A stretch of 64,000 bases of DNA, from assembly GCF_003073475.1 (NCBI RefSeq), contig NZ_CP029033.1, positions 682,001 to 746,000 of the forward strand, written 5' to 3'. A program made the translations under genes and the position numbers. The stretch comes from Actinobaculum sp. 313. GTDB taxonomy: Bacteria > Actinomycetota > Actinomycetes > Actinomycetales > Actinomycetaceae. Each line of letters begins with the position of its first letter. Positions within the stretch are counted from its first letter, which is position 1. Under the pieces are notes generated by a model, which was not told where the DNA came from, did no database searches, and saw only the letters and a program-made list of their open reading frames with translations. Shown here one piece after another: positions 1 through 64,000 of the stretch.

Positions 1-2467
1 CGAACAACGCGGCCATCGGGTCGAGTTCAAGTGCGCTCTCGGCGTCGTGGACGACGTCGTCGATATCCGTTCCCTGTTGCAACGCCTCGCGGATCGCCTT
101 CTCCTCCTTCTCGCCGGAGTACAAACCCATAAGCGATGCGGCGCTGCCAAGAGCGCGATGCGCCTCATCCTCCTTGTGCATCAGGCGAGCCAACACGTGG
201 ATATCGCCGTTGAAACGCCGATCCGACGGGTCGAGTAGGAGCGTGGTGATCCGCGGCGAAATCTCCTGACCGTAGCGGTCAATGCGTCCGTTGCGTTGCT
301 CAATGCGGATCAGGGACCACGGAATGTCGTAGTGGATGAGTTCGTGGCACTGGCTGTGCAAGTTCACGCCTTCGGAGGCGACGTCGCCGGTAATCAGCAC
401 CCGGATGGGCGTATGCGTTTGGCGGAACTCCTCCACAATCTCCTGCTGTTCAACGTCCGAGAGGCTGCCGTGCATCACCCGCACGGCACCGAGTGGCATT
501 TTGAGGTCTTCCTCAATGTGCTCGCGCAGCCAGTTCAGTGTGGCGATCCGCTCCGCGAAAATCACCACTCGCTCGGAGGAGCGCGGCCCGACGCCAATGC
601 GCGCTAGTTCTTCCAAGAGCGCCCGGTACTTGCCGGAGGCGCTCGTGTTTGCGTCGGTGGCAAGTCGCAGCAGGTGCTCCAGCGCCAGCGCCTGCTCGCT
701 GGTCAGTGGGGCGTCGTCGGCGGATGAGGAGACTGCGGTGCCGTCGGGGGTGACGGCGGCGACGGAGGCGTGGGTATCGACGGGGGCTGCCGCCGGGGTT
801 GTTGCTTGGCCGACAGAGGGCGCGTTGGCGGGCCGCTGCTGGGGCGGCACAGGAGGTGCAGCAGTGCTTTGGACGGTTGTTGTTGGCGCGGTGCCGAGGC
901 TCGTCGTCACCTCACGACGGCGGTTCAGGCGCCCATCAATCGTTTCGATTAGCGCGGCGGGCGAACTGAGGAAGGCCTTCGCCAGTGTCCATGAAAATAG
1001 GGCCTGACTCCCGCGCGTCCCACTCGGCACACCTGGCGCCAGAGCGCCGTCGGAGCGATGCAGCCAGGTCTGGGAAAGCTCGCCCGCTACGGCGTCTTCC
1101 TCCGGAGAAGGCGTTACCAGGCGATTCACCGGCTCCTGACGCTCCTTCCACTTGTCGCCGACCACGCTGCTGACCTCGGGCGAATGGCGGTGGCGGCGGA
1201 TGACGAGGCGGCGCACGGCGTCGTCGTCACGCGTACCATCCGGGCGCACGGCAGTCGGTTCCAGGAGGCGGACCAGTTCGTTGAAAGACTTCGGATCGCC
1301 GTTATGCGGGGTGGCGGAGGCAAGAATCAGCGCGTCGGTTTGCCGAGCCAGAATATCGGCCAGCCGATTGTTCTGGGTGGCGCGGTTAGTGATGTTGTGT
1401 GATTCGTCGATGACGACGGCATCCCAGCGCTGTTTGCGCAGGTGGGCCAAATAGCGGTCATTCTTGAGGGTGTCGATGGAGATAATCGCCCGGTGATACA
1501 CGGAGAACGGGTTACGGGTGGCCGGCACGCGCTGGCGCACGCGCTGAATGCCAAGCGAATCCAGCCGCACGAAAGGCAGGGCGAAGCGGGACCACATTTC
1601 ATGCTGCATCTGCTCCAGCACGTGGCGGGGCGAGACAATCAGAATCCTGTCTCCCCAGCCGCGGCGCACCAACTCCGCCAGGATCATACCGATTTCCAGG
1701 GTTTTGCCGAGTCCAACGGCATCCGCCAGCAGAATGCGCGGGCGTAGGCTGGCTGGGTCGAGGGCCTGACGTACAGCGGTGAGTTGGTATTGCAGAGGGT
1801 CGGCCAGCATGTCGCCCACAACGGAGAGGGATGTATCCGAGGTGGGAAGCGCGGTTTTTCGCCATGTCGCCTCCAGCCACAAGCGCGAGAGCCTGTGGCC
1901 GGTGGAGGTATCTGCGACGACGTCGGTATCGCGCGGGTCAATCGGCTCGATGCGGTCGATTCCAGCGCTGAACTGAGCCGAGGTATCGCGGACCAGTTCG
2001 GAAAGACCTTGCACGGTTATGAGAGTGCCGTCGCTGGTGGCGGTGACGCGGGTGACAAGCCAGTCTTCATCCCGCACGCGCACGACCGAACCGGGAGCGA
2101 GGTCGATGGTCGTATTTGGTGGTGGGGTGTTAGTGGGCGGGGCAGGGGTTTGCCCTGGGGTGACGGTTGGTGCGGGTGAGGTGGTGGGTCTTGGGGTGGT
2201 GGTTGGTGTTGGGGTGGCGGGTCTTGGGGCGGCGGCCGATGTGGCAGTGGACTGGGTGCCGATGCGGGGGTTACTGGTTTGCTGAGAGTTCGTCGCTAGG
2301 GCGGTAGTAAGGGAGGGCGATGTCGGGGATGAGGAAGAACTTGCGGGCGTGGTCGAGCCTACGTCCGTGTAGTTGGAAGAGTTTGAGCCTCGGCCGGGGC
2401 GCGGCGAACCGGAGGCGTCGGAATCGCGCGGGATTGACGGCGTCGGAAAGGCAGCATCGCGTGGCAC
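1..2467 (-). CDS. RapA-like SNF2 helicase, 3' end cut by window edge
   Basis: SNF2-superfamily ATP-dependent translocase of the RapA/HepA group, which remodels protein-nucleic acid complexes; the substrate here is unknown. The open frame has Walker A ADAVGLGKT near residue 245, a DEAH-like box VVIDESHN near 350, SATPHNGDP soon after, and motif VI QRNGRIDRYGQ near 720, so both RecA lobes are present. It runs off base 1. Residues about 1-115 are Pro/Ser/Thr-rich low complexity; the conserved fold starts at LAPGSVVRVRDEDW. I chose GTG 2467 because TAAAAT lies seven bases upstream, a leaderless arrangement seen repeatedly in this window; no ATG fits. Relatives occur alone or in defence loci (DrmD of DISARM), but the downstream neighbours are not visible. 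Confidence 0.8.
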   Translation of the reverse strand, partial: MPRDAAFPTPSIPRDSDASGSPRPGRGSNSSNYTDVGSTTPASSSSSPTSPSLTTALATNSQQTSNPRIGTQSTATSAAAPRPATPTPTTTPRPTTSPAPTVTPGQTPAPPTNTPPPNTTIDLAPGSVVRVRDEDWLVTRVTATSDGTLITVQGLSELVRDTSAQFSAGIDRIEPIDPRDTDVVADTSTGHRLSRLWLEATWRKTALPTSDTSLSVVGDMLADPLQYQLTAVRQALDPASLRPRILLADAVGLGKTLEIGMILAELVRRGWGDRILIVSPRHVLEQMQHEMWSRFALPFVRLDSLGIQRVRQRVPATRNPFSVYHRAIISIDTLKNDRYLAHLRKQRWDAVVIDESHNITNRATQNNRLADILARQTDALILASATPHNGDPKSFNELVRLLEPTAVRPDGTRDDDAVRRLVIRRHRHSPEVSSVVGDKWKERQEPVNRLVTPSPEEDAVAGELSQTWLHRSDGALAPGVPSGTRGSQALFSWTLAKAFLSSPAALIETIDGRLNRRREVTTSLGTAPTTTVQSTAAPPVPPQQRPANAPSVGQATTPAAAPVDTHASVAAVTPDGTAVSSSADDAPLTSEQALALEHLLRLATDANTSASGKYRALLEELARIGVGPRSSERVVIFAERIATLNWLREHIEEDLKMPLGAVRVMHGSLSDVEQQEIVEEFRQTHTPIRVLITGDVASEGVNLHSQCHELIHYDIPWSLIRIEQRNGRIDRYGQEISPRITTLLLDPSDRRFNGDIHVLARLMHKEDEAHRALGSAASLMGLYSGEKEEKAIREALQQGTDIDDVVHDAESALELDPMAALF

Positions 2468-2474
2468 AACCGTG

Positions 2475-2480
2475 ATTTTA
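2475..2480 (-). promoter_or_regulatory. -10 box for leaderless helicase mRNA
   Basis: TAAAAT on the minus strand, seven bases before GTG 2467. It fits the TANNNT pattern found upstream of other starts in this window that lack a ribosome binding site. Confidence 0.4.
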
Positions 2481-2822
2481 TGCCGCGAACGGAAAGATGG
2501 CCAGCAAATCGCCAGGAAAGCGTGAGGTAGTTGGGGTGAGGATGCCGGGGTGTGTAGGGAACTGCGTTGCCCGGGACGTGGGCGGGTATCTCAGTATAGG
2601 GAGATAGGAGGAGTGGAGGGGTCGTTGGTGTGGGGAGGAGTGAACACATGGACGTGCTCTCTGTGCGGGGAGGGGAGTGAAAGGAGTGGCAGTTCGGGAG
2701 TTGAGCTGCGAGAAGGTACCCGTCGAGGTCGGCTAAGACGGGGTGTGGCAGTTCGGGGAGTTGGAAAGATAGGGGCACAGTACCTGGGAAGGCGACATCG
2801 AGGTTTCTGATGCTCCTGTGCT

Positions 2823-2900
2823 GTTGTGATGGTGTAGTGCGGTTGGGTGTTGTGATGGTGTCGTGCGGTTGGGTGTTGTGATGGTGTCGTGCGGTTGGGT
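2823..2900. repeat. Three tandem copies of a 26-bp repeat
   Basis: Three head-to-tail 26-bp units (2823-2848, 2849-2874, 2875-2900), the last two identical and the first with one substitution. They lie in a G-rich gene-free stretch (about 2480-3140). Other intergenic arrays in the window have similar unit length but different sequence. Confidence 0.9.
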
Positions 2901-2966
2901 GTCTGCCGGGGTTTCGTTACTTTTGAGGCTATTGTGACAGTAGGGTGAAGGCTCCCGCAGGCAAGG

Positions 2967-3086
2967 TGTCCAAATCCCGTCCAAAGGAAGAAAACCTGGA
3001 GTGATTCCACTTTAAGAATGGCGGAATCATGCGGATTTCGGCGTCGGTGAAAACCGGGCGGCCTTCGTTTGGACGGGATTTGGACA
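2967..3086. repeat. 120-bp MITE-like element, copy 1
   Basis: Perfect 19-bp terminal inverted repeats, TGTCCAAATCCCGTCCAAA at the left end and its reverse complement at the right, bound a 120-bp element. A second element of exactly the same length lies inverted at 55519-55638 and matches through the interior as well. No protein-coding capacity for mobility and no clear target duplication. Most like a miniature inverted-repeat element mobilised in trans. Confidence 0.8.
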
Positions 3087-3177
3087 ATGCGGCTCGTGGA
3101 TGGTGCGGTCTGTGCCTGGCTGATAGTGTCAGAGGTGGCCGTTGGGGAGATTGGAGGAGGATTTTTGGGAGAGTAGC

Positions 3178-3594
3178 ATGCGTGTGACCGTTCAGGACTT
3201 CGCCATCAATGCGCGCGAGATCAATTCGGAGGTGGCTCTTCGTCACTTTCTATCGCGGCGCTTCGATGACGCAGGTATCTTGCGCAGCGCTCGCGGCTCA
3301 AACCGTTTCATCCTCTGGTTCGGGGACGATGAAAAGCCGAGTCTCAGGGTCTACGTGCGTGATGGCGTGAGTGCCGCATACTTCACCTCTGCGAGTGGCG
3401 TCATGTATGCGAGTGTCGGTGATTCGCGGCGCACCGATTGGCAGGAATTTCGCGATGACGCTTCGCCAGATGTCGCTGAAACAATTCTCCTGGCGGGCGG
3501 CTCTTTGATCCCGTGGCCGCAAGGCCTAGAATCGGCGCTGGAGTTCGCCTGTAATCGGCATCGGTCGGATGTAATCAGTTGGGAAGGACTGTAA
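3178..3594 (+). CDS. Imm1-like immunity protein
   Basis: 138-residue acidic cytosolic protein that I read as an Imm1-family immunity protein, a class that neutralises contact-dependent or polymorphic toxins. The C-terminal half shows the family layout: a strand pair around DGVSAAYFTSASGV, then GGSLIPWPQGLESALEFA and a terminal VISWEGL, equivalent to the usual P-x-ALDAAREF...VxW ending. ATG 3178 follows GGGAGAGTAGC; a TTG at 3142 in frame is less likely. No toxin gene is adjacent: upstream is repeats and a helicase on the other strand, downstream a gene-free stretch. It is therefore an orphan antidote or a remnant. Family assignment is by motif memory only. Confidence 0.6.
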   Translation: MRVTVQDFAINAREINSEVALRHFLSRRFDDAGILRSARGSNRFILWFGDDEKPSLRVYVRDGVSAAYFTSASGVMYASVGDSRRTDWQEFRDDASPDVAETILLAGGSLIPWPQGLESALEFACNRHRSDVISWEGL

Positions 3595-4007
3595 ATCATA
3601 TGGCAGAGCTTGTAATACGTGAGGGTGAGCTGTTCCCGCGTCCAAGCCTCGCGGGTATGGCGTAGACCTGCGGCTTCGTCGTCAACGGCAGCGAATTGGC
3701 CAGCCTCACGAGTATTGCGGAACCATAGACTTCAGCAAAGTGTAAACCTGTACCATCCATCTCGATGATGTTGCCTCGCACGTAACGCCTCCCCGGCCGA
3801 GTGGGGCTCGAGCCAGCTGTTTGAAATGGGTGCGCGGATAGGAGAGCCCATCCCCACCCGGGAACTCGAACGTCGCGCGGCCCGGAGGTAAGGTCGTCGG
3901 CGGGCCACTCCCCGCCCGGGCCGGGCTCGAACCATTGTGGCTGCTTGCGCACGGCGCCGTGCGATCCCCCGCCCGAACCCGGCTCGAAACGTGTCGGAGG
4001 CATTCCG
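3595..4007. other. No supported gene
   Basis: GC-rich stretch between the Imm1-like gene and the SWIM gene. A 141-codon minus-strand frame exists but has low-complexity Gly/Pro/Arg composition and no ribosome binding site, so I do not call it. Several CTCGAAC-type strings resemble tRNA T-arms, but no cloverleaf forms around them. A decayed toxin gene cannot be excluded. Confidence 0.4.
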
Positions 4008-4013
4008 TAAGCT
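4008..4013 (+). promoter_or_regulatory. -10 box, leaderless start of SWIM gene
   Basis: TAAGCT followed by six bases and ATG 4020; no Shine-Dalgarno sequence precedes the ATG. Confidence 0.5.
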
Positions 4014-4019
4014 AATCCC

Positions 4020-6296
4020 ATGGCGCGCGAGATTGCATATGACGACTGGCCGAGACAGCTGACCGACGCCGCGATTGCGGCGGTCGCCGGTGGTGTGACT
4101 TTCGCGCGTGGGCGCGCCTACTACGAGGACGGCATGGTCTCTCATCTCTCGATTGACGACGACGGCGAAAACATCACCGCCGAGGTGGATGGCTCACAAA
4201 TCGACTCCTACCAGACCATGGTGTTTCCGGCATTGCATGGCAAGAGCGTTTCCTGGGAGGGGATATGCTCCTGCCCGGTTGCCAGCAATTGCAAGCACAC
4301 GGTTGCCGTGCTCCTTACTGCGCGGCACGTGGCAGCAACGAGGGCTACTTCGGCAGCGAAAACCGGATGGGAACGTCAACTGGACGATCTGCTGCATAAT
4401 GTGCCAGAACGCAGCCAGGTCGGGGGATATCGGCGTGTTGCCGTGGAAGTATCAACTGCGGAAAGCGCCGGGGATGTGGCACGGCGCAGGGCTGGCAGGC
4501 TCGGCCTATTGCCACTCATTGAGGGGCAGCGCGGGTGGCTGAAACAGGGGATTTCATGGCGAGCCATTCGCGACGGAGCACTTTCCGGCCAGGTCGCTCC
4601 GGCCGCGTTGTCGTGTCTGGCGGAGCTGGAGGCCATGGACCCCGGGCGCAATACGAACCGGAAAACTGATCGGATCGATCTGGAAGCACTTCCAATAGAA
4701 GTATGGGACGTCCTTCGGCGATGCCTGGATGCAGGAGTGACGCTGACGACGGCGCAGCGCAACGGGCAGCCGGTAGCGATTCGCGAGGGTCTGCAGGCCG
4801 GGGCCACGGTGTCGCGCCGGAAGGATGGCTCCGCCCTGATCTCCGCAAGGATGGACTGTTCAGCGATAAGCACGTTGACGGAGGATGAGCGCACGAATCC
4901 GGAATTGCATCCCATCGGGCTGCCGCCTCACGGGTATGCGCTTGTCGGTAGGGACGGGGCGATCAGCCTGTTGCCGCTAGATCCGCTGCAGAGCGAGGTA
5001 CTTGGGCCGCTACTGCGCCAGGGTGGCGACATCGTGGTCCCACCCGACGGTGTGAAGCACTTTGAGGAGCAGTATCTGCCTCAACTGGCCGTCATCGTTC
5101 CGGTGGTTGGCCTGGATCCTGGGCTGAAAATACCGGAGCGTTCGGAGCCCATCGCGGTTCTGCAGGTGGCGATGGATGCTGCCAAACACCGTGCCGAGAC
5201 ATGCTGGGCCATTCGCTATATGACGGCCGGTGGCGAGGTGAAGGGGACGGTTGCTGTTCCGAGCCTGGCGGATGTGGTGGATGGCCCACTGCCTTATAAA
5301 GAGAAGCGTCGCGCGCTGCGCGGTGATGTTGACGCCGTGCTTGCAGAGTCCCTGGTGAGCCCGAACGGCCTCGTAGCTGGGAGTGTGGAGCCTGCCGCGC
5401 ATAATACGGAGCCTGCCTCACGGAATGCCGCGCCTTCCCCGCGTGACGCCGAGCCAGCAGTACGGGACCGGCAGGCCGAGGATGAACTCGCACGCCGCGC
5501 TATTGCCGCCTGTCTGCCAGTGGTCGAAGAACACGGACGGCTGTGGGAACAGCGTGTTTTCGCGGGAATGAACACCGCGCGGTTCTTCACGCATGCCTTG
5601 CCGATCATGCGGGAGATTGCGGGTGTAGTCGTCGAAGTGCACGGCGACGTTCCCGAATATCGAGAAACTGAGGCCACGCCGCGTATCACGACGGCGATTT
5701 CGGACGACGAGGAGGACCTCGACTGGTTCTCGCTGCGGGTGCGAGTACGTGTGGGCGACGAAGAGATTCCGATAGACAGGCTTATGACAGCGGTTGCCGA
5801 AGAGGCCGAAGCGATTCTGCTTGAATCGGGGCACTGGGTGGTGCTCGCGGATCATCCCGAGATCGTCCGATTGGCCAAGCTGATGGAGGAGGGGCGGGAG
5901 TTACGAGATCCGGCATCGGCAGATGGAGGCGATCTGACGATCAACCGTTTCCAGACTGGAATGTATTCCGAATTGCTCGACCTGGGAGCCGATAGCGAGG
6001 CGACTGCGCGATGGCGGGAAGGGATGCAACGTCTGCTGGCAGTCGTCGAGGCGGCGGAGGCTGCTGGTGGTGGCCGGGCTGGGATGAAGGCTGATGGTGA
6101 TGGTGATGGCCGGGCTGGGATGAAGGCTGATGGTGATGGCCGCACGGCCGCGGAGAAGAGCCAAACAGTCGAGCACGAAGGTTTGACACGGCCCGAGAGT
6201 CACATACTGGCGGGCGAGGGTGTTGTCGGCGCACTTGAGAATGGTCCAGGGGCGGGGAGGGCGGTCAGGGTGCGCCCGAGAGCCGAGCGGAGATAG
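4020..6296 (+). CDS. SWIM zinc-finger protein, N-terminal part of SNF2 helicase
   Basis: 758-residue protein carrying a SWIM zinc finger: Cys83-x-Cys85 ... Cys91-x-His93 in GICSCPVASNCKH. This and the following ~600-residue helicase-associated region normally form the N-terminal half of one large SWIM-SNF2 protein involved in DNA transactions. Here the frame stops at TAG 6294, in a low-complexity Gly/Ala/Asp tail containing two copies of GRAGMKADGDG, and the ATPase half starts six bases later in another frame. Either a frameshift in the repeat tail has split one gene, or the two halves are translated separately with GTG 6302 coupled to the stop. Given the certain frameshift further on, the first is more likely. 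Start supported by a leaderless promoter. Confidence 0.75.
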   Translation: MAREIAYDDWPRQLTDAAIAAVAGGVTFARGRAYYEDGMVSHLSIDDDGENITAEVDGSQIDSYQTMVFPALHGKSVSWEGICSCPVASNCKHTVAVLLTARHVAATRATSAAKTGWERQLDDLLHNVPERSQVGGYRRVAVEVSTAESAGDVARRRAGRLGLLPLIEGQRGWLKQGISWRAIRDGALSGQVAPAALSCLAELEAMDPGRNTNRKTDRIDLEALPIEVWDVLRRCLDAGVTLTTAQRNGQPVAIREGLQAGATVSRRKDGSALISARMDCSAISTLTEDERTNPELHPIGLPPHGYALVGRDGAISLLPLDPLQSEVLGPLLRQGGDIVVPPDGVKHFEEQYLPQLAVIVPVVGLDPGLKIPERSEPIAVLQVAMDAAKHRAETCWAIRYMTAGGEVKGTVAVPSLADVVDGPLPYKEKRRALRGDVDAVLAESLVSPNGLVAGSVEPAAHNTEPASRNAAPSPRDAEPAVRDRQAEDELARRAIAACLPVVEEHGRLWEQRVFAGMNTARFFTHALPIMREIAGVVVEVHGDVPEYRETEATPRITTAISDDEEDLDWFSLRVRVRVGDEEIPIDRLMTAVAEEAEAILLESGHWVVLADHPEIVRLAKLMEEGRELRDPASADGGDLTINRFQTGMYSELLDLGADSEATARWREGMQRLLAVVEAAEAAGGGRAGMKADGDGDGRAGMKADGDGRTAAEKSQTVEHEGLTRPESHILAGEGVVGALENGPGAGRAVRVRPRAERR

Positions 6297-6301
6297 GCGG
6301 G

Positions 6302-8280
6302 GTGGAGGTAGGTGACGATTCTGCAGAGTCGGGTGGGGACGGCGACTCGCCATTGAAGGTTGCGCCTCCCGCTGGTCTGCAGGCGACGCTCCGGCCCTAC
6401 CAACTTGATGGTTACCGCTGGCTCGCGCTATTGCAGTCGAACGGACTGGGCGGAGTACTAGCCGACGACATGGGCCTAGGCAAGACAATCCAGGTACTGG
6501 CAGTCATTCAGCGCATGCTCGAACAACGCTCTGCCCCGGGGGCGGCAGCATCGAAACCAGCCGCCCCGGGACCAACCGCCCCAAAACTTGCGGCGCAGAG
6601 ACCAACCACATCGAAAGTGGCAGCTCCGAAAGTGACCGCGCTGAAACTCGCTGCGCAGGAACCAACCGCCCCGAGCCCGACCACTCTGAAACTCGCTGTG
6701 CAAGAACCAACCGCTCCGAGTTCGGCCGCGCAGGGCCCTGCCGCTCCGGGCCCGACCACGCAGAGTTCCGCTCAGCGTGACTCCTGCACATCCGGCGATG
6801 GTCCGGTTCTGGTGATTGCCCCGACCAGTGTGATCGGCTCTTGGATGGAACAAGCGGCTCGATTCTGCCCTACCATGCGGGTGCACACCGTCACACGTAC
6901 CCGTGCCAAGCGTGATAGGAGCCTGAACGAAGTCGTCGCGGAGGCGGACCTCGTCGTCACCAGCTACACGATCATGCGCCTGGAGCAGGAAGATTTTGCC
7001 GCTGTCGACTGGGCCTGGGTCGTGTTGGATGAAGGGCAAACCGTCAAGAACCCTCACTCGATGACGTACAAGGCGGTGCGGCGTCTGCGCACGCCGTCCA
7101 CTATCGCCATCACGGGCACTCCTTTGGAGAACACGCTGATAGACCTTTGGAGCCTGCTGTCGATTACGGCACCGGGGTTGCTTCCCGGTGTGGAGCGTTT
7201 CGCTGAGGTGTATCGGCGTCCCATTGAGCGCGGCGACGACGGCGTCCTGGCGGCACTCCGGGCTCGGGTCCGTCCTTTCCTGCTTCGCCGCACGAAAGAG
7301 CAGGTTGCTTCCGACCTGCCGCCGAAGATCGAACAGGTGCTATTCGTCGAATTGGATGCTGAGCATCGGCATGCCTATGAGCGTCGATTGGCACGGGAGA
7401 GGCAAAAGGTGTTGGGCCTGCTGGAAGAAGACACGGCGCAATCACGGTTCACGGCGCTCCGTTCGCTGACCATCCTGCGGCAAATGGCGCTCGACCCGGC
7501 GCTGGTTGAAGAGGTCGATCACGAAGATGGCGATACGGCCGCGGCAGTTGAGCAACCGAAGTACACGGCAAAGATCGAGATGTTGCTGGAGATACTGCGA
7601 CCGGTGGTCGCAGAGGGCATAAAGCTCTCGTCTTCAGCCAATTCACTCGGTACTTGAGCGGCGTGCGTTCTGCACTTGACACCGAGGCAATGCGTACCGC
7701 TTATTTGGACGGTTCGACGTCGGACCGGCAGGAAGTGATTGACGCGTTCCGCAACGGTGACGCCGATGTCTTCCTGATATCCCTGAAGGCGGGCGGAGTT
7801 GGCTTGACTCTCACCGAGGCGGACTACGTGTTCCTGCTTGACCCGTGGTGGAACCCGCAGGCCGAAGAACAAGCAGTTGATCGCACCCACCGGATCGGGC
7901 AGGCTAGGCCGGTGATGGTCTACCGCTTGGTATCCGCCGGAACGGTGGAGGAGAAGGTCATGGCGCTGAAGGAGAAGAAGGCGGAGCTCTTCGATCGAGT
8001 TGTGGAGGGCGCCAAGGATGCGATTGGTGCCGGGGCCGAGGCTGGAGTTACTGGGGCCGCCAGGGCTCGCGGCGTTGGTGGCGGAGGTGTTGCCGATGGT
8101 GGTGTTACCGACGGAGAAGCCATGGACCATGCTGACTACACTGACGATGCTGGTGTCGCTGCCGATAGCGGTGCCAACGGCGGCGCTGACAGCGGACCGT
8201 TGGCCGGGGAAGGCAGCTCGATCGGCGTGGGCGGTGTTCGACTCACCGCTCAAGAGATTCGAGACCTCCTCGACGGGTGA
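6302..8280 (+). pseudogene. SNF2 ATPase domain, frameshifted near 7618
   Basis: SNF2 helicase core that continues the SWIM gene. Before the break: RPYQLDGYRW, Walker A DDMGLGKT (residues 55-62), DEGQ box near 239, ITGTPLEN. After the break, in another frame: ALVFSQFTRYLSGV, then YLDGST, ISLKAGGVGLTLTEAD, DPWWNPQAEEQAVDRTHRIGQ. Restoring one base at about 7618 gives AEGHKALVFSQFTRYL across the junction, so this is a single-base deletion (or a sequencing error). As written, frame one ends at TGA 7655 and lobe 2 is lost. An unusual ~85-residue Ala/Pro/Thr/Lys repeat insertion sits between motifs I and Ia. The C-terminal tail is Gly/Ala/Asp-rich. Confidence 0.85.
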
Positions 8281-8357
8281 GAACGCGTACCGTCGTCGCT
8301 ATCGAGGCCGTCTTGCTCGGCGCACGGATGCGCGGAATCTGCTGCGCCGCAGCCGCC

Positions 8358-9223
8358 TGCTGCACGCGGGAGCTCTACCCGTGGCGGCTAGGCATCGCGC
8401 CGGGCCGAGGTGTCGCAGCCGTGTTCCTTGGTCGGATGTAATTCTGTGGTGGCTGGGTGTAGCGCTAAACCGATGCTGGGCGAGATCACAAGACGGCATT
8501 TAGCCGTATTAGTGTGAAAATCGCAGAAGTAGTCCCCAAGACGATACCGATGATTGCAAGAGATTGCCCACGCTGTCTCTCGCGATTAGCGGCACCGATC
8601 CCGACGCCTCCGGTGATAATCGCTATTGCACAGGTGACAAAGAAGAGTGGCAGTAGCAACGAGACAACGCCCATGACGGCGCTGACCGCGCATGTTTCGT
8701 TCAGGCTTTGCAGCTCGCGGCGACTGGAGCCTCCGTAGGAGCGTTGGGACGCGGTGGCTGGAGGCTGTCGGCGGTTGGCGCCCGATGCGGTCGAGCTTCG
8801 TTGCCTGTAGCGCTCGGCGTCGTCAATGGGAGAGGCGTAATGAGATGAGCGCGTGGTTGTAACGCTGCTGGTTGGCGAGCTAGTTCCCTGTGTCGCTGCC
8901 GCAGTACTGCCGGAACCCGGTTCGCGATCGGCGCTGGGATTTGGCTTGCTACCGCCGTCTGGTGTGGTAGTTGCACTAGAGTTAATGATCGTTGCTGTGC
9001 CGCAGCGTGGGCAATAATTGTAGTCTTCGGTTAGCTGTGTGCCGCAGTGAGTGCAAAACATGTGGTCCTCTCTGGTGTTGAAGAGCGGTGTTATGGCAGA
9101 TTCCTGCGGAATTGCCGTAACAAGCTGAGGATCTCCGACAAGCGCCGGTGAGTGCCAATTCGATAGTACCCGTATTGCGGCGTGACTAACCACCGGAGTC
9201 TGCTGTGGCAGGCGGGCGGCAGG
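8358..9223. repeat. Segmental duplication, copy A
   Basis: Contains a zinc-ribbon membrane protein gene and its upstream region and is homologous to 9897-10696. The 163 bp upstream of the start codon (9061-9223) differ from copy B by a single base, more conserved than the coding part. Homology stops abruptly at 9223, where the transposase remnant begins. Confidence 0.85.
8486..9061 (-). CDS. Zinc-ribbon DUF4190-type membrane protein, copy A
   Basis: 191-residue protein: N-terminal zinc ribbon (MFCTHCGTQL ... YCPRCG, two CxxC knuckles), a Ser/Thr-rich linker of about 90 residues, then two hydrophobic segments around VMGVVSLLLPLFFVTCAIAI and SLAIIGIVLGTTSAI, the layout of DUF4190 proteins. Function unknown; such proteins are usually small cell-envelope components. 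ATG 9061 is preceded by GAGAGGACCAC. The open frame continues upstream into transposase sequence, but that is a chance in-frame junction. Copy B at 9935-10534 is a close paralog. Confidence 0.75.
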   Translation of the reverse strand: MFCTHCGTQLTEDYNYCPRCGTATIINSSATTTPDGGSKPNPSADREPGSGSTAAATQGTSSPTSSVTTTRSSHYASPIDDAERYRQRSSTASGANRRQPPATASQRSYGGSSRRELQSLNETCAVSAVMGVVSLLLPLFFVTCAIAIITGGVGIGAANRERQRGQSLAIIGIVLGTTSAIFTLIRLNAVL

Positions 9224-9234
9224 GGTATAGGGCC

Positions 9235-9809
9235 TATGGTGTGACGGGCTCTTGACCCTTGCGAGTATGTCGCGTTTAGCGTGTACGATACACCGCTGCC
9301 ACATCGCTCGGGCCAGACCTCCTCCACGGCCTTGCGCAGAGCCCAAGTGGGCATTGGAGGTACCTATGCGTGTGTGCCTCACACTGCGTCCTTCGAGGGC
9401 CTGCAAGAACCCCTGCCACGACGCGTTGCACTCGGCGTTGGTACACGTGAAGCTCAGGACGTGGCGTCGGCCCTCGTCGCCCACGCCGATAGCGGTCACG
9501 AACGTCTCGGACCGGACCCGACCATTCAGGCAACACTTCAGGTAGGTCGCATCAAGGACGAGATAACACAAGCGCATGCCCGACCAGTCCTTGGCGAGGA
9601 ACGCGTTAACCTCACCATCAATGATGGCGAACAGCCAACTCAGCTGGTCCTTGGACAACGACTCCACGCCGAACTTTGTTGCTACCTGCTCCACCTTGCG
9701 CGTCGAGGTGCCAGCGACGTGCATCTCGGCGTCCGCAGCAGCCAACGCCCGGTCGGTCCGGCTTCACCGCTCGGGTACATCCTGCGTCATCGTGTTCAAG
9801 CTGACCATC
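9235..9809 (-). pseudogene. IS256-family transposase remnant
   Basis: Fragments of a Mutator/IS256-type DDE transposase. Recognisable pieces are MHVAGTSTRKVEQVATKFGV, YLVLDATYLKC with the first catalytic Asp, FVTAIGVGDEGRRHVL, and WQRCIVHAKRDILARV. It is dead: an in-frame TGA follows MVSLNTMTQDVPER near the 5' end, the second catalytic site reads SNAH where SDAH is expected, the segment LRKAVEEVWPE lies in a different frame, and the C-terminal third is absent. It fills most of the gap between the two duplicated zinc-ribbon genes. Confidence 0.85.
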
Positions 9810-9896
9810 GTTACTCCTTCCCTGTCCGTTTTGGCGAACCGACATTCTAGAACAAGCGATGGTCTCCCCTCATATGTCACAATCCGCGACACGATC

Positions 9897-10696
9897 ACTG
9901 CTGCATGCGGGCAGCTCTGACCCGTGGCGGCTAGTCATGTTAAGGCGATGCTGGGCGAGATCACGATACCGCACAGCCGCATGAGCGTGAGAATCGCAGA
10001 AGTAGTCCCCAAGACGATACCGATGATCGCAAGAGATCGCCCACGCTGTCTCTCGATATTAGCGACACTGATTCCACTATTTCCGGTGAAAATCGCTATT
10101 GCACAGGTGACAAAGAAAAGTGGAAGTACCAACGAAACTGCGCCCATGACGGCACTAACCACGCATGTTTCGTTCAGGCCTTCCGGCTCGCGGCGACGGG
10201 GGCGCCCGGTGGAGCGTCGGGCCGCAGTGGCTGAAGGCTGCTGCCGGTTGGCGCCCGATGCGGTCGAGTTTCGTTGCCTGTAGCGCTCGGCGTCGTCAAT
10301 CGGGGTGGCGTGATGCGCTGAGTGCGTGGTTGTAACGCTGCTGGTTGGCGAGCTAGTTCCCTGTGACGCTGCCGCAGTACTGCCGGAACCCAGTTCGCGA
10401 TCGGCGCTGGCACTTGGGGTGCCACCGGTGTCTGGTGTGGTAGTTGCATCAGAGTTCATCGTCGTTGCCTTGCCGCACTGTGGGCAATAAAAGGACTGTT
10501 CGGCGAGCTGCGTGCCGCAATGAGTGCAAAACATGTGGTCCTCTCTGGTGTTGAAGAGCGGTGTTATGGCAGACTCCTGCGGAATTGCCGTAACAAGCTG
10601 AGGATCTCCGACAAGCGCCGGTGAGTGCCAATTCGATAGTACCCGTATTGCGGCGTGACTAACCACCGGAGTCTGCTGTGGCAGGCGGGCGGCAGG
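9897..10696. repeat. Segmental duplication, copy B
   Basis: Second copy of the segment at 8358-9223, starting with the shared string near 9897 and ending at 10696, where homology with copy A stops at the same base of the shared motif. Confidence 0.85.
9935..10534 (-). CDS. Zinc-ribbon DUF4190-type membrane protein, copy B
   Basis: 199-residue paralog of the copy at 8486-9061. Zinc ribbon MFCTHCGTQL ... YCPQCGKA, Ser/Thr-rich linker, then the same two hydrophobic segments. It differs from copy A at many linker residues and has a C-terminus eight residues longer. ATG 10534 has the same GAGAGGACCAC ribosome site. Tandem retention of both copies with nearly identical upstream DNA suggests recent duplication, gene conversion, or selection on expression. 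No function can be assigned. Confidence 0.75.
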   Translation of the reverse strand: MFCTHCGTQLAEQSFYCPQCGKATTMNSDATTTPDTGGTPSASADRELGSGSTAAASQGTSSPTSSVTTTHSAHHATPIDDAERYRQRNSTASGANRQQPSATAARRSTGRPRRREPEGLNETCVVSAVMGAVSLVLPLFFVTCAIAIFTGNSGISVANIERQRGRSLAIIGIVLGTTSAILTLMRLCGIVISPSIALT

Positions 10697-10776
10697 TTCG
10701 GGGCTCGTGGTGGCGCGGCCTTTCCGGAAGCCAATTCGATCCGCCACTAGGTGGCGGCAGCGCGTCTAGTGCCGGA

Positions 10777-11778
10777 CTACGGCAAAACGTGGCCGGCCGC
10801 GCGGTACAGGCCGTACCATTCTGCCCGCGTGAGCGGGATGTCGGAACCGGCGGCCGCAGCGGCGGAGTGCTGCGGCATCGTCGTTCCAAGAACCACTTGA
10901 ATTCCGGCGGGATGGCGAGTGATCCATGCGACGGCAATTGCCTCCGGAGCGACGGTGTACTCATCGGCCAGGCGCGCCAACTCAGCATTGAGCTCCGGGT
11001 AGCTGGGCGAGCCGAGGAACGTGCCGCCGTGGGCCGGCGCCTGCAGCGGGCTCCAGGCTTGCAGCCTGATTCCGTTCAGACGTGCATGGTCGACGACGCC
11101 GCCACCGTCGCGCGTGATTGCGTCGTCGTGCCCGAGCATGTTGGATGCGAGGCCCTGCGCAATGATCGAGGAGTGAGGCAGGGACAGCTGTACTTGATTG
11201 ACGACGATTGGCTGGGCAAGCGTGTGGCGGAGCAGATCGATCTGCCGCGGCGTGTGGTTGGAGACGCCGAAGTGCCGGACCTTGCCGGAGGAATGGAGAT
11301 CGTCGAAGGCGCGGGCGACCTCTTCCGGTTCGACGAGGGCGTCGGGGCGGTGGAGCAAGAGGATGTCGAGGTAGTCGGTGCGCAATGCGCGCAGCGACTC
11401 GTCGACCGAGGTAATGATGTGGGTGTAGGAGTGATCGTAACCCGGCGGGTCGGTGATGATTCCGGTCTTGGTCTGCAGGATGATCTGCTCGCGTTCGGAA
11501 GGCGTGAGGCGCAGGGCGTCGGCGAAGTGGCGCTCGCAGTAGTGCAGGCCGCCACCCGGGTGATTGAACCCGTAGATGTCGGCGTGGTCGAAGAAGTTGA
11601 TTCCTACTTCGCGTTCTGCGGCATAGAGCGCGCGGATCTCGGCGTCAGTTTTCTCCGCGATGCGCATCATGCCGCCGATGATGTTCGAGGCGGAGGGGGC
11701 CAAAACCTCGTCGGCGTGTGATGTGGGTCGGCTTGAGGGGCTTGCGGGGGAGGAGCTTGCAAAAGTAACGGTTCTCAT
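10777..11778 (-). CDS. Aldo/keto reductase, YdhF-like
   Basis: 333-residue NAD(P)H-dependent oxidoreductase, cytosolic, (alpha/beta)8 barrel. The AKR tetrad is visible: Asp and Tyr in NFFDHADIYG, Lys in LQTKTGI, His in DILLLHRPD. GKVRHFGVSNHTPRQ and the overall layout resemble E. coli YdhF. The N-terminal ~28 residues are Ser/Ala/Pro-rich and lack the usual first strand, so the true start could be different; ATG 11778 has CAGGAGTCCAAGCG upstream. It stands alone, 114 bp downstream of the XRE gene on the same strand. Substrate unknown. Confidence 0.85.
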   Translation of the reverse strand: MRTVTFASSSPASPSSRPTSHADEVLAPSASNIIGGMMRIAEKTDAEIRALYAAEREVGINFFDHADIYGFNHPGGGLHYCERHFADALRLTPSEREQIILQTKTGIITDPPGYDHSYTHIITSVDESLRALRTDYLDILLLHRPDALVEPEEVARAFDDLHSSGKVRHFGVSNHTPRQIDLLRHTLAQPIVVNQVQLSLPHSSIIAQGLASNMLGHDDAITRDGGGVVDHARLNGIRLQAWSPLQAPAHGGTFLGSPSYPELNAELARLADEYTVAPEAIAVAWITRHPAGIQVVLGTTMPQHSAAAAAGSDIPLTRAEWYGLYRAAGHVLP

Positions 11779-11892
11779 CGCTTGGACTCCTGAATAAATG
11801 GCTTCCTGAATAGAACGTGACGTGTTATGTCTGATCGTATCTGCTCGGCACTTGCTCGTGTAGCTTCGGCATCCGTTCCGGCGTTTAAGTCG

Positions 11893-12087
11893 CTATGGGT
11901 CAGGGAAGAAGACATCCTCGATGCGTAGGTCGAACGTAGCTGCGATGAGGAAAGCAAGCGGAAGCGAGGGGGAGAATTTTCCCTTTTCGATGGAAATGAC
12001 GGTCTGCCGACTCACGCCGAGCACCTCCGCCAGGTGCTCCTGCGACCATCCGCAGCTTTTTCGCAACTCTGCCAAGCGATTACGCAT
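11893..12087 (-). CDS. XRE-family small HTH regulator
   Basis: 64-residue protein consisting of one Cro/C1-type helix-turn-helix: MRNRLAELRKSCGWSQEHLA, then GVSRQTVISIEKGKFSPSL and a short tail IEDVFFPDP. The length is typical of the YozG-like regulators that accompany small membrane proteins. ATG 12087 directly abuts the TAG of the upstream membrane gene, with AAGGTGAGG as ribosome site inside that gene's end, so translation is coupled. It probably controls its own two-gene operon. Confidence 0.9.
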   Translation of the reverse strand: MRNRLAELRKSCGWSQEHLAEVLGVSRQTVISIEKGKFSPSLPLAFLIAATFDLRIEDVFFPDP

Positions 12088-12639
12088 CTACCTCACCTTG
12101 TGAAGCAGATAGCTCACAAGGAAGGCGATAGCTGAGAAGGCAGCTATTGCGGCCAGTGTCCAGGACACTGTCGCATTCCATTTGCTCGCCACACCGGACC
12201 CAACACCGCATACAGCAAAGGTTAGGTGAAAGGCGTCGAAGGCTGCCTTCGAATACCAAGTGCTCTCCACGCTGTTTTCGGTATCGCGCACCGCACCCGG
12301 TAGCGTGCTGCGGTCAACGCACGCAACCCATACCAGCCCTGTGACAGACGGGGCTAAGAATGCCGCGAGGATGATTGCGGCTACCCACTTATTCGGTCCG
12401 TCGGGATTGTTGAGAAGTTGCACTGCGGCAAGTGCCAGGGCCACAGAAAGGCCGATGGGTATTGCGAGGCGCAGAGCGGGCGTGCCGTTTGGCCTTATGC
12501 GCCCGAATCGATAAGTCTTTTCGGCTGTTCGGCGTGCGGCGGTGTCATTTGGGCCTACCGTGCTTCGCGTAGCCGACGGTACAGCATCCATCGGTACTCT
12601 TTCATTGGTGGATGTTTCTGTTGGCGTGTGCCTATCCAT
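12088..12639 (-). CDS. Small membrane protein, operon partner of XRE regulator
   Basis: 183-residue protein: polar N-terminus of about 55 residues, then four hydrophobic segments (LRLAIPIGLSVALALAAVQL, WVAAIILAAFLAPSVTGLVW, FHLTFAVCGVGSG, WTLAAIAAFSAIAFLVSYLL). Function unknown; the pairing of a four-helix membrane protein with a tiny XRE regulator recurs in Gram-positive genomes (DUF2178/DUF3796-like). ATG 12639 has an ideal AAGGAGGAACA site. A longer upstream frame exists but lacks any such site. Confidence 0.8.
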   Translation of the reverse strand: MDRHTPTETSTNERVPMDAVPSATRSTVGPNDTAARRTAEKTYRFGRIRPNGTPALRLAIPIGLSVALALAAVQLLNNPDGPNKWVAAIILAAFLAPSVTGLVWVACVDRSTLPGAVRDTENSVESTWYSKAAFDAFHLTFAVCGVGSGVASKWNATVSWTLAAIAAFSAIAFLVSYLLHKVR

Positions 12640-12947
12640 TGTTCCTCCTTGCATCATGTGATGTTCCGTAAGATCTACTGCGCCCAAGATCCTTGTGGCG
12701 CGCACTCCACTTTTCTGCGATCTCCTCTGAGCAGGGCTCTGCGGAAAGCGCCCAATCTCTGCTTCTGAGCCCTTCGGACACGTGTCAGTCGGACCGCCTA
12801 TCGATTGCACGTGCGGCACTCATATCGACTCGATACGCCGTGCGCCTATATTGCCCGGGTGTGGTCGGTGTTTAACAGCCAGGTGGGTCGAAGGCCTTCC
12901 ATCTGGCGGTGTCGACCTGTAACTCGTAGGTTCACAGCACGAGAATT

Positions 12948-12980
12948 GTAAAGGTAACTTTACGTGAAGCTCACTTTACA
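12948..12980. promoter_or_regulatory. Operator-like CTTTAC repeat/palindrome
   Basis: GTAAAGGTAACTTTAC (12948-12963) is a palindrome with a four-base centre, followed 16 bases further by another CACTTTAC. It lies about 310 bases upstream of the membrane/XRE operon start and 840 bases before glutamine synthetase, in an AT-rich island. The regulator is unknown. Confidence 0.3.
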
Positions 12981-13125
12981 TGCAAGTGGTCCATGACGGC
13001 GTTTGAGCATGGTGGTCATGGGTGGCCGGGGCAATGGGGTGACTGTGGTGACGAGGCGAGAACAAGTGGTAGTCGAAAGGACTAGACGTGCTGAAGACAT
13101 ATCCAAACGGCAACTATCGTGACCA

Positions 13126-13172
13126 GGTCAATTGAAGGAATGGTGGGGTCACGCGGATTTTATAGGTTGCCG
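13126..13172. repeat. Degenerate core of the MITE-like element
   Basis: The string around AAGGAATGGTGGGGTCACGC aligns with the interior of both 120-bp elements (AAGAATGGCGGAATCATGCG in copy 1, AGGAATGGTGGAATGGTGCG in the reverse of copy 2). The terminal repeats are gone. Confidence 0.45.
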
Positions 13173-13804
13173 GAATCGTGAGTCTCGCATGCAGACGGGA
13201 TCTTGAGGCTCTTGCTCGCGCCAATGCTGTGCTGTTTTCTTCTCAAAAGACGTCGCGGGAACGAGGTGCTGGCCGGTTGCGGTGCACGGACAACGTCTTC
13301 CATATCGGTACTGTAGGTGAGCATGTCGTCAATCAATGGCAACGGGTCCATGTGTCACCTTATTTCTGTAAGTCCGGGACAACTTCGAATGTGTTCAGAT
13401 TACCTCGTCCACGTCTCAAAGTGAAGGCATCGGGACCCGTCTCCTCGCTGCGGCCCGCTACCGTACAGGGACCCGCCGCCTCGCCGGGGTCTATCCGCCT
13501 CGCCGTCGCCCGTTGCCCGACCGTGGCCTGTTACCGTACCGAGGTCCGTTACGTTGTCGGCGACCCGTCACCTCACCGTGGCCTTGCCGCCTCGCCGTCG
13601 CACGTTCCTCACCGGGATTGGTCACTTCGCGTGGCCCAGCCGACCCGCCAGGATCCGGCCACGTCGCTCGTATACGCGCCACCGAAAAGGCAAAACGAGT
13701 GGCAGTACATGCGCATAACGTGCAAGAATCCAAATTGGAGAGAACAGAGGAGCCCTGTAGTGGCCGGATGTGACGACCACGCCCCGCTCAGTGAGGAGAA
13801 AACG

Positions 13805-15298
13805 ATGCTCGAAACAGACTTCATTGCACTTAACCCAAACCCGCTGGTACGTACCCTAGGCAAGTCGCCGGAGAATTTCACCCGCGCCGATATCGCCCGC
13901 TTCGTCGCTGAGAATGACATCTCAATGCTCACCCTGCGCTACGTCGGGGGTGACGGCCGCCTCAAAGCTCTCAACTTCGCCATCCAATCCGCTGCTCACC
14001 TCGACCGCGTGCTGACCATGGGGGAGCGGGTCGACGGCTCATCGCTCTTCGACTTCGTCGACGCCGCCAGTTCAGACCTCTACGTCATCCCGCAGTTGCG
14101 CACGGCCTACGTCAATCCCTTCGCCGAGATCCCAACCCTGGAAATCCTGTGCGGCTTTTACGACGTCGGCGGTCACCCCCTCGCATCGGCACCCCAGCAG
14201 GTGCTCCGCAAAGCGCAGCAGGCGCTCGAAGACCAGACCGGTTGCCGCCTGGAGGCACTCGGCGAACTGGAATACTACCTCTTCTCCCGTGAAGAAGAGC
14301 TCTATCCCGTGGAGCCACAGCGTGGTTATCACGAGGCCGGTCCCTTCTCGAAGTGGCAGGAGATTCGCACCGAGGCGATCCACCACTTGGCGCGCATGGG
14401 TTGCACCGTCAAGTATGCGCACGCCGAGGTGGGGAACTTCGTCGACGACGGACAGCAGATGATCCAGCAGGAGATCGAATTCCTGCCTACCGATGTCATG
14501 CGGGCGGCCGATCAGATGGTGCTCGCCAAGTGGGTGGTCCGCGAGGTCGCCAGCTCCTACGGTATTGAAGTGTCCTTCTCGCCGAAAATTGCCGTCGGGC
14601 AGGCCGGATCCGGCATGCATTTCCATACCCGTCTGATGAAAGATGGCATCAACCAGTTCTCGCAAGGCGCCGGTCTGACCGGCCAGGCACGGCGGGTAAT
14701 TGGCGGGTACCTTTCTCATGCGGCCTCACTGACCGCCTTCGGCAACACCGTGCCAACGTCATTCCTGCGCCTCGTCCCGCACCAGGAGGCGCCTACCGCA
14801 ATTTGTTGGGGCGACCGCAATCGGTCCGTTCTGGTACGCGTGCCGCTTGGCTGGCAGAACATCGACGACAGCATGTTCCGCGATGCGAACCCGCAAGAAG
14901 GGTCAATTGGGGCTCTGCCCAATGATTCACAGACCGTTGAGTTGCGTTCCCCGGACGGCTCGGCGAACGTGCATCTTCTGCTGGCGGGGATCACAGTGGC
15001 GGCTCGAATCGGCCTGACCGATCCCGCGATGCTCGACTACGCCAACCAGCGCTACGTCAGCGGCGACGCCTCGAAGATCGAAGGTTTGGATCAGCTGCCC
15101 ACCTCCTGCGCGGAGGCTGCTCGCAGGCTGTTGGATCAGCGTGGGAGCTACGAGGCCTTCGACGTGTTTCCCGCCGGCCTTATAGACTCCTGGGCGAATC
15201 GGCTTATCGCCCTGGGCGACGACAACCTGCGTGAAGACATCGCCGAGGCGCGCGTTGAGGTGGAGGACCTGGTAGACAGGTACTTCCACGTCGGTTGA
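13805..15298 (+). CDS. glnA: Glutamine synthetase, ~500-residue type
   Basis: Cytosolic ATP-dependent glutamate-ammonia ligase, 497 residues. Catalytic strings visible: GERVDGSSLFDFV near residue 70, GELEYYLFS (metal-binding Glu), AEVGNFVDDGQQ...EIEFLP, GSGMHFHTRLM (His/ammonia site), TSFLRLVPHQEAPT, WGDRNRSVLVRVP and ELRSPDGSANVHLLLAG. From memory the sequence is closer to the divergent GS common in Bacteroidota and gut bacteria than to the adenylylated GlnA of other actinobacteria; I see no Tyr-adenylylation loop. ATG 13805 follows GAGGAGAAAACG. No GlnR, PII or GlnE gene is nearby. Possible horizontal origin is inference. Confidence 0.9.
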   Translation: MLETDFIALNPNPLVRTLGKSPENFTRADIARFVAENDISMLTLRYVGGDGRLKALNFAIQSAAHLDRVLTMGERVDGSSLFDFVDAASSDLYVIPQLRTAYVNPFAEIPTLEILCGFYDVGGHPLASAPQQVLRKAQQALEDQTGCRLEALGELEYYLFSREEELYPVEPQRGYHEAGPFSKWQEIRTEAIHHLARMGCTVKYAHAEVGNFVDDGQQMIQQEIEFLPTDVMRAADQMVLAKWVVREVASSYGIEVSFSPKIAVGQAGSGMHFHTRLMKDGINQFSQGAGLTGQARRVIGGYLSHAASLTAFGNTVPTSFLRLVPHQEAPTAICWGDRNRSVLVRVPLGWQNIDDSMFRDANPQEGSIGALPNDSQTVELRSPDGSANVHLLLAGITVAARIGLTDPAMLDYANQRYVSGDASKIEGLDQLPTSCAEAARRLLDQRGSYEAFDVFPAGLIDSWANRLIALGDDNLREDIAEARVEVEDLVDRYFHVG

Positions 15299-15560
15299 GC
15301 TCCGTAGATATCGGGTTCCTTCCGGAGACTAAGGCGTCGGCCTCGGGTGCGGATGGGATGCGGAGCATGCCAGCAATCACCGCAGATTGCATGCCCGCTG
15401 GCTTCATGCGTGGACGGACTGCGGTGCCATGACGGCGAACGTCTGCGGACGCTGGCCTCACGTGCGGACGGGCGTCGGGGTGGTTGTGCGCACGTTAGGA
15501 TGCGGGATTGGGTCCTGCATAGGTACGGGCGTCGGCCGTTGTGGGCCTGGGGTGGTGCAG

Positions 15561-15668
15561 GCCTCGAGAAGTGTAGGCGTCAGTTGGTGCAGGCCTCGAG
15601 AAGTGTAGGGATTGTCGAGAAGTGTAGGGAAAAACCCGACACTTCTTGAAAGACCCGACATTTCTCAC
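15561..15668. repeat. GAAGTGT palindromic repeat, locus 1
   Basis: GCCTCGAGAAGTGTAGG occurs at 15561 and again near 15593, followed by another GAGAAGTGTAGGG and then the opposite-facing CCCGACACTTCTTG and CCCGACATTTCTC. It could fold into a long hairpin. Related sequence recurs at 30726 and 55921. Confidence 0.7.
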
Positions 15669-15801
15669 GGGCCGGGTCCCTGGATGCTCGTCACGATACG
15701 GTAGCCTTGGCGTTTCTTCCGCCCGCCTTGGCATTTCCTGGGATGTGCTGGGCTCCGAATCTGCAATCCGTGACCCCGGCGTCCACAATCCGACCGCCCA
15801 A

Positions 15802-15852
15802 CTTGTCCAGCACCCTGATCTTGTCCAGCACCCTGATCTTGTCCAGCACCCC
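15802..15852. repeat. 18-bp tandem repeat, nearly three units
   Basis: Two exact copies of CTTGTCCAGCACCCTGAT (15802-15819, 15820-15837) and a partial third to 15852. Confidence 0.9.
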
Positions 15853-15881
15853 CATCCAACCCGGCGTCCACAATCCACGCC

Positions 15882-16049
15882 CCTGTGGCCTGGCGCACAT
15901 CACCACACCCGACAATAATGCCCTGTTGCCACTATCCACGCACCCCGTGGCCTGGCGTCCTGCCGCCTGTGGCCTGGCGCACATCACCACACCCGACAAC
16001 AATGCCCTGTTGCCACTATCCACGCACCCCGTGGCCTGGCGTCCTGCCG
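15882..16049. repeat. 84-bp tandem duplication
   Basis: Two adjacent 84-bp units, 15882-15965 and 15966-16049, differ by one base (T in the first, C in the second, within GACAATAATG/GACAACAATG). Inside each unit GTGGCCTGGCG occurs twice. Recent slippage or unequal crossing over. Confidence 0.95.
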
Positions 16050-16116
16050 CGCTATCCGTATCCTTGCCCCGCGATCACCCTGTGCGAACGAGGGAAATAA
16101 GAGTCCTGTTACTGCC

Positions 16117-16122
16117 TATAGT
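16117..16122 (+). promoter_or_regulatory. -10 box, leaderless start of rclA-like gene
   Basis: TATAGT, six bases, then ATG 16129; no ribosome binding site. Confidence 0.55.
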
Positions 16123-16128
16123 GTCTGC

Positions 16129-17505
16129 ATGACAAGTGGATACGATGACGCTTCCCAGACCCTGCAGGCCGACCTTCTCGTCCTTGGCTGGGGCAAAGCC
16201 GGAAAGACCCTTGCATGCGACCTCGGTTCGCGTGGGCAGCGCGTGGTGCTGATTGAACGCGACGACGCCATGATTGGCGGCACTTGCATCAACGTAGCCT
16301 GTGTTCCAACCAAGGACCTGATCGATTCGGCTGAGCACCGCGGCGACGCGGAGCCATCCTCCTACCTGCAGCGGGCGATCGCCTCACGTGATTCGCTGAT
16401 CGACAAGCTACGTGCAGCCAACCGCAAGATGCTGGAAACGGTTGATACCGTAACCCTGGTAAGCGGCGAGGCGCGTTTTGTTTCACCACACCGCGTGCGC
16501 ATGCGCGCGGGAAACGACGTTCTCGACGTCGTCGCCGACTCTATCGTCATCAATACCGGAACATCACCCGCACTGCTGGACGTCCCCGGCGCCAGTCTGG
16601 GGCATGTCCATACCTCGCAATCGATTCAGCATATTGAACATTTGCCGGAGAATCTGGCGATTATTGGCGGCGGTTTCATCGCCTTGGAGTTCGCGAGCAT
16701 GTTCGCCGCCTTCGGATCAGCAGTCCGCATCCTTGAGCGCTCGGACACTTTTGGAGCGCGCCTAGATGACGACGTGCGCGACGCCGTCGTCGGTACACTT
16801 GCGGATCGTGGGGTGCAGATCGTAACCGGCGCGCAGGTGCAGGCCATCGAGGTGGATTCTGTGATGACCTCCGCAGGCCGGATTCCTGCCGATGCTGTGC
16901 TGGTTGCTATTGGCAGAGTGCCGGAAACACAGGCTCTTCACCTCGAAGCAGCGGGCATCACCACTGATCAGCGCGGTTATATCCCGGTTGATGACCACCT
17001 TCGCACCAATGTGCCCAATGTTTGGGCCGTGGGCGACGTCAATGGAGGCCCGCAGTTCACCTACATCTCTCTGGACGACTACCGAATTGTGCGCGACCAA
17101 CTCGTTGGCGACGGGGAGCGTTCGGTTGCGGATCGCGTAGCGGTTCCGACGACGACGTTTATCACCCCGCCGCTGGCACAGGTGGGTTTGACGGAACGCG
17201 AGGCGCGTGAGCGCGGCATCGAATATCTGGTGGCAGCTAAGGATATTGCTGCGATTGCAGCGATGCCCCGGCCGAAGATCGTTGGCGAAACGCATGGGTT
17301 AATCAAGGTGCTTGTGGATCCGGAAACTGATCTGCTGCTGGGGGCGACGGTGTTCAGTGTGGATTCGCAGGAGTTGATAAACCTGCTGGCGCTCGCGATG
17401 CGGGCAGGGGTAACGGCCAGCGCGTTGCGCGATGGTATATGGACACATCCCTCTAGCACCGAGGCTCTGAATGAGGTGCTCGGAGGTCTGCATCCCGTGG
17501 GCTAG
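16129..17505 (+). CDS. rclA: RclA-like FAD-dependent disulfide oxidoreductase
   Basis: 458-residue flavoprotein of the pyridine nucleotide-disulfide oxidoreductase class I family. FAD site VLGWGKAGKTLACDL, redox motif GGTCINVACVPTKDL with the CxxxxC pair, NAD(P) site AIIGGGFIALEFASMFAAFG, and the second FAD contact WAVGDVNGGPQFTYISLDDY. The GFGKAGKT-type first motif and the QFTYISLDDYRIVRDQL string are hallmarks of E. coli RclA, a Cu(II) reductase protecting against hypochlorous acid. The C-terminal dimer domain ends WTHPSSTEALNEVLG, so His and Glu of the active base are present. Leaderless promoter fits the start. No RclR-type regulator is adjacent. Alternatively a generic mercuric-reductase-like protein. 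Confidence 0.8.
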   Translation: MTSGYDDASQTLQADLLVLGWGKAGKTLACDLGSRGQRVVLIERDDAMIGGTCINVACVPTKDLIDSAEHRGDAEPSSYLQRAIASRDSLIDKLRAANRKMLETVDTVTLVSGEARFVSPHRVRMRAGNDVLDVVADSIVINTGTSPALLDVPGASLGHVHTSQSIQHIEHLPENLAIIGGGFIALEFASMFAAFGSAVRILERSDTFGARLDDDVRDAVVGTLADRGVQIVTGAQVQAIEVDSVMTSAGRIPADAVLVAIGRVPETQALHLEAAGITTDQRGYIPVDDHLRTNVPNVWAVGDVNGGPQFTYISLDDYRIVRDQLVGDGERSVADRVAVPTTTFITPPLAQVGLTEREARERGIEYLVAAKDIAAIAAMPRPKIVGETHGLIKVLVDPETDLLLGATVFSVDSQELINLLALAMRAGVTASALRDGIWTHPSSTEALNEVLGGLHPVG

Positions 17506-17965
17506 AAGGTCTCTAGGTGCGTGTGGCCGTGGGTGACAGCGGTGCTGACCAATGGGCACAGGCTGTACGCGGGTTTCTAGGCGCCTGTGACTGGGGCTGC
17601 CAATATGCCACCACCGGCAACGTGCAGGCTACGTGGAATTGCAGGTGCGTGTGGTTGGGGACGGCAGCGGCTATCCCGTTAGCCGGGTAGGCTTCCGCTG
17701 TGCCTCTGTTTCCGCTGGCAATGGCGGTCGTTATCCTGCAACTCAGAGGGTTTTCGTGCCATCGCTTTGGTTGTGGCAATAGTGCATTCGATGTGCAGGC
17801 GCGCTGCACCGATCTTGCTCTTGGTTAAGCTGTCGCGATTCGGGGAGCAGGCGCAGGGGAGCGTCTTGTCGATTTCCTATGGCCCGCTTTGTTTTGGGTC
17901 CTCGCGTGTCACGCTGCAAGGGACTGCGCCAAGAATAGCCCAGAGAACTTTGTTCTGGACTGGAG
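17506..17965. other. Gene-free stretch between convergent genes
   Basis: No credible frame and no strong terminator hairpin were found between the rclA-like gene and the convergent MFS gene. Confidence 0.5.
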
Positions 17966-19177
17966 TCACCCTTTGTTCCGCAGGAGCGGATGCAGAAAGG
18001 AGAATGCCGTGGCACAGGCGATAAGTACGATGATCGCAATGAAAGGTGCAGCCGTGTTCCAGCCGTACACGCTGGTGGAAAGAATCGGCGCTATCGCGTA
18101 GGTGACGCCGTTATTGGCATTGATAAGGCCGGCCATGGATCCCTGCTCGTCAGCAGACAGTGCCATGGTCGGCCCCGTGTTATAGCCAGGGATGGCCATG
18201 CCGATACCCAGACCGCCCGCAATCGACCCCGCGAACAGCAGGATGTACGACGACGATGGCAGTAGGCATGCCATCCCAATGGTTGTCAGGAGGAGGCCAT
18301 TGCGTAGAAGGCGCTGCGAATTCCAGTGCAGACGCGGGACGATTCCTCCCTGCATTGCCACCATTGAGACTGAAAGGACCACCATGACCGCGGAGGTGAT
18401 TCCCGCAGTGGAGGAGGAGTTCAGGCCGAATCGATCCTGAATGGCAAACCCCAGTAGGGTCTGCATCGAGGAGAATGCCAGGAATAGGATGAAGTCGGCG
18501 ACGAGGAAGGGAAACGCGCGCGGATCGCGATAAACGATCTTCTTCGGGTGGTCCAAGCGGCTCTGTGCGCTCTCTGGTTTAAAGAAGAAAGCGACGACGA
18601 GCACGCCGATAATCATCAGCGATGGCATGACGGAGACCGGAAGGAGTAGGCCGCCGGTGGCGGCCAGCGCCCCGCCGACAACGCCGCCGACGATGGTTGC
18701 TAGGCCCTGCGCCGCGCCCGAAGCGCCGAGGAGTTTCACCCTTTGTGCTTCGCTGTTGGCATGAGTGACGAAGTATGTTTGCGTGGTTGGGAAGATGGCT
18801 GAGATGCCGGAGCCGTAAAGGAGGCCACGCGTCAGAATCACTCCGGTGACGAGTCCGGGGCCGACCCAGATGCCGCGGATCCCTAACCACGCCAGGGCAG
18901 CAAAAGACGCCAATGCGAGCGAACCAACACACATCGAGATGATGAAGATCCGTTTCGGTCCGACGATTTGTGACCGCCGCCCCCAAAATTGGCTGAGACA
19001 GGCGAGCGTAATGGCTGCGAGCGATATTGCGGCGCCGATATGCCATTCTTCTAGGCCCATCTCACGTGAGAGCGGGGCGATGATGGGGTTGAGGATCATC
19101 TGGCCCATGTAGGCCAGAAATACCGTCATCAAGACGATTCGCACCTGAGCGCCTTCCTTCTTCGTTTCTGATGGCAT
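17966..19177 (-). CDS. MFS transporter, divergent from TetR gene
   Basis: 403-residue, 12-helix major facilitator protein of the inner membrane. Seen: MILNPIIAPLSREMGLEEWHIG at the first loop, AITLACLSQFWGRRSQIVGPKR as loop 2-3 signature, and GLGIGMAIPGYNTGPTMALS in the second half. Resembles multidrug exporters of the DHA1 group (TetA/NorA-like). ATG 19177 has AAAGGGATTCAC upstream; a 31-codon extension in frame lacks one. The TetR-type gene starts 166 bases away in the opposite direction, so TetR repression of this exporter is the simplest reading. Substrate unknown. Confidence 0.85.
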   Translation of the reverse strand: MPSETKKEGAQVRIVLMTVFLAYMGQMILNPIIAPLSREMGLEEWHIGAAISLAAITLACLSQFWGRRSQIVGPKRIFIISMCVGSLALASFAALAWLGIRGIWVGPGLVTGVILTRGLLYGSGISAIFPTTQTYFVTHANSEAQRVKLLGASGAAQGLATIVGGVVGGALAATGGLLLPVSVMPSLMIIGVLVVAFFFKPESAQSRLDHPKKIVYRDPRAFPFLVADFILFLAFSSMQTLLGFAIQDRFGLNSSSTAGITSAVMVVLSVSMVAMQGGIVPRLHWNSQRLLRNGLLLTTIGMACLLPSSSYILLFAGSIAGGLGIGMAIPGYNTGPTMALSADEQGSMAGLINANNGVTYAIAPILSTSVYGWNTAAPFIAIIVLIACATAFSFLHPLLRNKG

Positions 19178-19320
19178 GTGAATCCCTTTCTGGCCAATAC
19201 GGATTATGTGGCGACTCGTGGTGCCGCCACACATGACGACTCCGCACAAAGCGGGCAGTGTGTCGACCAATGCTGGGGTGCTTGACGGGATGAAGTGGCC
19301 GCGTCATCCGATCTAGTGTT

Positions 19321-19341
19321 GTCAAGGCGATAGACTTGGAC
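19321..19341. promoter_or_regulatory. TetR operator/leaderless promoter candidate
   Basis: GTCAAG (8 bases) CTTGGAC is an imperfect palindrome overlapping the -10 box TAGACT (19331-19336), which sits six bases before ATG 19343. A TetR protein bound here would block its own promoter and perhaps that of the divergent MFS gene. Confidence 0.4.
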
Positions 19342-19342
19342 T

Positions 19343-20059
19343 ATGGGATCGGAAAATGAGGTTGCAGGGGGAGGAAAGGGGCGGACGGCTCGACGCGTCG
19401 GTCTGAGCTCGGAACTAATAGTAGAAAGAGCGCTGCGCCTCACCGAAGAGCGCGGTTTGGCCGGGTGGTCGATACGTGACCTAGCCGCTGCGCTTGATGT
19501 CGTCCCATCCGTCGTTTACCACTATTTCCCAAAGAAAGACGATGTAGTGGACGCCGTCGTCGGGCAAATATGCGAACGCGTAGAAATGCCTGATCCACAC
19601 CTCGGATGGAAGGAGTGGTTCACGGAGCTATGCCTTGCCATGCGACCACTTCTTCTGGAATACCACGGTGTTGCCGAGCATCTCACCACGGGACGGCTCA
19701 CGGAGAGCGTGGTCCCTATCATCGATTTGGCTGCCGCCAAACTGCAGGAGGCAGGTTTTGGTGATTCGACGCCGCTAGTCTATTCGATGGTATTTGATGT
19801 GGCCGTCGGTGCCATTGCTGCACGGGATCGGCGCTCACCCAAGGCAAGGACCCCGGAGGACATGAAGGGTTTGATCGCGCGCTTGGAACCTCTTATGGAA
19901 CATTCACCGGGGGTGAGTCTTATGGTGCATTCCTTTTTTGAGCCACTCACCGATGTGAACCAGGCGGATGCCATGTCGGATAAGTACTTTCGCCTCATTA
20001 TCGAGTCGATCATCGACGGGATCGAACACGTGGTTCTGCCACGAGTAGGAAAGAAATAG
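19343..20059 (+). CDS. TetR-family regulator
   Basis: 238-residue transcriptional repressor. N-terminal helix-turn-helix VERALRLTEERGLAGWSIRDLAAALDVVPSVVYHYFPKKDDVVDAVV (residues ~28-74), followed by a helical ligand domain of about 150 residues similar to TetR_C. It starts with a 19-residue basic, Gly-rich tail. Leaderless: TAGACT plus six bases plus ATG. Divergent from the MFS gene and most likely its ligand-responsive repressor. Confidence 0.88.
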   Translation: MGSENEVAGGGKGRTARRVGLSSELIVERALRLTEERGLAGWSIRDLAAALDVVPSVVYHYFPKKDDVVDAVVGQICERVEMPDPHLGWKEWFTELCLAMRPLLLEYHGVAEHLTTGRLTESVVPIIDLAAAKLQEAGFGDSTPLVYSMVFDVAVGAIAARDRRSPKARTPEDMKGLIARLEPLMEHSPGVSLMVHSFFEPLTDVNQADAMSDKYFRLIIESIIDGIEHVVLPRVGKK

Positions 20060-20362
20060 TCCCAGGCCTTGAAGTCACGGATACCGCTAATGGTCCTGTT
20101 GCGAGTGAGAGAAATAAGCCGTGTGCCATGCCTTCCGCCGCGCCCGCTCCGTCGAGACGGGCACATGATTGCAACATGGTGGGAGCTGCTCCGAGGACTG
20201 CAGGGCGATAGGCTTGGGTCAGGTGTGTAACCAGCGATCTCCTGTGCCGTGACAAGCGATCTCAGTTCGGCGAAGTCCGGGCTTGCGGTGTTTGTGTGCA
20301 AGGTGCTTAGGTTGAGCAGGGACACGGCTACGTCGTCGGCAAAACAACAGAGAAGGACTGAG

Positions 20363-21658
20363 ATGAGTATCGGCTCAATGACTCCCGTGGGGTGGGACGA
20401 GTTCTATCGCATTGCGAAAGACGCCGGCGTGACGCTCCCGCCTGAACAGTCGATCGCCTGGGATGCCTTTGACGAGGCGACGCCCGGGCGCAGCCCGTGG
20501 GGGCGTGTCGTCTATCGTGGCGGCGACGGTGCACCGCGCGCGCTTCTCGCACTCACGCGTATGGAGGTACGTGGTTTCCCGTACCTGTGGGCGAAACACG
20601 GTCCGGTTTGGTTGGGCGATGATCCTAGCCCCGAAGAAGAGGCTGACTTGCGGGAGTTGTTGATCAAGGGTGTGCGACACCGCGACCGCAGCATCGTTTT
20701 CGTCCGTCTGCACGCTATGCATGCTGCCCCCGACTGTCATGAGCTACTGCAAACGAAAACCTTCGATCGCACCATCATTCTCAATCTGGATCGCGACGAC
20801 GACGAAGCCATTCTCGCCTCATTCAAGTCACGCGGCCGCCGTGACGTGCGCAAGGCCCTACGCAATGAATCATTGACCTTCGCTGACGAGACTGATCGCG
20901 CGGAAGAGGTCTTCGATGAGTTGTATGCCATCCTGACCGAAACGGGTGAGCGTGATGGATTCCGAGCGGCACCGAAGGAGACCTATCTGACGATGCTGCG
21001 TGCCCTCGGCCCGGAGCATGCCCGGCTTTATGTGGCACGTGAGAATGGTGGCCCGGCGCTGGCATGGGGGCTGCCGGTCCTATGGGAGGATCGCGCGATC
21101 TACTACTATGCCGCATCCTCGCATCAAGCTCGGCGGATGCTTGCCGCCGACGCCCTGCTATACAAAGAGGCATGCTGGTTGCACGAGCTCGGTGTGCGCA
21201 CTTTTGACCTCATGGGCATCGACTCCGAGCGGGCGCCTGAGCTGGCGGGTGTGCGCATGTTTAAGTCCAAGTTTACGCAGGGCGAGCCGGTGGAGGTTGC
21301 CGGCGCGTGGGACGTGCCCGTGCGGCCGCGCCTCTATGCCGCATTAGTGCACGCGCTGAACGCCAAGCACACGTTAAGCGCCTTGCCTGAGAAGGCTCAA
21401 GGCCTCGCGGGGAAAGCGCGCGGGGGTATGCAAGCTCTGGTGGCTAAGGTCCGCGCGGAAGGGGGCGCGGTACGGGAAGAACACGCCGCCGGTGCTGCTG
21501 GCTCCGACGGCGCGGCGAAGGCCGTGGCAGATGTGCAGCCGGTAGCTACGCCGGGCGCGAAGACCGCCGACGCTGCTGGCGCGACCAACATTGCTGGCGT
21601 CAGCGATACTGCTGGTACGGCGGGTTCCAGTGCGACAGCGGACGATAACGAGCGGTGA
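20363..21658 (+). CDS. FemX/FemAB-like peptidoglycan aminoacyltransferase
   Basis: 431-residue cytosolic protein of the FemABX family, which transfers amino acids from aminoacyl-tRNA to the lipid II stem peptide. Two GNAT-like halves: AWGRVVYRGG-type start with LALTRMEVRGFPYLWAKHGPVW, then SFKSRGRRDVRKALRN in the first half, and GPALAWGLPVLWEDRAIYYYAASS with FDLMGIDSE and MFKSKFTQGEPVEVAGAWDVP at the end of the second. The last ~75 residues are Ala/Gly/Thr-rich low complexity. ATG 20363 follows AGAGAAGGACTGAG. The stop overlaps the start of brnQ by four bases, so the two are cotranslated; the functional link is not obvious. Confidence 0.85.
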   Translation: MSIGSMTPVGWDEFYRIAKDAGVTLPPEQSIAWDAFDEATPGRSPWGRVVYRGGDGAPRALLALTRMEVRGFPYLWAKHGPVWLGDDPSPEEEADLRELLIKGVRHRDRSIVFVRLHAMHAAPDCHELLQTKTFDRTIILNLDRDDDEAILASFKSRGRRDVRKALRNESLTFADETDRAEEVFDELYAILTETGERDGFRAAPKETYLTMLRALGPEHARLYVARENGGPALAWGLPVLWEDRAIYYYAASSHQARRMLAADALLYKEACWLHELGVRTFDLMGIDSERAPELAGVRMFKSKFTQGEPVEVAGAWDVPVRPRLYAALVHALNAKHTLSALPEKAQGLAGKARGGMQALVAKVRAEGGAVREEHAAGAAGSDGAAKAVADVQPVATPGAKTADAAGATNIAGVSDTAGTAGSSATADDNER

Positions 21659-23085
21659 GGCCTTCTCCTTCAAAATTGGGCGGCCTCCCGCGTGGGCTTC
21701 TTATAAGCGGCCTACTAGCCACCGCTCTGACACTGTTCTCGATGTTCTTTGGTGCCGGGAATCTGATTTTCCCGCCCATGCTTGGCGCGCAGGCGGGGGC
21801 GAACTTCCCGGCGGCCATTGCGGGATTCCTCATCGGTGCCGTGCTGCTACCGGTTGCCTCGGTAATCGCCGTCGCCGTTTCGGGTACCGATGCGCGCGAC
21901 GTCGCCAGCCGTGCCGGGACGAAGTTTGGTGCGGCATTCGCGGTTCTGTGCTATCTCTCCATCGGAGCTTTCTATGGATTGCCTCGTACGGGAGCGGTTA
22001 GCTTCTCCACCGCCATTCAGCCGCTGACAGGTTGGAGTTCTGGTGGCGCCGCCGTCGGCTTCAACGCCGCGTTCTTCGCCGTCGCCGTCGTACTGGCATA
22101 TAACCCGCGCCAGGTCGTTAATAGGTTGGGCAAAGCGCTGACTCCCGTTCTGCTCGTGCTTCTGGTACTGCTGGTATGGCGTTCCGTCAGTGGCAACGCC
22201 ACAGATCGCGAGGCGGAGCAGGCGGCCGCCGACGTCGTCACCGGTGCGTACGCTTCGCATCCGCTGTCGGCCGGGCTGCTGGAAGGCTACATGACCATGG
22301 ATTCGGTGGCAGCGCTGGCCTTCGGCATTATCGTCGTGTCCTCTCTGAAGTACCGGGGTGTGCGTGAGGGGCGGCCGGTTGTTTATGGCGCGGCGATTGC
22401 TGCGACCATTGCCGGAGCTTTACTTGCATTCATCTATCTGGGGCTCGGCTTGATCGGCCGGACAATACCGAACTCCGGCACGTATAACAATGGTGCTGCC
22501 TTGCTTTCCGACGCCGCGGGCTACGCTCTCGGTCGCCCGGGCCGGGTTGTCTTAGGCCTCATTGTGGTCCTCGCTTGCCTCACGACGGCTGTGGGCCTAC
22601 TTGCAGCGTCTGGGCAGTTCTTTCACCGCCTTGTTCCGCAGGTCTCGTATCACGTATGGGTGCTTATCTTTGGTGCCACTTCCTTCGGGGTGGCGAGCCT
22701 CGGTTTGCGCACCGTTTTACGCGTGGCGGCGCCCTTGATCGCCTTCCTTTACCCGGTGGCGATCACGGTGGTTGTTGTGACGTTGCTGGATGCGCTGCTG
22801 CGCGCCGTCCTGCCCGGATACCGTCGGCTGCAGTGGGGATTCACCCTACCGGTGTGGGCGGCGGCCATCTGGTCCGCCCTCGTGCTACTGGAGGGCTTTA
22901 GCTGGGGGAATCCGCTAGTGGCGCCGCTGGTAAATTGGGTGCCGCTGGCAAGTGCGGGCCTCGGTTGGATTCTGCCGGTATGCCTGGCTTTGCTTGGCGG
23001 AATGATCGCCGATGCTGTTGTCGGTCGCAGTGTGATCCGGGGCGATAATCGGCAGGGCAAGCTACTGCGTCCGTCACAGGGCTAA
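21655..23085 (+). CDS. brnQ: Branched-chain amino acid permease
   Basis: 476-residue LIVCS-family cation symporter for leucine, isoleucine and valine. Starts at GTG 21655 within the GTGA overlap with the FemX-like gene. Family marks: LFSMFFGAGNLIFPPMLG in helix 1, GLPRTGAVSF, EGYMTMDSVAALAFGIIVVSSLK, and about 12 hydrophobic segments. The length is slightly above the usual 430-450. No downstream partner; a tandem-repeat array begins at its stop codon. Confidence 0.92.
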   Translation: MRPSPSKLGGLPRGLLISGLLATALTLFSMFFGAGNLIFPPMLGAQAGANFPAAIAGFLIGAVLLPVASVIAVAVSGTDARDVASRAGTKFGAAFAVLCYLSIGAFYGLPRTGAVSFSTAIQPLTGWSSGGAAVGFNAAFFAVAVVLAYNPRQVVNRLGKALTPVLLVLLVLLVWRSVSGNATDREAEQAAADVVTGAYASHPLSAGLLEGYMTMDSVAALAFGIIVVSSLKYRGVREGRPVVYGAAIAATIAGALLAFIYLGLGLIGRTIPNSGTYNNGAALLSDAAGYALGRPGRVVLGLIVVLACLTTAVGLLAASGQFFHRLVPQVSYHVWVLIFGATSFGVASLGLRTVLRVAAPLIAFLYPVAITVVVVTLLDALLRAVLPGYRRLQWGFTLPVWAAAIWSALVLLEGFSWGNPLVAPLVNWVPLASAGLGWILPVCLALLGGMIADAVVGRSVIRGDNRQGKLLRPSQG

Positions 23086-23280
23086 GTGAAATGTGAGTCG
23101 CCCAGGCCAAGTGAAATGTGAATTGCGGGGTCAAGTGAAACGTGCGTTGCGAGGCTTGGTGATACGCGCGTTGCTAGGCTGATCAAAACGTGAAATGCAG
23201 GCCTAGATGAAGTGTGAATTTGTACGGTCAGGCGAAATGTGCGTTGCGGGGCCAGGCGATACGTGAATGGTCCAGGTACA
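23083..23280. repeat. Degenerate ~26-bp tandem array, about eight units
   Basis: About eight imperfect units built on AAGTGAAATGTGAATTGC with GGCC-like spacers, beginning at the brnQ stop codon. On the minus strand they translate as repeated HxSL peptides, which is repeat translation, not a gene. The following 23281-23868 stretch shows no gene. Confidence 0.75.
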
Positions 23281-23868
23281 GGCTGCGTGACACGCTTTAG
23301 TGCAGCGTGACTCACGCGGGTAAGCGCAGCACCGGTCGCGAGGCTAAGCGCAGTACCGACCACAAGGCCAAGCGCCGAAGCGGTGTGCCGACAGAGCCAC
23401 GATGACCATTCCCAGCTGACTTTCGGTCAAGTGCTTGGTGTTGCACAGTTTACTAGCGGAGAGTGACGGTGCCTCTGAACTGAGGCCATTACGTCCGGCA
23501 CAAGAGCGGAGGGCAGGTCAAAAGCGATGGTCGCGCAGACTGGTGGGATCGGCTTCGGGCACAGACGCGGATAGTGCGGGAAGTACCCCCGATAGTGGCG
23601 GCTGCCAGACGGGAGGAGCGTGAGGTATAAGGTGCTGGCAGGCGCAGCATTCTGCGCCTGCACGGCGGATTGCGCAGTTGCAGTGCACTTGGGTGGGCGC
23701 CGCGTGGGCAGACCGGCCTCATCGTGGCTACTTGTTCGTATTGCGACCTAATTGCCTGCTTGGCCGTATCGCTGGCTGTGAAATCAGACTGTTGTTGTTC
23801 TGCGGCAGGCAGCCGTCGATAGGGTTTTAACCCCGGTGCGGATGATCAAGGAGAGGGATGGTGAACAA

Positions 23869-25805
23869 GTGAAACGGAAAAGACTGCCCGTGCGTCTCAC
23901 GGCGCTTGTGATGGCGGGAAGCACAGCTTTCGCATTATCCGGGTGTACCGGATCCAGCGATACGGACTCCACCACTACGGCCACGGCGTCGTCGTCGATG
24001 GACTATTCGGCGCTCGGCATTGATGAAACTGCCTGGCAGTATGACGAAGCCAATGATGTCTACTACCAGATCGGTGTCAGCTACGTGCTGACGCCGCAGG
24101 CCGCTGACTATGAGACGCTCGGCATTTACGTGCCCGGTGCCTATATGGACGCCACGGATAACGGAGACGGCACCTATACTGCGAGCATTAGATCAGACGG
24201 TGCAGTCGGCGATTTCACGGCGACGACGGCGCCGATCATTTTCCCGGTGAATACACCGGGCTATGCAGCGCAGAGTGCGCCACTAGAGTACAACTACGAC
24301 AGCATCTCCGAGTATATGGAGGCTGGGTTCATCTACGTATGGCCCGGCCTGCGAGGCCGGGACTCCAACACCGATGACTACACTGGCAATGCTCCGTGGG
24401 GTGTCACCGACCTGAAGGCAGCTGTGCGCTACGTGCGCTACAACAGCGATAGTCTGCCCGGTAACTCGGAAGCTGTGTACGTCTTCGGGCATAGTGGTGG
24501 TGCGCAAAGTGCCGTCATGGGAGCATCCGGCGATTCCGAGCTGTACACTCCCTACCTCAACGAGCTTGGCGCCGCCATGAACGATGCTGATGGAAACGCG
24601 ATCTCCGACGCCGTCGCCGGTGTTATGGCCTGGTGTCCGATCACCAACCTTGATGCAGCGGACGCCGCCTACGAGTGGAACATGGGGCAATTCTCGAATT
24701 CAGGTACGCGGGCCGAAGGTACCTGGACCGCAGCCTATTCCAGCGACTTAGCCGAGGCTTACGCGCAATACATCAACGGACTCGGTCTGACCGACGAAGA
24801 CGGTAATGTGCTCATGCTGGACGAGTCCAACGAAGGCATCTACCTTTCCGGCACGTATTATGACTACCTGGTCTCGACGATTGAGGGATCGCTGAACGAC
24901 TTCTTGGCCGAGACCGAGTTCCCGTACACGCCGTCTAGTAGCGAGATGGCGGGTATGGATGCGGGTGGTCCGCCCTCCGATGGCGAGGATTCGGGGAGTA
25001 TACCCTCTGGCGGCGCCTCTTCTGATGGCGCTTCCTCCGATAGTCCACCTTCCGAAGATCTTCCCGACGACGCCAGCGGCGCCCCGGACGGTTCGAGCAG
25101 TGGGCCGAGCGGCGATGGGGGAGCTCCTAGTGGTGGCGCACCCGGCGGTGGCAACTCAACGGAGGATGCCACCACCTATGAGACGGTGCAAGACTATATT
25201 GATGCGCTGAACGCGGACGGTGAATGGGTGAGTTATGACGCCGATACCAATACCGCGACGGTGACAAGCCTGGAAGGCTTTATCACCAGCCAGAAGAATG
25301 CATCGAAGGATGTCGGCGCTTTTGACGGTGTTGACGCTTCCGCCACCGAGAATGTGGTGATGGGCTCCGGTGCAGATGGTCTGCACTTCGATACCATCGC
25401 CCGTGATCTGATTACTGAAAATGAAGAAGAGTATTCCTCGTACTCCGACTGGAGCGTGGATTACGCGGGGATCAGTATGACTCGGACTTTGAGACAACCG
25501 ACTCGCTCGGCATTGATGTTGCGACACGCATGAATATGTACAACCCGATGTACTACCTGAATAGTAGTTACGACGGGTACCAGAGTTCCGAAGTTGCGCA
25601 GAACTGGCGTATCCGCACCGGCATTGCGCAGGGAGATACCGCAAATGCCACCGAGGTGAATCTGGCGCTCGCGCTGGAGAACTATGGGGTGGAGAACCTG
25701 GACTTCGCGACCATCTGGGGGCAGGGCCACACCATGGCGGAGCTGAATGGAAATGGCACCACGAACTTCATCCAGTGGGTGACTGAGAATGAGACAGGCG
25801 CCTAA
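23869..25805 (+). pseudogene. Tannase-like secreted esterase lipoprotein, frameshifted near 25467
   Basis: Subtype-B tannase-like alpha/beta hydrolase that would hydrolyse galloyl or phenolic esters at the cell surface. GTG 23869 has AAGGAGAGG upstream; signal peptide with lipobox LSGC about 30 residues in. Nucleophile elbow VFGHSGGAQSAVMG, WPGLRGRDSN, and MAWCPITNLDAADAAYEWN match the family. A Ser/Gly/Pro/Asp-rich insertion of about 70 residues interrupts the middle. Frame one ends ...SMTRTLRQPTRSALMLRHA at 25533; the true continuation (DSLGIDVATRMNMYNPMYYL ... WGQGHTMAEL with the catalytic His) is in another frame. Adding one G to the GCGGGG run at 25465-25470 restores it. As written, the Ser is separated from Asp/His, so inactive unless the base is a sequencing error. 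Confidence 0.8.
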
Positions 25806-25835
25806 GAGGTAGGTGCTAGAACTCGTTCATGGCAC

Positions 25836-25874
25836 AATGCGCTGCCCGAGGTGACATGCCCCGGGCAGCGCATT
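25836..25874. terminator. Bidirectional hairpin terminator
   Basis: Thirteen-base perfect stem AATGCGCTGCCCG / CGGGCAGCGCATT with a 13-base loop, 30 bases after the tannase stop and between convergent genes. No long T tract. Confidence 0.75.
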
Positions 25875-26062
25875 GCATCAGCAGCTGTATTGCGGTGGTA
25901 ACGAGCGTAGGGTAGGGAGGGGGAACGGGATACATGCAGCTCCGCGTGGAAACTGGTTTTTGCCGTTCGCGGCGAAGAACCGGGGAGCACGCAAAAGCTC
26001 GGCGGCTTTCGGCGTAGTTACCTCCGTCACTCCTACGGCAAGCGATCTCATTTGTTCCAAGC

Positions 26063-27358
26063 TCACTCCCGTGGCAAGCGGTCGCGCTGCGCGTAGGCCA
26101 TGAAGCCGGTAACAACGACGACGACGATTGCGCCTAGCGCTATCGCAAACACCGTGCCGAAGCCTCCCCAGTGCTCAGCGACATATGGCCAGACAACATT
26201 TCCAGCGGCCCCGCCCAATGTTACTGCGACGGAAATCCGGGCGTAGAACACCGGATAGTTCTTTCCGGCACCGAATATGCGACGAGCAACCATCGGGCAA
26301 AGCACGAGCACTCCGGCAATGAAGAAACCAAAGATAAGGCTGCCGATCGGAAGCAAGATCGTCGAGGGGAACTGCCACACGAAGATGATTCCGAGTGCCC
26401 CGGCACCAGAAAGAACGGCAATGGCACGGCTGACGGATAGGTCGGAGAAGAATCCGAGGCCTATCTTGCCGATGGCGTTGCCTGCCTGCGCCACGGCAGC
26501 AAGCGTCGCGCCTGCGATGAACGCCTTTGTCGCAAGTCCCGAATCAGCCTGTTCATTGATCCAGCTGACATACCTCGGGAAATAGCCGGGGATCTGGCAG
26601 ACGAGGTTGACGAAGAAGCCGAACACGATAACGATCCAGAACACGCTCGAGCGCATGCCGACCGATGGTCTGACGGAGGTGGGTTCTGCGACATTGCCAT
26701 CGCTTGAATTGCGCGCCGCCTCGGCAGTGCCATAAGGCAGAAGGCCGCGTTCGGACGGATTGGAACGCACGCAGATAAGAATCACCGGAATCGTGACAAC
26801 GAAAGTGATGATGGCAAAGACAAGGTAGGCGGTCCGCCATCCGTGCGTGGCAATGATCTTCTGAGCTAATGGCAGGAACAGTACTCCGCCAAGGCCCGTG
26901 AAGGCCGTACAGAAGCCAATAATGACGCCCACATGGGTCTTGAACCAGCGATTGACCAAGGTGGCGGTTGCCATGCCGAGCAGAACGATGTTCGAGAGTC
27001 CTGCGAGGAAACCGCCGACCCAGAACATCCAGGGACCTTGGGAGATGGAGAACAAGGCAAAGATGGTAGCTTCGAGAGTGGCTCCTGCGAGCAGGAGAGG
27101 ACGGATGTCATATCGCGCGATTAGGCTACCCATCAGGGGAGAGAAAATCGCACACGAGATCAGCATGAATGACATCCACACGCTAATACTTGCTATCTCG
27201 ACATTGAACTCGTTGGCAATTGGCTCGTAGAACACAGACGCGGAACTGATGAGAATCGCCGAAGGCACGCCGCACATCGTGCAGCAGGCGATGATGATGG
27301 GGAGATAGCTGGCGAAGCCCTTCTCCGTCAGCTGTTGGTCAGTTGTGGCTTGAGACAT
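26063..27358 (-). CDS. MFS transporter, OxlT/monocarboxylate-like
   Basis: 431-residue 12-helix major facilitator protein. N-terminal ACCTMCGVPSAILISSASVFYEP and the SVWMSFMLISCAIFSPLMGSLIARYDIRPLL stretch resemble the OFA/monocarboxylate branch, which carries small organic acids such as oxalate, formate or aromatic acids. ATG 27358 has AAGGAAGTAATC. It lies 91 bases downstream of the esterase gene on the same strand, so the two are probably one transcript, and it converges on the tannase-like gene. Uptake or export of a phenolic acid released by the esterases is an attractive but unproven role. Confidence 0.8.
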   Translation of the reverse strand: MSQATTDQQLTEKGFASYLPIIIACCTMCGVPSAILISSASVFYEPIANEFNVEIASISVWMSFMLISCAIFSPLMGSLIARYDIRPLLLAGATLEATIFALFSISQGPWMFWVGGFLAGLSNIVLLGMATATLVNRWFKTHVGVIIGFCTAFTGLGGVLFLPLAQKIIATHGWRTAYLVFAIITFVVTIPVILICVRSNPSERGLLPYGTAEAARNSSDGNVAEPTSVRPSVGMRSSVFWIVIVFGFFVNLVCQIPGYFPRYVSWINEQADSGLATKAFIAGATLAAVAQAGNAIGKIGLGFFSDLSVSRAIAVLSGAGALGIIFVWQFPSTILLPIGSLIFGFFIAGVLVLCPMVARRIFGAGKNYPVFYARISVAVTLGGAAGNVVWPYVAEHWGGFGTVFAIALGAIVVVVVTGFMAYAQRDRLPRE

Positions 27359-27449
27359 GATTACTTCCTTGGATCACGTGGAATGTGGAGGGACATGGGG
27401 ATATGTAGTGTGGGGTGTGCGCCGTATGTCGTGCGTGGTCATAGCAGGC

Positions 27450-28409
27450 TCAGTCCTCGATCAAACGTGGGTCGGGTGGTAGAGGAGTGCGGGTGCGCGG
27501 TCCGTCCCATAGAACTGTGTCGATGAAGTCGATGATCCGATCCACGACCTTGTCGGTCTTCATTGAGGGATGTCCGTGCCCAGCGCCGCTGAACGATTCC
27601 AGCTTTGCACGTTTTTCGTGGCAGGTTTCGTTGACCTTGTTGGTCATAGCGGCCGATTGCGAAAACGGTACGACGACGTCCTCGGTTCCGTGCATGAAAT
27701 ATGCCGGTGGGAAGCTCTCTGTTACGAAGTGAATGGGGCTGCCATATGCTGCGGCTTCGGGGTTTCGCGAGCATTTGAATCCCATGACGAGGTTATGTGG
27801 GAAAGCCATGCCTTCGGCGGCGATATCGACTGCGCTGAGTGCTGATCCGGGAGTCACATCGGCGACGGCGGATTCCGGCAGTACGTTGCACAGGTCCACC
27901 TGGTACATGTCACTGGGCGCATAGAGGTTAATGAGACCTTGGACTGCGTCGGATTGTTCTGCGTTTCCAAGGTGCTCGCCGCGCTGGATATTGCGCCCGC
28001 CCAGTGCAGCTACCATGTTGAGGATATGACCACCAGCGGAGTTCCCCCAGGCGACGATTTTGTCGGTCTTGAGCTGGTACTCGGGCCCGTGCGCACGTAA
28101 CCAACGGATGGCGGCGCGCACGTCGAACAGTGGCGCGGGCCAGGTGACCTGCGGCGCCAGCCGATACTCGATGCAGGCGACGGCGTAGCCCTGGGAAGGG
28201 AGCTTGAACACGCCGGGCATTGTGTTCTCGCGTTTATCGCCGCTGACCCAGCCACCGCCGTGCACGAAGATGACGAGAGGGAAGGGGCCCTCGCCGTCGT
28301 CGGGGAGCCAGATGTCGAGTACTTGGCGTGGGTCCTCACTGGCATATGGCACGTCGAGCCAGTGTCGGGAGAATTGCGCGGGATCAATCTGACGGAATGG
28401 CCCTGCCAT
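27450..28409 (-). CDS. BD-FAE-like carboxylesterase
   Basis: 319-residue alpha/beta hydrolase of the BD-FAE/HSL-like group. Oxyanion motif IFVHGGGWVSGDKR, nucleophile WGNSAGGHILN, acid in MHGTEDVVVPFSQ, and His in FSGAGHGHPSM make a complete Ser-Asp-His set. No signal peptide, so intracellular. ATG 28409 follows AAAGGACAACA; an in-frame ATG 24 bases upstream is possible. Members act on feruloyl, acetyl or other small esters. Next to an MFS permease and a tannase-like gene. Confidence 0.82.
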   Translation of the reverse strand: MAGPFRQIDPAQFSRHWLDVPYASEDPRQVLDIWLPDDGEGPFPLVIFVHGGGWVSGDKRENTMPGVFKLPSQGYAVACIEYRLAPQVTWPAPLFDVRAAIRWLRAHGPEYQLKTDKIVAWGNSAGGHILNMVAALGGRNIQRGEHLGNAEQSDAVQGLINLYAPSDMYQVDLCNVLPESAVADVTPGSALSAVDIAAEGMAFPHNLVMGFKCSRNPEAAAYGSPIHFVTESFPPAYFMHGTEDVVVPFSQSAAMTNKVNETCHEKRAKLESFSGAGHGHPSMKTDKVVDRIIDFIDTVLWDGPRTRTPLPPDPRLIED

Positions 28410-29075
28410 TGTTGTCCTTTCATTCGGCGTCATTGTCGGTTGCTCCAACCATACGTGCTAGTAAAGGGTAATTCTAGGCTTAACGAACTAGATACTACAG
28501 TGCTGGAAGTGAGGTATGTCACTGCGCAAGAGGTAGGACATGCCGTTCGTAGCCGGAGGGTTATGCGCGGGCGGAGAGTAGTGCGGGCTGGCAGGGCGTT
28601 GCGAGTTGGGCGCCTGGTTGCAAGTGGAAGCATGGGTGCGAAAACGGGAGTGTTACACGAGGGAGACTAGTTCAGGACTGGGAGGGCGTTGTGAGTGTCG
28701 AGAATGGTTATGAGCTGGCGGGGCGTGGTGGAGGTGGGGACGTGGCGTGAATGTGGAGAGTGGTTATGGGCTGGCAGTGATCGGTCAGTGCGTGGTGGAA
28801 TTAGAAGGGTGGCGCGGAGTTTGGGGTGTGTTGGGGCTGGGAGAGTGGTGCGGACCTGTGAGGCTACTGCGTGTTGGGAGTGTGGTTGAAGGCGGGAGCG
28901 AGTGGCGAGTTGGCGGAGCGACGTCGTCGGGACGGACGACCGGTTCGAGTTAGAGGCACAATCTGTGGCACAGCGGGGTAATTGCGGTCGATAACGGGTG
29001 TATGAAAATGCTCGGAATACCAAGGGAAAGGCATTACGGTAAGGCTCGGAATACTAAGGGGTGCTCGATGACTGA
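28410..29075. other. Gene-free G-rich stretch
   Basis: No gene. 28540-28930 is strongly G-rich on the plus strand with imperfect repeats, such as GAATGGTTATGAGCTGGC near 28702 and GAGTGGTTATGGGCTGGC near 28757. Confidence 0.5.
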
Positions 29076-29081
29076 TAGGCT
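29076..29081 (+). promoter_or_regulatory. -10 box, leaderless start of methyltransferase
   Basis: TAGGCT, six bases, ATG 29088. Confidence 0.5.
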
Positions 29082-29087
29082 CAGGCC

Positions 29088-29954
29088 ATGACGGGAACAG
29101 ATCGGACGTTCCCTGCTGACAATGCCCAGTACTTCGCCGACAATCGGGCCAACTGGGATGATCGCGCTGCCCTGCACTAATCTAGCGGCTACGGGATTGA
29201 TGCCCTGTTAGCATCCCCGACGGCGATCTCTGTTGACATTGCCCCGGATCGGGAACGTCTTGGCGACTTGAGCGGACTGGATGTGGCTCACCTGCAGTGC
29301 CATCTCGGCGCAGACACCGTGAGCTTGGCGCGTATGGGTGCTCGCCGCGTTGTTGGGCTGGATTTGTCGGGCGAATCCTTGCGCCGCGCCCGTTCCATTG
29401 CCGAGCGTGCCGGTGTCGATATCGAATTCATTCAGGCCAACGTCTATGACTCAAGGCAAGTGATCACAGGGGACTTTGACCTCGTCTACACATCCCTTGG
29501 CGTTCTGTGTTGGCTTCCGGACATTATGGCTTGGGCGAAGGTCGTCGCCTCATTGCTGAGGCACGGCGGCCGACTAGTGTTGCGCGATGACCACCCGGTT
29601 TTCCAGGCTGTGGGTGATGATACCGCTCGTGGCCTTACTCTCCATGCGCCATACTTTCAACGCCGCTTCCCCATTACTTGGGAGGACAGTGGGTCGTATG
29701 TTCAGGCCGATTCCGGCTTACCCGCTATCTCCCATACTGTGAGTCACCAGTGGAATCACGGGGTTGGTGAGATCCTCACCGCGCTGCTCGAAGCTGGCAT
29801 GCTCATCGATGAGGTTACGGAGACGCGCTACTCCGCGTGGTGCCGCTGGCCCGAGATGATGGAGCCCTGTGCAGAAGGCTACCGTTTTATTGATGCGGAG
29901 CTACGTGATCGTCTTCCGCTGCAGCTTGCCGTCGTCGCCCATAGAGCGCGTTGA
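29088..29954 (+). pseudogene. SAM methyltransferase with internal stop codon
   Basis: Class I SAM-dependent methyltransferase, 288 codons. The first 30 codons read MTGTDRTFPADNAQYFADNR and NWDDRAALH, then TAA at 29178-29180, then the same frame continues SSGYGIDALL and on to the stop at 29952. Motif I is DVAHLQCHLGADTVSLARMGA, followed by VVGLDLSGESLRRAR and FDLVYTSLGVLCWLPD. Homologs read a sense codon at this site, so one base change inactivates the gene, unless translation restarts downstream; no good restart site is visible. Stands alone with a leaderless promoter. Confidence 0.8.
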
Positions 29955-30099
29955 TCCGGTGAGCCCAGCGGGACGGTTCTGCGCGGCGGATATCACTCTT
30001 GCTCACCGGAAGGCAGCTTGCGCCGAACGGGCACTGCTTTTCGCTCGGGCCGTGGCTTGTGGCGAGCAGGCCGTGACCTGCCTTCGCCCAAAGACCGCC

Positions 30100-30567
30100 C
30101 TACACTTCAGTATCAAACGCTTCAATCAGGTCGTAGCCTGACGCTACTAACGCCACATGCTCGGCTAAATCGGGCGGCAAATGTTTCCGCTGACTCTCGC
30201 GCGTAATGCAGGTGGGAGAGCCGGGCGCGATTATCACCCAGTTGGCAGCTCGTGCCGCTTCGACCAGCAGGTCGCAGACCCGATCACCGCCGAAACGCTC
30301 TGCAGTCATGGAATCTTCGAAAAGGCCAATGGTTGCTTTTATTTCCGGACCCTTCAAATGCAGGTGGAGGTGGTTCGTGGCGTTTACGAGTTCTTCTTCC
30401 ACGTTGTAGGGGTCTTCTGGTGAGGGCAGTCTAGGAGTGCGGGGCTGTGGGTCCTCTTCCACGATGTAGGGGCGTAGGACTTCGTAAGCATCGGCTTTGC
30501 CATCCCCACGCACCTCGCCGTTGTGGAAGCCACCGGCAACAATCATGAAGGACACAAGTTGCATCAT
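30100..30567 (-). CDS. Hypothetical acidic protein
   Basis: 155-codon frame with ordinary protein composition (KATIGLFEDSMTAERFGGDR, LLVEAARAANWVIIAPGSPT, LAEHVALVASGYDLIEAFD) and no recognised family. No ribosome site precedes ATG 30567 or the internal ATG at 30546, so the 5' end may be missing. A short direct repeat encodes the PEDPYNVEEE/IVEEDPQPR region. It may be the C-terminal remnant of a longer gene. Confidence 0.45.
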   Translation of the reverse strand: MMQLVSFMIVAGGFHNGEVRGDGKADAYEVLRPYIVEEDPQPRTPRLPSPEDPYNVEEELVNATNHLHLHLKGPEIKATIGLFEDSMTAERFGGDRVCDLLVEAARAANWVIIAPGSPTCITRESQRKHLPPDLAEHVALVASGYDLIEAFDTEV

Positions 30568-30725
30568 ATCGCTCTGTGCTGCATGCCGCGGCGTGGGGAG
30601 ACGCCCACCTGGCCCCGAAGCAGAAGGAGAAGCCGGTGCGTTCCGCCGCGGCGTGGGGAGACGGGTGGTAGGAGGGGGTGGGATGGGAGAAGATGGAATG
30701 GGGGAGTCAGGCGCGGCCTTGAGGG

Positions 30726-30797
30726 TGGAGAAGTGGAGGTTTTTTCAAGAAGTGTCGCGAAAAGACCTCCACTTCTTGCTGGGCCCTCCATTTCTTG
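30726..30797. repeat. GAAGTGT palindromic repeat, locus 2
   Basis: AGAAGTGGAGGTTTTTTC faces GAAAAGACCTCCACTTCT with AAGAAGTGTCGCG between them; a variant of the repeats at 15561 and 55921. It lies downstream of the APC permease and could act as a transcription terminator. Confidence 0.65.
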
Positions 30798-30871
30798 GCG
30801 CCCAGCGCACCCAAGTGCACCGTGCGCGCTGGTAGCGCGGAACCTTCTCATCATGTTCGACGACGACTACG

Positions 30872-32317
30872 CTATCGCCCACGCGCGCGCTGGTAGCGCG
30901 TTTTGACTTCGTAACTGAGGAAGAGCGCCAACAGCCAGACAGGCCCAACCACCACGGCCACCTGATGGTCGGGAAGCACCGCCATAAGCACGGCGACCGC
31001 GCCCAACATGGTCAACGCGAAGGCGGTTGCCAACCGCCCTCCGGGCAGCTTGAAGCGCAACTGAGCCACCTCTTTCGGGGTGAGCGACTGCCGGAACTTG
31101 AGCTGGGTGATGAGGATCATGGCCCAGTTGATAAGCGCGGAGGCAAGCGCAGTGGACATGAGAACAGGGAACGCGGTGTCCGGTTGTGCGAAGGCAAGGA
31201 TCACCGCGCCCACGGTTACCACGGAGGAAACGAGAACGCCGAGAAGCGGGACGCCTCGTCCCGATAGTTGGCGGAAAGAACGTGGTGCATTACCCTGCCA
31301 GGACAGCGAGTACAACATGCGGCCATTGGAGTACAGCGCCGAGTTGTACACGGAAAGCGCGGCCGTTAGCACTACCAGATTGAGAATATGCGCGGCTACG
31401 CCAATCCCCACGGAATCGAAGATCTGCACGAAAGGACTCAGTTTCCCGTCGATGCGATTCCAGGGGACGACCGCCATGATAACGAGGAGCGCACCGATAT
31501 AGAAAATGAGGATTCGATAGACAACCTGGTTGATAGCACGGGGAATGGAACGTTGTGGATCGTCCGCCTCGCCAGCGGTAATGCCAATGAGCTCAATGCC
31601 ACCGAAGGAGAACATCACCACCGCCAGAGATTTCGCCATGCCGCTCACGCCATGAGGGAAGAAACCGCCTTCGTTCCACAGGTGGGAGAAACTGGGGGCC
31701 GGCAGGCCTGCGCCGGGATTCGTCCCCATGATGATGACGACGATACCCAGCACGATCATGCCGATAATCGCAATGACCTTGATAAGGGCGAACCAGAACT
31801 CGAACTCCCCGAAGGCTCGCACGCCGACAATGTTGACAAAGGTAATGATGAGGAGAACAAGCGCAGCCGTCAACCAGCGCGGGACGGTGGGGAACCAGTA
31901 GTTGATATAGACGCCAACAACAGACAACTCAACCATCGAGACGGCGACGTAGTTGAACCAGTAGTTCCAACCGGAGATGAATCCGGCGCGCGGACTCCAA
32001 TACCGATAGGCATAGGCGCTGAACGCGCCAGAGGTGGGGGACTGCACGGACATTTCGCCCATCGCCCGCACGACGAAGAAAATCGTTACCCCGCCCAGCA
32101 AGTAGGCAAGCAGAATCGAAGGACCCGCGAGAGTAATCGCATCAGCTGAACCATAGAACAGCCCGGTGCCAATGGCTCCTCCCAGAGCAATCATCTGGAT
32201 GTGACGGTTGCTCAGCGCGCGGCGCAAGGCGGGCTCGGCAGAGCTTCCGACTTCGCGAGCATCTACTGCGCGCGTGGATGCCGCAGAGTCGCCTCCCGCA
32301 GCTTTCGGAGTAGTCAT
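30872..32317 (-). CDS. Amino acid permease, APC family (AAT group)
   Basis: 481-residue, 12-helix amino acid:H+ symporter. Signature ALSNRHIQMIALGGAIGTGLFYGSA in helix 1, RAMGEMSVQSPTSGAFSAYA, and GIELIGITAGEADDPQRSIPRAIN in helix 6-7, as in GabP/ProY/LysP-type permeases. ATG 32317 has GGGAGGAGAAACTGCC. Located 292 bases downstream of opcA on the same strand, but probably with its own promoter. Substrate cannot be read; another AAT member (cycA) is at 48.4 kb. Confidence 0.9.
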   Translation of the reverse strand: MTTPKAAGGDSAASTRAVDAREVGSSAEPALRRALSNRHIQMIALGGAIGTGLFYGSADAITLAGPSILLAYLLGGVTIFFVVRAMGEMSVQSPTSGAFSAYAYRYWSPRAGFISGWNYWFNYVAVSMVELSVVGVYINYWFPTVPRWLTAALVLLIITFVNIVGVRAFGEFEFWFALIKVIAIIGMIVLGIVVIIMGTNPGAGLPAPSFSHLWNEGGFFPHGVSGMAKSLAVVMFSFGGIELIGITAGEADDPQRSIPRAINQVVYRILIFYIGALLVIMAVVPWNRIDGKLSPFVQIFDSVGIGVAAHILNLVVLTAALSVYNSALYSNGRMLYSLSWQGNAPRSFRQLSGRGVPLLGVLVSSVVTVGAVILAFAQPDTAFPVLMSTALASALINWAMILITQLKFRQSLTPKEVAQLRFKLPGGRLATAFALTMLGAVAVLMAVLPDHQVAVVVGPVWLLALFLSYEVKTRYQRARGR

Positions 32318-32609
32318 GGCAGTTTCTCCTCCCGGTCTGGACTACCAGTCTGCCAGTTCCGTACGTCGCGATAACAACATGCCCGGCTTGCGGCGGGAAC
32401 CCTTCGGGTGTCCGTAGAGCAGTACGCGTCCCGCCCGCGTGCACTGGGTAGAACCGACGGCGCCTATAGCTGTGACCTTCGCCAATGAACCCCACCCGCC
32501 TGCATAGGTATCGCACCACGACGGCGTCGCCCGCTGGAACTTCAGTCGTGCTCTTTCTCGTCCGAGTCAAGGCATCCCGCACTCGCCCTAAACCAAGCAG
32601 TACGGCAAG

Positions 32610-33536
32610 TCAGATCACCAGTTGCGGTAGATCCTCGGTGATGACCTGTTCGTAGTAGTCGTCCGGGTCGAGCCGCCGTAGTTCTTCCATCAGGCAGTCC
32701 TGCACGGAGCGTGTCGGTAGGTTGACATCTGCGGTCTCCAAGCCGGGCCGGTCGAGTTGTGCAACGGCAGAATCAGCCCGGCGGCTCAGAGTGACCCGGG
32801 TTCCGTCGTCGAACTCAAAACTCACTGCGGTGATGGTTTCCGCCTCAGTGTGGGTCTCCCGGACTGTCTCCACTCCGAGTTGTCTGCCCAGCCACGCAGC
32901 CATCAGGAAGGAAGAAGGATGGGTGGCGTGCCCCCGCACAACGACTCGTACCGGCATGTGATCGAGTTGCTCGACGACGGCAGCTAGCAATGCACGCCAT
33001 AGCGTTACACCCGCCCAGCTCAAATCGGTGTCTCCCGCCGTGTACACCTCGGCAAGGTGGAGCAGCGCCTGGACGGCATCATCCGTGGTGCGCGAGTCGG
33101 TAATACGCCGAGTGGCGATCTTCCCCAACGGGTGCTCGCCCGGGTTATCCGGCGGGGTATCCGGCCAGTAGGTTACCACCGGAGTATCCGATAGGAGCAG
33201 TGGCATGACTAAAGAGTCCAGGTCGCTGGCTGCCTCTCCGCGCGGTTCGAGTACCACGACATCAGACGGTCCGGCAGACTCTCCAATACGTACCTGCGCG
33301 TTAAGACGTGCCGGGGTGTCACGCTGCTCGGTATCGACGACGACGATCACGCGGCACGGGTGCTCCCGTGAGACGGCGTCGGAAATCTCAATGGCACGAT
33401 CAACATCGATTAAATCCGGCACCACGATGATCAGGGTCAAAACCCTGCCAAGGGCGGCGGAGCCGCGGTCGGAACGCATCTCGACGATACGTTGGGCTAC
33501 CTCCGACGTCGTCGTGTTTTTCAAAGTGATAATCAC
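32610..33536 (-). CDS. opcA: Glucose-6-phosphate dehydrogenase assembly protein OpcA
   Basis: 308-residue OpcA protein, which assists assembly or activity of G6PDH and is paired with zwf across actinobacteria and cyanobacteria. Opens VIITLKNTTTSEVAQRIVEM; conserved MPLLLSDTPVVTYWPDTPP, KIATRRITDSRTT and DLSWAGVTLWRALLAAV. I chose GTG 33536 because it overlaps the zwf stop as GTGA with GGAGG five bases upstream; a GTG four codons earlier is also in frame. Translationally coupled to zwf. Confidence 0.92.
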   Translation of the reverse strand: MIITLKNTTTSEVAQRIVEMRSDRGSAALGRVLTLIIVVPDLIDVDRAIEISDAVSREHPCRVIVVVDTEQRDTPARLNAQVRIGESAGPSDVVVLEPRGEAASDLDSLVMPLLLSDTPVVTYWPDTPPDNPGEHPLGKIATRRITDSRTTDDAVQALLHLAEVYTAGDTDLSWAGVTLWRALLAAVVEQLDHMPVRVVVRGHATHPSSFLMAAWLGRQLGVETVRETHTEAETITAVSFEFDDGTRVTLSRRADSAVAQLDRPGLETADVNLPTRSVQDCLMEELRRLDPDDYYEQVITEDLPQLVI

Positions 33537-35068
33537 GGTATCCTCCACGTACGTCCATCGCGGGCCAGCATGTCATGCGCCGAATCGGGCCCCCAGGAGC
33601 CTGGCTTATACGGCTCGGGAGCACTGCGCTCGGCCCAATACCGCAGCACCGGGTCCAGAATCTGCCAAGAAAGCTCCACCTCCCGCTGATGCGGGAAAAG
33701 CGGCGCAGAACCCACGAGGGCATCAAGAATCAGCCGCTCGTATGCCTCCGGGGAATCCTCAGTGAAGGCGTGCCCGTAGTTGAAGTCCATGGTGACATCC
33801 CGCACTTGCATTTCTGTGCCGGGAACCTTTGCACCAAACTTAATCGTCATGCCCTCGTCTGGTTGGACGCGGATCACCAGAACGTTCTGCCCGGACTCGG
33901 CAACGTCGGAGTTCTCAAAAGGCACATGGGCCGCGCGTTTGAAAACGACGGCGATCTCCGTAACACGCTTGCCGAGCCTTTTCCCGGTTCGCAGGTAGAA
34001 GGGGACGCCCGCCCAGCGTCGCGTGTCAACGAATAGTTTCAGTGCCGCATAGGTCTCCGTATGCGACTCGGCGGGGATACCATCCTCGTCCAGAAAACCT
34101 TTTACCTCGGCGCCTCCCTGCCAGCCGGCGGCATACTGACCATGGGCGGTGGTGGAGGCCAGATCTTCGGGCAGGCGAAGTGCGGAGAGGATCTTCTCTT
34201 TCTCCGCTCGAAGCGATTCGGGGGTAAATCGCACCGGCTCTTCCATGGCAGTCAGTGCCAGGAGCTGCAAAAGATGATTCTGGATGACGTCGCGCGCCGC
34301 TCCGATGCCGTCGTAATATCCGGCGCGGGTGCCAATGCCGATCTCTTCCGCCATGGTGATCTGGACGTGGTCAACATAGTTGGCCTTCCAGAGGGGTTCG
34401 AACATGGTGTTAGCGAAGCGGATCGCGAGGATATTCTGGACGGTTTCTTTGCCGAGATAGTGATCGATACGGAATACATCTGATTCGTCGAAGGCTTTTC
34501 CGACGACGTCGGAGAGTTCGCGGGCCGAGGCAAGATCCTGGCCGAAGGGCTTTTCGATGATGACACGGCGCCACGCATTTCCCTCGCGCTGGTTGAGCCC
34601 GTTATCAGCGAGATTCTGGCAGACCACGGGGAACCATCGCGGCGGGATGGACAGATAAAAGGCATGGTTGCCACCTGTACCGCGGGACTGATCAAGTTCG
34701 GCAACCGTCTCGGCCAGGCGTTTGTAGGCGTCTGGATCGTCAAAGGAACCGGAGACGAAGCGCAGGCCGGATGCCAACTGCTGCCAGGTGCGCTCGTTGA
34801 AGTCGGTACGTGAGTAGTTCTCAATCGAGCTGCGGACGAACTCCTCGAAATCCTCTCGGTCCCAGTCGCGCCGTGCAAAGCCGGTCAGGGCAAAGGCAGG
34901 GCTGAGAAGCCCGCGGTTCGTGAGGTCGTAGATGGCAGGGAGGAGTTTCTTACGTGCTAGGTCGCCTGTGATGCCGAAAAGAACGAGTCCACACGGTGGG
35001 GCCATATGAGGAAGCCGCCTGTCGCGTGGGTCGTGTAAGTCAGGGGTGGGAGATTCTGATTCCACCAA
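33533..35068 (-). CDS. zwf: Glucose-6-phosphate 1-dehydrogenase
   Basis: 511-residue NADP-dependent dehydrogenase, first step of the oxidative pentose phosphate pathway. LVLFGITGDLARKKLLPAIY (nucleotide fold), EKPFGQDL, and the active-site VFRIDHYLGKETVQNILAIR are intact; GTRAGYYDGIGAARDVIQNH and FYLRTGKRLGKR complete the substrate site. GTG 35068 follows GGAAGGAACTTG. Upstream is a gene-free stretch with a 36-bp direct repeat, so zwf-opcA forms a two-gene operon without the usual tal or tkt neighbours. Confidence 0.95.
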   Translation of the reverse strand: MVESESPTPDLHDPRDRRLPHMAPPCGLVLFGITGDLARKKLLPAIYDLTNRGLLSPAFALTGFARRDWDREDFEEFVRSSIENYSRTDFNERTWQQLASGLRFVSGSFDDPDAYKRLAETVAELDQSRGTGGNHAFYLSIPPRWFPVVCQNLADNGLNQREGNAWRRVIIEKPFGQDLASARELSDVVGKAFDESDVFRIDHYLGKETVQNILAIRFANTMFEPLWKANYVDHVQITMAEEIGIGTRAGYYDGIGAARDVIQNHLLQLLALTAMEEPVRFTPESLRAEKEKILSALRLPEDLASTTAHGQYAAGWQGGAEVKGFLDEDGIPAESHTETYAALKLFVDTRRWAGVPFYLRTGKRLGKRVTEIAVVFKRAAHVPFENSDVAESGQNVLVIRVQPDEGMTIKFGAKVPGTEMQVRDVTMDFNYGHAFTEDSPEAYERLILDALVGSAPLFPHQREVELSWQILDPVLRYWAERSAPEPYKPGSWGPDSAHDMLARDGRTWRIP

Positions 35069-35594
35069 GTTCCTTCCGTGGGTCTACATTCCGTTGGTTT
35101 ACACGCCAGGTGCTAAACCGTATCGACGCGCCCGGTAAACACATGGTTATGGCCGCCACGTGTTTTATGACGGGCACATACGCATTTGGTCACGTATGAG
35201 TATAGACATCACCCACGACCGGTCTAGTCGTGGCGGCACCTGCCGATAATCAAAGGGTTTGCGCGGTTGCGTGAAGCACGCGCCAGCGGCGATGACAATA
35301 CGTGGACGCCAATGAATGCGGATGCTGCCGAGGCGGCTAGTGCAGTCAACCGGGGGCGGTGCGGAAGTAGCAGGGCCTAATTCACGGCGTGCCGCGTTCT
35401 CCAGTTTCCGTCGTATGTTCCCGCCCGATAACGTGCACCGGTTGTCCCGATGGTGGGCCACGCGGTCCAGCACCTACCGCGTATCGGGTCGCCCCGATAA
35501 CGTGCACCGGTTGTCCCGATGGTGGGCCGCGTTCCCTGGTCCCGGTGGCGTGCTCTAGGTCTGGTTGTGTGGCCCGGCAGGGTGGATGCAGGTG
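35069..35594. other. Gene-free stretch upstream of zwf
   Basis: No gene. Contains the 36-bp direct repeat listed below. The zwf promoter must lie near 35070-35250 on the minus strand, where an AT-richer TATACTCATACG tract occurs near 35200. Confidence 0.4.
35424..35528. repeat. 36-bp direct repeat, spacing 69
   Basis: An exact 36-bp string beginning CCCGATAACGTGCACCGG lies at 35424-35459 and 35493-35528. Each contains CCGGTTGTCCCGATGG. The 33-bp spacer differs in sequence from the repeat. Confidence 0.9.
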
Positions 35595-35756
35595 TCAGTC
35601 GTCGAGAAGTTCGCGCAGTACTTCCTCGGTGGCGGCAGTTTGTGCCTCCCGTGCCTCGCGGTGCCCTCGCTGAACGAGCGCCGTCACCGAACCGATTAGC
35701 CCACCCCAGATGATGAGAATTGATACCAGCATGCAGACGATTGCTTCGGGAGCCAT
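35595..35756 (-). CDS. metS: Methionine/alanine transporter small subunit
   Basis: 53-residue single-pass membrane protein: MAPEAIVCMLVSILIIWGGL then IGSVTALVQRGHR and an amphipathic charged tail. Matches the MetS small subunit of the MetPS methionine/alanine Na+ symporter known from Corynebacterium glutamicum (WGGL is the family mark). The ATG lies one base after the metP stop, inside the ribosome site region GGAGGTGAAATGAC, so it is strictly coupled. Confidence 0.88.
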   Translation of the reverse strand: MAPEAIVCMLVSILIIWGGLIGSVTALVQRGHREAREAQTAATEEVLRELLDD

Positions 35757-35757
35757 G

Positions 35758-37557
35758 TCATTTCACCTCCGGGTCGTGCGTGTTTGAGGTGTCGGATAGT
35801 GCTTGCGCGGTGTTGGAGTCAAAGGATGGTGCGACGTCGGGAACATGTGTTGCCGGATCAGTTCGTACTGCCGGAGCGGTAGCCGCGGTTGCAAGCTCTC
35901 CTGGTGCGGCGTCGTCGTGAGATCCGGTACGAGTAGCGGTGCCGGATGAGGTCTGCGTGGCGATGCGTGCCTCTTCGCCCGAGCCTGCGCGCCGGGTCCT
36001 CTTCCTATCGCTGAGCTCTAAAGGCACGAAGTCGTCGACGGGTGTGCGCCAGGGAAGTAGTGTTAACACCGCCACCAACACTGCGCCCACGAAAAGCGTG
36101 CCCCAGCCAAGTACAAGCTCGAAACTGGGCGAATAAGCGTAACCGTCATGCACATAGGACCAGGCAGTCTGAACAAACATGTATCCGAGCAATATCGGTA
36201 CGACGACGGAGACCAGAACCCTCCACCAAGCGCCAATCAGATTCGTCTCCGAGACGTGATCGAGATGCCGTTGCAGGGTACGGGTGCGCCGCAACACGAC
36301 GCCGACGCCAACACACATGATGATGGCCGAGCCAACCACGCCAATGTTGTTGATGAAGGCGTCAACGATATCGAGATTGTATTCTCCCGATGCGGTGCCA
36401 AAGAGGAGAAACGACAGCGCGGCCGCCGGAAGGCTCACGACAACCGTTGCCACCGGTGTGGTCAGATTGAATTTCTCCGCGATGGCGGGAGAAACGACCT
36501 GGATAATTGAGATAAAGGAGGTCATGCCCGCCATTGAGAAGGAGGCGAAGAAGAGCACGCCGAAGACGGCTCCGCCTGGCATCTGCGAGATCACGGTTGG
36601 GAAAGTGATGAAGGATAGAGAGATGCCGCTAATGCCGGCGTCGGCCAGGTTGGTGCCCTGTGCCTGCATCATGAAGCCGAGGGTTGCGAACACGCCGATG
36701 CCGGCCAGAATCTCGAAGGAGGAATTGGCGAAGGCAGCAACCAAACCAGTACCTACCAGGTTGGAGCGTTTGCGCAGGTAGCTGGCGTAGGTCAGCATGA
36801 TGCCGAAGCCGACTGACAAGGAGAAGAATATCTGCCCGAAGGCGGCCATCCACACTCGGTAATCCGTCAGCGAGGACCAGCGCGGGGTGAATAGGGCATT
36901 GAGTCCGTCCATGGCACCCGGCAGGAAGAGGGCTCGGATCACCAGAGCGACGAACATGACGACCAGGATGGGCATGAAGAAACGGTTGGCGCGTTCCACG
37001 CCGCGGGTCACGCCCAGTCCGATAACGACGATGCCGAAGATCCAGACGATTGCCAGCGGAATCGCAACCCCGGCAACCGGAGTGGCGGAGAACACAGGGG
37101 TTCCCGACTCCGTCAGCTCGCCAACGCTGATAAAGCGGGTGAAGAATCCTTCGGCGTCGTTCCCCCAAGCCTCGTTGATGGCGAACAGTGTGTAACGTAG
37201 CGCCCACGCGACGATAACTGCGTAATAGCTCATAATGATGAAGCAGATGAAGACCTGCCACCATCCCAACCACTCGAAGCGGCGCGCCAGCCGCCGGAAA
37301 ACTGTGGGCGCGGAGCCGCGGTAGCGGTGCCCCAAGGAATAATCCAGGAAGAGGATGGGAATGCCTACGAAGAGTAGAGCCACAATGTAGGGAATGATGA
37401 AGGCGCCGCCACCATTCGTGTAGGCGACGCCCGGAAAACGCCATATATTTCCGAGGCCGACCGCAGAGCCGATGGCAGCCATGAGGAAGCCGAGCTGACT
37501 GCTCCATTGTTCGCGGCCGACATCCGCCGCGGCGGACCGTGAAGTGCGTGTAGACAT
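35758..37557 (-). CDS. metP: Methionine/alanine NSS symporter large subunit
   Basis: 599-residue neurotransmitter:sodium symporter of the MetP type. Na+-site strings SQLGFLMAAIGSAVGLGNIWRFPGVAYTNGGGAF in helix 1 and SLSVGFGIMLTYASYLRK in helix 6 are intact, with about 12 helices and a long hydrophilic C-terminal tail of about 90 residues rich in Thr/Ala/Asp. ATG 37557 follows AAAAGAGCTC; the frame extends 25 codons upstream with basic, Pro-rich sequence and no site. Operon with metS downstream. Confidence 0.92.
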   Translation of the reverse strand: MSTRTSRSAAADVGREQWSSQLGFLMAAIGSAVGLGNIWRFPGVAYTNGGGAFIIPYIVALLFVGIPILFLDYSLGHRYRGSAPTVFRRLARRFEWLGWWQVFICFIIMSYYAVIVAWALRYTLFAINEAWGNDAEGFFTRFISVGELTESGTPVFSATPVAGVAIPLAIVWIFGIVVIGLGVTRGVERANRFFMPILVVMFVALVIRALFLPGAMDGLNALFTPRWSSLTDYRVWMAAFGQIFFSLSVGFGIMLTYASYLRKRSNLVGTGLVAAFANSSFEILAGIGVFATLGFMMQAQGTNLADAGISGISLSFITFPTVISQMPGGAVFGVLFFASFSMAGMTSFISIIQVVSPAIAEKFNLTTPVATVVVSLPAAALSFLLFGTASGEYNLDIVDAFINNIGVVGSAIIMCVGVGVVLRRTRTLQRHLDHVSETNLIGAWWRVLVSVVVPILLGYMFVQTAWSYVHDGYAYSPSFELVLGWGTLFVGAVLVAVLTLLPWRTPVDDFVPLELSDRKRTRRAGSGEEARIATQTSSGTATRTGSHDDAAPGELATAATAPAVRTDPATHVPDVAPSFDSNTAQALSDTSNTHDPEVK

Positions 37558-37916
37558 GAGCTCTTTTCGGTAACGCGGCGTGCTTGGGGCACGCGCATAC
37601 GGGCGTGGATGCGGGCGAAGCCACTGTGGCAACCGTAGCCGGGTGTTGAGCCGACGGTGGTGTGTAGCGGTATTCTGCCCCTACGCTTCGAGCGTGACCC
37701 GCGGGATTACCGGGTGCGCGCTCCGTGCCATCCTGCCTGTAGTTCGGAGGGCACATTTGGTCTCGCGCCATATTACGCGTTTTGTAGCCGTGTTGCTGTG
37801 AGCTGCATTGCGCTTCTACGGTGCTACCCGAGATTGGCAAACCTGCGGCCCCGGGATCGCAACTGCCCGGATGCCAGGGGCGCGATGCCAGATGTTCCAC
37901 GCGTGAGGTTCGCGAA
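37558..37916. other. Gene-free stretch upstream of metP
   Basis: No gene or strong structure seen; the metP promoter should lie here on the minus strand. Confidence 0.4.
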
Positions 37917-38777
37917 TCAATGCTCGCGGGCGCGGTCGGATTCCTCACGCAGGATGACGGAGAAATCGTGTTCTCCGAGTCCCGCACGCTGCGCGCGTAC
38001 CAGCGATTCGAGCGCAGCCGTTGTGGCGGGTAGTGGTTCGTTGGCCGAGTGAAGCATTAGTCGGGCGTCCTTAGCTATGGCATTGGCGCTGAACTGCGCA
38101 TCGGCCGTATCGCGCTCCAGGGCGAAGTCACGTTTGAATCTTGCCATCCAGCTCAGTGATGTTCCGGCCAGCAGATCCAGCACGCGGTCGGGGGAGAAGC
38201 CCTGCGATGCACCTAGACGTATCGCCTCGGCAACTCCCTGCGCGGTCACAGCGAGAGCGAGATTTGCCAGTAGCTTCGCTGTGGCTGCTTCAGCGGCGGT
38301 TTCCAGAGGCCTGAGACGCGACGGGTCGGCGTACGCGCTGACGGCGCTGGTAACGAGCTTGCGTGCCTGTGGGTCGGTACCACCCACGTAAACGCCGAGC
38401 GTTCCGGCTCGCGCCGGTCCGAGCGTACCGACGACGGGAGTATGTACGTACTTGATGTGGCGATCCTCGGCCCAGTTGGCCGCGGCTGCAGCATCCGCCG
38501 GGGAAATGGTGGTGATATCGGCCCAAGTCACACCGGCGGGCAACAGATCTGTTCCGAGAACGACATCCCGAACGGTATCTGGACCGAAGAGGCAGGTCAT
38601 CACCAGGTCAGCGTTGACGACGGCATCGGCGGGACTGGCGAAGGTGGCGCCGGCGTCCACGACCGGCTCTGCCTTGGCAGCGGTCCGGTTCCATACCCGT
38701 AGTTCGTGACCGGCGGCGAGAAGACGCAGTGCCAGTTCGGTTCCCATTCGGCCTGTGCCAAGAAAAGCGATTCGCAT
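37917..38777 (-). CDS. NAD(P)-dependent beta-hydroxyacid dehydrogenase-like protein
   Basis: 286-residue member of the 3-hydroxyisobutyrate dehydrogenase/6-phosphogluconate dehydrogenase superfamily. Rossmann motif MRIAFLGTGRMGTELALRLL, the family string DITTISPADAA, VVGTLGPARAGTLGVYVGG (substrate loop), and Lys in KLLANLALAV at the catalytic position where GxxGxGxxxKxxxN is usual; here the preceding glycines are replaced (ETAAEAATAKLLAN), so activity as a true 3-HIBADH is uncertain. Leaderless start (TAGGCT, six bases, ATG). Could also be an imine-reductase-like enzyme. Confidence 0.8.
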   Translation of the reverse strand: MRIAFLGTGRMGTELALRLLAAGHELRVWNRTAAKAEPVVDAGATFASPADAVVNADLVMTCLFGPDTVRDVVLGTDLLPAGVTWADITTISPADAAAAANWAEDRHIKYVHTPVVGTLGPARAGTLGVYVGGTDPQARKLVTSAVSAYADPSRLRPLETAAEAATAKLLANLALAVTAQGVAEAIRLGASQGFSPDRVLDLLAGTSLSWMARFKRDFALERDTADAQFSANAIAKDARLMLHSANEPLPATTAALESLVRAQRAGLGEHDFSVILREESDRAREH

Positions 38778-38783
38778 ATTAGC

Positions 38784-38789
38784 AGCCTA
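38784..38789 (-). promoter_or_regulatory. -10 box, leaderless start of dehydrogenase
   Basis: TAGGCT on the minus strand, six bases before ATG 38777. Confidence 0.5.
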
Positions 38790-39452
38790 GGCAATGATCT
38801 TGCAGTGAGATAAGCATTTCACGATGCGGAAAGTAGTGTGGTGAAAGATGTAATAAGGGTTTCCATGGCGGGTGTGGCGTGCGCAGGGTGTGGGGCAATT
38901 TAGCGGGTGAGCAGCGATGTCTGCGACTCGGTTTTGACGGGCGCGGTGCCGTCTATATGCGTAGTTGATGTGATATAGAGGTGCACGACATGGCCTGAAT
39001 GTGACTAAGCAGACGTCAGGTTGGCGAGGCCGGATGCAGCGGGTGGCGATATCGACATTGCCTCCTTCGCCCTGGATTTCACTCGCGCACGCCCGGCAGC
39101 ACGAAGTGTGATCCTGGTACAGATGGTGCCCGTGAGCGGCCAAATCTATCCCGGCAAAGGGAAGGTCGTTGGCCGGTGTGGAGCGGCTGTTGCTGTGATG
39201 GCCCAATAGGGTCGGACTACGAGTGGTGGTGCCGAGTTGTAGGTGTGCAGCTGCTACCGAGTTCATAGGTGCGCCGTCGTGTCGAGTCATAAGCGCGCAT
39301 ATAGTACCGAGTCATAGGTGCAGGTAGACCAGGTGATCGGTACGAGGCGCTGGCACCACCGATACGCCGGTGTGCGAGTGGGGATCTACTTGAGGCGAGA
39401 CGCCGGGCCCGCAATCCGCATACCGGTGGCGAAATGTTAGCTGGGCAGCAAG
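38790..39452. other. Gene-free stretch with tandem array
   Basis: No gene. Includes the degenerate array at 39228-39330. A 167-codon minus-strand frame from 39290 has His/Arg/Thr-rich composition and is rejected. Confidence 0.5.
39228..39330. repeat. Degenerate ~25-bp tandem array, four units
   Basis: Four imperfect units of the form TACCGAGTCATAGGTGCG at about 39229, 39255, 39280 and 39306, spaced 24-26 bases. Confidence 0.7.
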
Positions 39453-40358
39453 CTATCGCCCCTTGTGGAAGGGCGACTGTGGCCGCTGCCAGTTCTGTCG
39501 CTGCTGGGGTGTGCCGGGCTGGCCCCATGCGTTGGAACCGGGTTGCGCTTGCGTTGGAAAGCTCTGCGCGGCACCGGGCTTCCCCTGCAGGGAAGCCGCA
39601 TTGGCCGCTCCCGGCACGGTGCTAGCCGACTCCGCTTGCTGCGCAGGTGCAACATAGGGTTGTTGTGCCGTGTACCTCTGTGGAGCCTGCCCGGCAGATG
39701 CGGCCCCGAAGCCCTGCGTAGGAGGCACTTGCGGCTGAACGTGTGGGTTCTGATAGCTTCCGTGCGGTCCAGCGGGCGAGACGTGCCCCTGCAGACCCGC
39801 ACGATGAACCAGAAAGTTCTGCAGCTCTGCAGGATTGGGCCAGTGCCCGTACTGCTGCGCGAACTCATGCCGGATTTCCAGGGCCGAGACATCGAAGCTT
39901 CGTTTGTTAAGCGATAGCGTTGTGCCATCGCTGGACACCACGGTGAGTTGTGGGTTTCCGTACTGGGAGATAACCCTGTAGGTGGTGATATCCGCGTAGC
40001 GGATGCGCTTGCGCCGTCCGAATGCAGTCGAGAAGTCGATTGCGTCGTCGCCAACGCTTATCCACCAGTTGCGGTACAGAATGGCAAAGAACAAACCGGT
40101 CAGCATCATTGCCAGGCCCGCAATAAACATGCCGATCCAGGCATCGTCACCGTCATTCGCTGCGGTGAGAGCCACCGCTACGAATAGGAGGCCTATCAGC
40201 AGGAAGAGGATCCCAATGACAATTATCAGGCGGGGCTGCCGGATACGGCTTGGATCCTTCGCTGAGCGGTTCGGACGGCGACGCGTGAGCATACTGACCA
40301 TATAGGTGATGCCGACGACGAGTAGGATGATGAGTATTCTGAAGAGGATCTTATCCAT
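39453..40358 (-). CDS. Two-helix membrane protein with PH-like domain and Q/P-rich tail
   Basis: 301-residue protein. Helix 1 near the N-terminus (ILFRILIILLVVGITYMVSM), two more hydrophobic stretches (LIIVIGILFLLIGLLFVAVAL, IGMFIAGLAMMLTGLFFAIL), then a small beta-rich region NWWISVGDDAIDFSTAFGRRKRIRYADITTYRV resembling bacterial PH-like domains, and about 130 residues rich in Gln/Pro/Ala. The start ATG 40358 is chosen because residues before it are low quality. Function unknown; membrane-anchored PH-like proteins are common in actinobacteria. Confidence 0.7.
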   Translation of the reverse strand: MDKILFRILIILLVVGITYMVSMLTRRRPNRSAKDPSRIRQPRLIIVIGILFLLIGLLFVAVALTAANDGDDAWIGMFIAGLAMMLTGLFFAILYRNWWISVGDDAIDFSTAFGRRKRIRYADITTYRVISQYGNPQLTVVSSDGTTLSLNKRSFDVSALEIRHEFAQQYGHWPNPAELQNFLVHRAGLQGHVSPAGPHGSYQNPHVQPQVPPTQGFGAASAGQAPQRYTAQQPYVAPAQQAESASTVPGAANAASLQGKPGAAQSFPTQAQPGSNAWGQPGTPQQRQNWQRPQSPFHKGR

Positions 40359-40465
40359 CCCCCACCATACAGGGAATGAAAGATTCGCAACAGTACGGGA
40401 TGTCTGCAGTGCCGACTGCAAACTCGGCAAGACAACAGTAGTGCGCCTGGTAGAGGGGAAAAAGT

Positions 40466-40672
40466 ATGTCGCGACTACGTACCACTGAACCCGCCCGACG
40501 GAATTTCCGCGTCGCTTTCCTTGTTGGCCTAATGGCCGGGGTGTTCTCCGCCATTGTGAAGTTTGGCTGGGAAGTTCCCTTTCCGCCGCGCACTCCGGAG
40601 CGTAAACGTGCTGGCACTGCCGGGGTATGCCTGGCCTGCTCGGCAGAGGCATGGAATGGAAGGAAGAGATGA
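40466..40672 (+). CDS. YagU/DUF1440 N-terminal fragment
   Basis: 68-residue frame whose first 45 residues (RRNFRVAFLVGLMAGVFSAI, then VKFGWEVPFPPRTPER) match the N-terminus of the YagU-type inner-membrane family, normally about 200 residues. The rest (KRAGTAGVCLACSAEAWNGRKR) is unrelated, so this is a truncated remnant. It keeps a good start (AGAGGGGAAAAAGT ATG) and its TGA overlaps the next ATG as ATGA, so it may now act as a leader for the downstream gene. Alternatively simply a pseudogene. Confidence 0.65.
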   Translation: MSRLRTTEPARRNFRVAFLVGLMAGVFSAIVKFGWEVPFPPRTPERKRAGTAGVCLACSAEAWNGRKR

Positions 40673-41316
40673 ATAAATCGACCACGTTACCAAGCGCGAC
40701 GCGTGAACAACTCTGGGCAATATGGTTCTGGCGGCTACTGATCATGGCTGCTTCTGGCGTGGCGCTGTATTTGATGTACAGCGACGACTTCACACCGGAG
40801 GGCATACTCGACCAGACTCTCTACTTCACGACGCTGTCCACACTGATGGTGTTTCTTGTCAGTGCGGGATACGTTCTACGCCCGCTTTTTCTGCATGGCA
40901 CTGCGCGCAGCAGAATCGAAGGCAATGTTCCTTGGTTGCGCGGAATTGCCACCTGTATGACCGCCTTCACCGGCATTATCTTCTTCTTCCTGCTGGGAGG
41001 AGAGTATCCGGACCTGTCCGGCAAGCTTGCGCATGTGGCCTGCCCGCTTATGATGAGCGTCGATTGGCTGTTCGTCGGACGAAATCAAGGGAAACTGCGC
41101 ATCTGGGTACCCCTGACGTGGATGGCGGTGCTCGTGCCATATTTGTGGGCGTATTCCTGGGATGCGCATCGCGACGGCGAACCCATGTATCACTTTCTGA
41201 ACCCGCTAGAGCCGGGTTTCTTCAAGTGGTGCGCAATCATGGTTGTTGCCTTTGCTGCGCTCTCCTACGCGGTGTGGGGTATCGGACGACTACGAGGAAG
41301 GATTCTGGCCAAGTAG
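40669..41316 (+). CDS. Pr6Pr-family membrane protein
   Basis: 215-residue six-helix membrane protein. Helices around LWAIWFWRLLIMAASGVALYL, TTLSTLMVFLVSAGYVLRPLF, ATCMTAFTGIIFFFLLGG, VACPLMMSVDWLFVG, LTWMAVLVPYLWAYSWD and FFKWCAIMVVAFAALSYAVW. The TLYFTTLS motif and conserved HVACPLMMSVDWLF (His-Pro-Asp) fit the Pr6Pr/FAR-17a-like group of unknown function. ATG 40669 has GAAGGAAGAG. Confidence 0.78.
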   Translation: MNKSTTLPSATREQLWAIWFWRLLIMAASGVALYLMYSDDFTPEGILDQTLYFTTLSTLMVFLVSAGYVLRPLFLHGTARSRIEGNVPWLRGIATCMTAFTGIIFFFLLGGEYPDLSGKLAHVACPLMMSVDWLFVGRNQGKLRIWVPLTWMAVLVPYLWAYSWDAHRDGEPMYHFLNPLEPGFFKWCAIMVVAFAALSYAVWGIGRLRGRILAK

Positions 41317-41533
41317 GCGGGTGTGCGGTCCTCGCAGCATCGGTCGGTAACGCGTCGCACGCGGAAGGATACTCAGCGCGGCGCAGAAAAGGCGACTGCC
41401 CGCACAGGGAGATAGCATTCCCTGGAACGTGCGACCTATATCGCCATGTGTAACAACTACTGTCCTCGATCATCGCAACAAGTTTTCGGTGCGGCGGTAG
41501 GCTTTGTTAGGAACGGGTTGAGGTAGGAGGATC

Positions 41534-42688
41534 ATGCGTATCGCACTGGTGCTTGGTTCGGGCGGCGCTCGCGGTTATGCGCATATCGGCGTGATCGATG
41601 AGTTGAAGGACCGAGGACATGAGATCGTCACAATTGCCGGGACTTCCATGGGGGCCGTCATTGGCGGGCTGGAAGCTGCGGGCGGCTTGCCCGGTTTTTC
41701 GCAGTGGGCGCAGAGTTTGACCTACTTTTCGATGCTGCGGCAGATGGACGTGACGCTCACTGGCGCCGGCATGGTGAAGGCGGCACGGATCATAGAGAAG
41801 ATTGACGAGTTCTGCGGGAAAGCTTGTATTGAAGATCTTCCGATCCCCTTCACCGCTGTAGCCACAGACATTACGGCGCGTCGCGAGGTGTGGTTCCAAC
41901 GCGGCCCACTGTCTTCCGCGATTCGCGCCTCGATGGCACTGCCCGGATTCATCACGCCGGTTATTATGAACGACCACATCCTCGTGGATGGCGGGGTGTA
42001 TAACCCGGTTCCCGTGGCTCCGACGTTCGCGGTGCCCTCTGACCTCACCGTCGCCGTATCACTGGGTGGGCGGCAGGGGCTACCGGAGCCATCGATGTCC
42101 AATGCCGATGCTGCGGATGTGCGTACCGATGCCGAGGTCGAAACTGGTCATTACGACATGGCGGATAAGCATGGCGACGCCGAGCACAGTGGGCAGACTC
42201 TCGAAGAGGTGAGTAACCGACTTTCCGAGGTGGAGGGAACTGATGAAGTGGAAGGCCGGATCCCGGAAGATCTCAACGCTGAAATCTCCGGCCCCGAAGG
42301 CGTTGTAGATGCGAGGCGGGCGAACGGCTTCAGATACCTGCAAGAGCTGGAACGCATTGCCGAAAGCGGACGCTGGCAGTTACCACGGGAGGTGCTTCGT
42401 GAGTTCTCGTCACGTTTCACGGTCCCGCGTGCAGGCGAGAGTGCGGAAGCGACGGCGGAAACCGTAGCAGAGGCACTGGTGGCGCCGTCCACCAGTGAAG
42501 TTCTGCACATGTCACTGACCGCCATGCAAGAAATGATTGAGCGCTTCCGCGTGGCTGTGACTCCGGTCAATGTACAGATCACGGTTCCGCGTAGTGCGGC
42601 AAGTACTTATGACTTTCACCGTGCGCAAGAGATTATACCGGTCGGTCGCCAGCTCGCTCGGGAGGCCTTTGACGCGGCGGGAATTTAG
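41534..42688 (+). CDS. Patatin-like phospholipase, RssA-like
   Basis: 384-residue patatin-domain protein. Oxyanion GSGGARGYAHIGV at the N-terminus, nucleophile GTSMGAVIGG (Ser-38 region), and the dyad Asp in HILVDGGVYNPVP give a complete Ser-Asp site. No signal peptide or transmembrane segment, so cytosolic; acyl-ester hydrolase. The central 80 residues after SLGGRQG are acidic and poorly conserved. ATG 41534 has GAGGTAGGAGGATC. A terminator follows at 42821. Confidence 0.9.
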   Translation: MRIALVLGSGGARGYAHIGVIDELKDRGHEIVTIAGTSMGAVIGGLEAAGGLPGFSQWAQSLTYFSMLRQMDVTLTGAGMVKAARIIEKIDEFCGKACIEDLPIPFTAVATDITARREVWFQRGPLSSAIRASMALPGFITPVIMNDHILVDGGVYNPVPVAPTFAVPSDLTVAVSLGGRQGLPEPSMSNADAADVRTDAEVETGHYDMADKHGDAEHSGQTLEEVSNRLSEVEGTDEVEGRIPEDLNAEISGPEGVVDARRANGFRYLQELERIAESGRWQLPREVLREFSSRFTVPRAGESAEATAETVAEALVAPSTSEVLHMSLTAMQEMIERFRVAVTPVNVQITVPRSAASTYDFHRAQEIIPVGRQLAREAFDAAGI

Positions 42689-42820
42689 GCATTACCAGGT
42701 GCACCTAAACGCATTGAAGTTCCGGTAGAGCCTGCGTTCGCGTTGGTGTAGTTGCTTGGCCGACGTCTCTAAATCCACGCAGTTCCGGTAAGGCTGCATT
42801 GCCTGCAGTGTCTAAGGAAA

Positions 42821-42858
42821 GACTCTGGGCCCACGTATCAATACGCAGGCCCAGAGTC
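42821..42858. terminator. Bidirectional hairpin between patatin and cstA operon
   Basis: Eleven-base stem GACTCTGGGCC / GGCCCAGAGTC with a 16-base loop lies between the two convergent transcripts. T tracts are weak on both sides. Confidence 0.75.
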
Positions 42859-42929
42859 ACATCACGTGGGGTCGATTCGTCCGCAGGGGATCCTGCGAAC
42901 GGTCTTACGTCACCTCAACCGTTGGTCGC

Positions 42930-43133
42930 TCAGCAGCAACCGGTTTGAATGTTCTCCTCGTCCTGGCGGGCACGTGCTCGCCAGAATTCGCGTTCCGTCA
43001 TCGGGGCATGATCGGGATGTTCACGCCGGTGGCGCTGCACGTACCGATCATATGCCGACTCGCCCGTGAAGTCGCGCCACAGAGCGCGCCCATGCCGCAG
43101 CGCGCGCTGAAGCTGCCCGGTCTGCATACTCAT
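42930..43133 (-). CDS. YbdD/YjiX-family small protein
   Basis: 67-residue protein with the family core LWRDFTGESAYDRYVQRHRR, then HPDHAPMTEREFWRAR, and terminal Cys-Cys. It accompanies CstA-type transporters in many bacteria (ybdD next to cstA, yjiX next to btsT) and is needed for their function in E. coli. The ATG is one base after the cstA stop, with GGAAGGTTGAT as ribosome site, so it is coupled. Confidence 0.9.
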   Translation of the reverse strand: MSMQTGQLQRALRHGRALWRDFTGESAYDRYVQRHRREHPDHAPMTEREFWRARARQDEENIQTGCC

Positions 43134-43134
43134 A

Positions 43135-45606
43135 TCAACCTTCCGATGCAGGAGTAGTGTCGGATCCGGTGCGCGCACCGCCAGGGGCAGAGCCCGCTGC
43201 GGCATGGGCGCCGGACGACGAAGCCGTGGTGCCGACGGGCTGTTGGCGCTCGTCGGATTTCAGGCCAGGAATGAGATTCGGGTCCCCTACCACGGCATAT
43301 TCCGCGACAAGCTTCTTATCCAGCGGCGAGGCGAACAGCGTGGTGGGGGCGAAGAAATTCGACTCCTGGTAGGCGTCCTCCGACGTCGTCGTATCACCAC
43401 TGCGCAGTGCTTTCACCACACGCAGACACGCACAGACCATCACAAAGGCCACTGCTACCACGAAGACGATTGACAGTGTTCCTTGAATGAAAGTGTTGCG
43501 GACAATTGCATGTTGGATATTGATGGCTTCTGGATCCTCCAGTGTTGGTAGCAACTCTCGGGCATCGCGCCACTGCTGCCAATATCCAACCTTGGCGTCG
43601 GTGGAGAATATCTTCTGCCAGGAGGCGGTGAAGGTCACCGCCGTGTCGAAAGTCAGCGGGATCAGTGGTATCCATGCCCACTTGGCGTATCCCTTACGTA
43701 CAACCATCACGGTGACTACGAGCAGGGCAACTGCGGCAATCAGCTGGTTCGCGATACCAAAGAGTGGGTACAGAGTCTGGATGCCGCCGCGCGGATCGGT
43801 TACGCCCATCAGGAGCAGCGATCCCCATGCGGCAACCACCACGGCGGTGGATACCCAGGCGCCGATTCGCCAGGAAGGATCGCGGAACTTCGGCATGAGA
43901 TTACCGAGGGCGTCCGATAGCTGGAAGCGGGCCACACGGGTGACGGCGTCGACCGCGGAGAGAATGAAGAGGGCCTCAAACATAATGGCGAAGTGGTACC
44001 AGAAGCCCATCATGCCGCGGCCGCCGCCCACCTGGTGCAAGATATTCGCCATACCCACGGCCAGGGTGGGAGCGCCACCGGTACGGGAGACGATAGAGGG
44101 CTCGCCGACGTCGGCAGCCACGGCCTTCAGCGCATCAGCCCCGGTGACCTCCACTTCCTCGCCGTCGACATCGGTTGCCCAGCGCGGAACAATCTGATTG
44201 CCGTGCACATCTGTGACTCCCAGATTCTCCATGGCGGCGGCGGTGATTTCCTCACGGTCATCGGTTGTTTGCGTAATAGCCGTGCCAGCAAGCTTATCCA
44301 CGGTGGCCTCGGAGGTGTTCATGCTGAAGTAGATTCCCTGGTTGAGGGAAACGGCAGCCGCCATGGCCATGATGGCGACGAAGGACTCCATAAGCATGCC
44401 GCCGTAGCCGATCATGCGGGCCTGGCTCTCCTTCTGGATCATCTTCGGGCTGGTTCCTGAGGAGACCATGGCGTGCATTCCTGACAGAGCGCCGCAGGCG
44501 ATGGTTATGAACAAGAACGGGAACAGGGTGCCCGCAAACACCGGGCCATCCGTATTCGAGGCAAACTCGGTCACAGCAGGCATCTGCACCAGCGGGCGCA
44601 CAATAACGATGCCAAGTGCCAGAATCACAATGGTCCCGACCTTCATAAAGGTCGAGAGGTAGTCGCGTGGGGTGAGGAGGACCCAAACGGGGAGGACGGC
44701 GGCGAAGAAACCGTAAATGATCATGGCCCAGACCAGTGCGGTCGGAGACAGATGCAAGTACTTCTGGCCGAAGTCGGATTCTGCAACCCAACGCCCGGCG
44801 ATAATCACGATAATCAGAAGCGTGCAGCCGGCGATGGAAACCTGGGTGATCTTGCCGGGGGAGATGTAACGTAGCCACAGGCCCATGCCGACGGCAATTG
44901 GGATGGTGCAGCCGACGGAGAATACGCCCCAGGGGGAGGCTGCCAGTGCGTTAACACAGACCATGGCTAGTACGGCCAGCACGATCATAAGCATGACAAA
45001 AACGATGATGGTAGCGACGGCGCCGCCCACCTTGCCGATTTCGTCCGTTGCCATCTGCCCGAGAGACCGGCCACCGCGGCGCATGGAGAAGAACAGGACG
45101 AGCATATCCTGCACTGCTCCCGCGACGCAGACACCGAAGATGATCCACAGCGTGCCGGGCAGGTAGCCCATTTGGGCGGCCAGGACCGGGCCTACAAGCG
45201 GGCCGGCTCCCGCGATTGCCGCGAAGTGGTGGCCGTATAGGACGACGCGGTTGGTGGGGTCGAAGTCCTTGCCGTTATTGATGCGCTCGGCCGGAGTGGC
45301 GTTGGAATCGTCGGGACGCATGATTCGGCGCTGCACGTACAACGCATAGAAACGGTAGGCGATGGCGTAGGTGCAGATGGCGGTGATAACGAACCAGACG
45401 GTGTTCACGCTCTCGCCGCGCACGATGGCCAGCATGGTCCAGCCGAGTACTCCCAGCGCAGTGATTGCGACCCAGAGAATAATCTTCTTGACGGTCCATT
45501 TGTTGTGGGGGCGTACGCCAACGGGCACGCCCTCTTTGTTCCTGATAATGAGCTTTTCTTCCTCTTCTGCGTAGGAAGGAAGCTCCTGTGCGGTTGATTC
45601 AGACAT
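43135..45606 (-). CDS. cstA: Carbon starvation protein A, pyruvate/peptide transporter
   Basis: 823-residue membrane protein, long for the family (~700) because of extended N- and C-terminal hydrophilic tails. Family strings GHHFAAIAGAGPLVGPVLAAQMGYLPG, QDMLVLFFSMRRGGRSLGQ, ATIACGALSGMHAMVSSGTSPK-type motif and GYGGMLMESFVAIMAMAAA are intact, with about 16 helices. Known members import pyruvate or peptides under starvation. ATG 45606 follows GGTGAGCGAGCA. Operon with the YbdD-like gene; no LytTR or Crp site recognised. Confidence 0.93.
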   Translation of the reverse strand: MSESTAQELPSYAEEEEKLIIRNKEGVPVGVRPHNKWTVKKIILWVAITALGVLGWTMLAIVRGESVNTVWFVITAICTYAIAYRFYALYVQRRIMRPDDSNATPAERINNGKDFDPTNRVVLYGHHFAAIAGAGPLVGPVLAAQMGYLPGTLWIIFGVCVAGAVQDMLVLFFSMRRGGRSLGQMATDEIGKVGGAVATIIVFVMLMIVLAVLAMVCVNALAASPWGVFSVGCTIPIAVGMGLWLRYISPGKITQVSIAGCTLLIIVIIAGRWVAESDFGQKYLHLSPTALVWAMIIYGFFAAVLPVWVLLTPRDYLSTFMKVGTIVILALGIVIVRPLVQMPAVTEFASNTDGPVFAGTLFPFLFITIACGALSGMHAMVSSGTSPKMIQKESQARMIGYGGMLMESFVAIMAMAAAVSLNQGIYFSMNTSEATVDKLAGTAITQTTDDREEITAAAMENLGVTDVHGNQIVPRWATDVDGEEVEVTGADALKAVAADVGEPSIVSRTGGAPTLAVGMANILHQVGGGRGMMGFWYHFAIMFEALFILSAVDAVTRVARFQLSDALGNLMPKFRDPSWRIGAWVSTAVVVAAWGSLLLMGVTDPRGGIQTLYPLFGIANQLIAAVALLVVTVMVVRKGYAKWAWIPLIPLTFDTAVTFTASWQKIFSTDAKVGYWQQWRDARELLPTLEDPEAINIQHAIVRNTFIQGTLSIVFVVAVAFVMVCACLRVVKALRSGDTTTSEDAYQESNFFAPTTLFASPLDKKLVAEYAVVGDPNLIPGLKSDERQQPVGTTASSSGAHAAAGSAPGGARTGSDTTPASEG

Positions 45607-45875
45607 TGCTCGCTCACCTATTCGGTTAGTCGATATGAACCCGCTGTACCCCTTCTGTGTTGTGTACAGCTGGGTTTAAGTATAAGGAAATCCGTGATTA
45701 AGAGCGGGGACCTTGGTGCTCGGACAGGGCTACTGGGCCTTTCAGTGAGCTGTTTGCGGGGCGTTGCGGCAAGGTCGACGGAACTCAGTGAGGCGGCTGC
45801 ACAGGAGCGCGCGGTGGCCCGCGCGGTGGCCGGAGTGAGGAACGCTTGGTCGCGGCCACCGTGCGGGGAGTTGTC

Positions 45876-47339
45876 TCAGTGTGTTTGAACGGCGTCGACG
45901 GGAGTGGTCGAGTCGACGCCGTCCGTGGTTTCCTCCGAAGCGTCGTCCGCAAACAGGTCCTCGGCGGTTGCGGAGCGGTACTTCTCCTCGTCGAGGATGT
46001 GTTCGCGCTTCGCGACGATAACCGGAACCAAGGCCTGACCGGCCACGTTCACCGCGGTGCGGCCCATGTCGAGGATCGGGTCGATCGCCAGCAACAGGCC
46101 CACGCCCTCCAGGGGTAGTCCGAGGGTAGACAGCGTTAGTGTCAGCATGACTGTCGCTCCGGTGACACCCGCGGTGGCGGCTGAACCCACCACGGAAACG
46201 AAGGCGATTAGCAGGTAGTCGGTGATCGAGAGTTGCACTCCGAAGAACTGCGCGACGAAAATCGCAGCGATAGCCGGGTAAATCGACGCGCAGCCGTCCA
46301 TCTTCGTCGTCGAACCAAGCGGAACCGCGAAGGAGGCGTAGGCGCGGGGAACGCCCAGATTGCGATGGGTGACTCGCTCGGTGACGGGCATGGTGCCAAT
46401 GGAGGAACGGGAAACGAAACCGAGCTGGATGGCCGGCCAGGCTCCGCGGAAGTAGCTGGCGACATTCAGGCCGTGCAGACGCAAGAGCGCCGGATAGACA
46501 ACGAACAGTACCAGGGCCAGTCCGAGGTACACCGCAATCGCGAAGGTGCCAAGGCTGGCCAGGGATCCCCAGCCGTAGCTCGCTACGGCGTTACCGAGCA
46601 GTCCGATGGTGCCCAGTGGTGCGAGCCGGATAATCCACCACAACACCGTCTGCACGATCCGCAGTAGCGACTCGTTGAAGCTGAGGAAGGGCTCTGCCTT
46701 CTTTCCCACCTTGAGCGCGGCGACTCCGATAGCTATGGAGATGACGATGAGCTGCAGGGCATTGAAGCTAATGCTTGAGGCGATCCCGGAGATGGCACCT
46801 GAAGCGTCGGTCTCGATGCTTGAGCTGGCAGAGATTCCAAGGAAGTTGCTTGGAATGATGCCGTCCAGGAAATCGAGCCAGCTTCCGGTGCGTGCCGGGT
46901 TCGCGGCGGAGGAGATACTGACACTGGTATGAGTACCGGGCTTGAGTACGAGTCCGAGGATAATGCCGATCATTACAGCAATAAGTGCGGTGATGGCGAA
47001 CCAGAGGATTGTTTTGGCCGCGAGTTTCGCTCCGTTCGCCACGCCGCGCAGGTTGGCGATAGAGGCGACGATGGCGGTGAAGATCAACGGCGGAACCACC
47101 GCGCGCAGCAGGGTAACGAATGAGGAACCGATGGTACTGAGCGTGACAAGAAGCCAGTTGTCGGTGCCGGAACTGGTAGGCCCGATCTCCAATGCCGCCC
47201 AGCCGAGTAGAACGGCCAGTACCAACGAGATGAGGATCTGTGTGGAGAATGACGGAATGAAACGGCGCCATGTGCGCGCTTTAGCGTCGGCTTCTGCAAC
47301 CGGGCTTGCCGGTTGAGCTGACTGTGACGAGGTGGACAT
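45876..47339 (-). CDS. Dicarboxylate/amino acid:cation symporter
   Basis: 487-residue DAACS (GltP/DctA) family protein. Helical hairpin signatures FVSRSSIGTMPVTERVTHRNLGVP (HP1 Ser-rich), FAVPLGSTTKMDGCASIYPA (helix 7, NMDG replaced by KMDG) and GVTGATVMLTLTLSTLGLPLEG (HP2), followed by DPILDMGRTAVNVAGQALVP with the substrate-binding Asp/Asn/Arg. C-terminus acidic. ATG 47339 follows AAAGGAAGGGACT; the frame extends 64 codons upstream without a site. Likely glutamate, aspartate or C4-dicarboxylate; the Arg in helix 8 favours acidic substrates. Confidence 0.92.
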   Translation of the reverse strand: MSTSSQSAQPASPVAEADAKARTWRRFIPSFSTQILISLVLAVLLGWAALEIGPTSSGTDNWLLVTLSTIGSSFVTLLRAVVPPLIFTAIVASIANLRGVANGAKLAAKTILWFAITALIAVMIGIILGLVLKPGTHTSVSISSAANPARTGSWLDFLDGIIPSNFLGISASSSIETDASGAISGIASSISFNALQLIVISIAIGVAALKVGKKAEPFLSFNESLLRIVQTVLWWIIRLAPLGTIGLLGNAVASYGWGSLASLGTFAIAVYLGLALVLFVVYPALLRLHGLNVASYFRGAWPAIQLGFVSRSSIGTMPVTERVTHRNLGVPRAYASFAVPLGSTTKMDGCASIYPAIAAIFVAQFFGVQLSITDYLLIAFVSVVGSAATAGVTGATVMLTLTLSTLGLPLEGVGLLLAIDPILDMGRTAVNVAGQALVPVIVAKREHILDEEKYRSATAEDLFADDASEETTDGVDSTTPVDAVQTH

Positions 47340-48367
47340 AGTCCCTTCCTTTGGGGTTGTTGGTGTGTATCCGCATCCGTATGCCCTTGGCGTTTCATAA
47401 CCGCATGTGTCCCCACTCGTGGCGGCCTTACTTGTGTGGTTCACCTGTGGCGGCCGTACCTGTAGCACCCACTTGTGGCGGCTCGTTGCGTTTAACGGGA
47501 TATCCGCCTGGGAGTGCTCATCTTGGGGCACTGTGCCGGTCAGAGGGGCACAGTGCCGGTTGGAATTGAGACGTTTGTGGCAGGGCGCGAGAGTTGATCG
47601 CTGTGCACCAATTCGATTTTCTGGGAGCAGACCGCAGCCTCTCCCTTCGTTGGGCAGGCAAACGACTTCGGCTATTGAGTGAAATGGAACTGAGATTTGC
47701 CGGTGACCGGGTTCTGCCTCACAGACCGCGCACTCATGTGGAGTGCGGTTCGTTGCAGATCCAGCGGCTATTCCATCCGCCTATGCGAAAGCCGACGCCT
47801 TCCGCATACAACAACAGATGGCCTGCGAGCGGTGCGCTGTGGCCAACATGTTACGGCGGAAAGCGATCACGAGTTCTCCCGGTCTATAGGATCAACTGGC
47901 ACGGGGTCTTTGAGCATTAGTGCCCGTGCGTGTGCACCCGGCGGATGCGCGTCTAATCTAGACGCTCCACCCGAGGGAATACAAGTAAGCGCGTTCTATC
48001 TCACGTTCCGGGGTGTTGTGGCGTTGTGGCGGGTTGAGCGGAGTACGAAGAGCTCTCGCTGTTGTGTGAATGTCGTGCGGGAACAACGAAGAGGTGCCTC
48101 AGTGAGACTTGAGCCCCGGACCGGCGTGCGAATTTTCTTAAGGGGAGTGCACGTGCAGCGCACTGATCCGCGCCGCGGATAGATGCGCCTCATGCGTGAG
48201 CACATATTGGGCGGCAGTACTGTTGAGGCGCCTGAGCGGCGTAGAGTAGCCGAGTATATGCATCCGGTCATGACCGTACAAACCGCTGGAGTCTCTGCTT
48301 GAAAACAGGCGAGGTACATGAGGAAATACGTCAAGCTTGGACCGGTGGCACGAGAAGAAAGGCACCT
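47340..48367. other. Gene-free 1-kb stretch
   Basis: No supported gene between the divergent dicarboxylate symporter and cycA. Imperfect repeats of ACTTGTGGCGGC occur at about 47415-47485. Frames of up to 160 codons here are low-complexity. Confidence 0.5.
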
Positions 48368-49822
48368 ATGAGCCAGCGTGACATTAACAACGCGGACCTC
48401 AACGTGGTCGAGAAGGCGGAGGCCGCGCAGAACAGCGAGCATTTGCGGCGCAGCCTTTCCAATCGGCATATTCAACTCATTGCCATCGGCGGTGCGATTG
48501 GCACCGGTTTGTTCATGGGTTCCGGCAAGTCGATTCACACGGCGGGTCCGTCGATTCTGTTGGTCTACACCATCATTGGCTTCATGCTCTACTTCGTAAT
48601 GCGAGCGATGGGGGAACTGCTGCTATTCAAGTTGGAATACAAGTCGTTCCAGGATTTTGCGGCCGACCTGCTCGGACCGTGGGCGGGTTTCGTGGTGGGG
48701 TGGACCTACTGGGCGACGTGGACGGTGATCGGCATGGCCGACATCATCGCGATTACGGGGTACTGGAATCATTGGGTGAAGAACCAGACGATCTCGATGA
48801 TCCTCGCTGTGACACTCATGCTGGTGCTGTTGGGGATCAATATGCTCACGGTCAAGCTTTTCGGCGAGATGGAGTTCTGGCTTTCCATTATCAAGTTGGT
48901 TGCTATCGGAGCGTTGGTCGTTGTGGCAGCGGGCATGGTTATCACAGGCTTCACCTCGCCCGATGGCACCAAGGCCTCCGTGACGCATATTTGGAGTCAT
49001 GGCGGTCTGTTCCCAACCGGGTTCTGGGGCTTCCTGGGTGGTTTCCAGTTGGCCATCTTCGCTTTTGTCGGCATTGAGCTCGTGGGTACCACGGCAGCTG
49101 AGACGAAGGACCCGACGGTCACGTTGCCGCGGGCAATCAACTCCATCCCGGTGCGTGTTCTGCTCTTTTACGTGGTGGCGCTGGCCGCCATCATGTGCGT
49201 TATCCCATGGGACGAGGTCAATCCGAACAAGTCGCCATTTGTCAACCTATTCACGCTGATGGGCCTCGCCGCGGCTGCCTCGCTCATGAACTTCGTGGTG
49301 CTCTCCAGTGCGTCGTCGTCGTGCAATTCCGGCATCTATTCCACCTCGCGCATGTTGTACGGGCTGGCGCATAAGAAGATGGCACCGCAAGCATTCGGCA
49401 GACTCACCCGGCATGGTGTGCCGTGGATCGGCCTGATTACGACGGTCGCCTTGATCTGTGCGTCACTGGCATTAACGGCAAGTAGTGGAATTATGCGTGC
49501 GTTCACCATTGTGACGACGATCTCCTCGGTGCTATTCATCGTCGTGTGGTCGATTATCCTGGCCTGTTATCTCGTATATCTGCGGCGGTATCCGCAGGCG
49601 CATGAAGACTCCGTATACAAAATGCCAGGCGCACGGGTCATGCCGTGGGTGGTGCTCACCTTCTTCGTGCTCGCCCTCGTTGCACTGGGGTTCGACCACG
49701 ACACGCTTGTCGCCATGGCGGTGACTCCCATATGGTTCGTCGTTCTGGGGATCGCCTGGCTCCGAGTTCGTGGCAGGGTTTCTGCCGACGACGCCGCTGC
49801 TGACGCCGTCGTCTCGCACTAG
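48368..49822 (+). CDS. cycA: D-serine/D-alanine/glycine permease
   Basis: 484-residue APC-family symporter very close in layout to E. coli CycA: NRHIQLIAIGGAIGTGLFMG, FKLEYKSFQDFAADLLGPWAG, FAFVGIELVGTTAAETKDP, RAINSIPVRVLLFYV and SSASSSCNSGIYSTSRMLYGLA. Twelve helices. ATG 48368 follows GAGAAGAAAGGCACCT; the frame extends 23 codons upstream. The stop overlaps the convergent acyl-CoA ligase stop within CTAG. Confidence 0.9.
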   Translation: MSQRDINNADLNVVEKAEAAQNSEHLRRSLSNRHIQLIAIGGAIGTGLFMGSGKSIHTAGPSILLVYTIIGFMLYFVMRAMGELLLFKLEYKSFQDFAADLLGPWAGFVVGWTYWATWTVIGMADIIAITGYWNHWVKNQTISMILAVTLMLVLLGINMLTVKLFGEMEFWLSIIKLVAIGALVVVAAGMVITGFTSPDGTKASVTHIWSHGGLFPTGFWGFLGGFQLAIFAFVGIELVGTTAAETKDPTVTLPRAINSIPVRVLLFYVVALAAIMCVIPWDEVNPNKSPFVNLFTLMGLAAAASLMNFVVLSSASSSCNSGIYSTSRMLYGLAHKKMAPQAFGRLTRHGVPWIGLITTVALICASLALTASSGIMRAFTIVTTISSVLFIVVWSIILACYLVYLRRYPQAHEDSVYKMPGARVMPWVVLTFFVLALVALGFDHDTLVAMAVTPIWFVVLGIAWLRVRGRVSADDAAADAVVSH

Positions 49823-51687
49823 GAGAGGCGTACGTCCTGCTCATCGGCGTACATCTTGTCGATCAGACTCTGGTAATGCTCGATGGCATGGGAGCGGCGT
49901 ACCTTCAATGTCGGGGTTGCGGTGCCGTCGTCGACGGTCATCTCAGCGTCAAGAATCTCAAAACGCTTGACTGTTTCCCAACTGCCCAGCTTCGAGTTTG
50001 CCCGGTCAATGTCTCGCTGTAGCTGGCGGCGTACTTCCTGCAGCCGCACCGCCTCGGAGTACGGCATTCCGGCGCGCTCATGGGCAGAGCACCACTCGGA
50101 GATCCACTGCGGATCCAATGAGACAAGGGCGACGCAGTACTTGTGGCCTTCACCGACTACCACGGCCTGTGAGATCGCCTCCGAATTACCGGTCAGCATC
50201 GCCTCGACTTCGGAAGGCGAAACAAACTTTCCGTTGGAGGTTTTGATGACGTCCTTGATCCGGTCGGTGATGTAGAGGAAGCCATCGTTGTCGACTCGCC
50301 CAATGTCCCCGGTGTGGAACCAGCCGTCCCTGATGACCTGCGCGGTTAACTCGGGGTCGTTGTGATAGCCGCGCATCACGCACGGACCCTTAATGAGGAT
50401 TTCACCGGTGCCTTCGTCCACGCGTACAGCCGATCCGGGAATAATCCTTCCCACCGAGCCGAAGGTGAGATCCTGCGGGCGGTTGTAGAAGGTGACTGCG
50501 GCAGTCTCCGTTACCCCGTATCCCTCCAGAAGCGGAATGCCCAGGTTGAAGAACCACCGTTGTAACTCCGGGTTGAGCTTGGCGGAGCCGGAGATGACGT
50601 ACTGCAGCTTTCCGCCAAGCTGTCGGCGGATGGTGGAGAACACGAGGCGATCAGCCAGGCGGTATTGGGCCGCGAGCCGGGCAGGCATTTTCAAGTGTTG
50701 GGAGCGGTAGGGGAAGGACTGTTCGCCTACCCGCATCGCCCACTTCACAATCTTGCCTTTGCTAGAGTCCGGCGGTGCTGCGTTCAGAACTCCGGAACGT
50801 ACCTTTTCGAAGATGCGCGGGACCCCGCACATAAGTGTGGGATGGACTTTCGCCATGTTGGGCACGATCTGGTCGATACGTCCGTCCAGGGCATTGATTG
50901 TGCCGGTATACAGCGAAATGAGGATCATACACTTGCCGAAACCGTGTGATAGGGGCAGCCAAATGAAGTGAATATCGCGGTCTTGGATGGTGTTGTTAGC
51001 ACCCCAACCGATGGCTTCATAAATCCATGTCCCCTGTGTGATCTCCACGCCCTTGGGTCGCCCGGTGGTACCCGAGGTGTAGATGATGGTTGCAAGGGTG
51101 TCATGTGAGGTCGTGTCCATGGCGTTACGTACGCATACGGGAGATTCCTTCAAATGGCGCCGTCCGTGAGCCTCAAGTTCCTCCCAGGTCAGGACGCGTG
51201 GATCCGCTGAGCGGTTCTCACCTTCCATCACGATAATGCGGCTGATCTGCTCGTTCAGAGCCTGATGCATGGTGACTTTCTCAAGGATCTGCTCGTTCTG
51301 CACGAAAATAGCGGCGGCGCCGGAATCACGCAGAATGAAATTGATATCGTCGGCGCGAGTGTTGGGATAGAGCGAGTTCGTTGTCGCGCCGATAACAGAC
51401 AGCGCCATATCTGCAGCGATCCAGCGTATTGAAGTCCCGGCACAGATTCCGACGACATCGCCCGTCCTATAACCGAGAGCCAGCAGACCTGCACCAAGAA
51501 CATGGGTCCAGTCACGGAATGCACTCCAGCTCATCTCGCGCCATATGCCCTTCGCATCCGGATACATCCAGCCGGTCTGGTCGGGGTTGGTGCTCGCTTT
51601 GTCATCTAGCGCCGCTCCGATATTGGGCCAGGAGTTGTCGAAAGCATCTTGGATATCAGCTGCGAGATCGTGCGTGCCATAATCCAT
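49819..51687 (-). CDS. Long-chain acyl-CoA synthetase, FadD15-like
   Basis: 622-residue AMP-forming fatty acid:CoA ligase, peripheral to the membrane. P-loop ATIIYTSGTTGRPKGVEIT, adenylate motif LEGYGVTETAAVTF, GDIGRVDNDGFLYITDRIKDVIKTSNGKFVSP (hinge and catalytic Lys region), and a C-terminal TPTLKVRRSHAIEHY with the ribose-proximal Lys, all typical of mycobacterial FadD15-type enzymes. Leaderless promoter TATTGT six bases before ATG 51687. Likely activates fatty acids for lipid synthesis or breakdown; a second, shorter family member begins at 62967. Confidence 0.93.
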   Translation of the reverse strand: MDYGTHDLAADIQDAFDNSWPNIGAALDDKASTNPDQTGWMYPDAKGIWREMSWSAFRDWTHVLGAGLLALGYRTGDVVGICAGTSIRWIAADMALSVIGATTNSLYPNTRADDINFILRDSGAAAIFVQNEQILEKVTMHQALNEQISRIIVMEGENRSADPRVLTWEELEAHGRRHLKESPVCVRNAMDTTSHDTLATIIYTSGTTGRPKGVEITQGTWIYEAIGWGANNTIQDRDIHFIWLPLSHGFGKCMILISLYTGTINALDGRIDQIVPNMAKVHPTLMCGVPRIFEKVRSGVLNAAPPDSSKGKIVKWAMRVGEQSFPYRSQHLKMPARLAAQYRLADRLVFSTIRRQLGGKLQYVISGSAKLNPELQRWFFNLGIPLLEGYGVTETAAVTFYNRPQDLTFGSVGRIIPGSAVRVDEGTGEILIKGPCVMRGYHNDPELTAQVIRDGWFHTGDIGRVDNDGFLYITDRIKDVIKTSNGKFVSPSEVEAMLTGNSEAISQAVVVGEGHKYCVALVSLDPQWISEWCSAHERAGMPYSEAVRLQEVRRQLQRDIDRANSKLGSWETVKRFEILDAEMTVDDGTATPTLKVRRSHAIEHYQSLIDKMYADEQDVRLS

Positions 51688-52201
51688 GCTCTAACAATAC
51701 GCTCGTTCAGAGTTCATAAGGCGAACTTGCCGGGTGAGTGCGGTGCGTGGCCGCTGGAGCGCGAAGGGGCCGAGTGACACCGCAAATCGTGGACGTGCGT
51801 GGTGTGCGGCGGATGGAGCGCGAAGGGACTGCGCGGAGGGCCGCCGTTTCACCCTATCTCCGGTGGATTGGGCGAAGTCGTCATAAGGGGCGCACGTGGA
51901 AGATCGTTTCGCCTTGTCGCTTCTGGTTCCGGCGTGCGGAATGCGCGCATGCCTAACCGGGGGAAGGCGCACCGTATGTTTGGCGGAGTGGGTGTTCACG
52001 CCCCTAGCGGTGTCTTCCTCTCAAGCAGCGTGCACGAACTGCGGTCCCTTCCCGCCCAATTCAAGGGGCACCTTTGTTTTGGGTGCTGTGTGTGATCGTA
52101 GCCTGGGTGCCGACGCTCAACCCCAGCAGAGTCTGCATTTCGGCTTTTGCGGCTGGCCTGAACGTCCACTCCCGTGCTCCCTCGAGCAGAGCGTGTTCAC
52201 A
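51688..52201. other. Gene-free stretch
   Basis: No gene. A GGAGCGCGAAGGG string recurs near 51757 and 51815. The first bases hold the leaderless promoter of the acyl-CoA synthetase. Confidence 0.5.
51694..51699 (-). promoter_or_regulatory. -10 box, leaderless start of acyl-CoA synthetase
   Basis: TATTGT on the minus strand, six bases before ATG 51687. Confidence 0.45.
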
Positions 52202-52840
52202 CTAGATCCAGTTGATTGTGTTGTAAAACTCGGCCAGTTCCGCGTCGGTGATTTCGGGCGGAGCGCCGGAATCGCTGTAGGAAAGCATGGCGGCAAGGAC
52301 GTTGACATCGTTGCGGGTGACCATGATCCCGCGAATACACATATTGCTGCTGTTCTCTTCCACCGAGCAGAAGCTAAACGTCGTTCCGGGAACCCCCTGC
52401 AGGTCGCCGCTTCCCAATTCGATAAGCGAGCTGGCATCACGCGAAAAACTCGCAATGTAGCTCCGGGCAATTTCCTCGGGAGTCGATCCGAGAAGGTCGA
52501 CGTCGGTAGTGACGGTAGCTGCCAGACTTCCGCCTTTCATATATGCCCGTGTAGCCTCGTCCGAGCCGGCGTCCTCGTAGCCTTCCGGGGTGTTGATAGT
52601 CAGCAGTGTGTCGAGCGGCACGTCCGATGCGGCCGCTGAGGCTTGGGCAGAGGTCGGGTCCAGCGTCGTTGCTTGCGGTGATGTCGTTGCGTCGGGTGGC
52701 ATCACCGTGGCAGCGGGCGACAGGTGCGTTGCCGTGGAAGACGTGCCCGGTTGGCTGGCGCAGGAGGTGGCGGATACGACCAGAGCGGCGGCACCAAGCA
52801 GCCCCAACGGGTATGCGAACTTCGGACGGGCAGCCTTCAT
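52202..52840 (-). CDS. Secreted lipoprotein, paralog 1
   Basis: 212-residue lipoprotein. Signal peptide with lipobox ATSC near residue 27, a Ser/Thr/Ala/Pro-rich linker of about 50 residues, then a globular domain of about 130 residues (TPEGYEDAGSDEATRAYMKG ... GSTPEEIARSYIASFS ... EFYNTINWI) with one Cys pair that could form a disulfide. No recognised family. A sister gene at 53013 has the same architecture; the two are tandem, 172 bases apart. Confidence 0.8.
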   Translation of the reverse strand: MKAARPKFAYPLGLLGAAALVVSATSCASQPGTSSTATHLSPAATVMPPDATTSPQATTLDPTSAQASAAASDVPLDTLLTINTPEGYEDAGSDEATRAYMKGGSLAATVTTDVDLLGSTPEEIARSYIASFSRDASSLIELGSGDLQGVPGTTFSFCSVEENSSNMCIRGIMVTRNDVNVLAAMLSYSDSGAPPEITDAELAEFYNTINWI

Positions 52841-53012
52841 ACTCGTCTTTATAGCCCATCTGGCCCCCGCAGTGCCAGCGCCGGTGTTGCTAGCCGTCGT
52901 CGTGCTGCTACTGCCGCTGGCGCCGATCAGACCTGCGGGGAAGCAGTGTTGTACAGCTGAACAAGGCCTTGTAGAGAAACATCGCTGATCGGTTCTGGGG
53001 CGAGACGGTGTT

Positions 53013-53693
53013 TTACTTCCACCTAATGTTGTCGGTGATCTCCGCGAGCATTGACGGTGTCACTTCCGGAGCGTTGCCTGAGTCACTGTGAGTGAGAACA
53101 ACGGCAATGGTGTTCTGGCCATTATGCCCGACGACGATGCCGCGCGCGCATATGTGGTCTGCGTTCGGCGTTCCATTGCCACGCATGACGAAGCCACAAG
53201 CGGTGAAAGTGACCCCTTCTTCTCCTGCCATTTCACTTGTTCCGAGTTCCGCGATCAAGGAGTCGTTGTCGGTGATGTAGGGCATGAAGGTGCGGGCGAT
53301 CTCCTCTGGAGTAGTTCCGAGGGTGAGTGTATCGGCAGTGATCAGAGCTGCTTGGTCCGCGCCCTTCGAAAAACTGAGAGCATTTTCGTCGGAGTGGTAG
53401 TCCTCATAGCCGTTCGGAGCGGTGAAATCGATAATCGAGGTGATGGGAGCAGACTCACCGGTACCCGTTGTCGCAGAGCCGCTCGGCGCGGAGCTGGAGT
53501 TTGGTGAAGCAGAGTCCTGTGGTGCGCCTGAGTTCTGGGCGGTCGGATCGGGCGAGGTCGCGGAGGATGTTGCCGTCGGCGTCGTCGAGTTTGACGCGGA
53601 GGAATCACTAGCCGGGTCAGAACTCGAGCAAGCCGAGATCGTCAGGGCAAGCGCAGCCATAGCAGTGAGAAGCGTGACGCGACGAGACTTCAT
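53013..53693 (-). CDS. Secreted lipoprotein, paralog 2
   Basis: 226-residue lipoprotein, lipobox ISAC, Ser/Thr/Ala/Pro-rich linker, then the same domain as its neighbour: APNGYEDYHSDENALSFSKG aligns with TPEGYEDAGSDEATRAYMKG, LGTTPEEIARTFMPYI with LGSTPEEIARSYIASF, SDSGNAPEVTPSMLAEITDN with SDSGAPPEITDAELAEFYNT. The Cys pair (ACGFVM, HICARG) is conserved. ATG 53693 chosen over an upstream ATG for the better signal peptide. Function unknown; resembles antigen 84-like or LpqN-type surface proteins only in architecture. Confidence 0.8.
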   Translation of the reverse strand: MKSRRVTLLTAMAALALTISACSSSDPASDSSASNSTTPTATSSATSPDPTAQNSGAPQDSASPNSSSAPSGSATTGTGESAPITSIIDFTAPNGYEDYHSDENALSFSKGADQAALITADTLTLGTTPEEIARTFMPYITDNDSLIAELGTSEMAGEEGVTFTACGFVMRGNGTPNADHICARGIVVGHNGQNTIAVVLTHSDSGNAPEVTPSMLAEITDNIRWK

Positions 53694-53870
53694 AGGACCT
53701 ACTTTCGGAGGTGACATGTACACGGGATGTGTGCTGAGACTAGCACGGGTACGGCGCTAAAGGCACCGCGGTTGAAACGGTCGTGCAGAGAGCCTCTGTT
53801 TGTGCGTGATGTTGCCGTGCGGGCGGTGGTGTATCGTTCGCGCGTGACGCTGCCATGCGTGACGGCAACA

Positions 53871-55172
53871 CTATTGGCTTCCAGGCACCGCCGTGGAGAT
53901 GACCTGAGCGGCAGCGCTTGCCACACGTCGTAAGCCGGAGGTGTCCAGTAAGTAGCTGGTCAACGGGAAGAGCCATCACTTCCGGCCACACGTGCGGGAA
54001 ACTGCTGGGGCATGGCCAATACATCGGAGTGTATATATGTTCCTGTGCGAGGCGCTGTGCCGCTTGTTCGGCGTGCGGCATCTGAAGGGCAACGGTGTAG
54101 GCGCTGGCCGCGATGATGGCTTGGGCGGGGATGCTTGCGGCGCGCAGGTAATGAACAAGCATTGCGGCATGCCGGCGGCGTCGACTCATAATCTTGGCGA
54201 TGTCCAGCGCGGCAAGTAGGTGCCGGGCCGCAGTGCTCATGGAGGTTGGGTCCCGGGCCGCGTCAACGGCTTCTTCGGCTTGCGGAGTGGGGGTACCGCG
54301 TAGTCCGGCGAGCTTCAGCGTGGTGACGCGATCATCTGGTGCAGGCGGAGTCGGCGCGGGCAGGGCAGTGGCGCCCCGGGCGGCATGGGCCCAGGCGCCG
54401 TCGGGAATCGGCAACCATTTGCGGAGGGAGAGAACACTGTAGGTGGCATAGTCTGGCGGCGGGGTGTCCGGCCCGGCATGAGTGATATCGGCGACGATGG
54501 CGCGGCCTCGTTCGGCCTGCGCGTTCAGGAGTGTTGCGAGTGCGGGGACGGGGTATCACCGCAGGTTGTGCCGAATAGAATCGCAGCGCCCGGGGTGCGT
54601 TCGGTTGCTCTATCGAGTGCGGCTGGATCCGGTAGTAGATCGGTGCCGACGGGCACGTGCTGGATGCTGATGCCTTCGAGTTGGAAGGGCTCGATCATGG
54701 TGAGGCAGTAGTACGCGGGTACCAAGATGCGGTTGATTCCACGGTCTCGCAGCGCTCTGGCGACGAGACTGAGCGCTTGTCGGCCGGAGGCGACGGCGCG
54801 TGTCGGCCACACGGGTGGTTGAGCGATGCCTGCTTCATTGGAAGAGGGGGTACGCGGCGGAGGTGCGGCGCCTGGTGAGGTGCGAACGTTGGGGCGGACT
54901 GCGGTGTGACTGTGAAATGTTCCAGGTGCGGGTGGGTTGATGGCGGGTGGGGTGGTGTGTGAGGGAGGTGCTGCGGGTGGGGTAGCGGCAACACCGAAGG
55001 GATTTGGGTCCTTGCGCGCTGGGGTAGGGCCTACGTCGGTTAAAGGTGTGGCGGGGGTTGATGCCGCGATAGTAGCGCTGCACAGGGAAGCGGTTGGTGG
55101 TATGTAGTGCCCGGGGAGGAAGTCCTCGCGGGGTGCCCAGGTAAAATCGCCGCCAATTTCCGCATTTGCCAT
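53871..55172 (-). pseudogene. PLP-dependent aminotransferase-like protein with two frameshifts
   Basis: Gene for a DegT/DnrJ-like PLP protein, as used in cell-wall or capsular sugar biosynthesis, broken twice. Segment 1 (from ATG 55172, leaderless with TAAGTT seven bases upstream) runs from MANAEIGGDFTW to FGTTCGDTP. One missing base in the G run at 54550-54553 shifts the frame; restoring it gives VPALATLLNAQAERGRAIVA and YSVLSLRKWLPIPDGAWA with the PLP lysine. Near 53937 one extra base shifts it again, and the natural end LRRVASAAAQVISTAVPGSQ stops at TAG 53871. A Pro/Thr-rich low-complexity insertion (about 85 residues) sits near the N-terminus. Real decay or sequencing error. Confidence 0.7.
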
Positions 55173-55518
55173 TATGGCCAACTTACGAGTATCTGCACCT
55201 GATAGCGGTCGGGGTGGAACCTAGTGGCACGTCAGGCGGAGGTGTCGATGTGTATGGGGAGTTGGTGCGGGCTGGTGTGAACCCAGCAACCAACAGGGGA
55301 GGTGTTGATGCGTACGGGGAGCTGGAAAAGCCGCTCGGTGAGGGACGTAAACTTGTCGGCGCGAGTGAAAATCTGTTGGTGAGGAGGCGAGGTGCGGCGC
55401 GCTTTGCGAATACGCACTTATCGGGTGTGGGCGGACCTCTGTTGGCGATTTGGATGTGTCGTGTGTAGTGGCCAAAGACACCATAATGCGGAGCTTGGTG
55501 TGCCTCCGCAAAGGGGCG

Positions 55519-55638
55519 TGTCCAAATCCCGTCCAAACGATCAGAGTGGACTTCGTTCGGGCCACGAAAACCGCACCATTCCACCATTCCTAAAACTGAA
55601 TCAATCCAGTTTTGCTCCGTTTGGACGGGATTTGGACA
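55519..55638. repeat. 120-bp MITE-like element, copy 2 (inverted relative to copy 1)
   Basis: The same 19-bp terminal inverted repeats (55519-55537 and 55620-55638) and equal length as the element at 2967. Its reverse complement aligns with copy 1 along the interior, with many point differences, so the copies are old. Confidence 0.8.
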
Positions 55639-55920
55639 TGCTCGCCCGAGAACAGGCAGCCAAACGCCACTCGGCGTGGTCTGGCTCACGGGATAAGGAG
55701 GGGTCCTGCAGCAACCAGAGCACTTGTGTGCACAGCAGTATGGTTCTGCATGGCGCGCGGTGTCCGCTGGGTGTGCCTGGGCTGGAGGTAGTATGGTTCT
55801 GCGCGGCGCGCCGACGCGCTCTGCGCCACCTGCGCTCCTGGGACTGTTGCAGCGGGCGCCTGGCCGAGCGAAGGCGTAGGCATCGCCGGTGGTATGGGTG
55901 GACGAGGCAAAGAGAGCGGT

Positions 55921-55990
55921 AAGAAGTATCGGGTTTGGCGAGAAGTGTCGGTTTTTTCGCGAAGTTTCTTGAAAAACCCGACACTTCTCG
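55921..55990. repeat. GAAGTGT palindromic repeat, locus 3
   Basis: GAGAAGTGTCGGTTTTTTC faces GAAAAACCCGACACTTCTC across a GCGAAGTTTCTT centre: a near-perfect 19-base stem. Same family as 15561 and 30726. Confidence 0.75.
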
Positions 55991-56010
55991 AGGCTCTGCG
56001 CGGTCTCGAT

Positions 56011-56098
56011 AGTCGACGGAGCCTCGCAGGTTCGCGGGGCCCTGAAGGTCGACGGAGCCTCGCAGGTTCGCGGGGCCTCGCAGGTTCGCGGGGCCCAG
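56011..56098. repeat. Array of 18-bp CCTCGCAGGTTCGCGGGG units
   Basis: Three copies of CCTCGCAGGTTCGCGGGG interleaved with GTCGACGGAG, immediately downstream of the ABC permease gene. Confidence 0.8.
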
Positions 56099-56134
56099 CA
56101 GCTTCACCTGGTCGCGAAGACCTCGGCTTGGAGT

Positions 56135-56893
56135 TTACAACTCTCGCCGAGCGAAGGCATGTGCACCGATGGTAAGTGCGCAGCAAGCAACAAGTAACCC
56201 GGTTAGTGCGGGCACCGCCAACGCCGCAGTCCCGCCGCCGACGAGCGTATTCGGCGCTCCGATAAGCCCGAGCGGAGTGTACTTCGCCAGGGGTGCGAAT
56301 CCACTCAACGCTGCGCAGAGCACGTAGCAGCCCAGGGCGCATCCGGTTGCGGCGCCGGGTGAGGACACCGCTGCGGACAGGCCACAGGTCAGTGCCAGGA
56401 ATACAAGTGCAGTTACTACCCAGGCCGCGCTCGCCAAGAGGAGTTGGCGCAATGGAGCATCGGCAAAAGCAAGGCGAGTCAGGCTGTACAACAGTGCCAC
56501 GCCACACATGCATCCGACGACGAGTACCACCGCCCGTGCGGCAAAGGCCGCTATCGGCTGGGCCGAACGGTCGGCTGGGCGCACGGCGAGTAGGCGAGCG
56601 CGGCCGGACGAGACGAGGCTCGCCGTCGACCCACCCGCCGAAACGATGACGGCGATCATAGCTAGCTGTGCCAGGTTCTTCGTCCACTGCGCGTAGGTCT
56701 CAGCCCAACTCGCAGCGGGAACGATTCCCGCGTAGGCGTCGCCCATAACGGCTTCGGTAAACTCGGGGCCGAAACGCCCAATGAGGATGGACATGACGGC
56801 TAGGGCGAGGAAAACGCCGAGCATGACGCGCCCGAGCCAGGTACGCCGTACAGCATTCAGCTCGGTGTGAAACAGGGCGGGGAATCCAATCAT
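56135..56893 (-). CDS. ABC transporter permease
   Basis: 252-residue, six-helix ABC-2-type permease. FHTELNAVRRTWLGRVMLGVFLALAVMSI opens, followed by AMIAVIVSAGGSTASLVSSGRARLLAVRPADRSAQPIAAFA (a typical ABC-2 cytoplasmic loop) and four more helices. ATG 56893 overlaps the ATPase stop as ATGA, so the two are one translation unit. Exports an unknown substrate, possibly a lipid or peptide. Confidence 0.85.
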   Translation of the reverse strand: MIGFPALFHTELNAVRRTWLGRVMLGVFLALAVMSILIGRFGPEFTEAVMGDAYAGIVPAASWAETYAQWTKNLAQLAMIAVIVSAGGSTASLVSSGRARLLAVRPADRSAQPIAAFAARAVVLVVGCMCGVALLYSLTRLAFADAPLRQLLLASAAWVVTALVFLALTCGLSAAVSSPGAATGCALGCYVLCAALSGFAPLAKYTPLGLIGAPNTLVGGGTAALAVPALTGLLVACCALTIGAHAFARREL

Positions 56894-58110
56894 GGCTGCT
56901 CCGTCAGGTGAAGGAAGACGTCCTCGAGGGTGGGGGCCTCGGAACTGAGTGAATAAAGGGCGAGGTTTGCGGCCGTGATAAGCGCCGGTATGCGCTGCGC
57001 CGCTTCGCGCCAACACGAGTCACCGGTGCGCGAAGAGTACGGCCGCGACGAGCATGATGGTGACGAGTACGGCCGCGACGAGCATGATGGTGACGAGTCC
57101 GGCCGCGACGAGCATGATGGTGAAGAGCTCGGTTCCCGGTCGTACGGAGATGAGTCCTGTTGCCTTGCCTTGCGCGGGCCGACGTTCCCTGACCGCATAC
57201 CGTATCCTGGCGAGTCACCTGATCGGGAATCGCGTGGCTCCAATGCGCTGGTCCGCCGATCGCCCGGATCCGAACCACTCGGTTCGGTGCCCTCGCGGCA
57301 AAGTGTGGCAGCGGAGTCGGCGTCGGCAATTCGGACGAGGACAGCCGTACCCTGCCGAATTGCGGACCGGCACCACGGTTCGGCGCGCAGCAGCGGCAGC
57401 AGTGCTTCCGGATCCGAGCACTCGATGCGCAGGCTGTGCCCGCCCACAGACGTCCGTAGTTCGGCCACGGACCCGGAGAACAATGCGCGTCCGGAACGAA
57501 GGACCAGCGCATGCGAGGCGACCTGGGCGACGTCGGACAAATCGTGAGAGGAGAGGATGATTGTCGCGTGCTCGCTCAGTCTCGCAATGAGCTCCAGGAC
57601 GGCATGGCGGCCGGCCGGGTCGAGCGCGGAGGTAGGCTCGTCAAGTACCAGCAACTCGGGTGCTCCGATCAGTGCCTGCGCCAGGCCGAGCCGTTGACGC
57701 ATGCCACGTGAGTAGCCGCGAATCGGGCGAGTCATGGCCTTCTCCAGGTCTGTCATTTCCAACAACGCCGGGATTCGCTTTGCTGCAGCGGCGGGGCGGA
57801 CGCCGACCAGCCGCGCCACGGACTCCAGGTACTCGTATGCCGTCATCCACTCGGGGAATGCCGGGACATCCGGGAGATACCCAAGGGCGCTCCGGGCGGA
57901 GCGCGATCCGGGAGGGGAGCCTAGAATCTTCACGGTTCCCGCGTCGGCACGCGCCAGGCCGAGCAGAATTCGCAAAGCCGTCGTCTTACCCGCGCCGTTG
58001 GGGCCGAGCAGTGCAAACACTGAGCCCTTGGGTACCTGGAAGCTGACGCCGTCAAGCGCCTGCACGCGTCCGAAGGAGCGGGCAACATTGGAAAACTCTA
58101 CATCTGTCAC
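56890..58110 (-). CDS. ABC transporter ATP-binding protein with repeat insertion
   Basis: 406-residue ABC ATPase, about 100 longer than usual. Walker A LLGPNGAGKTTALRILLGL, Q-loop GYLPDVPAFPEW, signature GYSRGMRQRLGLAQAL, Walker B LLVLDEPTSALDP, H-loop ILSSHDLSDV: all intact. From about residue 270 the C-terminal region holds a Ser/Pro/Cys/Arg-rich segment made of three 10-residue repeats (SSPSCSSRPD-type) from the 30-bp DNA array at 57035, before the conserved ending EAPTLEDVFLHLTEQ. GTG 58110 follows AAGGAGCACCC. Operon with the permease. Confidence 0.9.
   Translation of the reverse strand: MTDVEFSNVARSFGRVQALDGVSFQVPKGSVFALLGPNGAGKTTALRILLGLARADAGTVKILGSPPGSRSARSALGYLPDVPAFPEWMTAYEYLESVARLVGVRPAAAAKRIPALLEMTDLEKAMTRPIRGYSRGMRQRLGLAQALIGAPELLVLDEPTSALDPAGRHAVLELIARLSEHATIILSSHDLSDVAQVASHALVLRSGRALFSGSVAELRTSVGGHSLRIECSDPEALLPLLRAEPWCRSAIRQGTAVLVRIADADSAATLCREGTEPSGSDPGDRRTSALEPRDSRSGDSPGYGMRSGNVGPRKARQQDSSPYDREPSSSPSCSSRPDSSPSCSSRPYSSPSCSSRPYSSRTGDSCWREAAQRIPALITAANLALYSLSSEAPTLEDVFLHLTEQP
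57035..57124. repeat. 30-bp coding tandem repeat, three units
   Basis: Three adjacent 30-bp units (57035-57064, 57065-57094, 57095-57124), near identical, inside the ABC ATPase gene; in-frame, so they add ten residues each. Confidence 0.95.
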
Positions 58111-58374
58111 GGGTGCTCCTTCTCGCTGCCGCAGTGCGGAGATTCTGGTGTGTGCTCATCCTTGTATGGAGTGTTCATCGGGATCATTCATAGGTGTTGT
58201 TGAAGGGTGCGGTGACCACAGTGTTTTCGTGCTCTCAACGAGTAGAACTTGCCGCTTACGAGTAAAACTTGCCGCGAGTGGCATCGCTGGGCATGCGGCC
58301 ATGGCCATTTCATGTTGCCTCGTCGAGGCGACGCCGGGCCGCGTGTCTCCTTGCGGCATGCAACCACGGCCTTG

Positions 58375-58920
58375 TCATAATGTTTCGTTGACATGGCGCT
58401 GGGACGTATGTGTCGCCGTGGAACCGTCGTCGTACTGTGTTGGACCGTCGTCGTACAGCGCGGAAACACCCGCCTCGACTTTTGTGGTTCTAGGGGTGTC
58501 GTGGCGGGAGGAGGCGCCCAGGCCTTTTTTGGCCGTGGCATCGTTCGCCAACTCCGCCGCCAGACGGGCGTGGCGTGAACGCATGATGAAGAAGATAATC
58601 GGCCCGACGAGTTCACCGAGGATAATAATGACCGCCCAGAGCAGACGTGTTCGGCGCGAAGGGTTGTCCTGCGATGCCGTATCTGGAGGAGTTTCGGCAG
58701 CATCCACGCGCGCATCCGCCTCACCGTTCCTGCGGCTTTGACCCCTGGGCATGCCGGTGTCCAACGACCGCGTGCGTCCGATTGGCGGTACTAGATAATC
58801 GGGCATGCGTACCAAGGTCACAAGGGCCACTACGGCCAGTGTCAGTTGCACCAAGGCCAAGCAGGCAATGAAGACCTTCACCGCGGTTGGCAGGGCGAAA
58901 AAGGCGTCCAGTCCGTTCAT
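58375..58920 (-). CDS. PLDc_N-type two-helix membrane protein
   Basis: 181-residue protein with an N-terminal hydrophobic helix (VFIACLALVQLTLAVVALVTL), a polar stretch of about 50 residues, and a second helix VIIILGELVGPIIFFIMRSRH, the layout of the phospholipase D N-terminal (PLDc_N) superfamily; the C-terminus is polar. ATG 58920 overlaps the stop of the upstream gene (ATGA), with GGAGAGGTGCG. Part of the PadR/HAAS cluster. Function unknown; this fold often occurs alone in membrane stress operons. Confidence 0.72.
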   Translation of the reverse strand: MNGLDAFFALPTAVKVFIACLALVQLTLAVVALVTLVRMPDYLVPPIGRTRSLDTGMPRGQSRRNGEADARVDAAETPPDTASQDNPSRRTRLLWAVIIILGELVGPIIFFIMRSRHARLAAELANDATAKKGLGASSRHDTPRTTKVEAGVSALYDDGPTQYDDGSTATHTSQRHVNETL

Positions 58921-59795
58921 CGCACCTCTCCAGGAACTTGTGCCGAGTTGGCGTCCGTGACGTGCCGCAGTCCAGAGCGTGTGGCCAGAATGAGGAGAAC
59001 CGGCTCGATGGCCAGGGAGGCGGCACTGGCGCCAAGGACCCAAAGTGGATGGATGCGTCCATCACGTGACTTCAGCGCAAATAGCGCCGAGCTGAGCAGT
59101 GAGGCGTTCAGCAGACTCCCCATAGATCCGCGGATTAGTGCATCGCGGATATCATCCCCCTCGCGGGCCGCCCAGATGGCGGTGCCGAAATTCGCTGCGC
59201 CGAGAAGGGCCGTGCCGAGTGTTGGATCAATGGTGCCACGAACCTTCCCCGTCAGAGAGATGTTCAGCGGGAGCCGCTTGCCTCGTCGTCGTGCGGTCAG
59301 TGTTGCGGCAACGGTTCCGGCTGCCAGCACGCTCGGGAAGAAGCGCACGATGCGGCGCATGTACTCGGGGATGGCTGCTAGGACCTCGTCGTCGACGTCG
59401 TCGGGGCGGAGCAGGCCAAGTTTCACGGCGACCGCGCCCATGTTCAGGTCAGCTCCGGCGCCGAACACTCGCTTGACGAACAGTCGTGGGGAGCTGGGAT
59501 CCCACAGCCGGGCGCGCGCGTCGGCGTCGAACAGGCCGGAGAAGTTTAAATCGAGGTTCGGGTTTGCGCCGCTGCCTTCGTCGTCGGGATCAGCCTCTGC
59601 CCCGGGAGCGGCGACGGCGGCAAGTTGTTCGGCGAGCCGTGCGGGGGCACCTAGTGATTCAGGGGTGGTGCCGTCGCTCAGGAGCGATTCGATCTCGCGC
59701 AGGATGTCGGTGCGGCGCGGTTCCTCGATGCGCCGTTGTGTCAGCTCGTGATCGAGCTCTTGTAGGTACAACTGTCCGTTGAGGTTGTCAGGCAT
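58917..59795 (-). CDS. HAAS-domain membrane protein
   Basis: 292-residue protein. The N-terminal ~65 residues (MPDNLNGQLYLQELDHELTQ, RRIEEPRRTDILREIESLL) are the HAAS (DUF1700-like) helical domain that accompanies PadR regulators. The rest is a soluble-to-membrane region with several weak hydrophobic segments (IPEYMRRIVRFFPSVLAAGTVAATL, TALLGAANFGTAIWAA, NASLLSSALFALK, LWVLGASAASLAIEPVLLIL). ATG 59795 has GGAGGTATCG. It overlaps the PadR stop by eight bases. PadR-HAAS pairs usually sense and control a membrane system; here the next gene is PLDc_N and then the ABC exporter. Confidence 0.78.
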   Translation of the reverse strand: MPDNLNGQLYLQELDHELTQRRIEEPRRTDILREIESLLSDGTTPESLGAPARLAEQLAAVAAPGAEADPDDEGSGANPNLDLNFSGLFDADARARLWDPSSPRLFVKRVFGAGADLNMGAVAVKLGLLRPDDVDDEVLAAIPEYMRRIVRFFPSVLAAGTVAATLTARRRGKRLPLNISLTGKVRGTIDPTLGTALLGAANFGTAIWAAREGDDIRDALIRGSMGSLLNASLLSSALFALKSRDGRIHPLWVLGASAASLAIEPVLLILATRSGLRHVTDANSAQVPGEVR

Positions 59796-60128
59796 CGATA
59801 CCTCCGAGTAAAGCGTTTAAGGCGGATGACATCGCCGTCCAAGCGGTGTGTTGGGCGGCGAGAGCATCGCGGCCGGTGGCGGTTAGTTGGTAGTACTTGC
59901 GCGGTGGTCCGACGGGGGACTCCTGCCATTTCGTGGCGAGAAGTCCGGCTTTGGCCAGCCGGGTCAGGATGGGGTAGACGGTTCCGGCCCCCGAGTCGAG
60001 CCCGGGTGGGCCGCCAATGCGGCGACGATTTGCCCGCCATAGGTGGGTTCTTTGTCCAGCAGGGCAAGGATTGCAAGTTCAAGCACGCCTTTGCGTAGCT
60101 GTGTGGCTTGCGTTGTTTGGCCTGCCAT
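59788..60128 (-). pseudogene. PadR-family regulator, frameshifted
   Basis: Winged-helix repressor of the PadR group. ATG 60128 has AGAGAGGAGGAACG. MAGQTTQATQLRKGVLELAI and LALLDKEPTYGGQIVAALAAHPG are in frame one, after which it reads GSTRGPEPSTPS and stops. One base restored at about 60001-60006 gives LDSGAGTVYPILTRLAKAGLLATKWQESP, then VGPPRKYYQLTATGRDALAA and the natural end ALNALLGGIDA at TGA 59788-59790. The 341-bp span is one short of a multiple of three, as expected for a one-base loss. Intact, it would be a 113-residue autoregulator of the operon; the break may be a sequencing error. Confidence 0.8.
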
Positions 60129-60163
60129 CGTTCCTCCTCTCTTGCACGTGGTCAGTGTTCGTG

Positions 60164-60201
60164 GAGAGTCCGCCTGTTTCTTCTCTGGCGGACTCTCTTT
60201 T
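60164..60201 (+). terminator. Hairpin with T tract in the PadR leader
   Basis: Eleven-base perfect stem GAGAGTCCGCC / GGCGGACTCTC, loop TGTTTCTTCTCT, then TTTT. Rho-independent by form on the plus strand, although no plus-strand transcript is known here; on the minus strand it lies in the 5' leader of padR. Confidence 0.6.
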
Positions 60202-60322
60202 GTTGATCAACCCGTCAACGTTGTTGATCGACCCGTCGATGTTCGTGATCAACATGTCAATGTCGTTGTTCGACCTGATCGAGCTGATCGGCCTGCCGGT
60301 GTTCGTGATCGACATATCGACG
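60201..60322. repeat. 21-bp degenerate repeat, five units
   Basis: TGTTGATCAACCCGTCAACGT and four imperfect units follow at 21-bp steps (60201, 60222, 60243, 60264) with another at about 60302. Palindromic TTGATCAA/TCGATC elements recur. In the padR leader region. Confidence 0.7.
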
Positions 60323-60354
60323 TTGTGTGGCTCATTGAATGCCTCCATCATAGA

Positions 60355-60396
60355 TGTATAACCTAGTAGCGTGCAATACCAACTAGTAGGTATTGC
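60355..60396 (-). promoter_or_regulatory. padR promoter with PadR-like operator palindrome
   Basis: Two half-sites GCAATACC and GGTATTGC (60373-60396) are exact inverted repeats with an AACTAGTA centre. On the minus strand, -35 TTGGTA (60377-60382) and -10 TATACA (60355-60360) are 16 bases apart, with the operator over the -35. This is the layout expected for PadR autorepression. Confidence 0.55.
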
Positions 60397-60641
60397 AAGC
60401 TTTGCCACACGAGGAGCGGTTGGGACGTGGGTGGGGAGCGGTGGGCCGGAGCAGTCGGGCGTGTCTACGACCTGGCCGCCCGCGATGGCTGCGGGATGGC
60501 CGTGGCTGCAAGGGCGGGCCTCGGCTGGGGCACGGCAGTCTCTGATGCGTTGCCACGCGGCGATGAGAGCATCCGGGCCGGTCCAGGCAGGACAGCGCGC
60601 TGCAACACAGCCGCTGAGATCGGCAGGGTTCCGGGCGGGCG

Positions 60642-60647
60642 TACGCT
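60642..60647 (+). promoter_or_regulatory. -10 box, leaderless start of DUF488 gene
   Basis: TACGCT, six bases, ATG 60654. Confidence 0.45.
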
Positions 60648-60653
60648 GGGACT

Positions 60654-60935
60654 ATGGCAGTCTTTCGCGTTCAACGTGTTTACGAGGACGTCGACCAGGC
60701 AGACGGCTATCGAGTGTTGGTTGACCGGATGTGGTCGCAGAAGCTCACTAAAGAAGCGGCACACATCGACGAGGGAGACCGCGATGTCGCCCCAGCAACG
60801 AACTTGGGTGTTGCCAGCACCGAACTACGGCGTTTGTTTGGCCACGATCCGGCGAGGATGCAAGAGTTCTCTGCGCGATATCGTCAAGAGTTGGAGGCAA
60901 GCGGTGCGGCTGCGGCGATCAGACTCTGTGTCTAA
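60654..60935 (+). CDS. DUF488/YeaO-like fragment
   Basis: 93 residues matching the first two thirds of the YeaO family (VQRVYEDVDQADGYRVLVDR, MWSQKLTKEAAHIDEGDRDVAP, ELRRLFGHDPARMQEFSARY). The last third (the LTLLYAAKD...NHA segment) is absent, and there is an extra eight-residue loop TNLGVAST before ELRR, so it is probably decayed. Leaderless promoter retained. Confidence 0.65.
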   Translation: MAVFRVQRVYEDVDQADGYRVLVDRMWSQKLTKEAAHIDEGDRDVAPATNLGVASTELRRLFGHDPARMQEFSARYRQELEASGAAAAIRLCV

Positions 60936-61197
60936 AACACCATATGAGTACCGAATTCGCGGTGTTGAGTGGGGCATGTGATAGGACTCTACGAACAGAT
61001 GGCTTCCTAGACAATGCAACGAGGCCGACAGTCCAAATCGGAATCACGCACCCCACACCGAGCAGACACTTACATTCTCAAGCTCCCGACTAACTACGTG
61101 CCTGCCCGAAAAGCCGCGGACGAGGGGAAATGTTCAACGCTATTCAAGACTCAGTCAATTTTCGTTACATGGCTGGTTCGCGCACAGGGGAGGCGCT

Positions 61198-61203
61198 TAG
61201 ACT
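61198..61203 (+). promoter_or_regulatory. -10 box, leaderless start of M18 aminopeptidase
   Basis: TAGACT, seven bases, ATG 61211. Confidence 0.4.
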
Positions 61204-61210
61204 TGTCCCT

Positions 61211-62974
61211 ATGCGTAACCGAAAACAGCGCCTCGCGGCTGGTCCGCAGCTAGACCGCGACGCTTCAACCGCGAGCACGGATGCGCACAGCTCCGGCGTA
61301 GGTGGCTCCAAACAGGGCAGCTCGGCTCGACCTCGCGGTAACCCGGCGGATGGCCGCTCAGTTTCCGGCGGTTCTCGGCTAGGGAATCATTTTTTCCCGC
61401 AGGAGGCTCTGGGCTTCTTCGATGGCCACGTGGCAGGTCTCAATACGGACATCAACGACGCGGCGTACCGCGATGCGGACCGCAACGATGCGACAGTCAT
61501 CGATAACGGCGGTATGGCAGATCGCAACAACACCCGCCCGGCAGGCCCTGGCGCCGTTCAGATGGAGAGCTTTGGCGACGACCAAGGTGTAAACGGCGAC
61601 GCACGACTGGCACACGCACGCGACCTCGCCGAATTCATCTTGGCATCCCCGGTTTCGTATCACGCGGCGGAAGAGGGAGCCCGCCGCCTTGCAGCGGTCG
61701 GGTTCACACGCCAGGAGGAAACCGAGCCGTGGGATGCCACGCCCGGTGGGCATTATCTGGTTCGTGGCGGAGCCTTGTGTGCGTGGTGGGTGCCGGAGCA
61801 AGTGGGGCCCGGCAGTGCTTTCCGCATCGTCGGAGCCCATACGGATTCACCCGGTTTCAAACTTAAGCCTAACCCGAATTCTACTGCATACGGTTTCGCG
61901 CAGGTCGATGTTGAGACCTACGGCGGGCTGTTGCGCAACTCGTGGCTGAACCGTGAGTTGGGCATAGCCGGGCGAGTCACGACGTTGGACGGCGAGGTTC
62001 ACCTTCTGCGCACCGATGCGTTGATGGTGATCCCGCAGCTGGCAATCCACTTGGACCGCGGTGCGAATGATGGTCTGACTCTTGATCCGCAGCGGCACCT
62101 TCGTCCTGTGTGGGCACTCGGCCAGTGCGACCTCTTCGAGGTGATTGCGCGCGCGGCCGGTGTTGAACCGGACCGGATCGCGGGCACCGACTTGTACGCA
62201 TATGACACTCAGGCGCCGCAGATCATTTCGAATACCTTCCTGGCGTCCGGGCGGCAGGACAACCTGGTCTCGGTACATGCGGCCGTGGTGGCCTTGTGTG
62301 CTGCGGTGATCAGCGCGGGAGCCGCGGCTACACATAAGAAACGCCGATTCCGTCGCGGGGCGGCCACCAATGCGGCGACGAATGCGCAGAGGCCCGCGCA
62401 GCCGACCACGGGGGCAGACATGGCGGTCCCCCTTGCGCATGGCGATATTGCCGTCTTCGCGGCCTTCGACCATGAGGAAGTCGGTTCCGCCACCACAACG
62501 GGGGCGTCCGGTCCTTTGCTGGAGGCGGTGCTACGCCGCACAGCGCAAGCGTTCGGCGCCGACGAGGACGAGTACTATCGCATGCTTGCTCGTAGTAGCT
62601 GCGTGAGTTCTGACGTGGGGCACTCGATAAACCCGAACTACCCGGAGAAGCACGATCCAGACCATTATCCGCTGCTCGGACGCGGCCCGATCATTAAGGT
62701 TAACGCCGCGCAGCGTTACGCCTCGGATGCACTGGGTGAGTCATTGTGGCTGCGTGCCTGCCAGGCAGCGGGCCTGCCGACGCAGGAGTTCGTTTCCAAC
62801 AATGCGGTTCCCTGTGGCAGTACCATCGGCCCACTCACGGCTACGCGTCTGGGGATCACCACCGTTGACGTCGGCATTCCACTCTTGTCCATGCATTCCG
62901 CCCGAGAGATATCCGGGGTTTATGATTCTTGGGCACTCGCCGAGATTCTGAAGGGGTACTGGACTATTGCGTAA
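61211..62974 (+). CDS. M18 aspartyl aminopeptidase-like metallopeptidase
   Basis: M18-family zinc aminopeptidase, 587 residues from ATG 61211 (leaderless). Zinc ligands and catalytic residues: VGAHTDSPGFKLKPNP (His, Asp), SGRQDNLVSVHAA (bridging Asp), FDHEEVGSATTTGASG (catalytic Glu pair), and SMHSAREISGVYD (C-terminal His). The enzyme domain starts at MESFGDDQ (ATG 61562); about 115 low-complexity residues precede it and may be an artefact of the start choice. A Gln/Pro/Ala-rich loop of about 35 residues (ATHKKRRFRRGAATNAATNA) interrupts the fold. Cytosolic dipeptide/oligopeptide trimming. Confidence 0.88.
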   Translation: MRNRKQRLAAGPQLDRDASTASTDAHSSGVGGSKQGSSARPRGNPADGRSVSGGSRLGNHFFPQEALGFFDGHVAGLNTDINDAAYRDADRNDATVIDNGGMADRNNTRPAGPGAVQMESFGDDQGVNGDARLAHARDLAEFILASPVSYHAAEEGARRLAAVGFTRQEETEPWDATPGGHYLVRGGALCAWWVPEQVGPGSAFRIVGAHTDSPGFKLKPNPNSTAYGFAQVDVETYGGLLRNSWLNRELGIAGRVTTLDGEVHLLRTDALMVIPQLAIHLDRGANDGLTLDPQRHLRPVWALGQCDLFEVIARAAGVEPDRIAGTDLYAYDTQAPQIISNTFLASGRQDNLVSVHAAVVALCAAVISAGAAATHKKRRFRRGAATNAATNAQRPAQPTTGADMAVPLAHGDIAVFAAFDHEEVGSATTTGASGPLLEAVLRRTAQAFGADEDEYYRMLARSSCVSSDVGHSINPNYPEKHDPDHYPLLGRGPIIKVNAAQRYASDALGESLWLRACQAAGLPTQEFVSNNAVPCGSTIGPLTATRLGITTVDVGIPLLSMHSAREISGVYDSWALAEILKGYWTIA

Positions 62975-64000
62975 ACTTCCGATTTTCAACGCAGCGTTCA
63001 CGCTGGACCGTGCCGCCTTCGACCACCCGGATCGAGTGTCGCTGACCTATGGTCAACAATCGTGGACAGTGGCTCAGGCGGCGACGGCCACTCGACGCCT
63101 TGCGCAACTTTTGGCGCAGGTGGGGGTGAGCGCTGGTGACCGCGTCATGCTGGTCTCTCACAACTCGCCGTATCATTTGTTCTTCCACATTGCTTGTGCG
63201 CGGCTTGGCGCGGTGCTGGTGCCGGTGTCCTTCCGCCTTACGCAGTTCGAGCTGCAGGCCTTGGTGGATTTCTGTTCGCCCCGCACAGTGATCTGCGAGC
63301 CGGAGGTAGCTGCCAGAGGGTCTTTCACCTCCACCGGAACGCTTATGCATTTCGTCATCGACGACGACGTCCAAGCCGGCCCGCTGACTCCCGGACTGGC
63401 GGTGGGATACCTCGGTCTAACAGCTGCTCTCATCGCTTTCGATGGTGAATTTATTGCAGATGGAGCCGACGACGGGCCCCTGGAACTGAACCAGCATGAC
63501 TACCCGGAAGGCTTGGCGGATATTTTCTTCGTCGCCGGTACTGTCGGCCAACCACGTGGCACGGAACTGACCCACGAAAACCTGTGGTGGGGGTCGAGAA
63601 ACTTCCGTGACGCCCTGGGCTACAACAACGACGACGTCGCACTAGTAGCGGCACCACTGTCGCATGTCAGTGGCTTTAACTGCGTGACACTCGATCTATT
63701 CGCCAGTGGCGGGCATGTGGTGATCACCCGTGACTTCGACCCCGCTGCCATACTACAGATGATCGAAGCGCACCGGGTGACTGTGTTCTTCGGTATGTCC
63801 ACCATGTACTTGGCGCTGTCCGGGCACCCGGACTTTGCGACGCGTGACCTCAGTTCCTGGCGCCTGCCATTGGTGGGTGGCACGCATGTTCCGCCTCCGC
63901 TGTTAGGAAGGCTTGCCAGCAGGCACCTGCGCCCCCTGCCGGTGTGGGGACTACCTGAAACAGCCGCCGCGATCGCCTACCTACCATTTGAACACTGTGC
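62967..64000 (+). CDS. AMP-forming acyl-CoA synthetase, 3' end cut by window
   Basis: Partial (344 codons seen) ANL-superfamily enzyme. Starts at TTG 62967 (LRKLPIFNAAFTLDRAAFDH), eight bases into the end of the aminopeptidase gene, with AAGGGGTACTGG upstream. Adenylation motif A3 reads VAGTVGQPRGTELTHENLWW, a variant of the TSGTTGxPKG loop in which the lysine becomes arginine; A5 begins LPLVGGTHVPPPLL at the window edge. Domain order fits MenE/FadD-like ligases rather than NRPS. Coupled to the M18 gene. Confidence 0.8.
   Translation, partial: MRKLPIFNAAFTLDRAAFDHPDRVSLTYGQQSWTVAQAATATRRLAQLLAQVGVSAGDRVMLVSHNSPYHLFFHIACARLGAVLVPVSFRLTQFELQALVDFCSPRTVICEPEVAARGSFTSTGTLMHFVIDDDVQAGPLTPGLAVGYLGLTAALIAFDGEFIADGADDGPLELNQHDYPEGLADIFFVAGTVGQPRGTELTHENLWWGSRNFRDALGYNNDDVALVAAPLSHVSGFNCVTLDLFASGGHVVITRDFDPAAILQMIEAHRVTVFFGMSTMYLALSGHPDFATRDLSSWRLPLVGGTHVPPPLLGRLASRHLRPLPVWGLPETAAAIAYLPFEHC

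Follow-up and report, generated by a model that had tools for sequence, protein, structure and literature searches.

A frame-broken subtype A tannase gene beside an MFS carrier and a BD-FAE-type esterase in Actinobaculum sp. 313

The window analysed here, a stretch of 64,000 nucleotides from Actinobaculum sp. 313, carries what is, judging from its sequence, an ordinary bacterial tannase of subtype A, present as a frame-broken copy within a known family. We consider it probable that this gene represents a single-enzyme trait for tannin detoxification or scavenging, broken here or seemingly so, which lies beside a separate gene pair encoding an MFS carrier and an esterase. The intact enzyme is predicted to be a surface lipoprotein that would hydrolyse galloyl esters of tannins outside the cell, in a role of detoxification or glucose scavenging for which gallate catabolism would not be needed. 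In strain 313 this enzyme would be inactivated by one frame break, or only apparently so through an assembly error. The carrier and the cytosolic esterase would form a unit of their own, in which uptake is followed by hydrolysis of another small ester or carboxylate. The features discussed are the following (window positions).

23869 to 25467, plus strand: subtype A tannase, frame 1, with LSGC including Cys26, the GHSGG elbow with Ser209, an insert, Lys480 and Glu494
25465 to 25470, plus strand: frame break, a short G run at the junction of the two frames
25470 to 25805, plus strand: subtype A tannase, frame 2, with the WRIRTG-Q-G-D motif and the catalytic His in GQGHT
25835 to 25875, no strand assigned: strong GC-rich hairpin in the gap where the tannase and MFS genes converge
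26063 to 27358, minus strand: MFS carrier, 94.5 bits to Pfam MFS_1 and under all NCBIfam cut-offs
27450 to 28409, minus strand: BD-FAE/HSL-type alpha/beta esterase with the HGGGW oxyanion motif and a GNSAGG elbow
23840 to 27370, no strand assigned: tract of low divergence from the sister species, covering the tannase and the MFS gene and leaving the esterase outside

The tannase and its conserved residues

The open reading frames and their translations place the tannase at 23869-25805 on the plus strand, split over two frames that meet near 25465-25470. The first ORF runs from 23836 or 23869 to 25533 (plus strand) and the continuation in the other frame to 25805 on the same strand. Each piece was recognised independently of the other by NF041555, the NCBIfam model of subtype A tannases: the first matched model positions 9-513 with 681 bits and passes the curated cut-off of 550 bits alone, and the second matched positions 515-619 with 160 bits, consecutive with the first. 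The profile matches of the tannase, MFS and esterase genes are all well beyond chance level. A lipobox, LSGC, is found among the first 30 residues, and together with the 681-bit match it bears out the description of a tannase-like lipoprotein in the earlier note. The relatives with solved structures are bacterial tannases (6yq4, 7q6y, 4j0g and 3wa6). The fungal-type tannase family PF07519 was also tried and discarded, as it gave no matches in this genome but none in the control genomes either; bacterial tannases form a family distinct from PF07519.

For residue conservation, 75 intact homologues were aligned. All 75 keep the nucleophile Ser209, in the G-X-S elbow GHSGG, and 73 of them keep the catalytic His of GQGHT. 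The gallate contacts of TanLp, Lys343, Glu357 and Asp421, correspond in the window tannase to Lys480, Glu494 and the Asp of QGD, which are conserved in 75, 75 and 74 of the 75 homologues, respectively. The position of TanLp Asp419 is taken by Gln, both in the window tannase and in all 74 homologues with a residue there. This replacement was considered as an unusual feature and rejected as such: Gln at this position is a published signature that defines subtype A (PMC4218992, PMC8958541), and it is therefore not a defect.

Among characterised enzymes, the closest comparison is with the subtype A tannases TanASg of S. gallolyticus, TanA of S. lugdunensis, TanALp of L. plantarum and CbTan1 of C. 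butyricum, the family as a whole being that of NF041555. These have in common about 600-690 amino acids with a signal peptide, the GXSGG elbow, Gln in place of Asp419, the Lys/Glu/Asp gallate contacts and the catalytic His. Unlike them, the window copy is broken in frame, is a lipoprotein by its signal and has an insert of 84 residues (at approximately 357-434) rich in Gly, Ser, Pro and Asp; such a Gly/Ser/Pro-rich insert is a variable-length trait across the subtype A family, ranging from 0 to more than 140 residues. The signal peptide is thus present as a lipoprotein signal, whereas a single open frame of about 600 amino acids is not. With the subtype B enzyme TanLp (PDB 4j0g/3wa6) the window tannase shares the fold family (99 bits by sequence) and the conserved gallate contacts, but TanLp has the triad Ser163-Asp419-His451 where the window tannase has Gln at the Asp419 position. 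Against the subtype B model NF041556 it scored 204 bits, under the cut-off of 300.

The frame break

Relatives of the tannase were collected at 80 loci in named genomes, and at 75 of these a single open frame spans both parts; compared with its family, the window copy is thus broken in frame. In the sister genome, a metagenome-assembled genome of the same genus ('Actinomycetaceae bacterium SIG35'), the gene is intact through both parts and 95% identical. The break described in the earlier note is thus confirmed, with two frames meeting near 25465-25470 opposite an intact sister copy. Compared with the sister, the first piece has a dN/dS ratio of 0.12 and the second one of 0.06; selection has been purifying on both sides of the break, which is therefore either recent or artefactual, with no sign of long decay.

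In our view it is nearly as probable as not that the organism itself has an unbroken tannase and that the break arose during assembly, at a short G run. The lesion is single, it is flanked on both sides by sequence under purifying selection, and the sister copy is intact; in addition, at least two more window genes are discrepant in frame relative to the sister, and all these sites are near short runs of G or C, the pattern expected of residual indels from long reads. On the other hand, about 30 other window genes that were compared show no frame discrepancy with the sister, and a tannase gene of another Actinomycetaceae genome is also split between frames, so that natural loss of the tannase may occur. 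On balance, true recent loss and assembly error appear about equally likely.

The additional discrepancies lie near 54.5 and 60.0 kb, in genes at 53870-55181 (without Pfam matches) and 59790-60140, which may be decaying rapidly near an ABC transporter or else carry residual assembly indels. The second split tannase is located at G465:C1:1925193-1927081, and loss or truncation of the tannase may recur in Actinomycetaceae.

Neighbouring genes and gallate catabolism

The earlier note had proposed a phenolic-ester locus, and the three genes do lie within 4.6 kb as it reported (ORF list). In such a locus the surface tannase would free gallate, the MFS carrier would import either this gallate or some smaller ester, and hydrolysis of hydroxycinnamoyl or galloyl esters would be completed by the esterase in the cytosol. 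The spacing of the genes and their retention in the sister species speak for this arrangement, as do the low-divergence tract common to tannase and MFS gene and the fact that some BD-FAE members can act as feruloyl esterases (PMC8165983). We nevertheless judge it improbable, on evidence from gene neighbourhoods, gene orientation, carrier relationships and gene content.

Neighbourhoods were examined at 79 other subtype A tannase loci, over at most 10 kb per side and over shorter distances at some contig ends. Even at an E value of 1e-3, none of the 79 had a relative of the MFS carrier nearby, nor was a close relative of the esterase present within 10 kb; just two weak generic hydrolase matches were obtained, both in Streptomyces. 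Among the genomes compared, the sister species, which keeps tannase, MFS carrier and esterase, is the sole one with such neighbours; since it also keeps the flanking genes on both sides (FemX-like, BrnQ, methyltransferase, amino-acid permease and G6PD), the co-retention is plain synteny. The usual neighbours of other tannase genes, named by eye, are lineage-specific (fumarase-like, DnaJ, ABC transporter, membrane transporter), and no pathway was seen among them. The TanA genes of L. plantarum and S. gallolyticus are also located apart from other tannin genes (PMC4218992).

Within the window, the tannase (plus strand) is convergent with the co-directional MFS-esterase pair (minus strand), and the strong hairpin at 25835-25875 lies between them. 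Its 101-nt fold has a free energy of -46.8 kcal/mol (z -3.4); it is without a T tract and was not called by a scan for T-tract terminators, and it likely marks a transcript end. A gallate decarboxylase elsewhere in the genome was looked for and not found: the UbiD family (PF01977) had no match, while being present in 9 of 14 control genomes. LigB-type ring-opening dioxygenases and phenolic acid decarboxylases (PA_decarbox) were likewise absent from the genome, with matches in the control genomes. Because no gene of these three families is encoded, the released gallate would have no recognised catabolic route, although it could be metabolised by another route or simply exported, which would count against the single-enzyme reading. 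Taken together, the missing co-occurrence beyond one syntenic sister, the convergent genes with a hairpin between them and the lack of these catabolic families, along with the esterase lying outside the low-divergence tract (dS 0.99) and the distance of the carrier from the aromatic-acid symporter family (20.7 versus 418 bits), largely refute the locus, also by the criterion that the earlier note had set for it, and this tempting pathway reading can now be set aside as unsupported.

The esterase ORF opens at 28448 (minus strand), and the first ATG of the conserved part is at 28409. It matches the whole Pfam BD-FAE domain (PF20434) with 170.3 bits against a gathering cut-off of 26.8, so that its earlier description as BD-FAE-like stands, and its PDB relatives are 6nkf, 6tkx and 6xyc. 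Although it shares a full-domain match with the feruloyl/acetyl-xylan esterases of this family, it differs from them in having neither a signal peptide nor a surrounding carbohydrate locus. Its sequence points to a cytosolic BD-FAE-type esterase; PF20434 is broad, so feruloyl or acetyl-xylan activity is only putative.

For the carrier, the proposal of an OFA-like MFS permease holds in part. The protein does belong to MFS_1 (94.5 bits), but the likeness to OFA is weak, with 62.4 of 374.9 bits for TIGR00890 and 43.3 of 335 for TIGR04259. Models of bile-salt and lactate carriers scored better than OFA, yet far under their cut-offs; OFA, lactate and conjugated bile-salt carriers are the best-scoring specific MFS models, matched over the full length, and with 62-94 bits against cut-offs of 320-400 the protein falls outside all of them. 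The score against the aromatic-acid symporter family is lower still. We thus regard the protein as a putative carrier only distantly related to carboxylate, bile-salt and OFA-type carriers. Its nearest relatives beyond the genus are 35% identical and come from other families of the phylum. At loci L127-L132, in genomes of one family (f77), relatives of the carrier (31-35%) are found near apparent genes for a CaiB-type CoA-transferase, acyl-CoA dehydrogenase, ETF and LysR, and one orthologous HSL-type hydrolase is also close by; these neighbours suggest a carboxylate or acyl substrate for the clade. Conservation of the MFS-esterase pairing in these distant genomes, from weak hydrolase matches 5-25 kb from the MFS relatives, was considered and rejected. 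The hydrolases, located by eye in apparent CoA-transferase/acyl-CoA dehydrogenase/ETF clusters, are one orthologous and different HSL-type group, and they are therefore not independent support.

The low-divergence tract and the distribution of the tannase

For most of its length the tract is about 90-95% identical in DNA to the sister, the exceptions being 25.8-26.4 kb, at 84-88%, and 26.4-26.8 kb, at 98-100%. Immediately outside, identity drops sharply, to 46% on the upstream side and 78% on the downstream side. The tannase has a dS of 0.25 and the MFS gene one of 0.30, whereas dS is 0.99 in the esterase and ranges from 0.57 to 1.76 in other flanking genes. No island was seen in base composition, with a GC content of 57-64% throughout. 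The tract likely reflects homologous exchange between lineages that covered the tannase and MFS genes, and it hints, weakly, that these two travel together without the esterase. Genes that share such a tract could also work together, which again would count against the single-enzyme reading. We think it unlikely, however, that the tract is a small functional unit swapped among related Actinomycetaceae by homologous recombination, with the MFS protein as an uncharacterised gallate or galloyl-ester carrier (for import or export) paired with the surface tannase; were it so, a candidate gallate carrier would be gained, on a thin case. A further patch of low dS at 53-54 kb indicates local heterogeneity elsewhere in the window too.

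The literature searched bears out the earlier remark that members of this family have received little description in Actinomycetaceae, as it contained no tannase paper on that group, but the gene itself is common in one other genus. Subtype A tannase is here documented in 28 of 213 Actinomycetaceae genomes and in two of 36 genera, namely that of the window and Actinomyces (the latter judged from named records). It also occurs in Streptomyces, Coriobacteria and Firmicutes.
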